A stretch of 58,306 nt of DNA from assembly GCA_016191815.1 (NCBI GenBank), contig JACPVI010000047.1:1-58306 (forward strand), written 5' to 3'. Shown piece after piece: positions 1 to 58,306 of this stretch. The notes below the pieces were generated by a model. That model was not told where the DNA came from. It worked only from the letters and a program-made list of their open reading frames with translations, and did no database searches. A program made the position numbers and the translations under genes. This stretch comes from Myxococcales bacterium (GTDB lineage Bacteria; Myxococcota; Myxococcia; Myxococcales; Myxococcaceae). Position 1 is the first letter of the stretch; every line of letters begins with the position of its first letter.

Positions 1-608
1 CCACCGCGGCCGGTGAACGGGGAGATCAGGAAATCCGCCGAGCCGTGCATGAAGTCGACCTTGCGGCCGTTGGTGAAATCTTCTTCGGTCGGAATGAAGC
101 CGCCACCCACTTCGAACGAGAGCCAGCGCGCGAATCGGTAGCCGAGCCGGCCCTGCAGCCTTTGGCTCAGCTCCTCTGCCAGCGAAAGCTCTGCCTTGCC
201 GTAGAGGACCGCCGAGGCGGTGCGCGCCACGCCCTGCCTCGGCAGCGAAGTGGGATCGGACACGCGCCACATCTGCGCGCCGGTGCGCAGGCTGGAGCGC
301 CGGCCGAGAGTGCCCTCCAGCTCCAGCTGGGCGCGGTGATCGACGGTCACGCTGCCCGTGCCGTGATGCAACAGCAAGTCCGGCGCGTACCACGAGGAGG
401 CCTCCAAGGAGGGCGCCTTCAGCTCGGCGCCGAGCTGGGAAGTCAGCTTGGTGAGGAACTGGCCCGCGCCGCCAGCGGACCTGAGGAGCACGTCGTCGTC
501 GTAGCGCTCCTCGGCGAGGAGCTTGAGCGAAGGAGAAACGGCGACCCCGGCGTGCGCGCCGCGCCCGAGCGCCATCAGAGCCATCGCCACCATGAGCGTC
601 CCTCGCAC
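1..608 (-). CDS. Outer-membrane beta-barrel protein, partial (porin partner of polysaccharide export)
   Basis: The first ~202 residues are present and the rest lies beyond the left edge. I chose the GTG at 608. It gives a convincing signal peptide (Arg at residue 2, a hydrophobic run, then an Ala-His-Ala cleavage site near residue 20), and a GAGGAG ribosome site at 615-620 overlaps the stop codon of the upstream export gene. The mature part alternates polar and hydrophobic residues, with 'HRAQLELEG' and 'RLGYRFARWLSFEVGGGF' stretches typical of barrel strands. It is translationally coupled to the OPX gene at 619-1200, so it probably acts as the separate outer-membrane pore for the polymer. 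The barrel call rests on pattern and context rather than a recognised family signature. Confidence 0.6.
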   Translation of the reverse strand, partial: MRGTLMVAMALMALGRGAHAGVAVSPSLKLLAEERYDDDVLLRSAGGAGQFLTKLTSQLGAELKAPSLEASSWYAPDLLLHHGTGSVTVDHRAQLELEGTLGRRSSLRTGAQMWRVSDPTSLPRQGVARTASAVLYGKAELSLAEELSQRLQGRLGYRFARWLSFEVGGGFIPTEEDFTNGRKVDFMHGSADFLISPFTGRG

Positions 609-618
609 CCTCGGCTCC

Positions 619-1200
619 TCAGGGCACGACCACCGTGTCGCCCGGCATCAGGAAGACCTCGGTGCGCCGGTCGTCGCCGGCCAAAAGCTCGCTGTAGCGG
701 ACCGGGTACTGGCCTCCGCCGTGCCCCTGCCGAATGAGGAGGATGCCCTCCCGGTCGGCGAAGTCGGTGAAGCCTCCCGCCAGGGCCACCGCTTGGAGGA
801 GGGAGACCCGGCCGCGCAGTGGGTAGGTGCCCGGCCGCACTACCTCGCCGGTGACGTAGATCCGGCGCGAGTTCACCTCGCGGACGATGACGGTCACCTT
901 GGGCTCCTGGATGTAGGGCTGGAGCTTTGCGGCGACCTCGGCCGCCAGCTCGACTGCGCTCCTCCCCTCGGCCCTCACCTCTCCGATCAGCGGCAGCGAG
1001 AGATAGCCGTCGGGGCGGACCGCAACCGTGCGCGAGAGGTCAGCGTCTCGCCATACCGAGATCTCCACCACGTCCTCCCGGCCGATGCGGAACTCGCCTT
1101 CGGCCGTTGGAAGGAGAACCTGGGGGCCATGCGCGCAGGCAGACAGGCCGACCACCGCCGCCACCCACACCCCTGCGCCCACCATCCGACTCTTCCCCAT
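619..1200 (-). CDS. Polysaccharide export lipoprotein, short OPX/Wza-like
   Basis: This 193-residue lipoprotein would sit in the periplasm or outer membrane and guide a polysaccharide to the cell surface. The start is the ATG at 1200, preceded by GGAGG about nine bases upstream. A lipoprotein signal ends in Leu-Ser-Ala-Cys (Cys22). A polysaccharide-export domain follows at about residues 30-130 ('DVVEISVWRDADLSRTVAVR', 'GYLSLPLIGEVRAEG'). A single SLBB-type segment comes next ('VTGEVVRPGTYPL', 'SLLQAVALAGGFTDFA'). There is no C-terminal amphipathic helix like the one that forms the Wza pore, so the protein needs a separate pore, presumably the gene immediately downstream. Exopolysaccharide, capsule or spore coat are all possible polymers. 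Confidence 0.85.
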   Translation of the reverse strand: MGKSRMVGAGVWVAAVVGLSACAHGPQVLLPTAEGEFRIGREDVVEISVWRDADLSRTVAVRPDGYLSLPLIGEVRAEGRSAVELAAEVAAKLQPYIQEPKVTVIVREVNSRRIYVTGEVVRPGTYPLRGRVSLLQAVALAGGFTDFADREGILLIRQGHGGGQYPVRYSELLAGDDRRTEVFLMPGDTVVVP

Positions 1201-1479
1201 CTCCACACCCTCCGCGCAGGGGGCGCCAAGGGCACACCCCACCGCGAGCAACGCAGCCGCGCTGGCAGGTAGCAGCCGATGTGCCAGCGCGCCGCGGCAC
1301 AAGGACCGGGAATCCCGTCGGAGGGGCCGATCGCCCCGGGCAGGCCGGAAGTTTCTCCAGTGCGCGAAGGAGGGGCTGCCCACCAGGGAAAAGTTTTTCG
1401 CGCTCGGGGCGGGTGCGCCGGCCGCCTCCGCGGGCCGAAGGGCGGCACGGGGCTTGAAGCGGTCCTTCGCGGAGGGGAG
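1201..1479. other. Divergent intergenic region
   Basis: This 279-bp gap lies between the minus-strand OPX gene and the plus-strand small membrane protein gene. It must hold promoters for both directions, but I see no convincing -35/-10 pair, operator or hairpin. Open frames through it look like shadows. Confidence 0.4.
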
Positions 1480-1692
1480 ATGGGGAAGGTGGCGGGTGCC
1501 ATAGTGGCGTCGTTCGGGTTGGGGGGCGCGGCCATGGCGTTGCTCGGCGGTGTGGCCGGCAGGCTGGCGGAGCAGGTCGGCCTCGGGCTCGCGGGAGCCG
1601 GGCTGGTGGCTTTTAGTTTCGCGCTGGCGGCCAGGCCCGGGCGGCCGGCGGCACACTCGCCCATCGCACGGGAGGTCAAGGCGAACAGCTGA
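1480..1692 (+). CDS. Small two-helix membrane protein
   Basis: This 70-residue hypothetical protein starts at the ATG at 1480, with GGAGGGG seven to nine bases upstream. It is almost entirely two Gly/Ala/Leu-rich hydrophobic segments, at about residues 3-22 and 30-50, followed by a short basic tail. I recognise no family. Support is the good ribosome site, the membrane-like composition and the lack of a competing gene. A chance open frame in GC-rich DNA is possible. Confidence 0.45.
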   Translation: MGKVAGAIVASFGLGGAAMALLGGVAGRLAEQVGLGLAGAGLVAFSFALAARPGRPAAHSPIAREVKANS

Positions 1693-1860
1693 GCCGCCTG
1701 CAGATACCGGTGGCTGGCGTCGACGCCCGACGCCGCTCGCGGGCCCGGGTGGATCTCGTTCGTCCGCGGCGGTGGAGAGCGCCGGCGTTCAGCCGTCGGC
1801 TTTCTTTCGCGCTCGAGCGTGGCGCGAGACGGATCGGTCGAGGCGTAACTACTTTCCCCC

Positions 1861-3723
1861 GTGGGCGCGGGCTTTCGGCTATCGCTCGGGGCGAACTACC
1901 TCGGCAACGGGGTGACCTGGTTCCGAGTCTGGGCCCCGGACCGCCGCCGCGTGGAGGTGCAGCTCGACTCGTCGGGAGCGCTGGTCCCACTGACGAGAGA
2001 TCCGCGCGGCTACTACTGCGGAACCGCCGGCGCCCGCCCGGGAGATCGATATCGCTTTCGGCTCGATGGCGCCGGTGCGTATCCGGACCCTTGCTCACGG
2101 TGGCAACCCGAGGGTCCGCACGGACCCTCGGAGATCGTCGACCCCGGCCGGTTCCCCTGGGCCGACCAGGCTTGGCGCGGCCTCGAACCGTACGGGCAAG
2201 TCATCTACGAGCTGCACGTCGGCGCCTTCACGACGGAGGGCACCTACGCGGCGATGGCGCAGAGGCTCCCGCTGCTCTTGGAGCTGGGAGTTACCTGCCT
2301 CGAGCTGATGCCGCTGGCGACCTTCCCGGGACGCTTCAACTGGGGCTACGACGGGGTCGACCTCTTCGCGCCCTTCCCCGGCTACGGCACGCCCGACGAC
2401 CTTCGCCGGCTGGTCGACCGCGCGCACGGTCTGGGGCTCGGGGTGATCCTCGACGTCGTCTACAACCACCTCGGGCCCGAGGGGAACTACCTCGAGCAGT
2501 ACGCCAAGGCGTACTTCACCGACCGGCATCGGGCCGAGTGGGGGAAGCCGGTCAACTTCGGCGGCAGGGACGCGGGCCCGGTGCGGGACTTCTTCGCGCA
2601 GAACGCCGCCTATTGGATCTCCGAGTTCCATTTCGACGGCCTGAGGCTGGATGCGACGCAGAACCTCTTCGATCGGCCCAGCTGGCACATCGTCGGCGAG
2701 GTGGCCGCCACCGCCCGGGCCGCCGCCAGCCCCCGCTCCGTCTACCTGGTCGGCGAAACCGAGCCCCAGGACATTCGCCTGCTCACCCCGCTGGAGCGAG
2801 GGGGAGACGGGCTGGACGCGATCTGGGTCGATGACTTCCATCACTCCGCCCGAATTGCGGCGGGCGGTGCGGCCGAGGGCTACCTCCAGGACTACCGGGG
2901 CACTGCCCAAGAGCTGCTCTGGTGCGCGCTGTACGGCTCTCTGTACCAGGGCCAGCACTACAGCTGGCACAGGGCCCCTCGCGGCTCGCCGCTCATCCAC
3001 GCGGACCGGCGGCGCGTCGTCTTCTACTTGCAGAATCACGATCAGATCGCCAACAGCCTGCTGGGGTTCCGGCTCCATGCGCTCGCCGGGCCTGGGCTCG
3101 CCCGCGCGCTCACCGCGTTTCTGTTGCTCTTGCCCCAGACGCCGATGCTCTTCATGGGCCAGGAGCACTTCGCCTCCACGCCCTTCTTCTTCTTCGCCGA
3201 CCATCGCGGATCTCTCGCCGAGGCAGTGAGAGAGGGGCGACGGGAGTTCCTCTCTCAAATGGAATCGGTCCGCCAAAGCCTCGATGCGGGCCACGGCGTC
3301 CCCGATGGAGGGGAGGCGTTCCGCCGCTCGGTCCTCGACTGGAGCGAGCGCGATCGGCCCGAGCGCGCCGCCGCCTTCGAGCTGCACCGGGAGCTGTTGC
3401 GCCTGCGCCGGGAGGATCCCGTCCTGGCAGCCGGCGGCCGCCTCGAAGGAGCCGCCCTGTCCGATCGCGCGCTCGTGCTCCGCTGGTTTTCCCCTGGGGA
3501 GCAGGGCGACCGGCTCCTCGCCCTCAACCTGGGGAGCTTCCTTCGGTACGAGCCGTGCCCGCTTCCGCTCCTCGCTCCGCCGCCGGGAAGATCCTGGATT
3601 CCCGTATTGTCAACTGACGACCCCCGTTTCGGAGGTCAGGGTGCCTTCTTCCCGCAAGAACAGTCCTGGGCCTTTCCCGGTCGCTGCGCAATCCTGTTTT
3701 CGTCGAGATCGCCGGAACCGTGA
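1861..3723 (+). CDS. treZ: Malto-oligosyltrehalose trehalohydrolase
   Basis: This GH13 enzyme releases trehalose from the maltooligosyl-trehalose made by TreY. It has 620 residues, a normal family length. An N-terminal beta-sandwich (about 1-100) precedes a catalytic barrel with 'DVVYNHLGPEGNYLEQY'. The Asp nucleophile is in 'GLRLDATQNL' (D264), the Glu acid/base in 'LVGETE' (E299), and the third acid in 'NHDQIAN' (D394). 'PMLFMGQEHFASTPFFFFAD' is also typical of TreZ. The start is the GTG at 1861, and no strong ribosome site is visible, so the start is uncertain. The stop overlaps the next gene's start (ATG at 3720), indicating an operon with the debranching enzyme. No treY lies in this window. 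Confidence 0.92.
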   Translation: MGAGFRLSLGANYLGNGVTWFRVWAPDRRRVEVQLDSSGALVPLTRDPRGYYCGTAGARPGDRYRFRLDGAGAYPDPCSRWQPEGPHGPSEIVDPGRFPWADQAWRGLEPYGQVIYELHVGAFTTEGTYAAMAQRLPLLLELGVTCLELMPLATFPGRFNWGYDGVDLFAPFPGYGTPDDLRRLVDRAHGLGLGVILDVVYNHLGPEGNYLEQYAKAYFTDRHRAEWGKPVNFGGRDAGPVRDFFAQNAAYWISEFHFDGLRLDATQNLFDRPSWHIVGEVAATARAAASPRSVYLVGETEPQDIRLLTPLERGGDGLDAIWVDDFHHSARIAAGGAAEGYLQDYRGTAQELLWCALYGSLYQGQHYSWHRAPRGSPLIHADRRRVVFYLQNHDQIANSLLGFRLHALAGPGLARALTAFLLLLPQTPMLFMGQEHFASTPFFFFADHRGSLAEAVREGRREFLSQMESVRQSLDAGHGVPDGGEAFRRSVLDWSERDRPERAAAFELHRELLRLRREDPVLAAGGRLEGAALSDRALVLRWFSPGEQGDRLLALNLGSFLRYEPCPLPLLAPPPGRSWIPVLSTDDPRFGGQGAFFPQEQSWAFPGRCAILFSSRSPEP

Positions 3724-6128
3724 CCGAACCTCTCCTCCCGAAGCTGTCTTTCTCCTGGCCTGACGGGCCGCCCGCCGAGGAGGTGCTCACCCGGGAGTGG
3801 ATCGTCGCCAACGGCCTGGGTGGCTACGCCTCCGGCACGGTGGCGCTGGTCAACACCCGGCGCTACCACGGGCTCTTCGTTCCCACGCTGCCTGGCCACG
3901 GACGCACCGTGCTGCTCGCCCGGCTGATCGAGGAGATTTCCCTCGGGGGAGAGAGCCTCCGCCTCGACGGAGAAGAGCGGGCGAACGGCGAGTTGCACTG
4001 CCCGGGCCTCTGTCGGCTGCGCGCCTTCGCGCTCGATGGCCTGCTCCCCGAGTGGGAGTACGAGCTTGGGGGCGTACGGCTGGTGCGGCGGCACTTCATG
4101 GTGCACGGGGAGAACACCGCCTTCATCGCCTATCGCAATCTCGGCGAGCGCCGATTGCGGCTCAGGCTCAGGCCCTTCGTCACCTTCCGCTTCCACGACC
4201 GGCCGATGCCTCCGCCCGATGGCTACCCCCGGGTGGTGATCCGCGGCGACCAACTGGAGATCCATCCCCGCAACGACGTGCCTACGCTTCGCCTCAAGGT
4301 GTACTCGCGGTGCCCGTCTCCCTTCGTGGCGCTGGCCGAGCGGTCGCCGCTGCTGCTTTACCGGACCGAACGCGCACGGGGGCTGGACCACCACGAGGAG
4401 CAGAACAGCCCCGGCTACTTCGAATGCGAGCTCGAAGGGGGCGACAGCTCGATCCTGGGCTTCACCGCCGACGCCTGGGAGCAGCTCGAGGTCGACCCCC
4501 TGGAGCAATTCGAGCTGGAGCGCGCCAGGGAGCGCAAGCTCCTTGGCCACGCGCCGGAGCGGGCGAGATCGGGCACGCCAGCGCGGCTGGTGCTGGCGGC
4601 GGACCAGTTCGTGATCGAGCCGTTCGTCCGGCCCCAGGACGAGGCGTGGGCGCGCGCCACCGGGCGGGACGCACGGAGCGTCATCGCCGGCTACCCCTGG
4701 TTCACCGACTGGGGCCGGGACACCATGATCTCTCTCGAGGGGCTGACGCTGGCGACCGGGCGGCCGCGCTCGGCGGCGGCGATCCTCCGGACCTTCCAGC
4801 ACTACGTGCGCGAGGGGCTTTTGCCCAACGTGTTCCCGGAGGGTGGCCGCGAGGGGCTGTACCACACCGCCGACGCCACGATGTGGCTCTTCCACGCGGT
4901 CGACCGCTACCTGGAAGCGACCGGCGACGAGGAGCTGCTGCAAGACCTGTGGCCGACGCTGGTGGAGATCGTCGACCGACACGTCCAAGGCGCCCGGTTC
5001 GGGATCGGCGTCGACCCCTCGGACGGGCTCCTCAGGCAAGGCGCGGACGGCTACCAGCTCACCTGGATGGACGCCAAGGTGGACGGCTGGGTGGTGACGC
5101 CCCGCCGCGGGAAGGCGGTGGAGATCAACGCCCTGTGGTTCAACGCCGCGCGCCTGATGGCCGACTGGGCGGAACGGCTGGGCCGCGAGCCGGGGCGCTT
5201 CCGAGCGATCGCCGAGAAGGCCTACGCCTCGTTCAACCGGCGGTTTTGGAACCCCGAGACGAAGTGCCTGTTCGACGTGGTCGACGAGGACGACCCGGCG
5301 GTACGGCCGAACCAGATCTTCGCCATCTCGCTCCGCCACCCGGTGCTGCGGCGGGAGCTGTGGGAGCCGGTGATCCAGACGGTGGAGCAGGAGCTGCTGA
5401 CTCCGGTGGGTCTGCGCACGCTCTCGCCCTCTCACCCCGACTACCGGCCCTACTACGACGGCGACCTCAGGGCTCGCGACGCCGCCTACCACCAGGGAAC
5501 GGTCTGGCCGTGGCTGCTCGGCCACTTCGTCGACGCGGAGACGAAGACCCGAGGGGAAGCGTCGGTGGCCCACCGCTGCCTCGAGGGGCTGGAGGCCCAT
5601 CTGTCGGCCGCCTGCGTAGGACAGGTGGGCGAGATCTTCGACGCCACCGAGCCCTACCGCGCCCGAGGCTGCTTCGCCCAAGCGTGGAGCGTCGCAGAGA
5701 TGCTGAGGGCGTGGGGGAAAACCGTCGAGCGTCGAGGGTCCAGCGTCGAGCGGCACTCGTCGAGTGGCCGTCCAGCGCCTTTCGCGGTCAAGAATCGTCG
5801 AGGCGCAGCAGTACCCAGCCGCGCGCTCGACCAACCACCCTCCAGGGCGATGGGCCCTCAGGCACCAGACCCTCACGCACCATCGCCATCCGCGCCGGAG
5901 GTACTCCTGCCTGGCCCAGCCGCTCACAGGGCCACGCCTCGAGACCCCGCTCCGCCGAGAGGTACGCCAGCTCTCCCCACCCCGGCGTCGGTGCGACGAC
6001 CCAGATTCTCTCGCCCGGACGAAGCTCGCCGAGCTGCTCCTTTAGCTCGCGGTGCGACGGACACGGCGGGTAGGTCAGCAAGCGGCCATAGCCCATCGCC
6101 GCGAGAAGCCACGCCACCGTGGCGGTGA
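3720..6128 (+). CDS. Amylo-alpha-1,6-glucosidase / glycogen debranching enzyme, C-terminus extended by a repeat
   Basis: This enzyme is predicted to hydrolyse alpha-1,6 branches of glycogen or limit dextrin. An N-terminal domain runs to about residue 300 ('WIVANGLGGYASGTVALVNT', 'RYHGLFV'). The (alpha/alpha)6 GDE_C catalytic domain follows ('YPWFTDWGRDTMISLEGLTL', 'EINALWFNAARLMADWAE', 'AAYHQGTVWPWLLGHF'). Family homology ends near residue 668 ('AEMLRAWGK'). From there the frame runs through a GTCGAG repeat (5724-5787) and then about 340 bases antisense to the next gene. The last ~134 residues are therefore probably not ancestral: the native stop appears to have been lost. Its ATG overlaps the treZ stop, indicating co-translation. 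Confidence 0.85.
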   Translation: MTEPLLPKLSFSWPDGPPAEEVLTREWIVANGLGGYASGTVALVNTRRYHGLFVPTLPGHGRTVLLARLIEEISLGGESLRLDGEERANGELHCPGLCRLRAFALDGLLPEWEYELGGVRLVRRHFMVHGENTAFIAYRNLGERRLRLRLRPFVTFRFHDRPMPPPDGYPRVVIRGDQLEIHPRNDVPTLRLKVYSRCPSPFVALAERSPLLLYRTERARGLDHHEEQNSPGYFECELEGGDSSILGFTADAWEQLEVDPLEQFELERARERKLLGHAPERARSGTPARLVLAADQFVIEPFVRPQDEAWARATGRDARSVIAGYPWFTDWGRDTMISLEGLTLATGRPRSAAAILRTFQHYVREGLLPNVFPEGGREGLYHTADATMWLFHAVDRYLEATGDEELLQDLWPTLVEIVDRHVQGARFGIGVDPSDGLLRQGADGYQLTWMDAKVDGWVVTPRRGKAVEINALWFNAARLMADWAERLGREPGRFRAIAEKAYASFNRRFWNPETKCLFDVVDEDDPAVRPNQIFAISLRHPVLRRELWEPVIQTVEQELLTPVGLRTLSPSHPDYRPYYDGDLRARDAAYHQGTVWPWLLGHFVDAETKTRGEASVAHRCLEGLEAHLSAACVGQVGEIFDATEPYRARGCFAQAWSVAEMLRAWGKTVERRGSSVERHSSSGRPAPFAVKNRRGAAVPSRALDQPPSRAMGPQAPDPHAPSPSAPEVLLPGPAAHRATPRDPAPPRGTPALPTPASVRRPRFSRPDEARRAAPLARGATDTAGRSASGHSPSPREATPPWR
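5724..5787. repeat. GTCGAG-type intergenic element, copy A (short)
   Basis: This region is rich in GTCGAG units, starting GTCGAGCGTCGAGGG. It contains the inverted repeat CACTCG/CGAGTG with a one-base centre, then TGGCCGTCCAGCGC. It matches the left half of copy B (35555-35750), which reads TGGCCGTCGAGCGC at the equivalent place. It lies exactly between two convergent genes and supplies in-frame codons to the debranching-enzyme gene. Confidence 0.7.
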
Positions 6129-7203
6129 GTCCCAGCAGCCCGACCGCGACTCGACCACGCAAGCCCGAGACCTCGAGGCGATCGAGGAGTGGCCGCGCAC
6201 CTCCCCCCGCGAGCACCGCCAGCAGCGGATACGCCACCAACACGTGCGTCCAGAGATGACGCAGCGGGATGCATAGCGCGAGCAACGTCAAAAACGCCGC
6301 CAGCGCCACCCGCGCCAGCGAAAGACGCTCAGCTCCGATAGCCCGAATCCGCGCCGGCCAACCAATCAACCTCAGCACCGCCACGGCTACCAGCGGGAGC
6401 CCCGGCCAGAACCGCCCTGCCACGTTCGCAAATGGGTACAGCGCTCCCGTCCCGTCCGCCCGCGCAGCCGAGGCCGACGCCAGCAGTTGGTCCTCCAAGT
6501 AGCCTTTCCACCACGTGGCTTCACCCCGCCGATCGATGAGCAGGAACAGCCAAAGCGGAAGGGACGCCATTAGACCCGAAACCACCGGCGCCACCATCTG
6601 CCGCACCGAACGCGCCAAGGCCGCCCGCGACAGCCCCGCCGCCAAGAGCGCCACACCCCCGAACGGCCCCTTCACCAAGACCGCCAAAGCCGCACAGAGC
6701 GTCGCAAGCACCCAGGAACGAAGAGGCACCTCGGAATCGAGCAGCAGCGCCGCGGATGCCATGGAGAAAAAGAGCAGCGGCGGATCCAAGAGCGGGAACG
6801 CCCCGAAGAGGAAGAAGCTCTCGGTTGTCCCCAACACCAATACCGCCACCGGCGCCGCCCAACCCCCGAACAACCGCCGCGCCAGCAGCGCCGCCACTCC
6901 CATCGCCCCCAAGGTGAACGCGCCCGCCACGAACGGGAGCGCCCCTTCCCCAAAGAGCCGAACCGCCGCCGCGTAGGGCCAAAAACCAAAGGGCAAATGC
7001 TCGCGAAAACGGGGATAGACACCCGGCAGGTAGCGCAGCTCGAACCAGGAGCCGTCCTCCACCATGTGGCGCACCACCACCTGGTAGAGCTGCGAATCGG
7101 TGTCGTCGAAGTGCACCCACGCCGGCGCCGCCACCAGCGCCGCCGCCAAGGCGAGCGAAAAGGCCGCCGACCACCGCGCTCCGCTCCCAGGAGGAGAAGG
7201 CAC
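5788..7203 (-). CDS. GT-C glycosyltransferase, ArnT/PMT-like integral membrane protein
   Basis: This 471-residue multispanning membrane protein has an N-terminal hydrophobic segment followed by a short loop with 'HFDDTDSQLYQ'. Paired acidic residues after the first helix are the hallmark of GT-C lipid-sugar transferases. A dozen or so hydrophobic helices follow and end near residue 370. The soluble C-terminal tail ('PSPWRVVGRARGWVLLRLDD') resembles the periplasmic end of dolichyl-phosphate-mannose or ArnT-type proteins. It should transfer a sugar from a polyprenyl-phosphate donor to an envelope acceptor; the acceptor is unknown. The start is the GTG at 7203. The gene is convergent with the debranching enzyme. 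Confidence 0.75.
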   Translation of the reverse strand: MPSPPGSGARWSAAFSLALAAALVAAPAWVHFDDTDSQLYQVVVRHMVEDGSWFELRYLPGVYPRFREHLPFGFWPYAAAVRLFGEGALPFVAGAFTLGAMGVAALLARRLFGGWAAPVAVLVLGTTESFFLFGAFPLLDPPLLFFSMASAALLLDSEVPLRSWVLATLCAALAVLVKGPFGGVALLAAGLSRAALARSVRQMVAPVVSGLMASLPLWLFLLIDRRGEATWWKGYLEDQLLASASAARADGTGALYPFANVAGRFWPGLPLVAVAVLRLIGWPARIRAIGAERLSLARVALAAFLTLLALCIPLRHLWTHVLVAYPLLAVLAGGGARPLLDRLEVSGLRGRVAVGLLGLTATVAWLLAAMGYGRLLTYPPCPSHRELKEQLGELRPGERIWVVAPTPGWGELAYLSAERGLEAWPCERLGQAGVPPARMAMVREGLVPEGPSPWRVVGRARGWVLLRLDDS

Positions 7204-7248
7204 GAATACCCCCGCGCGCAGCCCCGAAGGTGGCGCTACGCTGCTTTC

Positions 7249-7833
7249 ATGCTATCCGGTCCCCTGGTCGCACTCCTCGCCACGGCCGCCCCCGAGGTGA
7301 AAATGCCCACGCTGGAACAACTCGAGCAGCTCGGCAGCTTCGAGGTCACCTTCGAGGGAGAAGCGATGGAGTCGTTCCTCTCGGGACGGCGCTGCGTGTT
7401 CATCGACTGGCTCTACGGCGAACGCTCCGGCTCCGAGTGGGTGAGCTCCACCAGCGGCTTCACCTCGGATCGCCCGCTCTCCGCCGTCACTCCCAAGGGG
7501 AAGATCGAGCTTCGTCCCAACCGCCTCCGGCTCTTCCTCGCACCCTCGTTCTCGAAGAGCTTCGCGGCCCAAGAGGCTTCCTCCGCCCCCGGGCCGGTCC
7601 GCGAGGCCCTCGCAGAGGGCAACAGCCCCCTCACGGTCGAGGAGTACTGTCTCGAACCTTCGAAGCGCTACCATGCCCGCGTCCAGTTCGAGAGCTATCA
7701 GCTTCCCCCCCGCCCCGGCTCGAAGTCGCCCGAGCAGAGGAAGAACGCCGTCCTCGCAGTCAGCGATCAGCCTTTCAAGGACGGAAAGCCCCAGCGGCCG
7801 CTCATTCCCGGACAGCGCGGCATCACCTACTGA
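7249..7833 (+). CDS. Hypothetical protein with weak GIDE-like resemblance
   Basis: This 194-residue protein starts at the ATG at 7249. The first ~14 residues are hydrophobic and may be a short signal or anchor. 'SGRRCVFIDWLYGERSGSEW' around residue 45 and a later 'VEEYCLEPSKRYHARV' recall the layout of GIDE-type domains (an early Cys in a 'GRxC' turn and a late 'E..L.P' strand). The match is too weak to assign. It is divergent from the glycosyltransferase, with starts 46 bases apart, and convergent with the pilin-like gene. Function unknown. Confidence 0.6.
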   Translation: MLSGPLVALLATAAPEVKMPTLEQLEQLGSFEVTFEGEAMESFLSGRRCVFIDWLYGERSGSEWVSSTSGFTSDRPLSAVTPKGKIELRPNRLRLFLAPSFSKSFAAQEASSAPGPVREALAEGNSPLTVEEYCLEPSKRYHARVQFESYQLPPRPGSKSPEQRKNAVLAVSDQPFKDGKPQRPLIPGQRGITY

Positions 7834-7843
7834 ACCGGTCCCT

Positions 7844-8542
7844 TCACCTCGACGAGTCGTTCACCTCGTTGAAGGGTTCCCCAGGCGCGATTCCCTCGCC
7901 TCCCGGGCCGGTGCGGTCCTTCGTCGAGACGGACCAGATGTCGAGCGTGCGGTCCTCGTCGATGTTCCCCGCACACGCCATGGTGACTTCGCAGTCCGGA
8001 CAGCTGCCGGCCACCCCCAGCTGCACGCCCCCAGCGAGCGATGGCACGTCGTCTACATCCACCGCCCCGGCCTGGGGATGCGTCGCGTAATCCACCGTCA
8101 CGCCGGTGTCGTTCGGACTCGATCTCGCGCTCTGACCCCGGCGATCCTCCAGCGTCCCCTCATATCCCGCGAAGTAGGCGTAGAGGTTGCCGCGGTCCGG
8201 CCGGTAACCGAGCTCGTCGAGCAGAGAAGTGTACCGATCGCGCTCGGCGAAGTGCGCACGCTGGGCGGTGTACATCGACTTCAGCGTGGACTTGCACTCC
8301 GACTGCTTCGCCCGAACGCTGCCCCGCATGTAGCTGGGGAGCGCTACCGCCGCCACCACCCCCAATAGGCACGGCACCGCCAGCACCGCGACCACGATCA
8401 GCGCCACCGTCGCTCCGCCCGAGCCCGGCTTGGGAGGCGGCCTCGCCGGCAAGAACTGGTTTCCACAGGAGGAGCAGTTGACCATCCGCCCCGCGGTCGC
8501 CACCTCGTTTGGCGCTCCGCACCGGGTGCAGAAGACTCTCAT
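7844..8542 (-). CDS. Zinc-ribbon membrane protein with pilin-like domain
   Basis: This 232-residue protein starts at the ATG at 8542, with GGAGGG just upstream. Residues 1-30 form a zinc ribbon with two CxxC pairs ('CTRC', 'CSSC'). A hydrophobic helix follows at about residues 44-66. After it the sequence reads like the start of a type IV pilin or pseudopilin ('ALPSYMRGSVRAKQSECKST', 'YTAQRAHFAERDRY'), then a globular part with several Cys ('GSCPDCEVTMAC'). There is no prepilin peptidase site at the N-terminus, because the zinc ribbon occupies it, so it is more likely a membrane-anchored pilin-fold protein than a pilus subunit. Confidence 0.7.
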   Translation of the reverse strand: MRVFCTRCGAPNEVATAGRMVNCSSCGNQFLPARPPPKPGSGGATVALIVVAVLAVPCLLGVVAAVALPSYMRGSVRAKQSECKSTLKSMYTAQRAHFAERDRYTSLLDELGYRPDRGNLYAYFAGYEGTLEDRRGQSARSSPNDTGVTVDYATHPQAGAVDVDDVPSLAGGVQLGVAGSCPDCEVTMACAGNIDEDRTLDIWSVSTKDRTGPGGEGIAPGEPFNEVNDSSR

Positions 8543-8563
8543 CGGCTTCCCTCCGAGGGCAGG

Positions 8564-10162
8564 TTATCGGAGCCCACCCAGCAGCACACCCGGATTGAGA
8601 ATGCCTTCCGGGTCCACTGCCTGCTTCGCCGCCCTCAAGGCCGCTCCGAATGGTCCTGCGCGCTCACGCTCGTACCACGGCAGGTGCAGCCGGCCCACTC
8701 CATGGTGGTGGGTGATGGTGCCTCCCGCAGCGAGCACCGCCTCGCTCGCCACCCGCTTCAATTCGGCCCACATCTCCAACTCCGCTCCCTTCCGCCCAGG
8801 CCCCACGAAGGTGAAGTACGGCGCCGGCCCGTCCGGATAGAGGTGCGTGAAACGACAGGTCAGAACCCCGGTCCCACACACCCGCCGGAGCGCTCCCTCC
8901 ACTGCCTCGGTCACCGCGCCGTGGAGCGCCTCGAAGCGGTCCCAGGTGCACGCGGTCTCGAAGGTGTCGGCGATGATCCCCAGCGCCACCAGCGCATTCT
9001 GCAGATACGGCGCTTCGAGGAACGCCGACCGCCAGCTCGCCGCCGCATCGTCCACTCCACCTGCGCGGCTGACCACTCCCTTCGGGCAGATGCCCCCGTG
9101 CGCCGCGGCGATCTCCAGCGCACGCGACGCCGCATGGTCGACCGGATGGTCCGCCGACTCGAACCCGAGCACCAGCACGCTCGAGCCATTCGCCGCCACT
9201 CCATTCAGCAGCGCCTCCCCTGCGTCCAACAGCCGGCAGTTCGACGGGTACAGGCCCGATTGCGAGATTTCTCGAGCCGCGCCCACCGCCGGATGCCAGT
9301 CGGGGAAGTGGACGCTCGCCGTCACCTTCCACCTCGGCCTCCGCTGGACCCGTACCCAGGCCTCGGTGATCACCCCCAGCACGCCCTCCGAGCCGAGCAC
9401 CAGTCGGTCTGCGCTCGGTCCGGCACCCGAGGAAGGAACCCTCCTCGTCTCCCAGATCCCTCGCGGGGTGATCATCCGGGTCGACTCGACCAGGTCGTCG
9501 ACGCGCGTGTACAGCGTCGCGAAGTGCCCGCCGGCACGCGTGGCAATCCAGCCGCCCAGAGTCGAGAACTCGAAGGACTGCGGGAAGTGCCGAAGGGTGA
9601 GGCCGCGCGGGGTGAGCTCCGCCTCGAGCGACGGCCCGCTCGCGCCCGCCTGGATGCGGGCCGCCAGCGACACCTCGTCCACCTCCAGCACCCTGCCCAG
9701 TCCCCTCATGTCCAGCGACGCCACCCCGGCAAAGCCTCCGCCCACCTCCGCCTCCACCCCTCCCACCACGCTGGTCCCCCCGCCAAACGGGATGACCGCA
9801 ATCCGTTGGGCCCCACACGCCTCGAGCACCGCCTCCACCTCGGACTCGCTCGTCGGGTGGGCGACGAAGTCGGGAGCGGCAGAGAAGTCTCCCCTAAATC
9901 CCCTCGCCAGATCCCGATAGCCCTTCCCGTAGGTGTGGGCGGCCCGGTCCAGCTTCTGCGCGGAACAGAAGGCCCGGATCAACTGCGGCGGCTCCACCTT
10001 CGCCGGAGGCAGCCTCGCCTGCTCAATCGCCGGCGGAGGCCTCGGCTCGACCCGCACCCGCCCCAGCACCGACAAGACTCGGTCCCCGATCGCAGCCAGC
10101 TCCTCCGGCCCGGGGAATCGATCGGCGTACCCCCAGCCCCAATAGCTCCTCGCTCTCGTCAC
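8564..10162 (-). CDS. FAD-linked oxidase, alkyldihydroxyacetonephosphate synthase-like
   Basis: The protein has 532 residues from a GTG at 10162, where family-like sequence ('RARSYWGWGYADRF') begins. An ATG at 10243 would add 27 atypical residues. The PCMH FAD domain has 'PFGGGTSVVGG' and 'GASGPSLEAEL'. The C-terminal oxidase domain ends with 'THHHGVGRLHLPWYERE', the His-rich motif typical of alkyl-DHAP synthase. That enzyme swaps the acyl chain of acyl-DHAP for a fatty alcohol to make ether lipids, which myxobacteria are known to produce. A related oxidase of other specificity cannot be excluded. Confidence 0.75.
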   Translation of the reverse strand: MTRARSYWGWGYADRFPGPEELAAIGDRVLSVLGRVRVEPRPPPAIEQARLPPAKVEPPQLIRAFCSAQKLDRAAHTYGKGYRDLARGFRGDFSAAPDFVAHPTSESEVEAVLEACGAQRIAVIPFGGGTSVVGGVEAEVGGGFAGVASLDMRGLGRVLEVDEVSLAARIQAGASGPSLEAELTPRGLTLRHFPQSFEFSTLGGWIATRAGGHFATLYTRVDDLVESTRMITPRGIWETRRVPSSGAGPSADRLVLGSEGVLGVITEAWVRVQRRPRWKVTASVHFPDWHPAVGAAREISQSGLYPSNCRLLDAGEALLNGVAANGSSVLVLGFESADHPVDHAASRALEIAAAHGGICPKGVVSRAGGVDDAAASWRSAFLEAPYLQNALVALGIIADTFETACTWDRFEALHGAVTEAVEGALRRVCGTGVLTCRFTHLYPDGPAPYFTFVGPGRKGAELEMWAELKRVASEAVLAAGGTITHHHGVGRLHLPWYERERAGPFGAALRAAKQAVDPEGILNPGVLLGGLR

Positions 10163-10296
10163 GGGGGGAGCATCGTCGCCACCGCCCCGGCCGGCAATGT
10201 CGCAACCCGGCATTCCGAGACGCAGCGCGTTAGCCAAGCCCATCTCGGAGCGGAGCGGGCAAGGGGTGAAATGTGGTACAATGGATTTTCTTCCCT

Positions 10297-10953
10297 ATGC
10301 TCCAGAGCCACGGCGCTTGTGACGTGGTGACGCTGCGGCCGCCCACCGGCGTGCTGGTGGCCGCGGAGTCGACTGACTTGGGCCTTCGCGCTGCGGCGAG
10401 CGGCCCGGGCCGCTTCACCCTCTCCGGAGTGGTCGGCGGCGAGCAAGATCCGGCGCTCCAGCTATGGCTCGATGGCGAAGCGCTGGCGGTTCCCCTCTCC
10501 CGGGGCATGGCTCCGATGGCCGTGTTCCACGCGCTGGAGAAATGCCTGCCGGTCGGGATGGTGGCCTCGGCGCATCCGGATGCCGGCTGGCCCGGGTCGG
10601 CGGTCGTGGTCACCGTCCATCGGGGAGTTGCGCCGGCCGCCCGCCTGCCGCAGGTCGAAGTGCTCATCCACGACTCGTCGCAGCGTGCCCGCAGCCTGGC
10701 GACCAACTCCTTCGAGCTGTCCGGCACCACCGCCCACTTCGGGCCGGTCCAGCCATCCGCGGAAGTGGGAGTCGACGGCAGGCACCTCCACGTCACGCTC
10801 GGCAAGGGCATGAACCCGGGGGCAACCGCGAGGGCGATCTCCTCCGCGCTTCCGGCCGGCTACACCGCGATCGTCGAGCCTCCCAGGCCACACGGCGCAC
10901 CGGTGATCGTTACCGTGGTCCGCTGTTCCGATCTCAACGTCGCCGCGGCCTAG
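10297..10953 (+). CDS. Unrecognised protein with two copies of a ~90-residue module (paralogue 1)
   Basis: The protein has 218 residues. I chose the ATG at 10297 because it puts the start at the same distance from the first module as in the paralogue at 11145. It consists of two related modules, at about residues 15-105 and 110-215. The second reads 'VGVDGRHLHVTLGKG' then 'AISSALPAGYTAIVEP' then 'VIVTVVR'. The same order (a beta strand ending in DG, a helix with 'ALP.GY', a final 'TVVR' strand) occurs in all four modules of the two neighbouring genes. There is no signal peptide, membrane segment or known catalytic motif. A hairpin terminator follows. Confidence 0.7.
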   Translation: MLQSHGACDVVTLRPPTGVLVAAESTDLGLRAAASGPGRFTLSGVVGGEQDPALQLWLDGEALAVPLSRGMAPMAVFHALEKCLPVGMVASAHPDAGWPGSAVVVTVHRGVAPAARLPQVEVLIHDSSQRARSLATNSFELSGTTAHFGPVQPSAEVGVDGRHLHVTLGKGMNPGATARAISSALPAGYTAIVEPPRPHGAPVIVTVVRCSDLNVAAA

Positions 10954-10991
10954 CGGTCGCCACTCCACCAGCGGCTCCGAGCCTGCGGAAG

Positions 10992-11014
10992 AGCCCAGAG
11001 CCAATGGGCTTTTC
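10992..11014 (+). terminator. Rho-independent terminator after paralogue 1
   Basis: The stem AGCCCA (10992-10997) pairs with TGGGCT (11005-11010) around a seven-base loop and is followed by TTTT. It lies 38 bases after the stop of the first paralogue. The stem is short, so termination may be partial. An unusually T-rich stretch continues to about 11050. Confidence 0.6.
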
Positions 11015-11144
11015 GTTTGGCTCGATTTGTAATTTTTCTTTTCTCTTTCGCCGAGAAACCAGGGGCGCCCACCGTCGACAATGGGGCGAATTCTGCGGAC
11101 CGCCAGCCATGCAAGCGAGCCTTTCACGCAACCCATTCGGGGAG

Positions 11145-11840
11145 ATGGACCTCGAGACGACGCCGGTGGTGGCGAGGGCGAGGCCGTCGGCGGCGAAGCT
11201 GGAGTTGGTGAGCGGCGATCCCAGGATGGAGGCGCGGGTGGTGGCCCGGGGCACGCTGACCCTTTTGGCCTACGTCCCGGACGAGGGCCCGTTCGACGCC
11301 TACGTGGCGCTGAAGGTGGACGGGAACTTCGTCACGGTGGCCTTCCACAAGGGTTTGGACCGGGAGGGCATCTTCCAGGCCATCCGGGCGGCGCTGCCAC
11401 CGGGCTTCGAAGCGGCGACTCCGGAGGGGAGTGAGTCCGAGGTGCTGATCGTGAACGTGATGCGGCTCGCGGGCTCAGAGGTCGCCCCCCATGTGATGTT
11501 CGCCTCCACGGATCCCGGCCAGCGCGTGCGCCGCGCGGGGAGGAACAAGCTGTCGATCGATGGGGTGGCGACGCGCGGATTCGCCCATCCCGCATGGATC
11601 CATCTGTCGGTCGACGGGCGCCAGATCGAGATCCCGCTGTCCGGAGGCGAGGGGCCGCTGGAGACGGCCGGCCTCATCCGGCGCGCCCTTCCCGGCGGGT
11701 ACACCGCGATCATCGAGCTGCCGCTGTACCATGGCGAAGAGGTGAAGCTGACGGTGGTGCGGCGGCGCTCACGCGCCAAAGGCAGCACCTGCCGGCCCGC
11801 GGGAGGACCCGGGCCGGTCAGAACTCCGCGGCCGACCTAG
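11145..11840 (+). CDS. Unrecognised protein with two copies of the same module (paralogue 2)
   Basis: The protein has 231 residues from the ATG at 11145; an in-frame ATG at 11109 is the alternative. Module 1 has 'LKVDGNFVTVAFHKGL', 'IRAALPPGFEA' and 'VLIVNVMR'. Module 2 has 'LSVDGRQIEIPLSGGEG', 'IRRALPGGYTAIIELP' and 'VKLTVVRR'. The arrangement matches the neighbour at 10297, so the pair arose by internal duplication followed by gene duplication. It ends with a basic, Gly/Pro-rich tail whose last ~23 bases overlap the 3' end of the convergent regulator gene. Soluble, no recognised family. Confidence 0.7.
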   Translation: MDLETTPVVARARPSAAKLELVSGDPRMEARVVARGTLTLLAYVPDEGPFDAYVALKVDGNFVTVAFHKGLDREGIFQAIRAALPPGFEAATPEGSESEVLIVNVMRLAGSEVAPHVMFASTDPGQRVRRAGRNKLSIDGVATRGFAHPAWIHLSVDGRQIEIPLSGGEGPLETAGLIRRALPGGYTAIIELPLYHGEEVKLTVVRRRSRAKGSTCRPAGGPGPVRTPRPT

Positions 11841-13470
11841 GGTCGATGATGCCGCTCTCCTTGATCTTGTAGAGCAGCGCCTTGTAGCTGATCTTCAGCT
11901 TGCTGGCGGCCCTCCGCTTGTTCCAGCCGGTGCGGTGGAGCATCGCCAGGATGGCCTCGCGCTCCGCCAGCATCGCCGCGCGCTTGCCGATGTCCTTGAG
12001 GGACATCTCCTCCAGCGGGACCGGCGGAGGCGGAGGCGGAGGCTGCGGCATGGAAAAAGGGCTCCCGTAGCGAGGAGGGAGGATCCGGTTGGGCCCCGGC
12101 CCAAGCCCCGCCGCGCCGTTGGCGATCACCGTCGGCTGCGGGCCGAAGGGAGTCTCGTAGGTGGCGTTGGGCTCACGCGGCGCCGCTGGCCGCTCGGAGG
12201 GAGCGATAGGTGGCGAGCTGTTTCCGTCCTCCCCGGCGTACGCGGTGGGCAGCGAGGGCGCGCTGGCGGGAGCCCGAGCACAGAGGCGAAGCTCGTCGAG
12301 CACCAACGTCGGCTCCTTGAGCACCACCAGCCGGCGGACCAGGTTCTCCAGCTCGCGCACGTTGCCCGGCCACTCGTGGTGGATGAAGGCGTCCAGGATC
12401 TCCCGCGGCAGCTCCGGCGCGGCGTTCTGATAGCGCTTGCCGTACTTCCGGAAGAAGTGCTCCACCAGCGGGAGGATGTCCTCCCTCCGCTCGCGCAAGG
12501 GCGCGATCCGGATCGCCACCACGTTCAGCCGGTAGAAGAGGTCCTCGCGGAAGTTGCCGGCCTCGATCTCCCGCTCCAGATCGCGGTTGGTCGCCACCAG
12601 CACCCGTGCGTCCACCCGCACGCTCTTCTTCCCGCCGACCCGGTAGAACTCCTCGTCCTGCAGGACCTGGAGCAGCTTGGCTTGCAGCCGGATCGCCATC
12701 TCTCCGATCTCGTCGAGGAAGATCGTCCCCTGGTCGGCCAGCTCGAACTTCCCAGGCTTCTCCGCGGTGGCGCCGGTGAAGGCCCCCCGCTCGTGGCCGA
12801 ACAGCTCGCTCTCCAACAGCTCCGCCGGCAGCGCCGCGCAGTTCACCTTGATGAACGGGTGTCCCCGCCGGCGGCTTTTGGAATGGATCTCCCGCGCGAT
12901 CACCTCCTTGCCGGTTCCCGACTCCCCGAGCAAGAGCACCGGGACGTCGGTGTCGGCGATCCGATCTACCAGCGCCATCGCCCGCCGCATCGCGCCGGAG
13001 ATGGAGATGAGCTGGCGCTCCTCGCGCTCCTCTCCTTCCTCCGGGGGGGCCGACTCCGCTCGGCGCGGCGCGGAGGCGGCCGCCGGCCGGGGCTCCGCCG
13101 CCACTGCGCGCCCGAGCGCCCGCGAGAGCGCATCCTCGAGGTCCCGGTTCTCGAACGGCTTGGAGAGGTAGTCGGTGGCCCCCAGCTTCATCGCCCGGAC
13201 TGCGTCGTCCGCCCCGGAGAGCGCCGAGAGCACGATCACCGGCGCCTGCCCGCCCTGGGCCCGGTACCGCTCCAAAACCTCGAGCCCACTCAGGCCTGGC
13301 ATCAGCACGTCCAAAAGCACCGCGTCGAAGGAGCCCTCCGCGAGCATCTCCAGCGCCTGGGCCCCGCTCGCGGCCGTCCGCGCCTGGTAGCCCTTCCCGG
13401 TCAACAGCTCCGCCAGAAAGGTCCGGACCGTCTCCTCGTCATCGACCGCCAGAATCGCCAACGGCTCCAT
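11818..13470 (-). CDS. NtrC-family sigma-54-dependent response regulator
   Basis: This 550-residue response regulator starts at the ATG at 13470, with GGGGAG upstream. Residues 1-120 are a receiver domain with acidic pocket 'VDDEE' and phosphoacceptor D54 ('LLDVLMPG'). A linker precedes the AAA+ domain: Walker A 'GESGTGKE', the sigma-54 contact loop 'ERGAFTGA', Walker B 'GTIFLDEIGE' and an arginine-finger region. A long Pro-rich spacer (about residues 425-490) follows. A Fis-type helix-turn-helix lies at the C-terminus ('NKRRAASKLKISYKALLYKI'). On phosphorylation it should activate sigma-54 promoters. No histidine kinase gene is adjacent, so it is an orphan here. Confidence 0.93.
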   Translation of the reverse strand: MEPLAILAVDDEETVRTFLAELLTGKGYQARTAASGAQALEMLAEGSFDAVLLDVLMPGLSGLEVLERYRAQGGQAPVIVLSALSGADDAVRAMKLGATDYLSKPFENRDLEDALSRALGRAVAAEPRPAAASAPRRAESAPPEEGEEREERQLISISGAMRRAMALVDRIADTDVPVLLLGESGTGKEVIAREIHSKSRRRGHPFIKVNCAALPAELLESELFGHERGAFTGATAEKPGKFELADQGTIFLDEIGEMAIRLQAKLLQVLQDEEFYRVGGKKSVRVDARVLVATNRDLEREIEAGNFREDLFYRLNVVAIRIAPLRERREDILPLVEHFFRKYGKRYQNAAPELPREILDAFIHHEWPGNVRELENLVRRLVVLKEPTLVLDELRLCARAPASAPSLPTAYAGEDGNSSPPIAPSERPAAPREPNATYETPFGPQPTVIANGAAGLGPGPNRILPPRYGSPFSMPQPPPPPPPVPLEEMSLKDIGKRAAMLAEREAILAMLHRTGWNKRRAASKLKISYKALLYKIKESGIIDPRSAAEF

Positions 13471-13751
13471 CACGCTCCCCTGCCCACGCCGCCATCGCTG
13501 AACCGGTGGAAATCCCGCCTCGCTCCCGCCGACATTTTCAGCCATGGAATCTGTGTCGCCCGTTCATCCAGTGGAAGTTCCCCTGTCGAGCGAATCGATG
13601 TCCGTCGATGGCACCGGCCGAGCAACCGCCGTGCCATCTCGACGGCGGGGGTCGGCGCTCCAGGTCCTCGGTGGTCAGTCGGTGCTCGAAGGCCTTCTTT
13701 GTCCGGTTTGGTGTAGACCTCGACGTGCATGCGAAAGAGAATCCCCGCCCG

Positions 13752-14906
13752 ATGCGCGGTCTGTTCGGCGACTTCTCGACGATGCCGTTGAAGGACCTCG
13801 TCGTCTACCTCGGGAACAAGCGTGCGACCGGAACTCTCCTTTTGGAGAGGAGCTCGGTGAGAAAGCAGCTGGCAATCAAAGAGGGCATGGTGCTTTCCGC
13901 CAGCTCGAACGAGCCGAGGGAGTTCCTGGGCCAGTTCCTGATCAACATGGGGTACATCACCGAGGATCAGTTCAACAAGGCCTACCAGACCCAGAAGGAG
14001 ACCAAGGTCTTCCTGGGGAGGATCCTGGTGATGATCGGGCTGGTCTCCGAGCAGGTGGTGATGACCGCGCTGTCTTTGAAAATCCGCGAAACCCTGCTGG
14101 ACGCCTTCCGCTGGGAAGACGGGACCTTCAACTTCGACGCCGCCGAGGAGCCGAAGCCACCGGAGGGCGTGGACCTCCAGATCGACTTGCTCGATATCCA
14201 CCGCGAGGGCGAATTCCGCGACACCGCCTGGCAGGCAATTCGCGCAGCCTTCCCCGGGGGGAGCTGCCGGCTGGAGCTGAGCGAGAAGAACCTGGCCGAG
14301 CCTCCCAAGCCGGGGAGCCTCGACGCCCGCCTGATCGAGCTGATCAAGCTGGGACACACCATCGACGAGCTTTTGCTCGCCCTGCACGCGACCGACTTCT
14401 ACCTCTATCAGCGGCTGTATGCGCTCTATCGGCTGGAGGCGGTGAGGGTCGCCGACTCGGTGGAGGTCGAAGTCGCCGAGTCGGGCCCTGCCGACACCGT
14501 CGGTGAGGAGAGCGGCGTGGAGGAGATCTTGGGCCATGCCGAGGCCTTCCTGGACAGCGGGGCGTTCGCCGAAGCCGAGGCTCTGGCCAAGCGAGCGAAC
14601 GAGCTGGCGCCCTCTTCCCGTGCGGTCGAGCTTCTTCGCAGGGCGGAGGCGGGGCTGGCAAAGGCCCTGCGGGAGAGGCTGCTCGACGGCGGCCGGGTGG
14701 CCACGCTCCTGGTGACCCCGGGCAAGCTGCGCGAGCTGCAGATGACGCCGCCGGAGAAGTACCTGCTCTCGCGGGTGGATGGGTCGCGCGAGGTGGCCTC
14801 CATCGTTCACGTCTCCCCGCTGCGCGAGCTGGACGCGCTCAAGTACTTCGAGCAGTTCGTCCGGAAGGGCCTGGTGAAGATCGAGCCGAGCGCGAAACGG
14901 CCCTAG
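13752..14906 (+). CDS. DUF4388 (PATAN-like) signalling protein
   Basis: The protein has 384 residues from the ATG at 13752; upstream codons are unlike coding sequence. It begins with 'MRGLFGDFSTMPLKDLVVYL' and 'NKRATGTLLLERS', the classic DUF4388 start. An MshEN/T2SSE_N-like helical segment follows ('FLGQFLINMGYITEDQFNKA', 'LGRILVMIGLVSEQVVMTA'). Later parts include a helical repeat (about 270-315) and a winged-helix-like end. Such proteins act as adaptors or response elements in motility and regulation in deltaproteobacteria. It is divergent from the NtrC-type gene and may be functionally linked to it. Its TAG stop shares the tetranucleotide CTAG with the stop of the convergent gene. Confidence 0.8.
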   Translation: MRGLFGDFSTMPLKDLVVYLGNKRATGTLLLERSSVRKQLAIKEGMVLSASSNEPREFLGQFLINMGYITEDQFNKAYQTQKETKVFLGRILVMIGLVSEQVVMTALSLKIRETLLDAFRWEDGTFNFDAAEEPKPPEGVDLQIDLLDIHREGEFRDTAWQAIRAAFPGGSCRLELSEKNLAEPPKPGSLDARLIELIKLGHTIDELLLALHATDFYLYQRLYALYRLEAVRVADSVEVEVAESGPADTVGEESGVEEILGHAEAFLDSGAFAEAEALAKRANELAPSSRAVELLRRAEAGLAKALRERLLDGGRVATLLVTPGKLRELQMTPPEKYLLSRVDGSREVASIVHVSPLRELDALKYFEQFVRKGLVKIEPSAKRP

Positions 14907-15361
14907 GGGCAGCCGGCGTCCGCTCCCCAGTTGCTGCTTGCGGGTGGGCTCGAAAGGAAGCCGGAGACCATGCTGCAACCCAAGAGCGCGTTGACCCGGA
15001 TTCGGCCGGCGCCCCCGCCTCCCCCGCCGCCATTCCCGGAGCCGCTGCTGCCCCCGCTCCCCACCGTGGCGCTCGTGGTTCCCGCCGCGCCATCGCCGCC
15101 GGGCCCCCCCCGACCGGTGGCGGACCCGTCCGCCCCAGGCGCCGCAGTGGCGACGGAGAGGTAGCCGTCCACTCCGTTGTCCCCCGCGTAGGAAACATCG
15201 GTGTTGTTCCCGTCTCCTTCGCCCCCGCTGCCGCCGTTGGCGGTCAGGCGGGCGGCGCCCGGCGCGATTCGAACCGTGACCGCGATGCCGCCCTGGGAGG
15301 ACGGAGGGCTGGTGCAGGCTGTCGCCAGGATTGCGGCGAGGAGAAGCTGGCGACGCGTCAC
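14903..15361 (-). CDS. Glycine-rich putative lipoprotein
   Basis: The protein has 152 residues from a GTG at 15361. An Arg-Arg start and hydrophobic run end in Leu-Ala-Thr-Ala-Cys, a plausible lipobox. The rest is dominated by Gly, Ala and Ser ('GSGNGGGGGGGAGRIRVNAL'), ending with two Cys. The Gly-run followed by 'GRIRV' recalls segments of large myxobacterial surface proteins; this may be a short relative or a remnant of one. Composition can create spurious frames, but the lipoprotein signal argues for a real gene. Confidence 0.55.
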   Translation of the reverse strand: MTRRQLLLAAILATACTSPPSSQGGIAVTVRIAPGAARLTANGGSGGEGDGNNTDVSYAGDNGVDGYLSVATAAPGADGSATGRGGPGGDGAAGTTSATVGSGGSSGSGNGGGGGGGAGRIRVNALLGCSMVSGFLSSPPASSNWGADAGCP

Positions 15362-15457
15362 CGGGGGTGATTTTACCCCGGCGGGGCTCCCGCACCCCTC
15401 CGGCCCGGGATAAGGATCGCCTCCGGGCCGGGCAGAAGAAGCCGGCGCGCGATCCGA

Positions 15458-18400
15458 ATGCACCGACTGCTATCCGAGGAGACCGGCCGGCGGGAGCTGT
15501 TGCTCGGCAACGAGGCGGTAGTGCGCGGCGCGATCGAGGCGCGGGTGAGGCTGGTCTGCGGCTATCCGGGCACGCCTGCGTCGGAGATCGGCGACACCTT
15601 CCACGAGTTGCACCGCGAGCTCGGCGTGGACTTCGAGTACTCGGTGAACGAGAAGGTGGCGCTGGAGCTGGCCTTCGGCGCGGCCCTCACTGGGGCGCGG
15701 TGCCTGGTGGCGATGAAGCACCTCGGGCTCAACTACGGCGCCGACCCGCTCTCGACGATGCCGTACACCGGCGTGGTGGGCGGGATGGTGATTGTCTCCG
15801 CAGCGGACCCCGGCTGCCTCACCAGCCCAAACGAGCAGGACCAGCGGTACCTCGCGCGCATGCTCGGGCTACCCACCCTGGACCCGGCGAACCCGGAGGA
15901 GGCCCGCCGGATGACCGTCTTCGCCTTCGAGCTTTCCGAGGCGTGCGAGCTGCCGGTCCTGCTGCGAATGACCACCCGCGTCTGTCACACCAGGGCCCCG
16001 GTCGAGCTCGGCGCCGTCTGCACGCCCAGGCCGAAGCCCACATTTCGCCGCGACCCGGCGCGGTTCCTCCCCACTCCCAACCACGCGCGGGAGCTAAGGG
16101 AGCGGCTCGAGCGGAGGCTCGAGAAGGCGGCCGCGATGCTCGCCGGCTCCGGCTTCGACCGCCGCCTCCGGCCGGGGCGCGCCCGCCACGGAATCCTCGC
16201 GGCGGGCTGCCCGCGCAATGCGGTGCGCGACTCGCTCTCACGGGCCGGAGCCGATGTCCCGCTGCTGGAGATCGGGGGGGTTCATCCGTTCCCCGAGGAG
16301 GCGATGGCGCAGCTCCTTCGCGACTCGGAGGAGGTGCTGGTCGTCGAGGAGCTGTCGCCTTTCCTGGAGGACACTCTCCGGGCGGTGGCGAACCAGCAGG
16401 GGCTCCGGGTGGCGATCAGGGGGAAGCGCGACGGCGCGATGCCGCTGCCGTTCGAGCTCGAGCCCGAGGTCGTCGAGGCGCGGCTCCGGCGCTTCCTGGG
16501 GCTCGCCGACGAGAGCGCCAATCGGGCGGAGCCCCTCGAGGCGCCCGAAAGGCCCCCGGTGCTCTGTCCGGGCTGCCCCCATCGCAACACCTTCCACGCA
16601 GCGACCGCGGTCTTCGGCGAGCGAACGGTCTACGTGAACGACATCGGGTGTTACACGCTGGGGGCGAACCCGCCGCATGGCGCCGGGGACGTGCTCCTGG
16701 CAATGGGCTCCTCGCTTCCGATCGCCGCCGGCATCGCCCGCAGCACCGGCGAGCGAGTGGTCGCCTTCATCGGGGATTCGACCTTCTTCCACTCCGGGAT
16801 GCCGGCGCTGCTGGACGCGCTGGACCGGCGGGACGACATCGTGGTGGTGGTGATGGACAACCGGGTGACCGCGATGACCGGCCTGCAGCCGAGCCCCACC
16901 AGCGGCCGGGAGAGCCGGATCGCCGGCGTCGCGAGAGCGCTCGGCGCGCCGTCGGTTGAAGTGGTGAAGGCCAGCGAGCTGCCGGAGCTGATCCGCGCCT
17001 TCTCTCGTGCGCGATCGGCGAACCACCCGTGCGTGGTGGTGGTCGAGGGCCCTTGCGCGCTGCTCCATGCCCGGTCGGAGCCGCCGGCGCCGCCCCCGCG
17101 GATCGATCCCACGCGGTGCCACACCTGCGGGATGATCGAGGCCGGCCTCTCTTGCGGGCTCGAGCCGTCGGTGGAGGTGCAGCGGCGAGTCGCGGAGCAG
17201 CGGGCCGCCCACCCCGCCCCGGAGCTCGCCGCGCCCTCGATCTCGCCCTGCTCGCTGGCGTGCCCGCTCGGCATCTGCGTGCCGGCGTACGTGGGCGCCG
17301 TCGCCGCGGGCGATCCGGGGAGGGCGCTGCAGGCGGTGACGCTGCGTGCGGCGCTGCCGTCCGTCTGCTCGCACCTGTGCCACCGCCCATGCGAGGACTC
17401 CTGCGTCCGCGCCCCGCCGGATCGCCCGGTGGCGGTGAACGCGCTCAAGCGCTACCTCACCGAGCGGCACTTGTCGGCGGACCGGACGTGCGTGGGCGCC
17501 CCGCCGCGCGAGAATCCGCCTGCGACGCCAAGGGTCGATTCGGCGAGGACCTCGCCGCAGAAAGGCGATGAGCCCAGCTTTGGGCCCCATGGAACGACGA
17601 GCGATGCATCCTCGCGAGCAGGGCGGCCGGCGAGGAACGGCAGCTCGCCAGCATCGACCGGTGTGGCAGTGATCGGGGCCGGACCGGCCGGGCTCGCCGC
17701 CGCCCGCGAGCTGGTCCGCCGAGGGCGTGCCGCGACGATCTTCGACGCGCGGCAGGCAGCCGGCGGGATGCTGGAGCACGCAGTGCCGGAGTACAGGCTG
17801 CCCCGCGAAGTGCTGCGGCGCGACGTCGCCTCCGTGCTGGCAGAGGGAGTGCGGTTCGAGCCCGGCGTGTGCCTGGGACGAGACGTCACCCTCGAGTCTC
17901 TTCGAAGGAAAGGCTTCCAGGCGATCCTCCTCGCGCTCGGAGCGCAGCGCGCCTTGGGGCTTTCCATCCCGGGCGCCGGGCTTGCGGGAGTCCAGGACGC
18001 GCTGGCGTTTCTCTCGGCGCCCGGTAGGATCCTGGGGGAGCACGTGGTGGTGCTGGGCGGGGGCGATGTGGCGGTCGACCTGGCGAGGGTTGCCCTCCGA
18101 GGAGGAGCCGCCTCGGCGGCGCTTGCCTTTCCGGAGCCCGAAGGGGAGATGGCCGCCGCTCCAGACGCGGTAGCTCAAGCCCGGGCCGAGGGGGTGCGGC
18201 TGCTCCCGGGCCGAATCGCCGCGGCGCTCGAGGGGACGGACGCCGTCCGCGCAGTCGCGCTGTCGCGGGTGATCGGCTTCGAGCGTGGCGGCGGCGGCGT
18301 GCACTGGCAGCGGCTGGAGCCAGCCGAGCGGCTTGCGGTGACTCGGATCTTCTTTGCAGTTGGGCAGCGGTTGGACATCGAGGGGCTGCAACTGCCCTCC

Positions 18401-18859
18401 GAGCTGGTGACGAGCACCGGCTGGCTCGCCGCGGATGAGTGCGGCCGCACCGCGTGGGCCGATGTCTTCGCCGCTGGGGACGCCGTCAGCGGACCTTCGA
18501 CCGTCACGCAGGCGATGGCGTTCGCGGTGCGCGCCGCCTGGGCCATCGACGCCTTCCTTGCGCAAGGGGGGCACGTCTCGCCGCCTTCAGCGCCTCCGCT
18601 GAGGCCGCGGCCTCCGAGGCGGGTGGCGAACGGCGGCCCTCGCGGAGAGCCGCTGGACTCGCTGGCGGCGGCCGCCGAAGCGAGCCGCTGCTACCTGTGC
18701 GGGATGTGCGGAAACTGCCGGTCCTGCGTCGAGCTGCTGGGATGCCCGGCGATCGCGCGGGGGGAGGATGGTCGCCCCCGGATCATCGGCGAGTCGTGCA
18801 ACGCCTGTGGCGCGTGTGTCCAGGCCTGTCCGAGCCAGGCCATCGGGGCGGGGGCATGA
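15458..18859 (+). CDS. iorA: IorA fused to a GltD/NfnB-like NAD(P)H reductase and ferredoxin domain
   Basis: The protein has 1133 residues; ordinary IorA has about 600. Residues 1-550 are 2-oxoacid:ferredoxin oxidoreductase: pyrimidine domain 'VCGYPGTPASEIGDTFHEL' and thiamine-diphosphate domain 'GDSTFFHSGMPALLDAL' (about residue 439). Then come a Cys motif 'CHTCGM' (~554), a GltD/DPD-type Fe-S helical domain with 'CSLACPLGIC' (~598) and 'CSHLCHRPCEDSC', a low-complexity linker (~680-734), and two Rossmann motifs ('GVAVIGAGPAGLAAARELV', 'HVVVLGGGDVAVDLA'). The end carries ferredoxin-like Cys clusters ('CYLCGMCGNCRSC', 'CNACGACVQACPSQAIG'). IorAB oxidises aryl- or indolepyruvate to acyl-CoA. 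The fused reductase could route electrons to or from NAD(P)H. The stop overlaps the iorB start. Confidence 0.88.
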   Translation: MHRLLSEETGRRELLLGNEAVVRGAIEARVRLVCGYPGTPASEIGDTFHELHRELGVDFEYSVNEKVALELAFGAALTGARCLVAMKHLGLNYGADPLSTMPYTGVVGGMVIVSAADPGCLTSPNEQDQRYLARMLGLPTLDPANPEEARRMTVFAFELSEACELPVLLRMTTRVCHTRAPVELGAVCTPRPKPTFRRDPARFLPTPNHARELRERLERRLEKAAAMLAGSGFDRRLRPGRARHGILAAGCPRNAVRDSLSRAGADVPLLEIGGVHPFPEEAMAQLLRDSEEVLVVEELSPFLEDTLRAVANQQGLRVAIRGKRDGAMPLPFELEPEVVEARLRRFLGLADESANRAEPLEAPERPPVLCPGCPHRNTFHAATAVFGERTVYVNDIGCYTLGANPPHGAGDVLLAMGSSLPIAAGIARSTGERVVAFIGDSTFFHSGMPALLDALDRRDDIVVVVMDNRVTAMTGLQPSPTSGRESRIAGVARALGAPSVEVVKASELPELIRAFSRARSANHPCVVVVEGPCALLHARSEPPAPPPRIDPTRCHTCGMIEAGLSCGLEPSVEVQRRVAEQRAAHPAPELAAPSISPCSLACPLGICVPAYVGAVAAGDPGRALQAVTLRAALPSVCSHLCHRPCEDSCVRAPPDRPVAVNALKRYLTERHLSADRTCVGAPPRENPPATPRVDSARTSPQKGDEPSFGPHGTTSDASSRAGRPARNGSSPASTGVAVIGAGPAGLAAARELVRRGRAATIFDARQAAGGMLEHAVPEYRLPREVLRRDVASVLAEGVRFEPGVCLGRDVTLESLRRKGFQAILLALGAQRALGLSIPGAGLAGVQDALAFLSAPGRILGEHVVVLGGGDVAVDLARVALRGGAASAALAFPEPEGEMAAAPDAVAQARAEGVRLLPGRIAAALEGTDAVRAVALSRVIGFERGGGGVHWQRLEPAERLAVTRIFFAVGQRLDIEGLQLPSELVTSTGWLAADECGRTAWADVFAAGDAVSGPSTVTQAMAFAVRAAWAIDAFLAQGGHVSPPSAPPLRPRPPRRVANGGPRGEPLDSLAAAAEASRCYLCGMCGNCRSCVELLGCPAIARGEDGRPRIIGESCNACGACVQACPSQAIGAGA

Positions 18860-19500
18860 CGCCTCCTCGCTGCATCCTCTTCGCCGGAGTCGGCGGCCAG
18901 GGCGTGCTCTCGGCGGCGCGCATCCTCGGAGAGGCCGCCCATCACTCAGGCATCGCAGTGGCGGTGTCGCAGCTCCATGGCATGTCGCAGCGCGGAGGCG
19001 CGGTGCAGGCCACGGTGCTAATCGGCGCGAGTGAGCGATTGCATCCCGGCGGGGCTCCGGTGGACGTGCTGGTGGGGCTGGAGTTGATCGAATCGCTTCG
19101 TGCGGCGCACCGGCTCGACAAAGGCTCGGTGGCGCTGGTCAGTCGCTGGCTCCTCCCGCCTCGCGGCTTTGGTGGAGTACCCGCGCCGGAGCAGGTGCTC
19201 GCCGAGCTGCGGGCGCGCGCCGGCACGGTGATCGAGGTGGACGCCCCGTCACTGGCAGACCGGGCAGGCAGCCGCGCGGCGGTGAACTCCGTCATGCTCG
19301 GAGCGCTGAGCCGGCTTGCGTCGCTCCCGTTCGGTCCGGACGAAATCCTCGCCGCGATGCGGGGGGGCGCCGGCGCCGAGTTGTCGGAGGTGAACCGCCG
19401 GGCGTTCGCGCTCGGGGCGCAGGCGGCTCCCGAAGCAGGTGATCGATCTCGCTCAATTGCGCTACCTTCCGCCCGCGCTGGAAAGACCCGCTCCCCATGA
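18856..19500 (+). CDS. iorB: Indolepyruvate oxidoreductase subunit beta
   Basis: The protein has 214 residues, the usual IorB length. The ATG at 18856 overlaps the iorA stop (ATGA). It begins with 'ILFAGVGGQGVLSAARILGE' and has 'VSQLHGMSQRGGAVQATVLI', both characteristic of the gamma-type domain of 2-oxoacid:acceptor oxidoreductases. It should pair with the fused IorA to form the arylpyruvate-oxidising enzyme. The last ~15 residues are basic and Ser-rich and overlap the hyuA start, so translation is coupled to the hydantoinase genes. Confidence 0.92.
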   Translation: MTPPRCILFAGVGGQGVLSAARILGEAAHHSGIAVAVSQLHGMSQRGGAVQATVLIGASERLHPGGAPVDVLVGLELIESLRAAHRLDKGSVALVSRWLLPPRGFGGVPAPEQVLAELRARAGTVIEVDAPSLADRAGSRAAVNSVMLGALSRLASLPFGPDEILAAMRGGAGAELSEVNRRAFALGAQAAPEAGDRSRSIALPSARAGKTRSP

Positions 19501-21590
19501 GATTGAGAGTCGGCATCGACGTTGGTGGGACGTTCACCGATTTCCTGGTCGTCGACGAGCGGGGCGAGGCGCGCGTCTTCAAGACGCTCTCGACTCCGGA
19601 TGATCCCTCGCGGGGCCTGCTCCACGGACTCGGAGAGATCGCCGAGTCGTACGGGCTGACGGTGCAGGAGCTGGCGGGCGCCGTCGAGGTGATGGTCCAC
19701 GGCACCACCGTGACCACCAACGCGGTGCTCACCCGGCGCGGCGCGAAGACCGGCCTGCTCACCACCCGCGGGGTTCGCGACGCCCTGGAGATGCGCCGCG
19801 GCATCCGCGAAGAGCAGTACAACAACCGCTACGCCAACGTGGAGCCGCTGGTGCCCCGCTACCTGCGGCTGGCCACCGGCGGGCGGCTGGACCACGACGG
19901 CAAGGAGCTGGAGCCCCTGAGCGAGGCCGGCGTGCTCGAGGCGGCGGAGTCGCTCGGGAACGAGGGCGTGGAGGCGGTGGCGATCTGCTTCATGAACGCC
20001 TTCGCCAACCCCGCTCACGAGCGCCGCGCCGAGGCGCTCCTCAAGGAGAAGCTGGGCGGAGCGTACCTCTCGGTCTCCTCCACGCTGCTGCCGGCGATCC
20101 GTTTCTACGATCGCGTCTCCACCACCGTCCTGAACGCGTACGTGGGCCCGGCGCTTCGCCGCTACATCGATGCTTTGGTGGAGAAGCTCTCCGGCATCCG
20201 CTTCGCGGGAGTGCTCCGCATCATGCAGTCGAACGGCGGAGTGGTGGCCCCGGAGATCGTCCGGGAGCGAGCGGCGATGACGCTCCTGTCGGGCCCGGCG
20301 GCGGGACCCAGGGCGGGCACCTTCTACGCCGGCATCCACGGGCTCTCCGACTGCATCACCGTGGACATGGGAGGCACTTCCTTCGACGCGGCGCTGCTTC
20401 GCGGCGGCCAGCCGCTCTTCGTCACCGAGGGCGAGGTCGACCGGCTGCGGCTCGCGCTCCCCATGCTGGACATCACCACCATCGGCGCCGGCGGCGGCTC
20501 GATCGGGTGGATCGACAAGGGCGGGCTGCTTCGCATGGGGCCGCAGTCAGCGGGCGCGCAGCCCGGACCGGCCTGCTACGGACGGGGCGGGCAAGAGCCC
20601 ACCTGCACCGACGCCGACGTGCTGCTGGGATACCTCCCCCCGGACGAGTTTGCCGGCGGCCGGATCCGCCTCGACCCAAGCGCGGCCCGCAGGGCGATCG
20701 AGAGGGTCGCCGGGCCGTTGCGGATGACCGTGGAGGAGGCAGCGGTGGGAATGGCCCGCGTGATCGACGCCAACATGGCCAACGGCGTCCGCGCGGTGTC
20801 GGTGCGGAGAGGATTCGATCCGCGCGAGTTCCCGCTGGTGGTGGCGGGCGGAGCGGGTCCGCAGCACTGCTGCGCCATCTGCTCCGAGCTGGAGATTCCT
20901 CTCTTCCTGGTCCCCAGGCAGAGCTCCATCTTCTGCGCCGCCGGGATGCTGATGAGCGATCTCATCCACGACGACGTCCGCTCGATGCCCGCCCGGCTGG
21001 ACCGGCTCCGGGACGGACGCCTGGAGGCGGTGCTCCGCGAGATGTCCGAGTCGGCCCGCGCCACGCTGCGCGCCGAGCGCGTCGCCGACGAGGACGTGGT
21101 GCTCCAGCCGTCGCTCGACATGCGCTACGTCAAGCAGTACCACGAGGTGAACGTGCCCTTTTCGCCTGGCTCGTCCGAGGTGGCGGAGCGCTTCCACCGC
21201 GAGCACGACCGGCTGTACGGCTACGACCTCGCCGATCAGAAAACGCCGATCGAGGTGATCAACGTGCGGCTGAGATCGATCGGCAGGGTGAATAAGCCCT
21301 CGTTTCCCGAGCTGGCGCTGGCCGGGAGCGATCCAGCGTCCGCCCGGAAAGGGGAGCGGCGGGCCTGGGTGCCCGAGCGAAGGGCCTTCGAGGAGGTCCC
21401 CACCTACGACGCCGACCGGCTGTCGCACGGGATGCGGCTGTCCGGCCCCGCGCTGGTGGACCAGGCGAACACCACCCTGTTCCTCTCGGCCGGCTACGGC
21501 CTAGTGTGCGACCGGTACGGGAACTTCGTCGGTTTCCGGCGCGACCGCGCCGAGTCGCTGCCGGCGAGCGTCGCGGAGCTTTGCCGATGA
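19497..21590 (+). CDS. hyuA: Hydantoinase/oxoprolinase subunit A
   Basis: This 697-residue protein of the ATP-dependent HyuA family has an N-terminal ASKHA ATPase fold ('GIDVGGTFTDFLVVDERG') and a second phosphate motif ('VDMGGTSFDAALLRGG'). 'VMVHGTTVTTNAVLTRRGAK' and 'DITTIGAGGGSIGWID' are also typical. With HyuB it would hydrolyse a cyclic amide (hydantoin or 5-oxoproline type) using ATP; related subunits occur in acetone- and acetophenone-carboxylase-type enzymes. ATG at 19497 overlaps the iorB stop, and the stop overlaps hyuB. The true substrate is unknown; the IorAB context suggests a nitrogen-containing or aromatic compound. Confidence 0.92.
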   Translation: MRLRVGIDVGGTFTDFLVVDERGEARVFKTLSTPDDPSRGLLHGLGEIAESYGLTVQELAGAVEVMVHGTTVTTNAVLTRRGAKTGLLTTRGVRDALEMRRGIREEQYNNRYANVEPLVPRYLRLATGGRLDHDGKELEPLSEAGVLEAAESLGNEGVEAVAICFMNAFANPAHERRAEALLKEKLGGAYLSVSSTLLPAIRFYDRVSTTVLNAYVGPALRRYIDALVEKLSGIRFAGVLRIMQSNGGVVAPEIVRERAAMTLLSGPAAGPRAGTFYAGIHGLSDCITVDMGGTSFDAALLRGGQPLFVTEGEVDRLRLALPMLDITTIGAGGGSIGWIDKGGLLRMGPQSAGAQPGPACYGRGGQEPTCTDADVLLGYLPPDEFAGGRIRLDPSAARRAIERVAGPLRMTVEEAAVGMARVIDANMANGVRAVSVRRGFDPREFPLVVAGGAGPQHCCAICSELEIPLFLVPRQSSIFCAAGMLMSDLIHDDVRSMPARLDRLRDGRLEAVLREMSESARATLRAERVADEDVVLQPSLDMRYVKQYHEVNVPFSPGSSEVAERFHREHDRLYGYDLADQKTPIEVINVRLRSIGRVNKPSFPELALAGSDPASARKGERRAWVPERRAFEEVPTYDADRLSHGMRLSGPALVDQANTTLFLSAGYGLVCDRYGNFVGFRRDRAESLPASVAELCR

Positions 21591-23317
21591 CCGTCGACCC
21601 CATCCTCGCCTCGGTGATGCAGCGCGCCTTCAAGTCCATCACGGACGAGATGAGCGTCTCGATGATGCGCACCACCCGCTCGCCCATCCTCTGCGAGGCG
21701 AAGGACTTCGTCACCGGGCTCTACGACGAGAAGGGGAACATGCTGGAGCAGACCGAGAACCTGCCCATCCTCTCCTTCTCGCTCGGGCCGGTCTGCAAGC
21801 ACCTCCTCGAGTACTTCGGAGACGAGATCCACCCAGGCGACGTCATCTTCCACAACGACGTCTTCAGCTTCGGAAACCAGAACAACGACGTCGCGGCGTT
21901 CAAGCCGATCTTCCTCGCCGAGCGGCTGATCGGGTGGGCCGCCACCAAGGGCCACATGGCCGACATCGGCGGCGCGGTGAAGGGTGGCTACAACCCCGCC
22001 GCCACCGAGGTGTTCCAGGAGGCGCTGCGGATCCCTGCGGTGAAGGTCTACGAGCGGGGCAGGCTCCGGAAGGACGTGTGGGATCTCATCTTCGCCAACA
22101 TCCGCCTCGACATCGTCAAGGAGGACATGCGCGCGGAGATCGGCGCCTGCACCATCGGCGAGCGGCGGCTGCAGGCCCTGGTGGAAAAGATTGGCCTCGA
22201 GCGGTTCGAGGCCCACAAGCAACACCTCTGCGCCGCCACCGAGCGGATGATGCGGCAGGAGATCCGCTCCATCCCCAACGGCCGGTACCATGGCGAGGGG
22301 AAGGTGTTCTTCGACGGCAAGCATCCCGGCTCCGAGTTCACCATCCGGGTCGCCGTCGCCGTCGAGGACGAGGACATCACCTTCGACTACACCGGCACCG
22401 ATCAGCAGACCGACGGCTTCGTCAACGGCACGTACACCTCGTCGGCCTCGGCGACCATCCTGACCTTCCTGCAGATGGTCAACCCCGACATCCCCCACAA
22501 CCAGGGGATGCTCCGCCCGCTGCGCATCGTCATCCCGGAAGGCACGATCCTGAACGCCTCCTACCCGAAGGCCACCACCTTCGGGAACCACCTCTGCCCA
22601 CCCAACGCCGACGCGATCATCCGGGCGCTCGCGGGCGCCATCCCCGACCGGGTGGGAGCGGGGTGGAACCACCTGCTCTGCGCCCTCACCACCGGCCACA
22701 ACCCGCGCAAAGCCGAGGACTACGTCGACATCTGCTTCATGGGGCTCAAGGGAGGCTCGGGCGCGGTGCGGGGAGTCGACGGCTACGACCACATCGGGAT
22801 GATCGACGCCTCCGGGGGCCTGCTCGACCAGGACTACGAGATGTTCGAGCAGCAGACGCCTCATCAACTCCTCCGGCATGAGTATCTGACCGACTCGGCG
22901 GGCGCCGGCGAGTGGAGGGGCGGCCTGGGAGTGGAGACCGAGATCCTCCTCGGCGGCGAACGGACCCAGCTCGTCACCTTCGGCGACGGCGACGTCAAGC
23001 CGGCCTTCGGCCTCTTCGGCGGCCGCGACGGGACGCTCAACTTCATCGAGTTGCGGAAGCCCGACGGCACCGTCTACCGCACCACCTCCAAGGACATCGT
23101 CGGCGGCGTGCCGGCCGGGACACGCTACGTGCAGGAGGCGGGCGGCGGAGGAGGCTACGGAGATCCCAAGCGGCGCCCCGCCGAGAAGGTCGCCCGCGAG
23201 GTCCGGGACGGCATCCTCAGCCGCGCTGCGGCGGAAAAGCTGTACGGGGTGGCGCTATGGCCCGGAACCTTCGAGGTCGACGAGCTTGGCACCGCCGAGC
23301 TGCGCCGGGGCTCATAG
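21587..23317 (+). CDS. hyuB: Hydantoinase/oxoprolinase subunit B
   Basis: The protein has 576 residues, starting at the ATG at 21587 inside the hyuA stop. It shows HyuB signatures: 'SITDEMSVSMMRTTRSPI', 'HPGDVIFHNDVFSFGNQNND', 'WAATKGHMADIGG' and 'AGAGEWRGGLGVETEILLGG'. The C-terminal 'EAGGGGGYGDPKRRP' is the usual family end. It forms a complex with HyuA. The next genuine pathway gene lies about 530 bases downstream, with a small decayed insertion between. Confidence 0.92.
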   Translation: MTVDPILASVMQRAFKSITDEMSVSMMRTTRSPILCEAKDFVTGLYDEKGNMLEQTENLPILSFSLGPVCKHLLEYFGDEIHPGDVIFHNDVFSFGNQNNDVAAFKPIFLAERLIGWAATKGHMADIGGAVKGGYNPAATEVFQEALRIPAVKVYERGRLRKDVWDLIFANIRLDIVKEDMRAEIGACTIGERRLQALVEKIGLERFEAHKQHLCAATERMMRQEIRSIPNGRYHGEGKVFFDGKHPGSEFTIRVAVAVEDEDITFDYTGTDQQTDGFVNGTYTSSASATILTFLQMVNPDIPHNQGMLRPLRIVIPEGTILNASYPKATTFGNHLCPPNADAIIRALAGAIPDRVGAGWNHLLCALTTGHNPRKAEDYVDICFMGLKGGSGAVRGVDGYDHIGMIDASGGLLDQDYEMFEQQTPHQLLRHEYLTDSAGAGEWRGGLGVETEILLGGERTQLVTFGDGDVKPAFGLFGGRDGTLNFIELRKPDGTVYRTTSKDIVGGVPAGTRYVQEAGGGGGYGDPKRRPAEKVAREVRDGILSRAAAEKLYGVALWPGTFEVDELGTAELRRGS

Positions 23318-23379
23318 GCCTCACGAAGTCCTGTGGGGCAACATGGGCTCCGAGGCCATCGCCCGTGGGGATATCCGAG

Positions 23380-23647
23380 ATGCTGATATGGCAAAATCTG
23401 GCTCGGCTGGCGGATTTGGTGGGCATCGTGGGGAGCATTGCAGCCGTGCTCGCTTTCCTTCGGATCTCCGCTAGGCAGAGGCGAATCCCGCGACGCTGCC
23501 CGGTCTCTCAAGAAGGCGCTCGCAGCCTTGAAGGAGGTCCATGCCGACGCGCGGAAGAACGCTTTTTGGAGCATAATTGCGGACGTCAATAGATTGAGCG
23601 AGCACCTGAAACAGGAGTCTGCTGACGATAAGTGGAGGCGGGTGTGA
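23380..23647 (+). pseudogene. Small membrane/coiled-coil protein, apparently frameshifted
   Basis: The frame from the ATG at 23380 gives 'MLIWQNLARLADLVGIVGSI' plus the rest of a membrane helix, then loses protein-like character near 23475. A second frame picks up there with 'ESRDAARSLKKALAALKEVH' and 'FWSIIADVNRLSEHLKQES' to a stop at 23645-23647. One membrane-anchored helical protein split by a single frameshift at about 23475-23485 explains both parts. It is visibly less GC-rich than the flanking pathway genes. Two overlapping genes or a sequencing error are alternatives. Confidence 0.5.
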
Positions 23648-23814
23648 TCTCGACGGATAAGACGGTTCAGATGGCGACCCTGTTGAACCGCAAGACCCAG
23701 GAAGGCTCGCTCAAGTGGCAGAAGGCGTCTCCTCCGATCGCCAACCTGGGATTAGACGGTCTCGCGGACGTCGAGAGCTTCGTCGAGTCGGTGCTAGGCA
23801 AGCACGCGAGCTAG
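23644..23814 (+). CDS. Small hypothetical protein, probable internally deleted remnant
   Basis: The protein has 56 residues from the GTG at 23644, which overlaps the previous stop (GTGTGA) and has GGAGG six bases upstream. 'TDKTVQMATLLNRKTQEGSL' then 'KWQ' reads like the N-terminus of a longer hypothetical family. 'GLDGLADVESFVESVLGK' reads like a separate C-terminal helix joined directly to it, so the middle may have been deleted. With its upstream neighbour it forms a small accessory unit inserted into the catabolic operon. Function unknown. Confidence 0.5.
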   Translation: MISTDKTVQMATLLNRKTQEGSLKWQKASPPIANLGLDGLADVESFVESVLGKHAS

Positions 23815-23847
23815 CCGGGCGCGTCCTTGGACCTGAACTCGGGGGTA

Positions 23848-25008
23848 ATGCGCGGGACTGCAGCGTCCGAAGGAGCAACCATCAGCTTGCATCTCACCGA
23901 CGTCCAGGCGGCCGTGCAGCGCACCTTCGCGAGCTTCGCCGACCGCGAGCTTGTTGCGGCGGCCGACGAGCTGGACTCTCGCGGCGAGTTCCCCCGCGAG
24001 CTGTTCCGGCGCGTAGGCGAGCTCGGCTTCTTCGGCATGCGCTACCCGGAGAGCCTGGGCGGCTCCGGGGCCGACACGGTCTCCTTGTGCCTGGCCGCCG
24101 AGGAATTGGCCCGCGGGTGGCTCTCCCTCGCCGCCAGCTCGATGATGCAGGCCTTGATGGGCACCTATTTCGTGTACCGCTCCGGGAGCCCGGAGCTGCA
24201 CGAGCGGCTGCTCCGCCCGGCGATCCGCGGCGAGAAGATCGGCACCATCTGCATGACCGAGCCGGATGCGGGCAGCGATCTCAAGGCCATCTCCACGCGA
24301 GCGGAGAAGGACGGCGACGGCTACCGCATCACCGGGAAGAAGACCTGGATCACCAATGCCCCGGTGGCCGACTTCTTCACCGTCTTCGCGCGCACCCAAA
24401 GCGAGCTGTCCACCTTCGTCGTCGAGGCGCAGAGCGAGGGCGTCAAGCTCGGCCGGCCGATCGGGAAGATGGGCCTTCGCTGCTCGCCCACCTCCGAGGT
24501 GTTCTTCGAGGGCGTGCGCGTGCCCACCTCCATGCGCGTCGGCGAGGAGGGCCAGGGCGCCGATTTCCTCACGGAGATCCTCCCACAGATCCGCACCGCC
24601 ACCGGAGCCTTGGCCCTCGGCGTGGCCCGGGCGGCCTTCGAGGTGGCGGTCCGCTACGCCGGGGAGCGCAGGCAGTTCGGAAAGCCGATCGGGGAGTTCC
24701 AGGCCATCAAGCTTCGGCTCGCCGACATGGCGACCGAGATCTTCGCCTCCACCCAGGTAGTCCGCAGGGCGGCGGCGATGGCTGACGAAGGAGCACGCTC
24801 CGCGGGAGCGGCGGCGATGTGCAAGAGCTTCGCCTCCGAGTCGGCGGCCAGGGTGTGCGACGGGGCGGCCCGGGTGCTCGCCAGCTATGGCTACTCCACC
24901 GATTACCCGATCGAGCGGCTCTTGCGCGACGTGCGCTTCACCCTGATCGGCGGCGGCACACCAGAGATGCTGAAGCTGGCCATCGCAAAGGAGCTGGGAT
25001 GCGGCTAG
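23848..25008 (+). CDS. Acyl-CoA dehydrogenase family protein lacking the usual catalytic Glu
   Basis: The protein has 386 residues from the ATG at 23848; TTG codons at 23827 and 23887 are alternatives. Family marks are 'GELGFFGMRYPESLGGSGAD', 'GTICMTEPDAGSDLKAI', 'KTWITNAPVADFFTVFAR', 'RRQFGKPIGEFQAIKLRLAD' and 'DYPIERLLRDVR'. FAD-dependent alpha,beta-dehydrogenation of an acyl-CoA is expected. At the site where most members have Glu ('EGT') this protein has 'IGGGTPEM', and the alternative isovaleryl-type site aligns with 'LPQIRTATG', not Glu. The catalytic base is therefore unclear. The 3' end overlaps the thiolase gene. Confidence 0.88.
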   Translation: MRGTAASEGATISLHLTDVQAAVQRTFASFADRELVAAADELDSRGEFPRELFRRVGELGFFGMRYPESLGGSGADTVSLCLAAEELARGWLSLAASSMMQALMGTYFVYRSGSPELHERLLRPAIRGEKIGTICMTEPDAGSDLKAISTRAEKDGDGYRITGKKTWITNAPVADFFTVFARTQSELSTFVVEAQSEGVKLGRPIGKMGLRCSPTSEVFFEGVRVPTSMRVGEEGQGADFLTEILPQIRTATGALALGVARAAFEVAVRYAGERRQFGKPIGEFQAIKLRLADMATEIFASTQVVRRAAAMADEGARSAGAAAMCKSFASESAARVCDGAARVLASYGYSTDYPIERLLRDVRFTLIGGGTPEMLKLAIAKELGCG

Positions 25009-26201
25009 AGAAAACCTTCATTCCCTACGGCGCCTACTGGAGCACTCCGTTCGCGCGGTGGCAGGGCGCGCTGGCTTCCCACCACCCGCTCAGGCTCGCG
25101 GCGGAGAGCGGAAGGCGCGCCCTCGCCGCGCGGGGGGTGGATCTAAGGACCTGTTCTTCCCTGGTGCTGGGAGTCACCGTCCCCTCTCGCCACGCCTTCT
25201 ACGGCGCTCCGTGGGTGGCAGCGATGATGGGTGCCCCCGAGCTCACCGGCCCCACGCTGATGCAGGCCTGCGCCACCGGCGCCCGCTGCATCGCCAGCGC
25301 GGCGGCGGAGATCGAGTGCGGAGGCGGAGAGGCCGTGCTGGTGGTGACGGCCGACCGGACCTCGAACGGGCCGCACCTCTACTACCCGGATCCCTCCGGG
25401 CCGGGCGGGCGCGGAGAGGCCGAGGACTGGGTCTGGGACAACTTCAACTGCGACCCGGTGCCGAAGAACGCCATGGTGGAGACCGCCGAGAACGTGGCCC
25501 GCGAGGCCGGCCTCTCGCGCGAGGCGCAGGAGGCGATCACCCTCCGCCGCTACGAGCAGTACCAGGACGCGCTCAAGGACCGGTGCGCGTTCCAGAGGAG
25601 GTTCATGGCGCTGCCGTTCGAGCTGAAGGACGCCTCGGGCCGAAAGACCCTCGCCACGCTCGAGGGAGACGAAGGGGTGCATCCCACCACCGCCGAGGGG
25701 CTCGCGCGCCTCAAGCCGCTCTTGCCCGAGGGGACGGTCACCTTCGGGACCCAGACGCACCCCGCCGACGGGAACGCTGGCCTCATCGTGGCGAGCCGCG
25801 ATCGGGCGCGGGCGATGTCCAAAGACGCCGTGACGGTGCGGCTCGCCTCCTTCGCCCAGGCGAACGCGAAGAAGGGGTACATGGCCCAGGCGGTGGCGCC
25901 GGCGGCGAAGAAGGCGCTCGCCGACGCGGGCTATTCGGCCTCCGAGGTGAGCATCAAGACGCACAACCCGTTCGCCTTGAACGACCTGCTCCTCGGGCGA
26001 GAGCTGGGTGTCGCGCCCGAGTCCTTCAACAACTTCGGCTCGACGCTCGTATACGGGCACCCTCAGGCTCCAGCGGGAACGCGGCTGGTGCTGGAGCTGA
26101 TCGAAGAGCTGGTGCTCAAGGGTGGAGGCAGGGGCCTCTTCGCAGGCTGCGCCGCGGGCGACACCGCCGCCGCGCTGTGCCTCGAAGTGAGCTGCCGCTG
26201 A
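24999..26201 (+). CDS. Thiolase family protein (acetyl-CoA acyltransferase type)
   Basis: The protein has 400 residues. The ATG at 24999 has AAGGAG five bases upstream and overlaps the dehydrogenase by ten bases. The nucleophile is C91 in 'QACATGARCIASAA', the His is H354 in 'YGHPQAPAGTR', and the second Cys is C384 in 'FAGCAAGDTAAAL'. These positions match the classical thiolase Cys/His/Cys triad. 'IKTHNPFALNDLLLGRELGV' is a subfamily mark. It should cleave a 3-oxoacyl-CoA with CoA, the step after dehydrogenation and hydration; no hydratase or 3-hydroxyacyl-CoA dehydrogenase is present here. Confidence 0.88.
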   Translation: MRLEKTFIPYGAYWSTPFARWQGALASHHPLRLAAESGRRALAARGVDLRTCSSLVLGVTVPSRHAFYGAPWVAAMMGAPELTGPTLMQACATGARCIASAAAEIECGGGEAVLVVTADRTSNGPHLYYPDPSGPGGRGEAEDWVWDNFNCDPVPKNAMVETAENVAREAGLSREAQEAITLRRYEQYQDALKDRCAFQRRFMALPFELKDASGRKTLATLEGDEGVHPTTAEGLARLKPLLPEGTVTFGTQTHPADGNAGLIVASRDRARAMSKDAVTVRLASFAQANAKKGYMAQAVAPAAKKALADAGYSASEVSIKTHNPFALNDLLLGRELGVAPESFNNFGSTLVYGHPQAPAGTRLVLELIEELVLKGGGRGLFAGCAAGDTAAALCLEVSCR

Positions 26202-26266
26202 GGCCGGCTGCCGATTCTCGCCCCAGGGACCCAAACGGGCTCACGGCTTGACCTCCGGCGCCCCCG

Positions 26267-26692
26267 ATGGCAACAAGCCCGCCCATGAGCGAAGGTGGGC
26301 GACCCCGTTCCATCCGAGTGCTGATCGCCAAGCCAGGGCTGGACGGACACGACGTCGGCGCGAAGGTGGTGGCGCACGCCCTGCGCGAGGCCGGAATGGA
26401 AGTCATCTACACCGGCCTCCGGCGCACCCCAGAGGAGATCGCCCGCGCCGCCGTCCAGGAGGCAGTGGACGTGGTGGGGCTCTCGGTGCTCTCCGGCGCC
26501 CACCTCCCCCTGTGCGAAGCGGTGTCCAGGGCCCTTGCCCGGGAGGGGGTCGGCGACGCGCTGCTCCTGGTGGGCGGGGTGATTCCCGAGCGCGATCGCC
26601 CGGGCCTCGCCTCGCTGGGCTTCAAGGGCGTCTTTCCGTTCGGGAGCAGGCTCGACGAGGTGGTCACCTTCATCCGAGAGCACGTCCGATGA
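26267..26692 (+). CDS. Methylmalonyl-CoA mutase, cobalamin-binding small subunit
   Basis: This 141-residue protein corresponds to the isolated B12-binding domain. 'IAKPGLDGHDVGAKVVAHAL' contains the DxHxxG cobalamin His motif; 'LSVLSGAHLPL' and 'LVGGVIPERD' complete the nucleotide-tail pocket. An ATG at 26285 is an alternative start. The stop overlaps the ATG of the large subunit, so the two-chain mutase is made in a coupled way. No MeaB/ArgK-type chaperone gene is nearby. Confidence 0.92.
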   Translation: MATSPPMSEGGRPRSIRVLIAKPGLDGHDVGAKVVAHALREAGMEVIYTGLRRTPEEIARAAVQEAVDVVGLSVLSGAHLPLCEAVSRALAREGVGDALLLVGGVIPERDRPGLASLGFKGVFPFGSRLDEVVTFIREHVR

Positions 26693-28335
26693 CCGCGCCG
26701 CCCAAGGAAGCAGGCCCCCGCCCGGTCGTCCTCGAGTCGGGCGTGGAGGTGAAGGCATCGTATGGGTCCGAGGAGGTTGCGCGCGCCTGCGCGGCGTTGC
26801 CTCCGCTCCCCCGCGACGCGGGTGAGGACGCGATCGGCCGGCCCGGCGAGTACCCCTTCACCCGCGGCATCCACCCGCTGATGTACCGCAAGCAGCCGTG
26901 GACGATGCGGCAGTACGCCGGCTTCGGCACTGCGGCCGAGACGAACGCGCGCTTCAAGTACCTCATCGCCCAGGGCCAGACCGGACTCAACGTCGCGTTC
27001 GACCTGCCGACCCAGTGCGGCCTGGACTCCGATGATCCGCGGGCCGCGGCCGAAGTCGGACGCGTGGGGATGGCGGTGGACACCGTGCTGGACCTCGAGG
27101 AGGCCTTCGCGGGGATCGATCTCCAGAAGGTCACCGTCTCGCTGACCATCAACGCGGTGGCGCCGATCCTCCTGGCGATGGTGGCGTCCATCGCCAAGCG
27201 CCGGGGGATCGATCCAAAGCGGCTGCGGGGGACGCTCCAGAACGACATCCTCAAGGAGTTCATCGGTCGCGGGACCTGGATCTTCCCGGTGGACCCCTCG
27301 ATCAAACTGATCGGCGACACGGTGGAGTTCTGCGCGCGGGAGATGCCGCTGTACAGCCCGGTGAGCGTGTGCGGCTACCACATCCGCGAGTCGGGGGCGA
27401 CGCCGGTCCAGGAGATGGCGTGCGCCTTCCTCATCGCCCGGGCCTACACCGACCACGCACTCTCCCGGGGCCTGGGGATCGACGAGTTCGCCTCGCGCCT
27501 GTCGTTCAACTTCGACATCTACGGAAACCTCTTCGAGCAGGTGGCGAAGTTCCGCGCCGGCCGGCGGCTGTGGGCCCGAATCATGCGGGAGGAGTACGGC
27601 GCCAAGGACCCCCGCTCCTGCTGGATGCGGATGATCGCCGGCGGCGGCGGCGGGGGGCTCACCGTCGAGCAGCCCGAGCTGAACATCGTCCGCGGCGCCT
27701 ACTACGCGCTGATCAGCGCGCTCTCCGGCACCCAGACCATGGCGCTCTGCTCCTACGACGAGGCGTTCACCATTCCCTCCGAGCGGGCCGCGCGGATCTC
27801 GCTGCGCACCATGCAGATCCTGGTCGAGGAGATGGGCCTGTGCGACACGGTCGATCCCCTCGGAGGCTCCTGGTACGTGGAGACCCTCACCCATCAGCTC
27901 GAGGCGGAGATCCGGCGCGCGATGGAGGAGATCCAGAAGGAGGGCGGCATCGTCGCCGGAGTGAAGGACGGGCGGATCCAAGCGCGGGTCGCCCGCCAGG
28001 CGTACCAGCGGCAGCGGGATCTCGAGTCGGGCAAGCTCCGGAAGGTCGGCGTCAACTGCTACCGCGGGCAGGGCGATGAGGCGGAGATCGCCTTCCACCC
28101 GTTCGATCCCGCCCAAGCCCAAGCCCAAGCCCAACGGCTGGCAGAAGTGCGCAGGCGGCGCGACAGCGACGCCGCCCGGCGGGCGCTCGAGCGCGTCCGC
28201 GAGGCCGCGGCAGGCGGCGCCAACACGGTGCCTCCGCTCATCGAAGCGGTGGAAGCGCACGCCACGCTCGGCGAGATGGTCGGGGCGCTGCGCGAAGTCT
28301 ACGGCGGCTACGTGGAGCCGGTGAGGTTCGCGTGA
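26689..28335 (+). CDS. Methylmalonyl-CoA mutase large subunit
   Basis: The protein has 548 residues, the length of the catalytic domain without its B12 domain. 'WTMRQYAGFGTAAETNARFK' has the Tyr (Y76) that marks methylmalonyl-CoA rather than isobutyryl- or hydroxyisobutyryl-CoA specificity, and 'LQNDILKEFIGRGTWIFPVD' retains the matching Arg. It interconverts methylmalonyl-CoA and succinyl-CoA. Near 28110-28135 a CCCAAG tandem repeat encodes a run of Gln-Ala in the C-terminal linker. The pair presumably funnels pathway carbon to the TCA cycle. Confidence 0.92.
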   Translation: MTAPPKEAGPRPVVLESGVEVKASYGSEEVARACAALPPLPRDAGEDAIGRPGEYPFTRGIHPLMYRKQPWTMRQYAGFGTAAETNARFKYLIAQGQTGLNVAFDLPTQCGLDSDDPRAAAEVGRVGMAVDTVLDLEEAFAGIDLQKVTVSLTINAVAPILLAMVASIAKRRGIDPKRLRGTLQNDILKEFIGRGTWIFPVDPSIKLIGDTVEFCAREMPLYSPVSVCGYHIRESGATPVQEMACAFLIARAYTDHALSRGLGIDEFASRLSFNFDIYGNLFEQVAKFRAGRRLWARIMREEYGAKDPRSCWMRMIAGGGGGGLTVEQPELNIVRGAYYALISALSGTQTMALCSYDEAFTIPSERAARISLRTMQILVEEMGLCDTVDPLGGSWYVETLTHQLEAEIRRAMEEIQKEGGIVAGVKDGRIQARVARQAYQRQRDLESGKLRKVGVNCYRGQGDEAEIAFHPFDPAQAQAQAQRLAEVRRRRDSDAARRALERVREAAAGGANTVPPLIEAVEAHATLGEMVGALREVYGGYVEPVRFA

Positions 28336-28357
28336 GCGCAGCCGAGCAGAGGACTCG

Positions 28358-29788
28358 ATGACCGCCTACGCGCGCCCGGAGAGCTTGGAGGCCTTGGTGC
28401 GGGCCCTGTCGGAGCTTGGCCCCGGAGCGCGGGTCCTCGCCGGCGGGACCGATCTGATGCTCTCCGTGCGGGCGGGGAAGAGCTTCCCGGCGCTGATCAA
28501 CGTCTCCCGGGTCCCCGAGCTTTCGGAGCTGGCTGCCCGCGATGGCGCGCTGTGGATCGGCGGCGGCGTCACCGTCGCCCGGCTTCTCGGTTCCGCCGAG
28601 GTCCACGGCGGCGCGCTGGCCCTCTGGCAGGCAGCCGACCGCTTTGCCTCGCCGCTGGTCCGATCCCGGGCCACCGTGGGCGGAAACCTTTGCAACGCGT
28701 CGCCGGCCGCCGATCTCGCCCTCGCGCTGCTCGCGCTGGACGCGGAGGTGCACCTCGTCTCCGCGCAGGGCCGCCGCGCGCTGCCGGTCTCCGACTTCAT
28801 GCTGGGGCCGGGCAAGAGCGCGCTCGCTCAAGGGGAGGTGCTCACGGCGGTCCGGGTGCCCTTGCGCCCCGGCCTTTTGCAGCGATTCATCAAGAGCGGG
28901 ACCCGCCCCGCGCTGGAGATCGCTGCGGCTTCGGTGGCGGTGGCGCTATCGATGGAGCATGGCGTGGTGGTCGCTCCGCGCATCGCCTGCGGCGCCGTGG
29001 CGCCAGTGCCGGTGCGCGCCCGCTCGGCGGAGCGCGCCCTGGAGCGCCATGCGCTCACACCTGAGCGGATCGAGGAGGCGGCGTGCGCCGCGGCGACCGA
29101 GGTCCGGCCCATCGATGACGTGCGCGCATCGGCGCTCTATCGCCGGCGCCTGGTGGCCGCCTTCGTGCGGCGGAGCCTGGAAGAACTAGCCGCCGCCTCC
29201 ACGCCGGGAAACAGGGAAGCAACGCAGGCGCTGGGCCGCGGGCCGCCGACCAAGCAAGGAGGACGCCCTGCCCATGGGCAATTGGGCCTCGATTCCCTCG
29301 CGGAGCGCTCTGCCTCGCCAGCCGCACCCGCGGGCGACGAGGTGCCCATCGTGCTCGTGCTCAACGGCCGCCGAGTGGAGGCGCGCGTGTCTCCGACCAT
29401 GGCGCTGCTCGAGTTGGTCCGCGACCGGTTCCAGCTCAGCGGCTCCAAGTTGGGTTGCGGCGAAGGTGAGTGCGGCGCCTGCGCAATGCTCCTCGATGGC
29501 GAGCCGGTGCTCGGCTGCCTCACTCCCGCGGTCGACACCGACGGGCGGGAAGTCCGCACGGTGGAGGGCCTGCGCGACGGGGCGCAGCTTGGCAAGCTCC
29601 AGCAGGCTTTCGTCCGCGAGGGCGCGGTGCAGTGCGGCTTCTGCACCCCGGGGATGCTCGTCGCCGCGAGCGGACTGCTCGCCCGCCACCCCAACCCCAC
29701 CGAGGAGCAGATCTGCCGCGGGCTCGAGGGCAACCTCTGCCGCTGCACCGGCTACGTCGCGGTGATCGAGGCTGTGCGCGCGTCATGA
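28358..29788 (+). CDS. Molybdenum hydroxylase FAD subunit fused to the 2Fe-2S subunit
   Basis: The protein has 476 residues. Residues 1-~283 are a CoxM/XdhB-type FAD domain ('VLAGGTDLMLSVRAG', 'RATVGGNLCNASPAADLALA'). Residues ~327-476 are a CoxS-type protein with a plant-ferredoxin cluster ('CGEGECGACAMLLDGEP', from about C367) and a second cluster ('VQCGFCTPGMLVA', 'GNLCRCTGYVAVIEA'). These are normally separate chains. The ~45-residue linker (29200-29335) is low-complexity. It passes electrons between the molybdenum subunit downstream and an acceptor. The start ATG lies 22 bases after the mutase stop. Confidence 0.88.
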   Translation: MTAYARPESLEALVRALSELGPGARVLAGGTDLMLSVRAGKSFPALINVSRVPELSELAARDGALWIGGGVTVARLLGSAEVHGGALALWQAADRFASPLVRSRATVGGNLCNASPAADLALALLALDAEVHLVSAQGRRALPVSDFMLGPGKSALAQGEVLTAVRVPLRPGLLQRFIKSGTRPALEIAAASVAVALSMEHGVVVAPRIACGAVAPVPVRARSAERALERHALTPERIEEAACAAATEVRPIDDVRASALYRRRLVAAFVRRSLEELAAASTPGNREATQALGRGPPTKQGGRPAHGQLGLDSLAERSASPAAPAGDEVPIVLVLNGRRVEARVSPTMALLELVRDRFQLSGSKLGCGEGECGACAMLLDGEPVLGCLTPAVDTDGREVRTVEGLRDGAQLGKLQQAFVREGAVQCGFCTPGMLVAASGLLARHPNPTEEQICRGLEGNLCRCTGYVAVIEAVRAS

Positions 29789-29825
29789 ATCTGCGGCAAA
29801 GACTGGTCGGAGGGGGGGCTCGGCG

Positions 29826-32123
29826 ATGACGGCGAGGTGGATCGGCGCCCGCGTGCCGAAGCTGGACGCACCGGCGAAGGCGGCCGGGTCCACTCGGTAC
29901 CTCTCGGACCTCTCGCTGCCGGGGATGCTGCACGGGAAGATCCGCCGGAGCGACCGGGTCCACGCGCGGATCAAGCGGATCGACGTCTCGGCAGCGAGGG
30001 CGATGCCTCTCGTGCATGCGGTGATCACCGCGGAGGACATCTCCAACGTCCGCTTCGGGCACGGCAAGGACAACACGCCGCTCAAGGGGGACCGGGTGCG
30101 TTGCGTGCGGGACGAGCTCGCCGCGGTCGCGGCCGAGACCGAGGAGGCGGCGGAGGCGGCCTGCCGGGCGATCCGCGTCGAGTACGAGGACCTGCCGGCG
30201 GTGTTCGACCCGGAGGAGGCCATGCGCCCCGGGGCGCCTCAGCTCCACGAGGGCCGGCCGGACAACGTCGCCTTCACCTACGACTATTCCCACGGAGATA
30301 TCGCGCGCGGCGAGGCTCAGAGCGCCCACGTGGTGGAGGACAGCTACGAGCTGCAGTTCATGACCCACTGCTGCATGGGCGCCTCGGCGATCCTGGCGGC
30401 GTTCGAGCCCGACGGAAAGCTGACCCTGCACTCGCTCACCCAGGTGCCATTCCTCTACCGGCGGGACATGGCAGCGATCGTTGGAATGAGGCCGGAGGAC
30501 ATCCGGGTCATTCAGCCGGCGATCGGCGGCGCCTTCGGCTCCAAGCTGGACATCTACCCCTACGAGCCGATCGCGGTGCATCTCGCCCGGGCCACGGCCC
30601 GTCCGGTGCGCATCGTCTTCAGCCGGCAAGAGGAGTTTTTGGCCTCTCCCACCCGGCAGCCGGCGCGGATCCGCATGCGGAGCGGCTGCGATGCCGAGGG
30701 CAGGCTGACCTTCCGTGACGCAGACCTGGTATTGGACAACGGGGCCTACACGTCCTGGGGCGCGACCACTCCTTTCGTGATGATGCAGTCGGTCTCCTCG
30801 CTCTACCGGGTCCCCCATGTCCGGTTCAAGGCGGTGGTGCCCCACACCAACAACCCCTACAGCGGCTCGTTCCGCGGGTACGGGAATCTCCAGGCCACCT
30901 TCGCGGTGGAGTCCCAGCTCGACCAGCTCGCCCAGAAGCTGGGCGCCGACCCGCTGGAGCTGCGCCTGCGAAACTCGCACGAGGCAGGCGAGGAGACCGG
31001 GCAGGGGCTCCGCTTCGTGACCTGCGGATTGAAGGACTGCCTCGAGTCGGCCGCGAAGATGTCGGGCTGGAAGGCGAAGCGGCGGCCGCGGCACGACGAG
31101 CGGGTGCGCCGCGGCATCGGCATGGCCTCGATGCTCCACGTGGGCGGGGGAGCGAAGATCTACCGCTCCGACGGCTGCGGCTCGGCGCTGTCGATCGACG
31201 ACTTCGGGAAGGCGACGCTGATCACCGGCTCCACCGACATCGGGCAAGGCTCGGAGACCGTGCTGGCCCAGATCGTCGCGGAGGTGCTCGGGCTCTCGGT
31301 GGACCGGGTGAAGGTGATCAACACCGACACCGACGTGAAGCCCTGGGACGTAGGAGTTCACGCCTCGCGCACCAGCTACGTGGCGGGGAACTCGGCGCTG
31401 ATGGCGGCCTCCAAGGCGCGGGAGAAACTCCTCGGAGCCGCGGCGGAACAGCACCGCGTCCCGCCCTCAGAGCTTTCCCTGCGCGACGGCTTCGTCTGCC
31501 GGGGCGAGGAGCGCCTGGAGCCCCTGGACAAGCTCGTGCGGACTTTGCACTTCAGCGGCAAGCACGAGCTGCTCGCCACCCAGGCCTACTTCGAGCCCGG
31601 TTCGGTGCACCAGGACCGCGAGTTCCGCGGCAACGTCTCGCCCACCTACGCCTTCGGCACCCACGCGGTCGAGGTGGAGGTCGAGCTGGACACCGGGGTG
31701 GTGCGGCCGCTCGGCGTCTGGGCCGCCCACGACGTGGGGAAGGTGCTCAACGAGCTGGGGCTCGAGGGGCAGATCGAGGGAGGGGTGGTGATGGGGCTGG
31801 GCTACGCGCTCACCGAGGAGCTGAAGGTGCGCGAGGGCCGGATCCTCAACCCCTGCTTCCGCGACTACCACCTCCTCACCGCGCCCGAGGTGCCGCCCAT
31901 TCGCATGAGCTTCATCGAGACGGAAGATCCGACCGGCCCCTTCGGCGCCAAGGGCGTGGGCGAGGCGCCGGCGATCTGCGTGGCGGCCGCGGTGGCGAAC
32001 GCGGTCTTCCACGCCACCGGCGTGCGCTTCACCCGGCTGCCGCTGACGCCCGAGCGGGTGCTGGAGGGCCTGATCGCCGCCGGGGTCACCCAGGATCCGG
32101 CCGCGCCACGGAGCGGCTCATGA
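29826..32123 (+). CDS. Xanthine-dehydrogenase-family molybdopterin-binding subunit
   Basis: The protein has 765 residues, starting at an ATG preceded by GGAGGGGG. 'VIQPAIGGAFGSKLDIYPYE' and 'GSFRGYGNLQATFAVESQL' bind the pterin. The catalytic base is the Glu in 'FGAKGVGEAPAICVAAAVA' (E713). 'DIGQGSETVLAQIVAEVLGL' is also conserved. It should hydroxylate an aromatic or heterocyclic ring, or an acyl-CoA, using water. The substrate-channel residues ('FMTHCCMGASAILAAFEP') differ from xanthine dehydrogenase, so the substrate is unknown. Nicotinate-, aldehyde- or hydroxybenzoyl-CoA-type activity are options. Its stop overlaps the CoA-transferase start. Confidence 0.9.
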   Translation: MTARWIGARVPKLDAPAKAAGSTRYLSDLSLPGMLHGKIRRSDRVHARIKRIDVSAARAMPLVHAVITAEDISNVRFGHGKDNTPLKGDRVRCVRDELAAVAAETEEAAEAACRAIRVEYEDLPAVFDPEEAMRPGAPQLHEGRPDNVAFTYDYSHGDIARGEAQSAHVVEDSYELQFMTHCCMGASAILAAFEPDGKLTLHSLTQVPFLYRRDMAAIVGMRPEDIRVIQPAIGGAFGSKLDIYPYEPIAVHLARATARPVRIVFSRQEEFLASPTRQPARIRMRSGCDAEGRLTFRDADLVLDNGAYTSWGATTPFVMMQSVSSLYRVPHVRFKAVVPHTNNPYSGSFRGYGNLQATFAVESQLDQLAQKLGADPLELRLRNSHEAGEETGQGLRFVTCGLKDCLESAAKMSGWKAKRRPRHDERVRRGIGMASMLHVGGGAKIYRSDGCGSALSIDDFGKATLITGSTDIGQGSETVLAQIVAEVLGLSVDRVKVINTDTDVKPWDVGVHASRTSYVAGNSALMAASKAREKLLGAAAEQHRVPPSELSLRDGFVCRGEERLEPLDKLVRTLHFSGKHELLATQAYFEPGSVHQDREFRGNVSPTYAFGTHAVEVEVELDTGVVRPLGVWAAHDVGKVLNELGLEGQIEGGVVMGLGYALTEELKVREGRILNPCFRDYHLLTAPEVPPIRMSFIETEDPTGPFGAKGVGEAPAICVAAAVANAVFHATGVRFTRLPLTPERVLEGLIAAGVTQDPAAPRSGS

Positions 32124-33328
32124 CGCGGCTGACGGTGGTGTCGTTGGAGCAGGCGCTCTCCTTGCCGTATGCCACCTCGCGGATGGTGCAGCTCGGCTGG
32201 CGCGTCATTCGGGTGGAGGCGCCCGCCGGAGATCCCAACCGGAGGATCGGCGCACCGCTGGGCGGGCCCGACCGCTGCGCCTACTTCGTCGGGCCCAATG
32301 TGGGGAAGGAGGCCATCACGCTGGACCTCGCCCACCCGCAAGGCCGCCAGGCCCTCCACCGGGTCATCCGCGGGCTCGAGGTGGACGTCTTCTGTTGCAA
32401 CACGCTCCCCTCACGGTACGCGAAGCTGGGAATCGACGAACCCACCTTGCGCGCCATGAGCCCTAGGCTCATCTGGGCAGGCATCTCGGCGATGGGACCG
32501 GAGCATCCCGACGTTCCTGGGTACGACCCGGCGCTGCAGGCCCAGCTCGGCTACATGGACGTCACCGGGCCGGCTGACGGGCCGCCGGTACTATGCGGGC
32601 TCCCGCTCATCGACCTCAAGGCGGGGGACGAGCTTTTCACCCAAGTGCTGGCGCTGCTGCTCCGGCGCGAGCGCACGGGGACTGGCGGTCGGTCGGACAT
32701 CTCGATGGCGCGGGCGGCCGCCTCATGGCTGGTGACCCTGGTGCCGATGCTGGACGCCGGGGCGCCTCCAGAGGAGCTGACCCGATCGGGCTCGGAGCAC
32801 CGCCACTTCGTGCCGTCCAACGTCTATCCGAGCTCCGACGGCTTTCTCTACCTGGCCATCGGCTCGGACCGGCAGTGGGCGCTTCTCACCTCCATTCCGG
32901 CCTTCGCCGAGGTGGCTGATCCGAGCTTCGTCAGAAACTCGGGGCGAAAGGAGAATCGCCCGAAGCTGCACGAGCGGATCGCGGCGTGCACTCGACGGCG
33001 CTCCACCGAGCAGAACCTCGATGACCTGCGCGCGGCAGGCCTGGTGTGTGCGCCGGTGTTGCCGGTCTCCCAGGCGATGGAGGAGCCGTGGGTGCGGGGC
33101 CTGTTGCACCGCACGGTGGCTCCCGACGGGCGCAGCATCAGGCTTCCGCCGGCGGCGGTTGACACCGGGGCGCCCATGGAGTTTCCCTTCGCGCCCAGTC
33201 AGGGCGAGCACACCGAGCGAATCCTGCGCGAGGCTGGGCTTTCGGCGGAAGAGACCTCGGCGCTGCTCGACGCGGGCGCGGCGCAGGGACTCGCTGGCAG
33301 GGAGCGTGGCGAGCAGGTTCGGAGGTGA
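32120..33328 (+). CDS. Class III (CaiB/BaiF) CoA-transferase
   Basis: This 402-residue CoA-transferase moves CoA between a carboxylic acid and an acyl-CoA. The catalytic Asp is D165 in 'CGLPLIDLKAGDELF', at nearly the same position as in formyl-CoA transferase (169). 'RVIRVEAPAGDPNRRIGAP' near the N-terminus and 'SDISMARAAASWL' are family marks. The ATG at 32120 overlaps the preceding stop, so it is part of the same operon. It could activate the pathway substrate or an acidic intermediate. Confidence 0.9.
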   Translation: MTRLTVVSLEQALSLPYATSRMVQLGWRVIRVEAPAGDPNRRIGAPLGGPDRCAYFVGPNVGKEAITLDLAHPQGRQALHRVIRGLEVDVFCCNTLPSRYAKLGIDEPTLRAMSPRLIWAGISAMGPEHPDVPGYDPALQAQLGYMDVTGPADGPPVLCGLPLIDLKAGDELFTQVLALLLRRERTGTGGRSDISMARAAASWLVTLVPMLDAGAPPEELTRSGSEHRHFVPSNVYPSSDGFLYLAIGSDRQWALLTSIPAFAEVADPSFVRNSGRKENRPKLHERIAACTRRRSTEQNLDDLRAAGLVCAPVLPVSQAMEEPWVRGLLHRTVAPDGRSIRLPPAAVDTGAPMEFPFAPSQGEHTERILREAGLSAEETSALLDAGAAQGLAGRERGEQVRR

Positions 33329-33331
33329 CGC

Positions 33332-33724
33332 ATGCGGTGGCTCCAGCCCAAGGGGTGGAAGCGGCCCAAGGGCTACAGCAACGGAGTGGTGGTGCCGGCC
33401 GGCGGGCGGCTTTTGGTGCTCGCCGGTCAGGTCGGCTGGGACGAGAAAGAACAGATCGTCCCTGGCGGCTTCGTGGCTCAGTTCGAGCGCGCGCTGGGGA
33501 ACGTGCTCGCGATTCTCGATGAGGCCGGAGGAAAGCCGGAGCAACTGGTCCATCTCCGCTTGTACATCACCGACCGGCAGGCGTACCTCGACCAGCTGCG
33601 GCAGGTAGGGGAGGTGTACCGCGGCCTGATGGGCCGCCACTTCCCGTGCATGACGGCGGTAGTGGTGGCCGCTCTGGTGGAGGACGGCGCGCTCCTCGAG
33701 CTGGAAGGCCTGGCGGTGCTCTAG
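33332..33724 (+). CDS. RidA-like (YjgF/UK114) protein without the catalytic Arg
   Basis: The protein has 130 residues, starting at an ATG with GGAGG six bases upstream and only three bases after the CoA-transferase stop. It has the Rid fold pattern ('GVVVPAGGRLLVLAGQVGWD', 'FERALGNVLAILDEAGGKPE'). Where RidA has the essential Arg (about residue 105) this protein reads 'FPCMTAVVVAAL', so the Arg is missing. It therefore resembles the Rid subfamilies that lack imine deaminase activity and are often found in catabolic operons. It is probably the last gene of the long operon. Confidence 0.85.
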   Translation: MRWLQPKGWKRPKGYSNGVVVPAGGRLLVLAGQVGWDEKEQIVPGGFVAQFERALGNVLAILDEAGGKPEQLVHLRLYITDRQAYLDQLRQVGEVYRGLMGRHFPCMTAVVVAALVEDGALLELEGLAVL

Positions 33725-33725
33725 G

Positions 33726-34649
33726 GTGGAGGGGCTGAAAGAGATCTCGGTCGTCTGGAGCGCCGAGCTAGGGCGGGCGCTCCGCAGCTCCCGCATCGCG
33801 GTCTTGCTCGCGCTGTACGTGCTCTTCACGCTCTTCAGCGGGCTTTGGGTGCACGGCTGCTCGGCCAGCATCTCGGCGCAGGCGGAAGCTCAGGCCAAGA
33901 TGCTCGAGGAGCGCGGGGTGCCTCGCGAGGAGATCGACGCCGCGGCGGCAAAGGCCGGTGAGAAGGCGAAGAAGGAGCTGATCCGAACTTTGTTCAGCGA
34001 CGACGAGGCGCTCACCGAGGCGCTGCTCGCGACTCCGCTCCAGTTGCTGATCATCTTCAAGCTGGGGCTGTTCTTCCTGCCCCTGTTCGCCGCGCTTCTG
34101 GGCTTCGACCGGCTCTCCGGCGACATCGGCCCGAAGACGATGCGCTACTTCGCGGTGCGCTCGCGGCGCTCCTCGGTCCTGTACGGGAAATTCATGGCCC
34201 AGGTGGTGCTGATGGGCGCACTGATGCTCATCGTCGACTCGCTCTTGTGCCTATACGGCCTCGCCACCCAGGAGGGCTTCTCTGCCGGCGAGCTTTTGCT
34301 CACCCTCGGCAAGCTGTGGTCCTCGTCGGTGGTGTTCTCGCTGGCCTACGTCGCGCTCACCACGCTCTGCTCGTCGCTGACTCGTCTTTCAGCGGCGAGC
34401 CTGATGTGGAACCTGCTCGCGCTCTTCCTCGTTTGGCTGGCGGGTTTCCTCGGAGATCCGCCGAGCGTGGGCGGAATGCCGATGTTCGATCCGTGGCCGG
34501 TGCTCAAGTACGCCTCGGTGTGGTACTTCCGGACGGACCTGCTGCACCCGGACCTGGGGAAGCTCGGTGCGGCGGTGCTCGCCCACCTGGGCTACGCGGC
34601 GCTGTTCCTGGGCCTTGCGCACCTGGCCTTGAGGAGGCGGGACCTGTGA
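33726..34649 (+). CDS. ABC transporter permease (ABC-2 type)
   Basis: The protein has 307 residues from a GTG at 33726, one base after the previous stop. One N-terminal helix is followed by a charged periplasmic segment (about residues 45-95, rich in Glu, Ala and Lys), then about five hydrophobic helices to the C-terminus. The layout matches NosY/ABC-2 permeases. The stop overlaps the GTG of the ATPase gene, so the two form an exporter. Substrate unknown. It may still be cotranscribed with the catabolic genes. Confidence 0.82.
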   Translation: MEGLKEISVVWSAELGRALRSSRIAVLLALYVLFTLFSGLWVHGCSASISAQAEAQAKMLEERGVPREEIDAAAAKAGEKAKKELIRTLFSDDEALTEALLATPLQLLIIFKLGLFFLPLFAALLGFDRLSGDIGPKTMRYFAVRSRRSSVLYGKFMAQVVLMGALMLIVDSLLCLYGLATQEGFSAGELLLTLGKLWSSSVVFSLAYVALTTLCSSLTRLSAASLMWNLLALFLVWLAGFLGDPPSVGGMPMFDPWPVLKYASVWYFRTDLLHPDLGKLGAAVLAHLGYAALFLGLAHLALRRRDL

Positions 34650-35554
34650 CGGCGGCGATCGAGATCTCGCACGCCACCAAGCGTTTCGGGGCCAAGGTGG
34701 CGGTCAACGACGTGTCTTTCACCATCCAGGAGGGGGCGTGCTACGGGCTCATCGGCCCCAATGGAGCGGGCAAGACGACGACCTTCTCGATGCTCTGCGG
34801 TTTTCTCCACCCGACTGCCGGCACGCTGCGGGTGCTTGGGGTGGACCCGTCGCGGCCCGGAGCGCTGAAGGGGAAGCTAGGCGTGCTGCCGCAGGACGCC
34901 CTGCTCCCGCCGGCCTGGCCGGTGGGGGCTTTCCTGAGCTACCTGGCGCGGCTGTCGGGCCTTGGGGATCCGGCTCGGGAAGCGAAGGCCGCCCTGGAGC
35001 TGGTCGGCCTGCCGGAGACCTGGCCTACGCCGGCGGGGGCGCTCTCGCACGGGATGGCCAAGCGGGTGGCGATGGCGCAGGCCTTCATGGGCGACCCGCC
35101 GGTGGTATTGCTCGACGAGCCCACCGCGGGGTTGGACCCGAAGATCGCGGCTTCGGTGAGGCAGCTCATCCGCCAGATGAAGGGAAAGCGCACGGTGGTG
35201 GTGTCGAGCCACAACCTCCAGGAGCTCGAGGAGCTGTGCGACGCCACCGCGGTGCTCGACCGCGGGAACCTGGTGGCGGCGGCGAGCATGGCGGAGATGA
35301 CTTCGCAAGCGGCGGAGTTCCGGGTGCAGATCGCGCGCGGCAACGTGCCGCTGGCCGAGCTGCGCGCTCTGGAGGGCTGCACTGACGCGAAGCTCGATCC
35401 CTCGGGGTCGCTCCTGGTGCACTTCGATGGCGCCCGGGTTCCTCCGGAGGAGATGATCTCCCGCGCCGTGCGGTTGCTCCTCGAGCGAGACGTGCTGATC
35501 CTCGGGGTGAGCCGGGGAAAAAAGCTGGAGGAGCGAGTCCTGCAGCTCACCTAG
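34646..35554 (+). CDS. ABC transporter ATP-binding protein
   Basis: The protein has 302 residues. The GTG at 34646 overlaps the permease stop and GAGGAGG lies upstream. Walker A is 'GLIGPNGAGKTTTFSMLCGF'. The signature is degenerate ('LSHGMAKRVAMAQAF' in place of LSGGQ). Walker B is 'VVLLDEPTAGLDPK', and the switch His is in 'VVVSSHNLQELEELCD'. The C-terminal ~80 residues are a regulatory domain common to ABC-2 ATPases. It powers the adjacent permease. Confidence 0.92.
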   Translation: MTAAIEISHATKRFGAKVAVNDVSFTIQEGACYGLIGPNGAGKTTTFSMLCGFLHPTAGTLRVLGVDPSRPGALKGKLGVLPQDALLPPAWPVGAFLSYLARLSGLGDPAREAKAALELVGLPETWPTPAGALSHGMAKRVAMAQAFMGDPPVVLLDEPTAGLDPKIAASVRQLIRQMKGKRTVVVSSHNLQELEELCDATAVLDRGNLVAAASMAEMTSQAAEFRVQIARGNVPLAELRALEGCTDAKLDPSGSLLVHFDGARVPPEEMISRAVRLLLERDVLILGVSRGKKLEERVLQLT

Positions 35555-35750
35555 TCGAGCGTCGAGGGTCGAGCGTCGAGCGGCCGGCGTCGAATGGCCG
35601 TCGAGCGCTCAATTCGGCGAAGGACTGCCCATCGGCCTACCGTCGAGACACCGCGCCCAAGACGTCGAGGCCTCGACCGAGAGCTTGTCGAACGCTGGAC
35701 GACCGCTCGACGGCCCACTCGACGCTCGACCCTCGACCCTCGACCGCAAG
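35555..35750. repeat. GTCGAG-type intergenic element, copy B (full)
   Basis: This ~196-bp element fills the gap between two convergent genes. The left arm starts GTCGAGCGTCGAGGGTCGAG. The right arm, at about 35715-35746, is its approximate inverse complement (CTCGACGCTCGACCCTCGAC). Between the arms lie GCCCAAGACGT and a TCGAACGCTGGAC segment, both also found in copy C. The arms could form a long imperfect hairpin. No open frame looks coding. It could be a mobile palindromic element acting as a bidirectional terminator. Confidence 0.75.
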
Positions 35751-35757
35751 GCCCTCG

Positions 35758-36186
35758 TCACTCAGCAAAGAACATTGGCTCACGCGAGGCGACGAAGCCC
35801 CGGATCGCCTCTCGGGCGCGATCGTCGAGCCCGACGAATTGCACGCCCAGCCCAGGAAAGACGTCCGGGGTGCCGTCGTTCGGCTCGCGCGTCCACCGCA
35901 CCACCCCCCGCGCCTCGATCGGCTCGCCCCACGGCAAGGTGAAGCGCACTTCCACTTCGTCCCCCACCTCCGCGGCGGCCACCGTCGCCACGAAGAGCCC
36001 TCCTTCACTGATGTCCTCGGAGAAACCTACGTAGAAGTTCGAGTCGCTCGAGAGATCCACCGCCGCCTCGAGTTGCCCCCGCCGGTGCGCACGCCGCTCG
36101 GAGACGTGCTCGGCTGCCCGCCCGTCGGCCACGCGCGCGATCGCATCAGCCAGGCCACGTGCTTGAGTCGTCGCTGCGTCTTCCAT
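35758..36186 (-). CDS. PilZ domain protein
   Basis: The protein has 142 residues, with an ATG preceded by a GGAG site. 'SERRAHRRGQLEAAVDL' provides the Arg motif and 'FSEDISEGGLFVA' the D/NxSxxG motif for cyclic-di-GMP binding, in the order typical of the TIGR02266-like PilZ family of myxobacteria. It is a single-domain protein and probably an effector for motility or surface traits. It is convergent with the ABC gene across repeat copy B. Confidence 0.88.
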   Translation of the reverse strand: MEDAATTQARGLADAIARVADGRAAEHVSERRAHRRGQLEAAVDLSSDSNFYVGFSEDISEGGLFVATVAAAEVGDEVEVRFTLPWGEPIEARGVVRWTREPNDGTPDVFPGLGVQFVGLDDRAREAIRGFVASREPMFFAE

Positions 36187-36287
36187 TCGCCGCTCCTCTC
36201 GGGTGCCCTCCTGCCGGGTTCAGCCCGCGTGCCAACCCCCACGGCCGCCTGTTCGCTTCGTTGGGCTGCCCTCCCCTGAGTCCACCG

Positions 36288-36530
36288 CTACGCGCGGGTC
36301 CGCTGCGACACCTTCACGTACGCCCGGTACACGCCCCCGTCGACTTCCACCCTCAAGAGCCTGTTGCCCGTCGCCACGCACCAGGCCCGCACGTCCCGCT
36401 CCACCGCCGGGTCGTCTGCCAGCAGCCGAATCACCACCCCGTCGCCCGCACGGCGGGAGGCTTTGGCCAACTCGATGATCGGCAGGGGGCAACGCTTGCC
36501 TAGAGCGTCAACCGTCAGCTCTCCTCTCAA
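36288..36530 (-). CDS. TusA-like sulfur-carrier protein
   Basis: The protein has 80 residues from a TTG at 36530, which gives exactly the size of TusA. The frame is open to an ATG at 36662, but the extra 44 residues look non-coding. 'VDALGKRCPLPIIELAKA' holds the Cys-Pro-x-Pro motif whose Cys carries persulfide sulfur. It could feed tRNA thiolation, molybdopterin synthesis (relevant to the molybdenum hydroxylase) or redox processes. It is divergent from the DsbA-repeat gene. The start is uncertain. Confidence 0.7.
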   Translation of the reverse strand: MRGELTVDALGKRCPLPIIELAKASRRAGDGVVIRLLADDPAVERDVRAWCVATGNRLLRVEVDGGVYRAYVKVSQRTRA

Positions 36531-36698
36531 AGCTCGCCACCCCGGCTTCCCACCGTGCGGACGCCCAATCGCTGAAACCCCGCGGCCCTTTTCGTCACTA
36601 CTCGGCAGCCAAGGGGCCGTTCCTGCCAAACCGCAGTGGTCATGGCTGGTTGCACCATTCAAAGCCTCTCTGGTATCTAGCCCGGTCCTTCAATCTGG

Positions 36699-36727
36699 CC
36701 AAAGCCAAAGGTCCAAAGGTCCAAAGG
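36699..36727. repeat. Short tandem repeat, GTCCAAAG units
   Basis: About three and a half copies of an 8-base unit (GTCCAAAG and variants) lie immediately upstream of the ribosome site and start of the triple-DsbA gene. The last unit runs into AGGAG. It could vary leader length, and hence translation, by slippage. Confidence 0.6.
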
Positions 36728-36739
36728 AGCACCGACGCA

Positions 36740-38965
36740 ATGAAACCGAACGTCATCATCGCCCTTTTGGTGGGGCTGGTCGTGGGCTTCGCGGTGGGCT
36801 CCGTAGTCAAGGGCTCGTCGCAAGGGGGCTCGGCGCCCTCCGCAGCAGCGCCCGCAGCAGCCGGAGGCTCCGAGGCCGCCTTCCAGTACAAGTCCTCCGA
36901 CATGCCCCCCGGCACCTTCACCGGGATGAGCGACGCCCAGAAGTTCGCGGTCATGAAGGTGCTCAACGAGAACAACTGTACCTGCGGCTGCAGCTGGGGC
37001 TCCTTCGCCAGCTGCGTGAAGAACGACCCCGGCTGCCCCAACAGCCCCGCCAAGCTCAGGCAGGCCGTCGAGCTGGCCAAGCAGGGCAAGGGCGCACCGG
37101 AAATCCAGGCCGCCATGTTCGGCCCCGGAGCCGTCGCCCAAGCCCCACAGCGACCTCCCCGGGGGGATGACTCTCAGACCGTCTACCGCGTGCCCATCGA
37201 GGGCAGCCAGGTCCACGGCAAGCCCACCGCGCTGGTGACGCTGGTGGAGTTCTCCGACTACCAGTGCCCCTTCTGCAGCCGCGCCGAAGGCACCGTCCAG
37301 CAGCTCGAGAAGGACTACGGCGACAAGCTCCGGGTGGTGATGAAGCACAACCCGCTCTCCTTCCACGACCGGGCCCGCCCCGCCTCCCTCGCCACCCTCG
37401 CCGCCGGCGAGCAGGGGAAGTTCTGGCCGATGCACGAGAAGCTCTTCCAGAACCAGTCCGCCCTCGATGACGCCTCCCTCGAGCGCTACGCCCGCGAGGT
37501 CGGCCTCAACGTGGACCGCTGGAAGAAAGACCTGCAGACCGAGAAGCACTCGAAGACCATCGCCGACGACCAGGCCCTCGCCGGCCAACTGGGCGCCACC
37601 GGCACCCCGGCGTTCTTCATCAACGGCCGCAAGCTCTCGGGCGCCCAGCCGATCGACAGCTTCAAGCGGCTGATCGACGAGGAGCTCGGCAAGGCCGAGG
37701 CCATGGTCCGCGAGGGCGTCAAGCCCGACCAGGTGTACGCACGGATTCTGGAGAAGGGCGCCCAAAGCCCCGCCCCGGCTCCGCCGCCCGCTGCGCCGCC
37801 GCCCCCCGCCACGGTGAAGAACGTCGACGTCCCCGCCGACTCGCCGGTGAAGGGCCCCAAGGCCGCCAAGGTGACCATCGTGGAGTGGAGCGACTTCGAG
37901 TGCCCCTTCTGCTCGCGGGTGGTGCCCACCCTCAAGCAGATCCAGGAGAAGTACGGCAACGACGTGCGGTTCGTCTTCCGCCACCAGCCCCTGCCCTTCC
38001 ACTCGAGCGCGAAGCTCGCCGCCGAGGCCTCGATGGCCGCCCACGAACAGGGCAAGTTCTGGCCGTACCACGACAAGCTCTTCGAGAACCAGCGCGCCCT
38101 CGATCGCGCCTCGCTCGAGCGCTACGCCCAGGAACTGGGCCTCGACGTGGGCAAGTTCAAGGCCGCCTTGGACAGCGGGAAGTTCCGCGCCAAGGTGGAG
38201 GCCGACTCCTCGGCGGGCAACGCAGTCGGCGCCAACGGCACGCCCACCTTCTTCGTCAACGGCCGGGAGTTCGTCGGCGCCCAGCCCTTCGAGGCGTTCC
38301 GCGGGGTGATCGACGAGGAGCTGAAGAAGGCCGACCAGCTCATCGCCGCCGGCACCAAGCTGGAGGACGTCTACAAGAAGGCGCTCGCCCAGGGCGCCCA
38401 GGCGCCCGCCGCCGCACCGGTGCCCCCGGCGCCCGCCCCCGCCGCGGAGATCAACATCAAGACGGCGCCGGTGAAGGGCCCCCGGGATGCCCCGGTGACG
38501 ATCGTGGCGTTCTCCGACTTCCAGTGCCCGTTCTGCTCGAGGGTGGTTCCCACCCTCAAGCAGCTCGAGGAGCAGTACAAGGGGAAGGTGAAGGTGGCGT
38601 TCAAGCACCAGCCCTTGCCCTTCCACCAGAACGCCCGCATCGCCGCCTCGGCCTCGATGGCCGCCAACGAGCAAGGGAAGTTCTGGGAGTACCACGACAA
38701 GCTGTTCGCCAATCAGACGGCGCTGGACCGGTCCTCCCTCGAGCGGTACGCGCAAGAGGTGGGGCTGGACATGTCGAAGTTCCGGGCCTCGCTCGACTCG
38801 AACAAGTTCGACGCGCTCATCACCGAGGACAGCCAGGAAGGCAACCGGGTGGGGGCCAACGGCACGCCTACCTTCTTCATCAATGGCCGCCAGCTCGTCG
38901 GGGCACAGCCGATCGACGCCTTCAAGGCGATCATCGACGAGGAGCTGAAGAAGAAGGGGAAGTAG
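36740..38965 (+). CDS. Membrane-anchored protein with three DsbA-like thioredoxin domains
   Basis: The protein has 741 residues from the ATG at 36740 (AGGAG ten bases upstream). An N-terminal signal anchor ('MKPNVIIALLVGLVVGFAVG') is followed by a Cys-rich segment ('ENNCTCGCSWGSFASC') and three tandem DsbA-type domains joined by Pro/Ala-rich linkers. Each has a Cys-Pro-Phe-Cys active site (C176/C179, C388/C391, C596/C599) and a cis-Pro loop ('GTPAFFINGR', 'GTPTFFVNGR', 'GTPTFFING'). It should act in periplasmic disulfide exchange. Ordinary family members have one such domain. Domains 2 and 3 are closest to each other, suggesting a recent duplication. Confidence 0.9.
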   Translation: MKPNVIIALLVGLVVGFAVGSVVKGSSQGGSAPSAAAPAAAGGSEAAFQYKSSDMPPGTFTGMSDAQKFAVMKVLNENNCTCGCSWGSFASCVKNDPGCPNSPAKLRQAVELAKQGKGAPEIQAAMFGPGAVAQAPQRPPRGDDSQTVYRVPIEGSQVHGKPTALVTLVEFSDYQCPFCSRAEGTVQQLEKDYGDKLRVVMKHNPLSFHDRARPASLATLAAGEQGKFWPMHEKLFQNQSALDDASLERYAREVGLNVDRWKKDLQTEKHSKTIADDQALAGQLGATGTPAFFINGRKLSGAQPIDSFKRLIDEELGKAEAMVREGVKPDQVYARILEKGAQSPAPAPPPAAPPPPATVKNVDVPADSPVKGPKAAKVTIVEWSDFECPFCSRVVPTLKQIQEKYGNDVRFVFRHQPLPFHSSAKLAAEASMAAHEQGKFWPYHDKLFENQRALDRASLERYAQELGLDVGKFKAALDSGKFRAKVEADSSAGNAVGANGTPTFFVNGREFVGAQPFEAFRGVIDEELKKADQLIAAGTKLEDVYKKALAQGAQAPAAAPVPPAPAPAAEINIKTAPVKGPRDAPVTIVAFSDFQCPFCSRVVPTLKQLEEQYKGKVKVAFKHQPLPFHQNARIAASASMAANEQGKFWEYHDKLFANQTALDRSSLERYAQEVGLDMSKFRASLDSNKFDALITEDSQEGNRVGANGTPTFFINGRQLVGAQPIDAFKAIIDEELKKKGK

Positions 38966-38974
38966 CCCGACCGG

Positions 38975-39787
38975 TCAGAACAGTCCCGACGCGAGCGGGA
39001 GGAAGAATCCCGTTCGCGTCGGCCCGGCCAAAGGCAAAGGCGCAGGCAGCGCGGCGCGCAGCCCACCCTCCGGTGAATAGTTGACCAACCCCACCGGCGA
39101 GAATCCCCCGTAGGGCAGCTTGCTCCTCGGGGGCTTGGTGAAGTTCAGCACCGCCATCTCCACCAGCGGGACGAAGGCGATCGTCCCCACCAGGAGCACC
39201 GTCCTCCCGGAGTTGACGGTGCTCAGCATCGGACCGCCGAACCCGAAGTAGAAAAGGCCGAGCACCGCCGCCTGAGCGGCCAGCCCGGAGAGGGAAGCGG
39301 GCCAGCTCTCCGAGCGGTAGTACTGACTCCCGTTCGCCAAGGACAGCTCGGTCTGCGCCACCGCCAAAGGGACCGCGGAGAAGAGCAGCACCAGCAAGAG
39401 GTCGCCGATCCCATCGGACTGGGCGAAGAGCCCGGCGCGGTCGAAGAGGAGGTACGGCAGCACCGCGACTCCCGCGGACGTGAGCATGCCGAAGGCCGCC
39501 TCGGAGATCATCAACCCCACCTCCAGCGGGGGCTCGGCCGGCGGAGGTGTGGGTTGGCCGTAGGGGGAATAGGGGTAATCGGTCTGGGGGCGGGCGCCGG
39601 GGGGAGGCGGGGTGGCCCCGGGCGGCGGCGGCGTGGAGGCCGGCGGCGGCGGGGTCGCTTCGGCCGGGGGAGAGTCGGCCGGCGCCGGCACCAGCGGAGG
39701 AGTGCTCCACTCGTTGGGCTCGACCTGGGCCAGCGCAAGGCAAGGGGTGACGAGCGCGACGGAAAGAAGGTGAAGGGCGGATCGCAT
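38975..39787 (-). CDS. Exported proline-rich membrane protein, unknown function
   Basis: The protein has 270 residues. A clear signal peptide ('MRSALHLLSVALVTPCLALA') is followed by a Pro/Ala/Thr-rich spacer (about 25-85, with many 'PPPP' runs) and then several hydrophobic segments ('DLLLVLLFSAVPLAVAQ', 'LSGLAAQAAVLGLFYFGFGG', 'VLLVGTIAFVPLVEMAVL'). No catalytic motif is visible. It may be an envelope protein with a peptidoglycan-spanning spacer. It is convergent with the DsbA-repeat gene, with a 9-base gap. Confidence 0.65.
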   Translation of the reverse strand: MRSALHLLSVALVTPCLALAQVEPNEWSTPPLVPAPADSPPAEATPPPPASTPPPPGATPPPPGARPQTDYPYSPYGQPTPPPAEPPLEVGLMISEAAFGMLTSAGVAVLPYLLFDRAGLFAQSDGIGDLLLVLLFSAVPLAVAQTELSLANGSQYYRSESWPASLSGLAAQAAVLGLFYFGFGGPMLSTVNSGRTVLLVGTIAFVPLVEMAVLNFTKPPRSKLPYGGFSPVGLVNYSPEGGLRAALPAPLPLAGPTRTGFFLPLASGLF

Positions 39788-39972
39788 TGGCGCTCAGCCT
39801 ATCGCAAGCTCGGTCGCGCGGATCCGCCTCGGGGCTTCGCGGGCCGAACGGCTCCCCGGCGCGCTCGGACGCCCCGCCGGCCGCAGCGAGTCGGCTGGAG
39901 CGGACTGGCCGGGCTCGTCCGGGGCAGAGCCCAGAGGCGAGACCGCCGGGCACGCCCGCTCGCCTGCTCAGC

Positions 39973-40359
39973 TCACGAGGCGGCGATGGCGTCGATCTCC
40001 ACCCGCGCTCCCTTGGGCAGCGCGGCGACCTGCACCGTGGCCCGGGCCGGCGGAGCCCCCACGAAGTGGCGGCCGTAGACCTCGTTCACCGTGGCGAAGT
40101 CTCCGAGATCCACCACGAAGATTCCGCAGCGCACCACGTTCGAGAAGTCGAGCCCCGCCGCCGCCAGCACCGCGGCGAGGTTCTTCATCACCTGCTCGGT
40201 CTGCGCGGCGGCGTCGCCTCCGATCAGCTCGCCGGTCTTGGGATCCAGGGCAATCTGGCCCGAGAGGAAGGTCAACTTCCCCGCTTGCACCTGCACCGCC
40301 TGGGAATAGGGGCCGATCGCCCGCGGAGCGCCCTCGGCCGAAATCGCCTGTCGAGCCAT
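39973..40359 (-). CDS. ridA: RidA family enamine/imine deaminase
   Basis: The protein has 128 residues from the ATG at 40359 with GGAGG upstream. It carries the canonical RidA features: 'APRAIGPYSQAVQ' at the start, the essential Arg (R106 in 'PPARATVQVAALPKGARVE') and the conserved Glu (E121). It should hydrolyse reactive 2-aminoacrylate-type enamines formed by PLP enzymes. It contrasts with the Arg-less Rid protein at 33332-33724, so the two are not redundant. Confidence 0.9.
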   Translation of the reverse strand: MARQAISAEGAPRAIGPYSQAVQVQAGKLTFLSGQIALDPKTGELIGGDAAAQTEQVMKNLAAVLAAAGLDFSNVVRCGIFVVDLGDFATVNEVYGRHFVGAPPARATVQVAALPKGARVEIDAIAAS

Positions 40360-40408
40360 CGCACCCTCCTCGCACTTGGACAAGTAGCACCATGCGCGGC
40401 CTCGGCGG

Positions 40409-40999
40409 TCAACTCCCCAGATCGATCAGTCCCCGCCTGGAGAGCCCGAACAGCACCTCGACCAGGAAGCTGGGGCTCATCTTTCTCCGGGCCGCGCGGC
40501 GGATCAGATCGGACAGGCGCTCCGATCTCTCCAGCCAGTCCATCACTGCGCTCACGTTGGAATCGGCGGGGGTGTGGCGGAAGAAGCTTGGGAGCCTCCG
40601 CACGCTCGTCGCCGCGCGCAACTTCCGCCCGAACTCGGTCAGCTCTTCGCACGACGGAGGAGAGTCCGGGACAGGCGGGCGCCCAGGGTCCTCCACCGCC
40701 TCCGATTCGCCCTCGCCCTGGCAGGGGCCTGGCGGTGGCGGTTCCCGCTCTGAGCGCAGCTTCGATAGCTCCTGGAGCGCCGAGTCGCGCTCCAGTTCCG
40801 CCTGACGCAGCTCCTGTTCCAACTCGTCGCAGTACGCGCTGCGAGCCCTGAGCGCGGCGCGCGCAGTCTGCAGCTGGCCAATCAGCCCTTCCAGCTCGAG
40901 CCGAGCCGCTTCCCGCTCGGACAAGAGGCTCTGCTCGAGGCGCGCGAGCCGCGCCTCGACTCCAAAGGTGGGATCAGAACAGAGCGACACTGCCTGCAT
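40409..40999 (-). CDS. Coiled-coil protein of unknown function
   Basis: The protein has 196 residues from an ATG with AGGAGG upstream. Residues ~15-85 form a long heptad-rich coiled coil ('LEQSLLSEREAARLELEGLI' and following). A Pro/Glu-rich hinge precedes a helical C-terminal domain ('SAVMDWLERSERLSDLIRRA', 'SFLVEVLFGLSRRGLIDLG'). No family recognised. It lies downstream of the kinase gene on the same strand, 179 bases away, and could be its substrate or partner. Confidence 0.65.
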   Translation of the reverse strand: MQAVSLCSDPTFGVEARLARLEQSLLSEREAARLELEGLIGQLQTARAALRARSAYCDELEQELRQAELERDSALQELSKLRSEREPPPPGPCQGEGESEAVEDPGRPPVPDSPPSCEELTEFGRKLRAATSVRRLPSFFRHTPADSNVSAVMDWLERSERLSDLIRRAARRKMSPSFLVEVLFGLSRRGLIDLGS

Positions 41000-41178
41000 G
41001 GACGCCTCCTGCTCTTCCGGGCCGACGGGCGACTGCCTGCGGGAGGCGTGCCGTCGTTGCCCCGAGAGCCTTCCGGCAGTTGGCAGGACGCCATGGGGAC
41101 CGGGCTGAAGAAATTACAGTCGAGGTCAGTGCCCCAGGCGCCGGGCCAGGCCGTCCGCCGCCGGGGCCGCGCCGCGCC

Positions 41179-43059
41179 TCACCGCCCCTCTCCGTCGGGG
41201 GCCCTGGCGGCCGGAAGCAGCTGGCGCAGCGTCCAGGCTCGCAGGTTGAGTTGCCGCTCGGCCTCCGACAGCGCATCGCGGAGCCGGCCTACCGCCAGGG
41301 CCGAGACGACCACCGTTCCAATCGAAGCGCACAGGAGCACGGTGAGCGTGGGCCAGCGGGGCAGCTCCACCACGCCGGGAGTCACCGTCATCCCTTCGGG
41401 ACCAAACAGGTAGCCCACCGGGAACAGGCCCCACAGCATGAGCCCTGCGGGCACCACCACCGCCAAGACGCCCCCTGCGAGCGCGAGCCGCCGGCCCACC
41501 CGGTCGGTCATCAGGCTGGACGCGACGATGTTCACCGCCGCGAACCCGGGCACCACGATGAATGGCCCGAAGAAGACGCTGGTGGAGGCGACCGCCGCGC
41601 ACACGGCGGCGGTCATCGCCCACATCCCGCGCGGCCTGTCACGGGAAGCCCGATAGGCCATCGCCGCCCCGGCCACGACCAGGAGATTGCACAGGAAGAA
41701 CACCACGAGGCCCGGCGGATGCCGAATCCCCATCCACCACAGAAGCGGGATGTAGAGGAACATCTGGCCGAAGGCCAGGAGCGCGGTCCTCGCCGCCGCT
41801 TGCCAGCTGCGGGCCGCGGACCTCTGGAGCGCGCGCTCGGCCTCCTCGGGAAGCGATGGCGGAGGCTCCTCGAGCAGCTTCATCAGGGTGCGAAGCGCGG
41901 ACTCGTTGGCGGGATCCAGCGCGAGCGAACGGCCCACCTCCCGCACCGCGCGAGTGCGGTCTTCGAGCGCTCCGCGGGTGAGCGCGAGGGAGGCGGCCTC
42001 CGCGGCGACCGCGGCGTGCTCGCGGGCCTTCTCCACCCGGAGTTGCTGGTCGCGCTCGCCCGCCAGGTACTCCTCGAGCGCTTGGTGCAGCGCACGGGCG
42101 GAGGGGAACCTTCCTCCCGGATCGCGGGCGGTGGCCTTCACGCAGATCGCTTCCAGCTCCGGCGGGACCTCCATCTCCGGGGCGAGGGCGCGCGCCCGCG
42201 CGTCCACCCCTCCGCGGGTAGCCTCGATCGCCAACAGAGGGTTTGCCGGCACCAGCGGCTTGAGCGTCACCAGCTCGAAGAGGATGGCGCCCAGCGAGTA
42301 CACGTCGCTTCGGGCATCGATGGCGCCGCCGTCGATCTGCTCGGGCGACATGTACCCGGGCGTGCCCAGGAGCGTTCCGAGCTGCGTCTTCGCCGAGTCC
42401 GAGGCGGACGGGTTGGGCTGCAGCTCGGACGCGGAGATTGGCCCACCGCGGCTCTCCTCGGCGCCGAGCACCTTCGCCAGCCCCCAGTCGAGGACGTACA
42501 CCTCGCCGAAATCGCCCAGCATGAGGTTGGCGGGCTTGAGATCGCGGTGGACCACCCCTCGGGCGTGGGCGAGATCGACCGCCAGGCAGGCGGTGCCGAA
42601 GGCGGTGAGCAGGCGGTGCCGGTTCCAGCGGCCGGTGAAGGCCGGGTCGTTCGAACGCAGACCGGCCAGCACCCCTTCCAGCGTCACGCCCCGGACGAGC
42701 TTCATCGTGAAGTAGGGCTCGCCCGACGGACCGAGGCCGAGATCGTACACGGGCACGATCGAGGGGTGCTCGATCTGCCCCTGCACCCGCGCCTCGCGCA
42801 AGAAGCGCATCAGCCGGTCACCGCCGGAGCCCTCGCCGGAGCGGATGAGCTTCATCGCCACCTCGCGCCCGAGCTTGGTGTCCCGGCACAGGCGGACCTC
42901 TCCCATGCCGCCGAGGCCGATCCGATCGCCGACCTCGTACTTCGAGGCGGAGCGGAGTGTCTCGAGATCCACCTTCGGGTCGACCGGGGAGGAGAGTGAG
43001 CCGTCCGGAAGCAGCGTGGGACCGCTCAGGGCCTCCTCGTCCAGCTCGGGTTTGGCCAT
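41179..43059 (-). CDS. Ser/Thr protein kinase with C-terminal membrane domain
   Basis: The protein has 626 residues. The kinase domain (~40-320) has the Gly-rich loop 'RIGLGGMGEVRLC', the catalytic loop 'VVHRDLKPANLML', a DWG variant of DFG ('DWGLAKVLG') and 'GTPGYMSPEQID'. A helical stretch follows, then about six membrane helices between residues ~425 and ~590 and a short cytoplasmic tail. This is a Hanks-type kinase with a polytopic sensor-like domain. It starts nine bases after the rel gene, so the two are probably cotranscribed, linking it to stringent-response control. Confidence 0.92.
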   Translation of the reverse strand: MAKPELDEEALSGPTLLPDGSLSSPVDPKVDLETLRSASKYEVGDRIGLGGMGEVRLCRDTKLGREVAMKLIRSGEGSGGDRLMRFLREARVQGQIEHPSIVPVYDLGLGPSGEPYFTMKLVRGVTLEGVLAGLRSNDPAFTGRWNRHRLLTAFGTACLAVDLAHARGVVHRDLKPANLMLGDFGEVYVLDWGLAKVLGAEESRGGPISASELQPNPSASDSAKTQLGTLLGTPGYMSPEQIDGGAIDARSDVYSLGAILFELVTLKPLVPANPLLAIEATRGGVDARARALAPEMEVPPELEAICVKATARDPGGRFPSARALHQALEEYLAGERDQQLRVEKAREHAAVAAEAASLALTRGALEDRTRAVREVGRSLALDPANESALRTLMKLLEEPPPSLPEEAERALQRSAARSWQAAARTALLAFGQMFLYIPLLWWMGIRHPPGLVVFFLCNLLVVAGAAMAYRASRDRPRGMWAMTAAVCAAVASTSVFFGPFIVVPGFAAVNIVASSLMTDRVGRRLALAGGVLAVVVPAGLMLWGLFPVGYLFGPEGMTVTPGVVELPRWPTLTVLLCASIGTVVVSALAVGRLRDALSEAERQLNLRAWTLRQLLPAARAPDGEGR

Positions 43060-43068
43060 GGGGAGGTC

Positions 43069-45258
43069 CTAGATGCGCTCCACCGAGTAGACGCCGTTCA
43101 AGCGCTCGATGCTGCGCATGAGGTCGTTGAGCTGCTTCAAGTCCGAGATGCTGACCTCGAAGGTGTTGACGGCGCGATCGTCGCCGGTGGCCCGGCAGTT
43201 CGCCTGGGAGATGTTGATGCCCTTCTTGGAGAAGGCGTTGGAGATGTCCGCGAGGAGCCCCGGCCGGTCGGCGGTGAGGACGCGCAAGGTGACCGGCCGC
43301 TTGAAGTCCCCGCGCACGTCCCAGCTCACCTCCACCCGCCGCTCGGGGTCGGTGGCGAGGGCCTTCTCGCAGCTCACGGTGTGCACCGTCACCCCCCGGC
43401 CGCGGGTGATGAAGCCGGCGATCGGGTCTCCGGGCACCGGGTTGCAGCAGCGGGCGAAGCGCACCAGCACCTCGTCCACCCCGCCGATGATCACCCCGCT
43501 CTTGCTCTGGCGGCCCACCAGCTTCTTGGCCACCTCGGTGACCCGTCCCAAAGAGAGCAGGCCGCCCTGGGCGCCGTTGCCTTCCCGGCCGTCGCGCGGC
43601 TCGGCGAGCTTCTCCGGAGGGAGGATGCGCTCCACCAGCTGGTGAGGGGAGATCTTCCCGTAGCCGATGGCCGCCAGCATGTCCTCCTCGATGCGGAAGC
43701 CCAGCTCGGCGGCGATCTTCTTGAGATCTCCTCCCTTGAGGAGCTTGTTGAAGTTGAGCTGGAAGCGGCGGAACTCGCGCTCGGCCAGCTCCCGGCCGAG
43801 CTGGAGGCTCTTCTCGCGCTGCTGCTGCTTGATGAACTGCCGGATCCTCTGCTGGGCGCGGCTGGTCTTGACGAAGGTGAGCCAGTCCTTCGAGGGGTGG
43901 GCCTGGGGGCTGGTCAGGACCTCGACCTGATCGCCGTTCTTGAGCTTGTAGCGGAGCGGGACGATCTTCCCGTTCACCTTGGAGCCGACGCACTTGTGCC
44001 CGACGTCGGAGTGGATGGCGTAGGCGAAGTCCACCGGGGTGGCGCCGCGCGGGAGGCTCTTCACGTCGCCCTTGGGAGTGAAGACGAAGACCTCGTCGGT
44101 GAACAGGTCGACCTTGACCGTCTCCAGGAACTCCTTTGGATCCTTGAGGTCCTGCTGCCACTCCATGAGCTGGCGGAGCCAGGCGAACTTCTCGTCGTCG
44201 CGCGAGATGATCGACTTGCCTTCCTTGTAGGCCCAGTGCGCGGCGATGCCCTCCTCGGCGATCTTGTGCATCTCCTCGGTGCGGATCTGCACCTCCACCC
44301 GCTCGGAGAGAGGCCCGATCACCGTGGTGTGGAGCGACTGGTACATGTTCGGCTTGGGGATGGCGATGAAGTCCTTGAACCGCCCAGGCACCGGCTTCCA
44401 CAGCTGGTGGATGAGCCCCAGCGCTTCGTAGCAGGAGGGGATCGAAGGCATCAGCAGCCTGAAGGCGATGATGTCGTGCACCTGGTCGAAGTCGATGCCC
44501 TGGGCGCGCATCTTCTTGTAGATGCTGTGGAGGTGCTTGAAGCGCCCTGACACCCGGCCCTCGAGCCCGCGCTCCTTGAGCTTGTCTTCGATGAGCCGCA
44601 CCACGTCGGCGATGTACTGCTCGCGCTCCTTCCGGCGCTGGTCCACCTTCTGGAGGAGGTCCTCGTACTCCTGCGGCTTGAGGTACTTGAAGGAGAGATC
44701 CTCGAGCTCGGTCTTGACCCAGCTGATGCCGAGCCGGTTGGCGAGGGGCGCGTAGATGTCCAGGGTCTCCTGCGCGATTCGCGCCTGCTTCTCCGGGGCC
44801 ATGTGCTCGAGCGTCCGCATGTTGTGGGTGCGGTCGGCAAGCTTCACCAGGATGACGCGGATGTCCTGCGCCATCGCGATGATCATCTTCCGGAAGTTCT
44901 CCGCCTGCTTCTCCTCCTGACTCATGGTGGCGGAGGCGGAGAACTTCGACAGCTTGGTCACCCCGTCCACGAGCTGAGCGATCTCCGGGCCGAAGAGCTC
45001 GGTCAGCTCCTCGCTCGTGGCGAGGGTGTCTTCGATGGTGTCGTGCAATAGCCCGGTGACGATGGAGGCCTCGTCGAGCTTGAGCTGGGCCAACAGCCCC
45101 GCCACCTCCAGGGGGTGGACCAGGTACGGCTCCCCCGACTTGCGGATCTGCCCCTGGTGGACCTTGGCCGAATACACGTAGGCCTTCTTGATGAGATCAA
45201 GGTCCGGGTCGGGGTGATAACTCGCGACCCGCTGGAGGATGTCGTTGAGCCGGATCAT
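43069..45258 (-). CDS. rel: Bifunctional (p)ppGpp synthetase/hydrolase
   Basis: The protein has 729 residues from the ATG at 45258. The HD hydrolase domain is intact (H72/D73 in 'LLHDTIEDT'). The synthetase domain has 'RFKDFIAIPKPNMYQSLHTT'; the RxKD form of this loop is typical of bifunctional Rel/SpoT rather than RelA. TGS ('EVFVFTPKGDVKSLPRGATP'), helical, conserved-Cys ('FARCCNPVPGDPIAGF') and ACT domains follow in normal order. It makes and degrades the alarmone that drives starvation responses, including development in myxobacteria. It is followed by the kinase gene. Confidence 0.96.
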   Translation of the reverse strand: MIRLNDILQRVASYHPDPDLDLIKKAYVYSAKVHQGQIRKSGEPYLVHPLEVAGLLAQLKLDEASIVTGLLHDTIEDTLATSEELTELFGPEIAQLVDGVTKLSKFSASATMSQEEKQAENFRKMIIAMAQDIRVILVKLADRTHNMRTLEHMAPEKQARIAQETLDIYAPLANRLGISWVKTELEDLSFKYLKPQEYEDLLQKVDQRRKEREQYIADVVRLIEDKLKERGLEGRVSGRFKHLHSIYKKMRAQGIDFDQVHDIIAFRLLMPSIPSCYEALGLIHQLWKPVPGRFKDFIAIPKPNMYQSLHTTVIGPLSERVEVQIRTEEMHKIAEEGIAAHWAYKEGKSIISRDDEKFAWLRQLMEWQQDLKDPKEFLETVKVDLFTDEVFVFTPKGDVKSLPRGATPVDFAYAIHSDVGHKCVGSKVNGKIVPLRYKLKNGDQVEVLTSPQAHPSKDWLTFVKTSRAQQRIRQFIKQQQREKSLQLGRELAEREFRRFQLNFNKLLKGGDLKKIAAELGFRIEEDMLAAIGYGKISPHQLVERILPPEKLAEPRDGREGNGAQGGLLSLGRVTEVAKKLVGRQSKSGVIIGGVDEVLVRFARCCNPVPGDPIAGFITRGRGVTVHTVSCEKALATDPERRVEVSWDVRGDFKRPVTLRVLTADRPGLLADISNAFSKKGINISQANCRATGDDRAVNTFEVSISDLKQLNDLMRSIERLNGVYSVERI

Positions 45259-45424
45259 CGCTTCGAACTTCGAACGGGCGGCCTGTCGGCCCCTCTTGGC
45301 CAGCCCGCCCGGCAATCGTAACTTCCGGGGTCCTACGGAGCAACGGCGCCGCACCGCGTCAGCACCGCGCGGAGCGGGCCGGTTCCCTCAGCAATCCTGC
45401 CCGCTTGACGCCAGTTTCGCGTCA

Positions 45425-45454
45425 TTGACCACGGCTTCTGGCGACCCCTACACT
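45425..45454 (+). promoter_or_regulatory. Candidate sigma-70 promoter for the FHA gene
   Basis: TTGACC at 45425-45430 and TACACT at 45449-45454 are separated by 18 bases and end 12 bases before the FHA start codon, so the transcript would have a very short leader. It lies in the 208-bp divergent gap after rel. No promoter for rel was recognised there. Confidence 0.4.
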
Positions 45455-45466
45455 GACGCCATCCTC

Positions 45467-46876
45467 ATGGCCATTCCACTGCTCGCCTCCCTGGGCGTGA
45501 TTTGCCCTGCGTGCGATCGGCTCAATTCCGCTGGGGCCGGGCGCTGCGGGGAGTGTCAAGCAGTGCTCTCTGCTGGGGAAGCCCCTGCGAGCCCGAGGGT
45601 GCCCCAGCCAGCCGTCCGTAGCGCCGGGCCTTCGCAGGCGGAGCATCTCCCGCTGGCCGGATCCGTGCCCGCCGTGAGGCCGCTTTCCTCGGTGCCCACC
45701 CGGGCCGCGCCGCAGCCGGCGGTGCCCTCCAGCGCGGGGGTCCAGGGCGCCGCGGGCTCGCCGGCCAGGCCTTCGACTCCGCCGGCGCCGGCGAGGCAGC
45801 CCCTCGGCAGTGGTGCCGAGCGGTCCACGCAGGCGTATGCATCACCGCAGCCGAGGGCCGCCACGATTGGAAGGCCGGCGGAGGTTCCCGGGGCGGTTCG
45901 CCCGGTGGCCCCCAGCCGCCCGCCGGTCCCCGAGGCTGCCCAGCCGGCTGCGCCCAGGATCGACACCGTACCCCCGGGAATGCGCCCGACGGCGAGGCCG
46001 GCCACCTTGCCGCCGAGGCCAGCAGGAGTTGCGGCCCCGGGGGTGGGGGTCGCGGCAGGCTCGGCCGTCCCGCCGGCGGCGCCGAAGATCACCGCGGCAG
46101 CGCCGGTGCCGGGAGCCCGACCGCCGGCTGCCGAGGCGCCACGCCCGGCTCCCATTCCTGCGAGCGACCTGGTGAAGCGTCCCTCTCCCAGCGCCAGCCG
46201 CCCGGTGCCGGCGGCAACGGCAGTGCCAGCGCCTGGTCCACGCTACGTGGTGGCGGTGGAGGCCGGGCCCGCGCAGGGCCAGCGCTTCCGGCTGCCGGCC
46301 TCGGGCGCGGTGGTCGGAAGGAGCAGGGGGGCCATTCTCTTCCCCGACGACCCATTCATCTCTCCGCACCACGCCACGCTGGTGGTGAAAGAGGGCAAGC
46401 TGTTCGTCCGGGACGAATCGAGCACCTCTGGCGTCTTCGTGGGGATCCAGGCGCAGGTGACCATCCCGGTGGAGGGGGAGTTCGCGGTGGGTCTGCGCCG
46501 GTTTCGCTTCGATGGCCCGCTGGACCCGACGCCCGCGCAGGGTCGGGTGGCGATGTACGGGGCGCCCCTTCCGGCGAGCCAGCTGCACTACCGCATCGAG
46601 GAGCTGCTGGTAGGGGGGCGTCCCGGGCGCGCGATCGTCAGCTCGAGCTCGATCATCACCGTCGGCCAGGGGCGCTGCGATCTCTCGTTCCCCGGCGATG
46701 AGGCGTTGGCGCCGAGGCACTGCGAGCTGTCACCGCTCCCGACCGGCCTGATGATCCGCGACCTCTCCGGAGGCCTCGGCACCTTCGTGCGAATCACTCC
46801 CGGCGTCGAACGCCCGCTCAAGCTCGGCGACCGCCTGCGCATCGGCCAGCAAGTGCTTGCGGTAGAAGCGGGCTAG
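45467..46876 (+). CDS. Zinc-ribbon protein with two FHA domains
   Basis: The protein has 469 residues from the ATG at 45467. A CxxC...CxxC ribbon ('CPACDRLNSAGAGRCGEC') is followed by a ~230-residue Pro/Ala/Val-rich disordered linker. Two FHA domains follow. The first has 'GAVVGRSRGAILFPDDPFIS', 'PHHATLVVKEG' and 'DESSTSGVFV'. The second ('IITVGQGRCDLSFPGDEALA', 'PRHCELSPL') is more diverged. FHA domains bind phosphothreonine, so it is a likely reader for the neighbouring Ser/Thr kinases. The stop abuts repeat copy C. Confidence 0.88.
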   Translation: MAIPLLASLGVICPACDRLNSAGAGRCGECQAVLSAGEAPASPRVPQPAVRSAGPSQAEHLPLAGSVPAVRPLSSVPTRAAPQPAVPSSAGVQGAAGSPARPSTPPAPARQPLGSGAERSTQAYASPQPRAATIGRPAEVPGAVRPVAPSRPPVPEAAQPAAPRIDTVPPGMRPTARPATLPPRPAGVAAPGVGVAAGSAVPPAAPKITAAAPVPGARPPAAEAPRPAPIPASDLVKRPSPSASRPVPAATAVPAPGPRYVVAVEAGPAQGQRFRLPASGAVVGRSRGAILFPDDPFISPHHATLVVKEGKLFVRDESSTSGVFVGIQAQVTIPVEGEFAVGLRRFRFDGPLDPTPAQGRVAMYGAPLPASQLHYRIEELLVGGRPGRAIVSSSSIITVGQGRCDLSFPGDEALAPRHCELSPLPTGLMIRDLSGGLGTFVRITPGVERPLKLGDRLRIGQQVLAVEAG

Positions 46877-47020
46877 GCGGTCGAGGGTCGAGCGTCGAGG
46901 GTCGAGCGTGACCGTCGAGCGACGGTTCAGAGCCCAAGACGTTTTCCGGTCGACCCATGACCGTCGAGCGCTGGACCCAGGTCGACGGAAGCGCTCGACA
47001 CTCGACCCTCGACGCTCGAC
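46877..47020. repeat. GTCGAG-type intergenic element, copy C
   Basis: This 144-bp element exactly fills the gap between the stops of two convergent genes. The left arm has GGTCGAGGGTCGAGCGTCGA; the right arm (about 46993-47020) ends CACTCGACCCTCGACGCTCG. GCCCAAGACGT and TCGAGCGCTGGAC in the centre match copy B, showing the two are homologous rather than chance repeats. A fold-back structure is likely. Confidence 0.75.
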
Positions 47021-48667
47021 TCAGAGGTCCGGATAGGCCTGCTGGATGTACTTCTTGGCCTTGGAGGCCGAGTGATCCTTCAGGTGCCTCGACCACCAGC
47101 CGCGCGCCTCCCTGGCGTCGTTCCGCTGGTAGTACAGCTCGCCCAGCTTGAGCGCGATCTCCGGGCGAGGGTCCTTCTCGAAGGCTTCTTTGTACTTCGC
47201 CGCCGCGAGATCCTCGCGCCCGCGCTGGTGCGCCTCGTCGCCCTCGCGCGAAAGCCGCTCGGACTTCTCCCGGTCCCGAAGCTCCGAGGGGATTTCCACC
47301 TCGTAGAGGGGCCGATCGCGAGGCAGCTCCACGTCGTGCCCATTCTTCCCCAGCTGCATCGGGGCGTTGGGGTTCCCCTCGTCGGGAGCCAGGCGGCTGT
47401 CCCCGAAGTAGAGCTGATAGACGTAGAAGCCCGCCAGCGCGAAAGAGACGGCCACCAGCGCCACCGTCACCAGCTTGAACAGCAGCATCCCCCCACCGCT
47501 CGGCGCCGGATCGGTGATGTCAACCCCCGGGCGCATCTGGTCCACCACCGCCACCCGCCGGGCCGTGGGAGGCTCGGCCCGCTCCGTCCGCTCGGTGCCC
47601 CAGGAAGGCTCAGCCGTGATCCGGGTGGCCTGCTGCTCGAGCGGCGTCACCCTCCGGGGGATCCGCGGCGAGGAGTTCCCCCTCCGTGCCGCACTGGCGC
47701 TCGCCCTCCGCTCTCGGTCCACCGCCACTAGCTCGGCCCGGAACGCCTCCGCGTTCTGCGGGCGATCGTTGGGGTCCTTCGACATCGTGCGCAGGATCAA
47801 GCGCTCCATCGCTGGCGACACCCTCGCCTCCGCACGCCGGCGCGAGGGCGGAATGGGCTCCTCAGTGAGATGCTTGGTCGCGAACCCCACCGCCGAGTCG
47901 GCGTCGAACGGCAAGAGCCCAGTGCACAGCTGGTAGAGAATGACCCCCACCGCGTACAGGTCGCTCCGGGGGTCGAGCTGCGCCCCCCGCGCCTGCTCGG
48001 GGCTCATGTACTCGGGCGTCCCGCACACGAAGCCGGCCCGGGTCAACGCCGGGCCTTCCTCGCCCGGAGAGTCGGTGATCTTCGCGATCCCGAAGTCGAG
48101 CACCTTGACGAAGTCCGGCTCGCCGCGGCGCTGCTCGACCATGATGTTCTCGGGCTTGAGGTCCCGGTGGATGACCCCAGCGGAGTGCGCGTCCGCCAGG
48201 GCCGAGAGCACCTGCCCGACGATGCGCACCACCCGCGCCTCCGGGAGCGGCCACTCGGTGGAGAGGATCTGGTGCAGGTCCTTCCCCACCACGTACTCCA
48301 TGGCGATGTAGAGCGCTCCGCTTTCCTCCACCTGCCCGAAGTCGAGCACGCTGATCGAGTTGGGGTGGTTGAGCCGGCTCGCCGCCTTGGCCTCGCGCTG
48401 GAAGCGGGCCTTGGTCCGCTCGTCCGACAGGAGCGACTGCCGCAGCACCTTGAGCACCACCGGTTTGTCGAGCGCCAGCTGGCGGGCCCGGTAGACCTTC
48501 CCCATGCCCCCTTCACCGATGAGCTGCTCCACCCGGTACTTGGAGGCGATGATCTTGCCGAGGTAGTTGTCCTCTCCGTCCGCGGCGGGCCGGGCGAGCG
48601 CCGTCCCGCACGCGCGGCAGACCCTTGAGGTTTCACCGGCGTCGCCGCCGCAGGACGGGCAGAGCAA
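47021..48667 (-). CDS. Ser/Thr protein kinase with zinc ribbon, membrane helix and TPR-like tail
   Basis: The protein has 548 residues from a TTG at 48667. An N-terminal ribbon ('LCPSCGGD', 'CRACG') precedes a Hanks-type kinase domain ('LIGEGGMGKVYRARQ', 'VIHRDLKPENIMVE', 'DFGIAKITD', 'GTPEYMSPEQARG'). A membrane helix lies at about 405-425, and the outer part ends in a TPR-like helical repeat ('AAAKYKEAFEKDPRPEIALK'). All key catalytic residues are present. The N-terminal ribbon is of the same kind as in the flanking FHA proteins, suggesting a shared assembly. It is divergent from the second FHA gene. Confidence 0.93.
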   Translation of the reverse strand: MLCPSCGGDAGETSRVCRACGTALARPAADGEDNYLGKIIASKYRVEQLIGEGGMGKVYRARQLALDKPVVLKVLRQSLLSDERTKARFQREAKAASRLNHPNSISVLDFGQVEESGALYIAMEYVVGKDLHQILSTEWPLPEARVVRIVGQVLSALADAHSAGVIHRDLKPENIMVEQRRGEPDFVKVLDFGIAKITDSPGEEGPALTRAGFVCGTPEYMSPEQARGAQLDPRSDLYAVGVILYQLCTGLLPFDADSAVGFATKHLTEEPIPPSRRRAEARVSPAMERLILRTMSKDPNDRPQNAEAFRAELVAVDRERRASASAARRGNSSPRIPRRVTPLEQQATRITAEPSWGTERTERAEPPTARRVAVVDQMRPGVDITDPAPSGGGMLLFKLVTVALVAVSFALAGFYVYQLYFGDSRLAPDEGNPNAPMQLGKNGHDVELPRDRPLYEVEIPSELRDREKSERLSREGDEAHQRGREDLAAAKYKEAFEKDPRPEIALKLGELYYQRNDAREARGWWSRHLKDHSASKAKKYIQQAYPDL

Positions 48668-48794
48668 GGCGGTTCCCGAGGTTCCGAATCGCGGTCGACG
48701 AAATCTGTCACGGCAGGAGGGTCGCCTTCAACCAGGCAAGCAGGAGAAGCTCGGCGGCGCATGGCCATCTGCTATCTTCGCGGCCAGCGAGGCC

Positions 48795-49553
48795 ATGTCC
48801 TTCTCGTTCTGCCCCCGGTGCGACGCCAAGAACCCGCCCGGAGCTGCCGCTTGCCAAGCGTGCGGCTGCGCGCTCACCTCGGGGACGATGGTGATGGGCG
48901 GGGCGGGGACCGCCCGTCCCAATGTCTCCTTCCGCGTGGTGCGGGCGGACGGGGGCCCCGAGGCCGTGGTGTCCATGAAGTCCGACGTGGTGACCTGCGG
49001 CCGCCGGGGAGACATCGTCCTCTCCGACGACCCCTTCGTCGCCGACAACCAGGCGCGGTTCTTCTTCTCCGGAACCCGTCTGGCGATCGAGGATCTCGCC
49101 GGGGGCAACGGAGTGTTCCACCGGCTACGGCGGGAGCGAGAGCTGGTTTCCGGAAGCGAAGTTCGGCTCGGGCGGCAGAGGCTGTTGGTGGAGCCCGTCC
49201 CTGCGCTGGCCCCGGCCCCCGACGGCGCGGTGGCCTGGGGCTCGCCGGACGCGGGCTATCGCTTCCGGCTGGTGCAGCTGCTCGAGGGCGGGCTGCGCGG
49301 CGCGGTGTTCCCCCTCAAGGAAGGAGACAATTCGCTAGGGCGCGAGGCGGGCGACATCGTCTTCCCCGCCGACGGCTTCGTCTCCGGCCGCCACGCGACG
49401 CTGCACGTCAGCCCCGACCGGGTCCTGCTCAAGGACGTGGGCTCCTCGAACGGAACCTTCACCCGCCTGGCGGCCGCCGTGTTCGTGGACAACGGGGATC
49501 AATTCCTGATCGGCCGCCAGCTGGTCCGGGTGGAGATCGGAGCTCCCGCCTGA
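48795..49553 (+). CDS. Zinc-ribbon protein with two FHA domains (short form)
   Basis: The protein has 252 residues from the ATG at 48795 with GAGG four bases upstream. The ribbon is 'FCPRCDAKNPPGAAACQACG'. The first, weaker FHA domain has 'CGRRGDIVLSDDPFVADNQA'. The second is canonical ('NSLGREAGDIVFPADGFVSG', 'RHATLHV', 'DVGSSNGTFTRL'). Domain order matches the longer FHA protein at 45467 but without the long linker, so they are paralogues. It is divergent from the kinase at 47021-48667 and followed 48 bases later by a PilZ gene. Confidence 0.9.
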   Translation: MSFSFCPRCDAKNPPGAAACQACGCALTSGTMVMGGAGTARPNVSFRVVRADGGPEAVVSMKSDVVTCGRRGDIVLSDDPFVADNQARFFFSGTRLAIEDLAGGNGVFHRLRRERELVSGSEVRLGRQRLLVEPVPALAPAPDGAVAWGSPDAGYRFRLVQLLEGGLRGAVFPLKEGDNSLGREAGDIVFPADGFVSGRHATLHVSPDRVLLKDVGSSNGTFTRLAAAVFVDNGDQFLIGRQLVRVEIGAPA

Positions 49554-49601
49554 GCTTGGGCGGCGACTGGCGCGCGGGGAGAACCGGAATAGGATGCCGC
49601 C

Positions 49602-50183
49602 ATGTCGACCAAGCGGCGCCACCGCCGGTATCGGCGTCGGTTCCTGGTCAAGTTCGGCGAGAAGGAGCCCACCTCGAGCGGGTTCACCGTGGACGTGTCG
49701 CCAGGCGGGGCTTTCATCTCGACCCCGCACCTGGTCCCCTTGGACGCGCGGGTGCACGTGCAGCTGTTCCTCAATCCCGCCCGCTCCATCTATTTCGAGG
49801 GCCAGGTCTGCCGGCACAAGGTGGTGCCGGTGACGCTTAGGAGCGTGGAGCGGGGAGGCTTCGCGGTCCGGTTCCTCTCGCCGGCCGAGGCGCTCTCCGA
49901 GGCGACCGGGCCGAGGCTGGAGCTTCATTTCCAGAGCGCCGAGGAGCTTAGGGCCGCCCATCAGCGCGAGCTTCGCATGGGCGGAGCGTTCATTCCCACC
50001 CAGCAGCCTCCGCCCCGCGACACCGAGCTCCAACTGGACCTCTACCTGGACTTCGCCGGCCAGGCATTCGAGGTCGACGCGACGGTGGTCTACGTCTCCG
50101 ACCCCACCGGGCCCACCAAGGGCGTGGGGGTGAGCTTCGATCGGCAGAAGCTCGAAGAGGCGCTAATGCCGTTCCTCGCCTGA
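49602..50183 (+). CDS. PilZ domain protein, probably two PilZ-like units
   Basis: The protein has 193 residues. 'RRHRRYRRRFLVKFGEKE' gives the Arg motif and 'FTVDVSPGGAFISTP' the D/NxSxxG motif of a cyclic-di-GMP-binding PilZ domain (residues 1-~100). The second half ('HQRELRMGGAFIPTQ', 'GVGVSFDRQKLEEAL') has a similar strand order but lacks the Arg motif, so it is a diverged copy. It follows the FHA gene closely and probably integrates phosphorylation and cyclic-di-GMP signals. Confidence 0.85.
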   Translation: MSTKRRHRRYRRRFLVKFGEKEPTSSGFTVDVSPGGAFISTPHLVPLDARVHVQLFLNPARSIYFEGQVCRHKVVPVTLRSVERGGFAVRFLSPAEALSEATGPRLELHFQSAEELRAAHQRELRMGGAFIPTQQPPPRDTELQLDLYLDFAGQAFEVDATVVYVSDPTGPTKGVGVSFDRQKLEEALMPFLA

Positions 50184-50237
50184 AGGGAGTGCCGTGCAGC
50201 GACCAGACCAAAGCGCGAGACGGCCTGACGAGCTGGC

Positions 50238-50600
50238 TCAGCCGTACGACTTTTCCTTCTTCTCCTGCTCTTCCTTGCAGCGAATGCAGAGGGTAGTGAC
50301 GGGGCGGGCGTCGAGCCGCTTGGCGGAGATCGGCTCCTCGCACCGCTCGCAGATCCCGAAGGTGCCGTCCTCGATGCGCGAGAGCGCCTTGTCGATCTTC
50401 TTGAGCAGGAACTTCTCTCGGTCGCGCAGGCGGAACACCATGCTCTGCGCGTATTCGCTGGAGGCCAGGTCGATCTCGTCCGGGAGGTCGTCCGTGTCGA
50501 AATTCGACTCCTCCATCAGGGTCTTCTTCGCGCTCTGTAGAAGAGCGAGCTTGCTGTCCTCGAGCATCTTCTTGTAGCGCTTGAGATCTTTCTGGTTCAA
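50238..50600 (-). CDS. dksA: DksA/TraR-type C4 zinc-finger protein
   Basis: The protein has 120 residues from a TTG at 50600, where family sequence ('NQKDLKRYKKMLED') begins and AAGGGGG lies upstream; a TTG at 50627 is possible. A coiled coil is followed by a four-Cys zinc finger ('FGICERCEEPISAKRLDARP', 'LCIRC'). It binds the RNA polymerase secondary channel and usually works with ppGpp, made by the rel gene 5 kb away. A strong promoter lies upstream and the gene is divergent from dacZ. Confidence 0.88.
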   Translation of the reverse strand: MNQKDLKRYKKMLEDSKLALLQSAKKTLMEESNFDTDDLPDEIDLASSEYAQSMVFRLRDREKFLLKKIDKALSRIEDGTFGICERCEEPISAKRLDARPVTTLCIRCKEEQEKKEKSYG

Positions 50601-50639
50601 GACCGTGTGCCCCCTTGGGAGAGCCAAAAAGGGGCAATA

Positions 50640-50668
50640 GTTCTAGAGGACCCGAGTCCAACTGTCAA
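50640..50668 (-). promoter_or_regulatory. Sigma-70-type promoter for dksA
   Basis: On the minus strand, a perfect TTGACA (50668-50663) and TAGAAC (50645-50640) are spaced by exactly 17 bases. The predicted transcript starts about 30 bases before the chosen TTG codon. This is the best promoter match in the window. Confidence 0.6.
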
Positions 50669-50703
50669 GGTTCGACGGGGTAAGTTCTCGTAAAGGCTGG
50701 AGA

Positions 50704-51585
50704 ATGTCGGAGATCAGCAAGTTCGACCGCGAGTTTCTGCGCGCTGCCCTGAGCCTGGCCGGCAAGGGAGAGGTCGACCATCTGCTCTACATCAGCGACA
50801 CGCCCATCCCACCGGAGGATTTGAGGGGGAGGAAGGCGCGGCGGAAGCTGGTGTACGCGGTGACCACCGAGAAGCTGGCGCAGGAGCTGTTGTCCACCAA
50901 GAACCGGGCGCTGGTGATTCCGGGGTACGACTACTCGCGGGTGGAGCGGGTGAAGGTGGCGCTGGTGTCGGCGCTCTCCCAGGGCGCCTTCAAGGAGGGG
51001 GATCTGGTGCTGTGCGTCACCGGCCGGGTGGGGCGGACGGTGGACACCCTGATGCAGATGCGGATCGGCGGCTCGCTGGACGACCGGGTGGCCATTGAGG
51101 GGGTGAAGCTGGGAGACCAGTTCAACTCGCAGGTGGTGGACGCGCTCATCCAGCTGGCGCTGGAGATCGGCCAGGAGGGCTTCGAGAGCCACCCGATCGG
51201 GACGATCATCACCATCGGCGATCACACCAGCGTGCTGGAGAAGAGCCGGCAGATGACGATCAATCCCTTCCAGGGGCTGTCGGAGGCCGAGCGGAACGTG
51301 CTGGATCCGAAGATCCGCGAGGCGATCAAGAACTTCTCGGTGCTGGACGGGGCGTTCGTGATCCGCGAGGACGGGGTGGTGCTGGCGGCTGGGCGCTACC
51401 TCTCCTCGGCCGACGAGGAGGTGCGCATCCCGCTTGGCCTGGGCGCGCGCCACGCGGCGGCGGCGGGCATCACCTCGACGACGCGCTGCATCGCCCTGGT
51501 GGTGAGCCAGACCTCGGGCGCAGTGCGGCTGTTCAAGGAGGGGAACATCGTGCTCGAGCTGCACCAGACGGCGCGGAGAACCTGA
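50704..51585 (+). CDS. DacZ-like diadenylate cyclase (c-di-AMP synthase)
   Basis: The protein has 293 residues. The C-terminal DAC domain has both catalytic motifs: Asp-Gly-Ala (D215-A217, in 'FSVLDGAFVIREDGVVLAA') and Arg-His (R249/H250, in 'IPLGLGARHAAAAGIT'). The N-terminal ~160 residues form an alpha/beta domain like the pyruvate-kinase C-terminal domain ('LVLCVTGRVGRTVDTLMQM'), the arrangement of DacZ rather than DisA, CdaA or CdaS. It is soluble and should make cyclic di-AMP from ATP. Its start lies ~100 bases from the divergent dksA gene. A weak GGAG precedes the ATG. Confidence 0.85.
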   Translation: MSEISKFDREFLRAALSLAGKGEVDHLLYISDTPIPPEDLRGRKARRKLVYAVTTEKLAQELLSTKNRALVIPGYDYSRVERVKVALVSALSQGAFKEGDLVLCVTGRVGRTVDTLMQMRIGGSLDDRVAIEGVKLGDQFNSQVVDALIQLALEIGQEGFESHPIGTIITIGDHTSVLEKSRQMTINPFQGLSEAERNVLDPKIREAIKNFSVLDGAFVIREDGVVLAAGRYLSSADEEVRIPLGLGARHAAAAGITSTTRCIALVVSQTSGAVRLFKEGNIVLELHQTARRT

Positions 51586-51711
51586 GCGGTCGACAGTCGC
51601 GCGGCCCCCGCGCTACCATTTGCGGCCGATGCTCCACCGCGCGCGGGGGATCGCTGGGGTATTCGGGCACCGCGATCGTGGTGGAGCCTTCCTTGGAAAG
51701 CGAGGCCCCTC

Positions 51712-52643
51712 ATGCGTCGGGAACTGCTGGCCGTGCGCCTCATCTCTGCGGCCGCCCTGGCCCAAGTGCCCTCGAAGGTGGCCTACCAGGGGCGGCTTCT
51801 GAAGTCGGACGGGACGCCGGCCAGCGGCACGGTGAAGTTCAAGTTCGATATCTACGACGACGCCACTGCGGGGAACCTGCTCTTTGGCGAGGAGCAAACC
51901 TTGGGGCTGACCGATGGCTTTTACGCCACCTACCTGGGTGACGGCACGGCCCCGGGAATACCCGCCGGAGTCTTCACCGGGCCGGAGAGGTACCTCGAGG
52001 TGACCGTGGCGGGAGAGAAGATCTCCCCGCGCCAGAAGGTCGGCTCGGTACCCTACGCGATGATGGCCAACGACGCGCGCAACCTCTCCGGCGGGACGGT
52101 GGACGCCCAAAGCATCAAGGTCGGCGGCAACACCGTGATCGACTCCACCGGGGCCCTGGCGGGAAACGCGGCGTACCTCGCGGGAGCGGGCCTCGCACTC
52201 TCCGGGAGGACGTTCTCCGTCGATTCCGCCGGCTGCAATGCAGGGCAGGCGCTCACCTGGAATGGCACCGGATGGGCCTGCGCCTCCGGAGTCAGCTACC
52301 AGGCCGGCGACGGGCTGGTGCTCGCCGGCAATATCTTCGGCATCGACTCCACCGGTTGCAGCGCCGGCCAGCGGCTGACCTGGAGCGGCACCGCCTGGGC
52401 CTGTGCGGCGGCGACCAGCTACCAAGCCGGCGGAGGGCTTTCTTTGTCCGGCGGCACCTTCAGCCTCGACCCCACCGGTTGCACCGCGGGCCAGAAGAGC
52501 TTCGAGGAACCGCACCCGGCGCACTCCGGAAAGCGGATCGTCTACGTCAGCCCGGCAAGGGCTCCTGCGACTTCGACTACCTGGTGATCGGAGTTCGGGC
52601 GCGGCACCGCGGGCACGAAGTGGTGCGGGACGCGGAGCGCTAG
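51712..52643 (+). pseudogene. Surface/tail-fibre-like repeat protein, frameshifted and truncated
   Basis: The frame from the ATG at 51712 has a possible short signal sequence, then 'VAYQGRLLKSDGTPASGTVK', a domain found in exported fibre-like proteins. Three tandem ~40-residue repeats follow ('SYQAGGGLSLSGGTFSLDPT', 'LTWSGTAWACA'). It enters what looks like a C-terminal chaperone-type domain ('KSFEEPHPA', 'KRIVYVS') but stops at 52587. A different frame then gives 'CDFDYLVIGVRARHRGHEVV' to a stop at 52641-52643, the likely original C-terminus. A deletion with frameshift near 52510-52570 probably removed most of that domain. Confidence 0.6.
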
Positions 52644-52740
52644 GTCCAAGCGAGACTGTCTGGCTTCGACTCCGCCCGAGCGGTGTCGGGAGCGGCAGGC
52701 TCAATGCACCTGATCGTCGGGCAAGGGTGGGCGCGGACGA

Positions 52741-53322
52741 TCAGCCTCGACCCTTGATCCTCGATCCCTTGGCGCCGGCCCCGGCGTCCTCCCGGTAGAT
52801 GTCGGCAAGGGCGTGCGCCCGCTCGACCTCGTCGCGCGCCTCGTCCAGCGCCAATACCCGGTCGAATTGCTCCACCCGCTCGCGCAGCGCCGCGGTCACC
52901 GCGAGCCCCACCGACAGCCTCGCCCGCGCGCTCGAACGCTCCGCCCTGAGCTCCGCGATCCGCCCCGCCAAGCCTTCCGCGGCTCCGAGCAGCAGCTTCG
53001 AGTCACCCTCCGCAGCCGCCAGCGCCTGCTCGCTCGCCCTCAGGCGCCCCTCCCCCTCCGACCGGTCGCGCGTCAGCACGCTCACTGCCTTCGCGTCGTG
53101 GCGCGCGTCGGCCGTCGCCAGACGGCGTTCGACCTCCGCGATCACCCGGCGGTAGCGCTCGAGATCGCGCGTGAGGTCGCCCTTGAGGGCGAGCAGCGTC
53201 GCCGCCGACCGCCGCACCTGTGCCGCCTGGCGCTCGAGATCCTCGATCAACCCGTCGAAGGCCGCGATTGGATCGGCAGGCGCCGCGGGCGGCTTTCGCT
53301 TCTTGCCGAAGCCGAACACCAT
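52741..53322 (-). CDS. PspA/IM30-like coiled-coil protein
   Basis: The protein has 193 residues, almost entirely helical with heptad-like spacing ('DPIAAFDGLIEDLERQAAQV', 'DLERYRRVIAEVERRLA'), after a basic N-terminus ('FGFGKKRKPP'). This resembles phage-shock protein A / Vipp1 proteins that polymerise on membranes, though no diagnostic motif settles it. It is the last gene of a three-gene unit with a VWA protein and a MoxR ATPase. Its last codons are made of a degenerate GTCGAG repeat (copy D). Confidence 0.65.
   Translation of the reverse strand: MVFGFGKKRKPPAAPADPIAAFDGLIEDLERQAAQVRRSAATLLALKGDLTRDLERYRRVIAEVERRLATADARHDAKAVSVLTRDRSEGEGRLRASEQALAAAEGDSKLLLGAAEGLAGRIAELRAERSSARARLSVGLAVTAALRERVEQFDRVLALDEARDEVERAHALADIYREDAGAGAKGSRIKGRG
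52745..52767. repeat. Degenerate trace of the GTCGAG element (copy D)
   Basis: CCTCGACCCTTGATCCTCGA resembles the right arm of copies B and C (CTCGACGCTCGACCCTCGAC) with several mismatches. It also sits where two genes converge, inside the 3' end of the PspA-like gene. The match is short, so it may be coincidental. Confidence 0.3.
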
Positions 53323-53336
53323 TTGCAGCCTCGAGC

Positions 53337-55625
53337 CTACCCGAACGGCCGGCAGAGCAGGCGCACCCGCTCCAGGCCGGCCGCCACCGCCTCATCGGGA
53401 GCCGCCACCGCCGCGAGGTAGGCGGTCAGCGGAGTCCCGTACAGTCCCAGCAGGTGGTTGAGCAGCGTCACCGCCTCGGCCGCCCTGGCGTCCGCCGGGG
53501 CCAGCGAGGCCGCCTCCGCGATCGCCTCCAGGATGTCCGCCAGTCGCGCCCAGTCCGCCCCCTTCGGCGGCCTGGCCGACTTTTCCGCGCCGCGCTTGGG
53601 CTCCGGGAAGAGCGCATCGAACGAGCCCTCCGACCGAGGAGGCGCCGGCGCCGGCCTGCCCTGGGCGACCGCCTCCAGCGCCTCGAGGTGCGGCAAGAGC
53701 GCCTCCAGCGCACCCGCGGTGGTCGGAGTCTCCCTCGGAAGGAGGGTCCGCCAGGTGGTGTCGAACTCGGTCCGCGCCGCGGCGATCTCCGCGTCCGCGA
53801 GGTGGTGGTAGAAGGCCCGCCCGCCCTTCGCCCGCTGCTCGAACACCAAGGACTTGAGGTCGGTGTTCTCCTCGCCCAGCGAGATGAAGGAGAGCGCGAT
53901 GTCCACCTGCCCGAGCGGAGCCCGGGTGCGGCGGAGCAACTCGAGGTCCACCCCGTCTTCTCCGTCCGTCACCAGCACAACCGTCGCCCGCGCCAGGTAG
54001 GGATCCTTCCCCTGCGCCGAGCGGATCGACTCGAACGCCGACATCAGCGCCAGGGTGATGTCCGTCTGCCCCTCGGCCGGCGAGCTTCGGAAGAGCTTCT
54101 CGATCTGCCGGATCGCCTCTGCCGCCGAGTCCACCCGCGCCAACTCGGTCGGCGAGTCGTTGAAGAACGAGAAGTAAAGCGGATCGAACGGCAGGCCTCG
54201 GTGTGCTTTGGCCGCCAGGTTGTTCAGCTCGGCGAGCAGGATCGCGTCGCGGAAGCGCGCCCTCGGCCCGTGCATCGAGCCCGACGCGTCGCAGACGTAC
54301 ACCCTCACCGCAGTCTTCCGCACCCTGCGCGGGCGGGGCGGAGGCAGCTCCTCGAGGTACGCCCGCACCACCTGCCGGTTCGAGGCGAGATCGTGGATCA
54401 GCGTCCTCGGATCGGTGATGATGAAGTTCGGCAGCTCGTCGAGGCTGCCGGTGAACTCGTAGGCCATCGTCTGGGTCGGGTACCCCACCCGTCGCGGCAC
54501 CGGGCGCGCCACCCTCAGCTCCGCCTCGACGATCTCCTCCGCCAAGGCGTCCTCCACGTCGAAGTAGCGCGCGCAGCCCGCGGCCAGCTCGAAGGCCTCC
54601 AGCCGCTCGTCTTCCAGCTCGAACGCCATCCTCGCGAGCGCCTCGTCGCCCTTGCTCTCCAGCCCCGGCGGCTCGCCCAGGCGCCGCTTCCTCGGCGCGC
54701 GAGCCTCGCCCTGATCCGCCGCCCACTCCGCGAGGTGGTCCTGCTCCGAGCGCTCCAAGGCCCGCCTCAGCTCGTCGCCCCGGGGAAGCATCGAGCAGGC
54801 CGCTTCCCGCGCCAGAGTCGCCAATTCACGGTCGTTGGCCTCCACCGCCCGCTCGTAGAGGGCGCGGACGGAGCGGTAGGCCGAGCGTGGATCCTTCCGT
54901 GCGGCGAGCCGCAGGTGCCGGGCGAGGTCCTGCAGCGAGCGGACCGCGGGCACCGAACGCGCGCGCTCCCGGGCCTGGGCCACCTCGGTGCGAAGGTGGC
55001 GGGCACGGTCCCGGTCAACCTCCGCGCCGAGCCTGAGGAGCATCTCGTGGGCGGCGTCGAGGTCCCTCCGCTTCTGCACCAGATCGCCGATGTTCCCCCG
55101 CGCCCGTTCCGCCCAGAACTCGGCCACCGCGAGCTTCGCCGAGGCGGGAGGAGCGCTCCGGTCCGCCAGCGGCCGATCGAAGATCTCGAACTCGCCCACC
55201 GCCTCGTCGGGCGACGCGAACAGATCGGCCACCTTCACCGCCCTCGCGAGCTTTGCGAAGCCTCGCTCGAGGGCGCTCAAGGCCCCAGGTCCGGCCGACC
55301 GCGACAGGACGGCTCGCTCGAGCCTCCCTAGCCTTGCTTCGTACTCGTCAAGCACGTCCTTGCCCCGCTGCTCCAAGCCCTGGGCGAGCGCCCCCACTCG
55401 GCCCTTCTTGGCGCCCAGCGAGCGGAGCAGCTTGGCATCGGCGGCGGTGTGGATGCCTACCCGATCGAGGTCCCGGTCCAAGGCGAGCAGCTGCTTCATC
55501 GGCGAGGCCGGGTCCGACGACTCGACCGCCGCCAGCGCCCGGTCCAGAATCCCCGCCGACAGCACCGTCCCCTCGCGCAGGGCGTCGAGGCGCTGGCGGA
55601 TCCGGTTGAGGCGGGGATGAAGCAT
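53337..55625 (-). CDS. VWA-domain protein, ViaA-like partner of the MoxR ATPase
   Basis: The protein has 762 residues. A long helical N-terminal region (to ~400) precedes a von Willebrand A domain with an intact MIDAS ('VYVCDASGSMHGPRARFRDA', D446; later 'QTDITLAL' and 'VLVTDGEDG'). This is the layout of ViaA-type proteins that work with MoxR/RavA ATPases in metal-dependent protein or complex remodelling. Gaps of only 6 and 14 bases separate it from the ATPase and the PspA-like gene, so all three are surely cotranscribed. Confidence 0.85.
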   Translation of the reverse strand: MLHPRLNRIRQRLDALREGTVLSAGILDRALAAVESSDPASPMKQLLALDRDLDRVGIHTAADAKLLRSLGAKKGRVGALAQGLEQRGKDVLDEYEARLGRLERAVLSRSAGPGALSALERGFAKLARAVKVADLFASPDEAVGEFEIFDRPLADRSAPPASAKLAVAEFWAERARGNIGDLVQKRRDLDAAHEMLLRLGAEVDRDRARHLRTEVAQARERARSVPAVRSLQDLARHLRLAARKDPRSAYRSVRALYERAVEANDRELATLAREAACSMLPRGDELRRALERSEQDHLAEWAADQGEARAPRKRRLGEPPGLESKGDEALARMAFELEDERLEAFELAAGCARYFDVEDALAEEIVEAELRVARPVPRRVGYPTQTMAYEFTGSLDELPNFIITDPRTLIHDLASNRQVVRAYLEELPPPRPRRVRKTAVRVYVCDASGSMHGPRARFRDAILLAELNNLAAKAHRGLPFDPLYFSFFNDSPTELARVDSAAEAIRQIEKLFRSSPAEGQTDITLALMSAFESIRSAQGKDPYLARATVVLVTDGEDGVDLELLRRTRAPLGQVDIALSFISLGEENTDLKSLVFEQRAKGGRAFYHHLADAEIAAARTEFDTTWRTLLPRETPTTAGALEALLPHLEALEAVAQGRPAPAPPRSEGSFDALFPEPKRGAEKSARPPKGADWARLADILEAIAEAASLAPADARAAEAVTLLNHLLGLYGTPLTAYLAAVAAPDEAVAAGLERVRLLCRPFG

Positions 55626-55631
55626 CGCTCG

Positions 55632-58154
55632 CTACAAGCGCGCCCGCGCGTCCAGCAACCGCTTGCTGAACGACGCGAAGTCCTCGGCCACCCCACGCAG
55701 CGCTTGCTCCAGCTTCTTCGCGCTCTCGCTGATCGGCCCCCGATGGGCACAGAGCAGCTCCAACGTCCCTTTAAGGCGCACCAGCTCGCCCTCCTTGGTG
55801 GCCAAGAGGGGGAAGCGGCTCTTCACCAACCGGTCGAAGGCGCGCTCCGCCTCCGCCTTGTGCGACAGCTCGTCCGGCGAGGGGAGCGAGGTCAAGAGCT
55901 GGGAGAGCCAGGCCCTGAGGAACCGCACCCGCGCCTGGGCGAACGCCAGCTCGACCGATGCCACCGACTCCTTCACCTCGCTGGAGATCGCGGGACCGCC
56001 GGAGGTGGTGGCGAGCAGCGACTCGAGCGAGGCGAGCGCGGTCAGCTCGCCGTCCGGGGCCGCGGCGGCAAGCTCCTGCCGGTAGTGAAGGTAGGCCTCG
56101 CCGTTCAGCACCTGGGGCGCCTCGGGGTGCGGGCTCCTCACCGGCTGCGAGAGGACCTGCGCGTGGTCGCGCAGCCGCTGCTCGATCACGTCATGGTTCT
56201 CCGCCAAGAGCGGCTCGGGCGAAAGGCCCTCGCGGCGGAGGTTGTCGGAGACCGTCTGGACCACGCGTGAATACTGCTCCACCCGCTCGAAGGTGGCAGA
56301 GGAGAGCACCTCGCGCGCGTACGCCGCGCCGAGCGGTTGCAAGAGCTCCTGCTTGAGGCCGGCCTGTTCGGAGCTCAGGCCGACCAGCGCCGCCTCGAGC
56401 TGGGAGAGCCGCCTCGAGTCGACCGCCAGAGACTCCAGCGGGTCCCCTCGCGCATGCCCTCGCTCGAACGCCGAGGCCACCCGCCTGCGGATGGAGGACG
56501 CGGCCCTCGCCCTGGTCTCCTTCTCCGCGGCTCTCAGCTCCTCGGCGCGGCCCGGCACCAGCACCGCGAGCTGGTCGGCCACCGCGTCGACCTGAGAGAG
56601 CTCCTCGTCCAGGTTCGCGGCCAGCCCGCTCAGCGCCTCGAGCTTCACCGCCTCGTCGAACTCGGTGCTCTCCGCGGAGAGCGAAGCCATCTCCAGGGCC
56701 TGCCGGCAGAACCCGGCGGCGGCCTTGGCGACCGGCTCCAGCCGGTCCGACAACTCAGGCACCGCGCGGCACAGCCCCATCACCTCGAGCAGGGAGGACA
56801 TCAGCGCCGCACCGCCCCTCCCTTCTCCCTGCCCAGCCATGCCTCGGGCCAGCCGCTGCTCGAGCGCGGCCACCAACGTCCTCGCCGCCGCCGCCAAGGG
56901 AAGGCGGTTTTGCGGGTGCCTCGGGCCGGGGACCAGCTTCTCCCGGAGAGATCTCGCCGCGGCCGCCGTGGGGACGGCCTGGAAGCTCCGGAGCATGGAA
57001 TCGGCGGCGGCCTGCTCCTCCTTCGGGTCGAGCGCCGCGGCCTCGCGATCGATCCCGGAGGCCAGCTCGGAGCGGACCTTCGCAAGCGCCTCCTCGAAAG
57101 ACTTGTGCTCGAGCCGGATGATCTCCAGCTGGGCCCGCTCGCGCGGATCCGCCGCGCTCTTGAGCAACAGCTCGGTCTCCGCGGGTGCCGGCCCGCCGAG
57201 GAGGAAGAAGTACCGGAGCCAGTCCAAGTCCTCCACCCGCGCCTCCAGCGGGCGCTCCGGACGGCGGTAGATGCGGTCGCGCACCACCGCGGCCTTGAGC
57301 GCCCAGAGCGCCTTCACCGTGGACCTTTGCGAGAAGTACTTGGTGGGTACGTAGTCTGGGAGCTTCACCACCTGAGCCTGAAGCTCGCGCTCCACCGCGT
57401 CGGCGAGGAGCTCCAGCCCCTCGCGCACCAGGCTGCCGACCTCCACCCGGTCGACGGACGCCTGGAGGACGTCGAGCTGCTGGAGGGTCAGGGAGGCCTT
57501 GAGGTCCGGCCGCTGTCCCTTCGCTGCGGTGGCCAGCATCGCCGCGCGGCTGGAGGCGCGCGCGAAGGACTTGGGGCAGAAGCAGATGAACGACAGCCGG
57601 TCGGCGAAGGCAAGCAACAGCTCCGGGGACCGGGCGAGGACCTCCGAGAGGTAGCGATTGCTCGTCATGATCGCGCACTCGCACCGGCCCGCGGTCACCT
57701 TCCGGCCGTGCTTGAGCTCGCGCTCGTGCAGCACGTTGAGGATCGACCTAAGCAGCATGTCCCGCCCGTCGAACACCTCGTCGAGGAAGGCGTGGGTCGC
57801 GCCGAGCATCCCGTCGTCGGTGATGTACTCGGTGCGCCCGGTGTCCTGCAGCACCTTGAAGTCCACCGGGCCGACGAGGTCCGACTGCACGGTGGACTCC
57901 GACAGCTGCTTGGCGAAGAGCGACGGCTCGCCGGACTTCTCGTCGGAGATCCTCCCCAGCACCGCGCTGGCGATGGCGCTCTTGGCGGTTCCCGGGGGAC
58001 CGGTGACCAGCACGTGCTCGCGGCAGAGGAGCGCCAGCTCGATCTGGGTGAACAGCGCCTCGCGCTCGAGGAAGACGTCGCGCAGCTCGAAGAAGAACTT
58101 GCGGAAGGCTGCGGCGGCTGCGCCGAAGCGGGCGGCGGTGTCGGGCGGGCTCAC
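55632..58154 (-). CDS. MoxR-family AAA+ ATPase, RavA-like, with long C-terminal extension
   Basis: The protein has 840 residues from the GTG at 58154. The AAA+ domain occupies the first ~320: Walker A 'TGPPGTAKSAIASAVLGRIS' (K58), the MoxR segment 'QSDLVGPVDF', Walker B-like 'GATHAFLDEVFDGRDMLLRS' and sensor 'CAIMTSNRYLSEVLARSPEL'. The remaining ~500 residues are mostly helical and Ala/Glu-rich with no recognised domain, much longer than in RavA (~500 in total). It probably remodels a substrate together with the VWA protein, with the PspA-like protein placing it at the membrane. Confidence 0.88.
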   Translation of the reverse strand: MSPPDTAARFGAAAAAFRKFFFELRDVFLEREALFTQIELALLCREHVLVTGPPGTAKSAIASAVLGRISDEKSGEPSLFAKQLSESTVQSDLVGPVDFKVLQDTGRTEYITDDGMLGATHAFLDEVFDGRDMLLRSILNVLHERELKHGRKVTAGRCECAIMTSNRYLSEVLARSPELLLAFADRLSFICFCPKSFARASSRAAMLATAAKGQRPDLKASLTLQQLDVLQASVDRVEVGSLVREGLELLADAVERELQAQVVKLPDYVPTKYFSQRSTVKALWALKAAVVRDRIYRRPERPLEARVEDLDWLRYFFLLGGPAPAETELLLKSAADPRERAQLEIIRLEHKSFEEALAKVRSELASGIDREAAALDPKEEQAAADSMLRSFQAVPTAAAARSLREKLVPGPRHPQNRLPLAAAARTLVAALEQRLARGMAGQGEGRGGAALMSSLLEVMGLCRAVPELSDRLEPVAKAAAGFCRQALEMASLSAESTEFDEAVKLEALSGLAANLDEELSQVDAVADQLAVLVPGRAEELRAAEKETRARAASSIRRRVASAFERGHARGDPLESLAVDSRRLSQLEAALVGLSSEQAGLKQELLQPLGAAYAREVLSSATFERVEQYSRVVQTVSDNLRREGLSPEPLLAENHDVIEQRLRDHAQVLSQPVRSPHPEAPQVLNGEAYLHYRQELAAAAPDGELTALASLESLLATTSGGPAISSEVKESVASVELAFAQARVRFLRAWLSQLLTSLPSPDELSHKAEAERAFDRLVKSRFPLLATKEGELVRLKGTLELLCAHRGPISESAKKLEQALRGVAEDFASFSKRLLDARARL

Positions 58155-58306
58155 GGCGGAGGAATGCTAGCCCATGTTTAACGTTTTGGCCGCCAAGCTC
58201 GCGGAATTGCTGAGGAGCCACGGGCGGTTTGTAACTACGCGGCCGTAGCGTCCTCCGTGGGTGGTGTCGGAGGTTCAAGCTGGGTGATACCGAGCGCCGA
58301 TAGGAC
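58155..58306. other. Upstream region of the MoxR operon, right window edge
   Basis: About 150 bases hold the likely promoter of the MoxR/VWA/PspA operon. No clear -35/-10 pair or gene was recognised. A somewhat AT-richer patch (around 58172-58186) could contribute to a promoter. Confidence 0.3.

Follow-up and report, generated by a model that had tools for sequence, protein, structure and literature searches.

The window, a stretch of 58,306 nucleotides from a Myxococcales bacterium (GenBank assembly GCA_016191815.1, contig JACPVI010000047.1), carries three adjacent genes (the trio) for a MoxR-type ATPase, a VWA protein and a third protein that a preliminary description had called PspA-like, and the question is whether these form one machine and on what it would act. 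In the reading preferred here (probability roughly 0.38, a joint figure that covers the trio being one functional unit and the third protein being a divergent PspA/Vipp1-type member of the bacterial ESCRT-III superfamily), the MoxR–VWA pair would grip the acidic tail of the third protein and remodel a PspA-like inner-membrane polymer in a Vps4-like manner. Active-site motifs, the PspA-like fold, operon order, co-occurrence and the conserved tail were computed for this reading.

Operon layout

All three reading frames were located on the minus strand, where the preliminary description had placed them, and are separated by exactly the 6 and 14 bases given there. A promoter and terminator scan returned nothing useful. 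The features are as follows.

55632..58154 (-): MoxR-type AAA+ ATPase, first trio gene, 840 aa, GTG start (bpMoxR 80 bits, AAA_5 44 bits, orthologue alignment)
57978..58001 (-): Walker A motif GPPGTAKS, ATPase residues 52–59, invariant in 23/23 rows; coordinates from the reading frame
57777..57782 (-): Walker B acidic pair D125–E126, invariant in 23/23 rows
53337..55625 (-): VWA protein, 762 aa, its VWA domain (about 440–610) lying between a helical N-terminus that extends to about 425 and a helical C-terminus (Pfam VWA_2, AF2 model, Foldseek VWA domains)
54276..54290 (-): MIDAS motif DASGS (446–450), completed as a metal site by T521 (54063–54065) and D554 (53964–53966), invariant in 22/22 rows
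52741..53322 (-): third protein, PspA/Vipp1-like helical hairpin, 193 aa (model, Foldseek, profile–profile comparison with controls)
53269..53322 (-): short N-terminus of the third protein, residues 1–18, hydrophobic then basic and ending in a DP motif (relatives and PspA alignment)
52789..52839 (-): conserved tail, ARDEVERAHALADIYRE, at residues 162–178 of the third protein, candidate grip site for the VWA protein or ATPase

ATPase and VWA protein

The ATPase core matched Pfam bpMoxR over residues 20–195 (80 bits, cut-off 27) and RavA, its closest solved structure, across profile positions 17–256; more than 500 residues therefore lie outside the MoxR core, in keeping with the roughly 500 extra, putatively helical residues described earlier. 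N166 and R186, like GPPGTAKS and D125–E126, are invariant in 23/23 aligned rows (22 rows and the window's own ATPase), so that the MoxR-type core has intact motifs. The bpMoxR model is broad, with five further loci of the same genome also above its cut-off. The Pfam matches of the ATPase were bpMoxR and AAA_5; neither a DNA-binding domain nor, at E ≤ 1, an MIT domain was found. A tree was calculated with every second row of the ATPase orthologue alignment and three own-genome MoxR loci, out of six that exceed the PF07726 cut-off (L002 and L006 were removed by the motif filter and L004 was left out). The trio, bpMoxR and RavA sequences grouped together against classical MoxR, bpMoxR and RavA shared a long branch of their own, and the trio formed one clade in only 28% of bootstrap trees, the bootstrap not being settled.

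The VWA protein scored 25.5 bits with Pfam VWA_2, slightly below the cut-off of 27. Its metal site (D446, S448, S450, T521, D554) is invariant in 22/22 rows (21 and the window's own) and is thus intact, as the preliminary description had it; the long helical N-terminus reported there recurred in the AF2 model, which is mostly helical from residue 2 to about 425, helical at the C-terminus and weak (mean pLDDT 66.5; residues 344–405 under 50). Foldseek with this model retrieved chiefly VWA domains (inter-alpha-inhibitor, TFIIH subunits, von Willebrand factor); the helical N-terminus had no clear match among the matches listed, which is not proof of a new fold.

Third protein

The AF2 model of the third protein (mean pLDDT 85) is a two-helix hairpin (residues 18–73 and 77–186) corresponding to helix 1 and helix 2+3, and in the PDB its Foldseek ranks 1–15 were all Vipp1 or PspA (E 1.3e-3 to 2.5e-2). 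Comparison of the family by hhalign with PspA gave 87.4% and a score of 45, which was reached by 0/180 block shuffles (maximum 36.6) and not by the reversed profile (12.7), and homology was found over helix 0, the DP motif and helix 1. The PspA/Vipp1-like fold proposed earlier is thus supported. The alignment of the third protein holds 25 of 33 relatives and the window's own sequence; rows were left out of the trio alignments as near-duplicates, as cut by contig ends, as lacking a clear start or as not chosen. With Pfam PspA (PF04012) the third protein scored 15.9 bits, below the gathering cut-off of 33.9, and profile searches within the same genome, which encodes a separate canonical PspA, gave no link between the two families in either direction.

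The N-terminus is the counterpart of PspA helix 0, the E. coli PspA version being longer by about 7 residues; residues 2–8 include at least three large hydrophobics in 32/33 distinct relatives and residues 5–14 at least three K/R in 33/33. The tail motif was present in 33/33 relatives, and residues 159–180 are the most conserved segment (0.84; hairpin segments 0.46–0.74). The tail may alternatively be just a polymer contact.

Conservation and genomic setting

Of 195 Myxococcota genomes, 90 have the third gene, 89 the VWA gene and 89 the ATPase gene; the same genomes carry all three except two, both broken at contig ends. The order ATPase–VWA–third protein was observed in 33/33 loci that reach far enough and is kept across two different genomic settings, between which the neighbours are wholly different, with no client gene travelling with the trio. 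Each carrier has a single copy of the trio, which belongs to the core gene set of one family, occurs in almost all of its members and has housekeeping genes as neighbours. Since 88/90 carriers of the third gene belong to that family, the co-occurrence is in part a matter of common descent. Conservation of the trio, a point of the preliminary description, was confirmed, and because the third protein is PspA/Vipp1-like as well, neither of the two outcomes named there as speaking against it came true.

In M. xanthus the trio may lie near MXAN_3195–3197; a search of open-access papers for the tags MXAN_3194 to 3198 and MXAN_3204 retrieved MXAN_3204 only. An Hsp70 gene upstream of some trio loci had suggested the M. 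xanthus stk locus, which is another locus because stkA (540 aa) is followed by stkB and stkC in the passages of PMC4319316; passages of PMC8265645 hold nothing on the trio. The open-access collection searched yielded no paper joining MoxR, VWA and PspA, none joining PspA, ESCRT-III, AAA, bacteria and von Willebrand, and, among the papers listed for Myxococcus xanthus and MoxR, none recognisable by its entry as about the trio.

Proposed mechanism and alternatives

In the preferred reading, the third protein would probably bind the inner membrane through its short hydrophobic and basic N-terminus and polymerise through its helical hairpin, while the ATPase, presumably a ring, would couple ATP hydrolysis to the VWA protein, the metal site of which may grip the conserved tail at an acidic residue. 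The machine would then extract subunits from the membrane polymer or rebuild it, much as Vps4 acts on ESCRT-III, and it may serve membrane upkeep, or the membrane repair or stress response that the preliminary description proposed. Capture of a substrate peptide by vWA has been proposed for known MoxR–vWA pairs (PMC7159879, section 8). The Vps4-like reading is weakened because the ATPase is of the MoxR kind, not a classical AAA, and has no MIT domain match. Its further extension is that an ATP-driven machine for remodelling a bacterial ESCRT-III-type polymer, and dedicated to that task, arose in myxobacteria independently of Vps4, with a MoxR ring and a VWA subunit gripping the conserved acidic tail of the PspA-like membrane protein via its metal site; this is less likely than not.

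The main rival, which is possible if doubtful, is a membrane-docked chaperone: a PspA-like adaptor would recruit the MoxR–VWA pair to the inner membrane for the assembly or activation of another membrane complex, as proposed for RavA–ViaA. The position of RavA as nearest solved structure to the ATPase core is consistent with this, as are the location of RavA and ViaA at the inner membrane with binding of anionic phospholipids (passages of PMC9489729) and the client complex that MoxR pairs usually serve according to section 8 of PMC7159879. However, no client gene accompanies the trio through its two settings, and a nearly invariant tail exceeds the needs of a mere membrane anchor.

Regulation may also run in reverse, the PspA-like protein sensing the membrane state and holding the ATPase in check or setting it free, in the way that PspF, an AAA+ protein, is restrained by PspA in E. 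coli. PspA is known both as an AAA+ adaptor and as the PspF repressor, but PspF activates transcription and is an AAA+ protein of a different kind, the trio ATPase matches no DNA-binding domain in Pfam and the VWA protein would be left without a clear part, which makes this arrangement improbable.

A third protein without kinship to PspA, an ordinary coiled-coil scaffold with the likeness of any helical hairpin, is suggested by its best NCBIfam match, an SMC coiled coil (E 5e-5; 21 bits, cut-off 729), by a PDB profile search that yielded weak coiled coils only (bicaudal D best, E 0.21, then hemolysin E) and no PspA, and by VIA-align, which does not separate PspA because many unrelated hairpins score alike (Z 11–13, up to 13.0, where E. 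coli PspA itself has 12.6). Against this stand the Foldseek ranking, the hhalign score above shuffles and reversal, matches to PspA_IM30 at E ≤ 0.1 in 12/26 orthologues (next family 5/26) and the best relative seen with the PspA model (27.6 bits, E 5e-6), so that an unrelated scaffold is quite improbable.

The Myxococcaceae are multicellular bacteria. Published MoxR–vWA ternary systems are described in passages of Kaur et al. (PMC7159879) as conflict systems of multicellular bacteria, but a defence or conflict role, which the preliminary description had entertained, was not upheld and is very unlikely, as PADLOC gave no significant match to a known anti-phage system (only mad8, with 47 residues covered at E 0.0024, and LmuB, at E 0.08), no effector domain was found in Pfam and the trio is single-copy, family-wide and set among housekeeping genes; it looks like cell upkeep, not conflict.

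Comparison with known systems

With E. coli RavA–ViaA the trio has in common adjacent genes for a MoxR-clade AAA+ ATPase and a VWA protein with a helical N-terminus. The ATPase cores align over 244 columns at 98%, with no alignment beyond; the trio ATPase has 840 aa against 498 aa in RavA and scores 37.8 bits with NCBIfam RavA, below the cut-off of 681. Between the VWA protein and ViaA the alignment is confined to 90 columns within the VWA domain (37%) and does not run the full length, and a search at E ≤ 1 gave the VWA protein no match to the ViaA family; no PspA-like gene adjoins the E. coli pair.

The third protein shares with PspA and Vipp1 the helical hairpin, the hydrophobic and basic N-terminal start, the DP motif and helix 1 in register; it differs in falling below the Pfam cut-off, in its shorter N-terminus and own conserved tail, and in being encoded with a MoxR–VWA pair. 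In passages of Liu et al. 2021 (PMC8281802) a Vps4-like ATPase for PspA or Vipp1 is left open. Because the genes of the trio are kept side by side in nearly all of the family of myxobacteria, which are social bacteria of the soil, the trio is a candidate for an ATPase system that serves one bacterial membrane-remodelling protein alone. It offers a concrete candidate for a Vps4 counterpart, with three neighbouring genes and with a metal site and a tail that are both defined, and the laboratory organism Myxococcus xanthus belongs to the group. The possible analogy with Vps4/ESCRT-III of eukaryotes and archaea is a dedicated AAA+ ATPase for an ESCRT-III-type protein, with a MoxR-clade ATPase and VWA partner in place of a classical AAA. 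An AAA+ ATPase is likewise encoded beside a PspA/Snf7-type protein in the loci described by Ravi et al. 2024 (PMC11237479); unlike the trio, the classical ATPases there carry either a pair of AAA+ domains or fusions to propellers, and MoxR and vWA have no occurrence in the main text of that paper.

The beta-propeller/FtsH MoxR–vWA ternary systems, in passages of Kaur et al. 2020 (PMC7159879), also have a bpMoxR domain and three components, and the trio P-loop GPPGTAKS has their GXXXTAKS form. Unlike them, the trio has no beta-propeller, bpX or FtsH domain in Pfam and a PspA-like third component, and typical bpMoxR proteins of relatives reach 276–281 bits at about 390 aa, against 80 bits at 840 aa for the trio ATPase. 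The trio is neither RavA–ViaA nor any of the four published MoxR–vWA ternary systems; the distinct type that the preliminary description had suspected is thus borne out, and it would add a further type of third component to those four.

Organization and conservation of the trio

The three genes were located as follows.
55632–58154, minus strand, MoxR ATPase (840 aa)
53337–55625, minus strand, VWA protein (762 aa)
52741–53322, minus strand, third protein (193 aa), PspA/Vipp1-like

These coordinates, with intergenic gaps of 6 and 14 bases on the minus strand, agree with the single operon proposed in the preliminary description; the ATPase start sits 152 bases from the contig end, and the window stops before any upstream neighbour. 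The window makes up all of contig C38 (58,306 bases); the host genome measures 6.77 Mb, and the relatives among named genomes are Myxococcaceae. Forty-four loci were collected from named records, 11 of which stop within the trio; in all 33 that extend beyond the VWA gene, the third gene follows it directly on the same strand. Among 195 Myxococcota genomes the third gene was found in 90, the VWA gene in 89 and the ATPase gene in 89, and the trio is thus conserved. In G002, which was without the ATPase, the contig stops 46 bases past the VWA gene; in G003 the VWA gene is broken at contig ends, its first part being found in locus L024. The window's own family accounts for 88 of the 90 third-gene carriers. 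The two beyond it are G036, where the third gene adjoins the VWA gene and the ATPase lies at the end of a different contig, and G056, where the ATPase gene comes after the VWA gene and a separate 5.9-kb contig, with neither of these, holds the third gene. About 0.9 kb separates the VWA and third genes in G006. In the eight listed members of the family that lack the third gene, the VWA and ATPase genes were likewise absent at E ≤ 1e-60 (genome sizes 2.1–6.0 Mb, as against 4.8–13.8 Mb for carriers). Because nearly all carriers belong to one family, shared ancestry accounts for part of the co-occurrence. A Myxococcus-like trio locus with the usual neighbours (ATPase identity 64%) was also present in a record titled Comamonas sp. 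KCTC 72670 (L046, BNCN01000010.1), which is probably mislabelled or contaminated.

MoxR ATPase and VWA protein

Residues 20–195 of the ATPase matched Pfam bpMoxR with 80 bits (cut-off 27) and also AAA_5, and its profile matched solved RavA over positions 17–256 (E 1e-8). The ATPase site is intact: all 23 aligned rows share GPPGTAKS, D125-E126, N166 and R186. The 500-odd residues outside the core gave no match in Pfam, NCBIfam or solved-structure profile searches. In a one-contig genome (G139:C1:4764672-4767175) the ATPase match is split over two separate open frames, which is a frameshift or sequencing error.

The metal site (MIDAS) of the VWA protein, previously described as intact, is unchanged in 22/22 aligned rows. 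A model of modest quality predicts helices to about residue 425, then the VWA domain, then helices again, in line with the helical N-terminus of ~400 residues described before. Pfam VWA_2 scored 25.5 bits, below the cut-off of 27; Foldseek with the model gave VWA domains as best matches (top E 3.8e-3), and Pfam search found no beta-propeller.

Likeness of the third protein to PspA

In single-sequence search the third protein scored 15.9 bits with Pfam PspA, under the 33.9 cut-off, and a diverged relative in G006 scored 27.6 bits. PspA_IM30 was matched by 12 of 26 orthologues at E ≤ 0.1 (best E 2.5e-4), any other family by at most 5. Profile–profile comparison with 10 myxobacterial PspAs plus E. 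coli PspA gave 87.4% and a score of 45, as against 12.7 for the reversed profile and 36.6 for the best of 180 shuffles (made in blocks of 7, 14 and 28 columns); omitting E. coli PspA gave 66%. The alignment spans the N-terminal segment as well as the DP motif and helix 1. The predicted structure is a hairpin, for which Foldseek ranks 1–15 were exclusively Vipp1/PspA (E 1.3e-3 to 2.5e-2, none below 0.001). PspA was not singled out by PDB sequence search, NCBIfam (an SMC match), own-genome profile searches or VIA-align with the model. From these alignments and the model, the resemblance to PspA/Vipp1 claimed earlier appears sound, and the protein is taken as a divergent PspA-like protein not placed in PF04012. 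A canonical PspA is encoded separately on contig C2 of the same genome, so this is a second, PspA-like protein.

Its start is hydrophobic in 32 and then basic in all 33 distinct relatives. R37 aligned with E. coli PspA R44, and E126 and E179 had no clear counterpart; all three residues are reported as important for ATP hydrolysis by Synechocystis PspA (PMC11746142). Residues 159–180 form the best conserved segment (0.84; hairpin 0.46–0.74), and the motif of the acidic tail within it (162–178) occurs in 33/33 distinct relatives.

Proposed mechanism

The common denominator of known MoxR–vWA pairs is that the vWA protein captures a substrate peptide and the ATPase drives a shape change (PMC7159879, section 8). 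We tentatively propose, with a probability of roughly 0.4, that the VWA protein would grip the acidic tail and that the MoxR–VWA pair would work at the membrane on polymerised third protein. The main rival, that the PspA-like protein merely docks a chaperone, draws on the reported lipid binding by RavA and ViaA (PMC9489729) and is only slightly less probable.

Genomic neighbourhood

The following neighbours were considered.
50704–51585, plus strand, diadenylate cyclase (DAC domain, 73.9 bits)
43069–50627, stress-signalling gene row: RelA/SpoT, FHA, Ser/Thr kinase, second FHA, PilZ (PF07238), DksA-like; all except PilZ named from reading their sequences
51712–52587, plus strand, convergent 291-aa protein without Pfam match
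L047:6173–8458, full Hsp70 gene ~1.5 kb upstream of the ATPase

Comparison of 29 long loci plus the window (30 in all) gave two settings. In the first, which the window has in common with loci of Myxococcus, Corallococcus, Archangium and Hyalangium, the diadenylate cyclase (PF02457) comes next on the trio's far side, followed by the DksA-like, FHA, Ser/Thr kinase and RelA/SpoT genes. The cyclase, whose N-terminus is a long stretch of some 150 residues without Pfam match, adjoins the trio in 18/30 loci, window counted. The second setting consists of assembled metagenome genomes with different neighbours; the trio therefore stays together while its surroundings change, behaviour typical of a core function and not of a defence island. 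PADLOC gave no match of weight on the trio, and the suggested defence-like role is accordingly dropped. The 291-aa protein, whose second half carries repeats like AGQxLTWxGTxWACA and GLxLxGxxFxxDxTGC, is absent from the conserved neighbours in the 30 loci. Upstream of its trio, L047 carries Hsp70 together with genes of diacylglycerol-kinase-like and PIN-PhoH type, and the Hsp70 cluster occurs in 17/30 loci. For chloroplast Vipp1, both assembly and disassembly by Hsp70 are reported (reference title in PMC8281802); the position of the Hsp70 gene beside the trio may or may not be coincidence.

Comparison with known systems

E. coli RavA aligned with the trio ATPase over 244 columns (98%), whereas alignment of ViaA with the VWA protein was limited to 90 columns of the VWA domain (37%). 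Kaur et al. describe four MoxR–vWA ternary systems, with VMAP, iSTAND, FtsH and beta-propeller (PMC7159879, sections 8 and 22); in the text available, no PspA-like third component is described (0 occurrences of PspA), whereas the trio has one. Genomes with the trio can also have the beta-propeller system: relatives of the window (L156–L158) carry a typical bpMoxR gene (276–281 bits), once (L156) with a bpX6 protein nearby, and the trio is therefore a separate system. PspA with other AAA+ ATPases is reported by Ravi et al. (PMC11237479), whose main text, as available, has 0 occurrences of MoxR and vWA; the trio has both. Liu et al. (PMC8281802) do not settle whether an ATPase serves PspA or Vipp1, or which one it would be. 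No report of MoxR, VWA and PspA together was found in the open-access literature searched; the parts are of known kinds, and within that literature their combination appears new.
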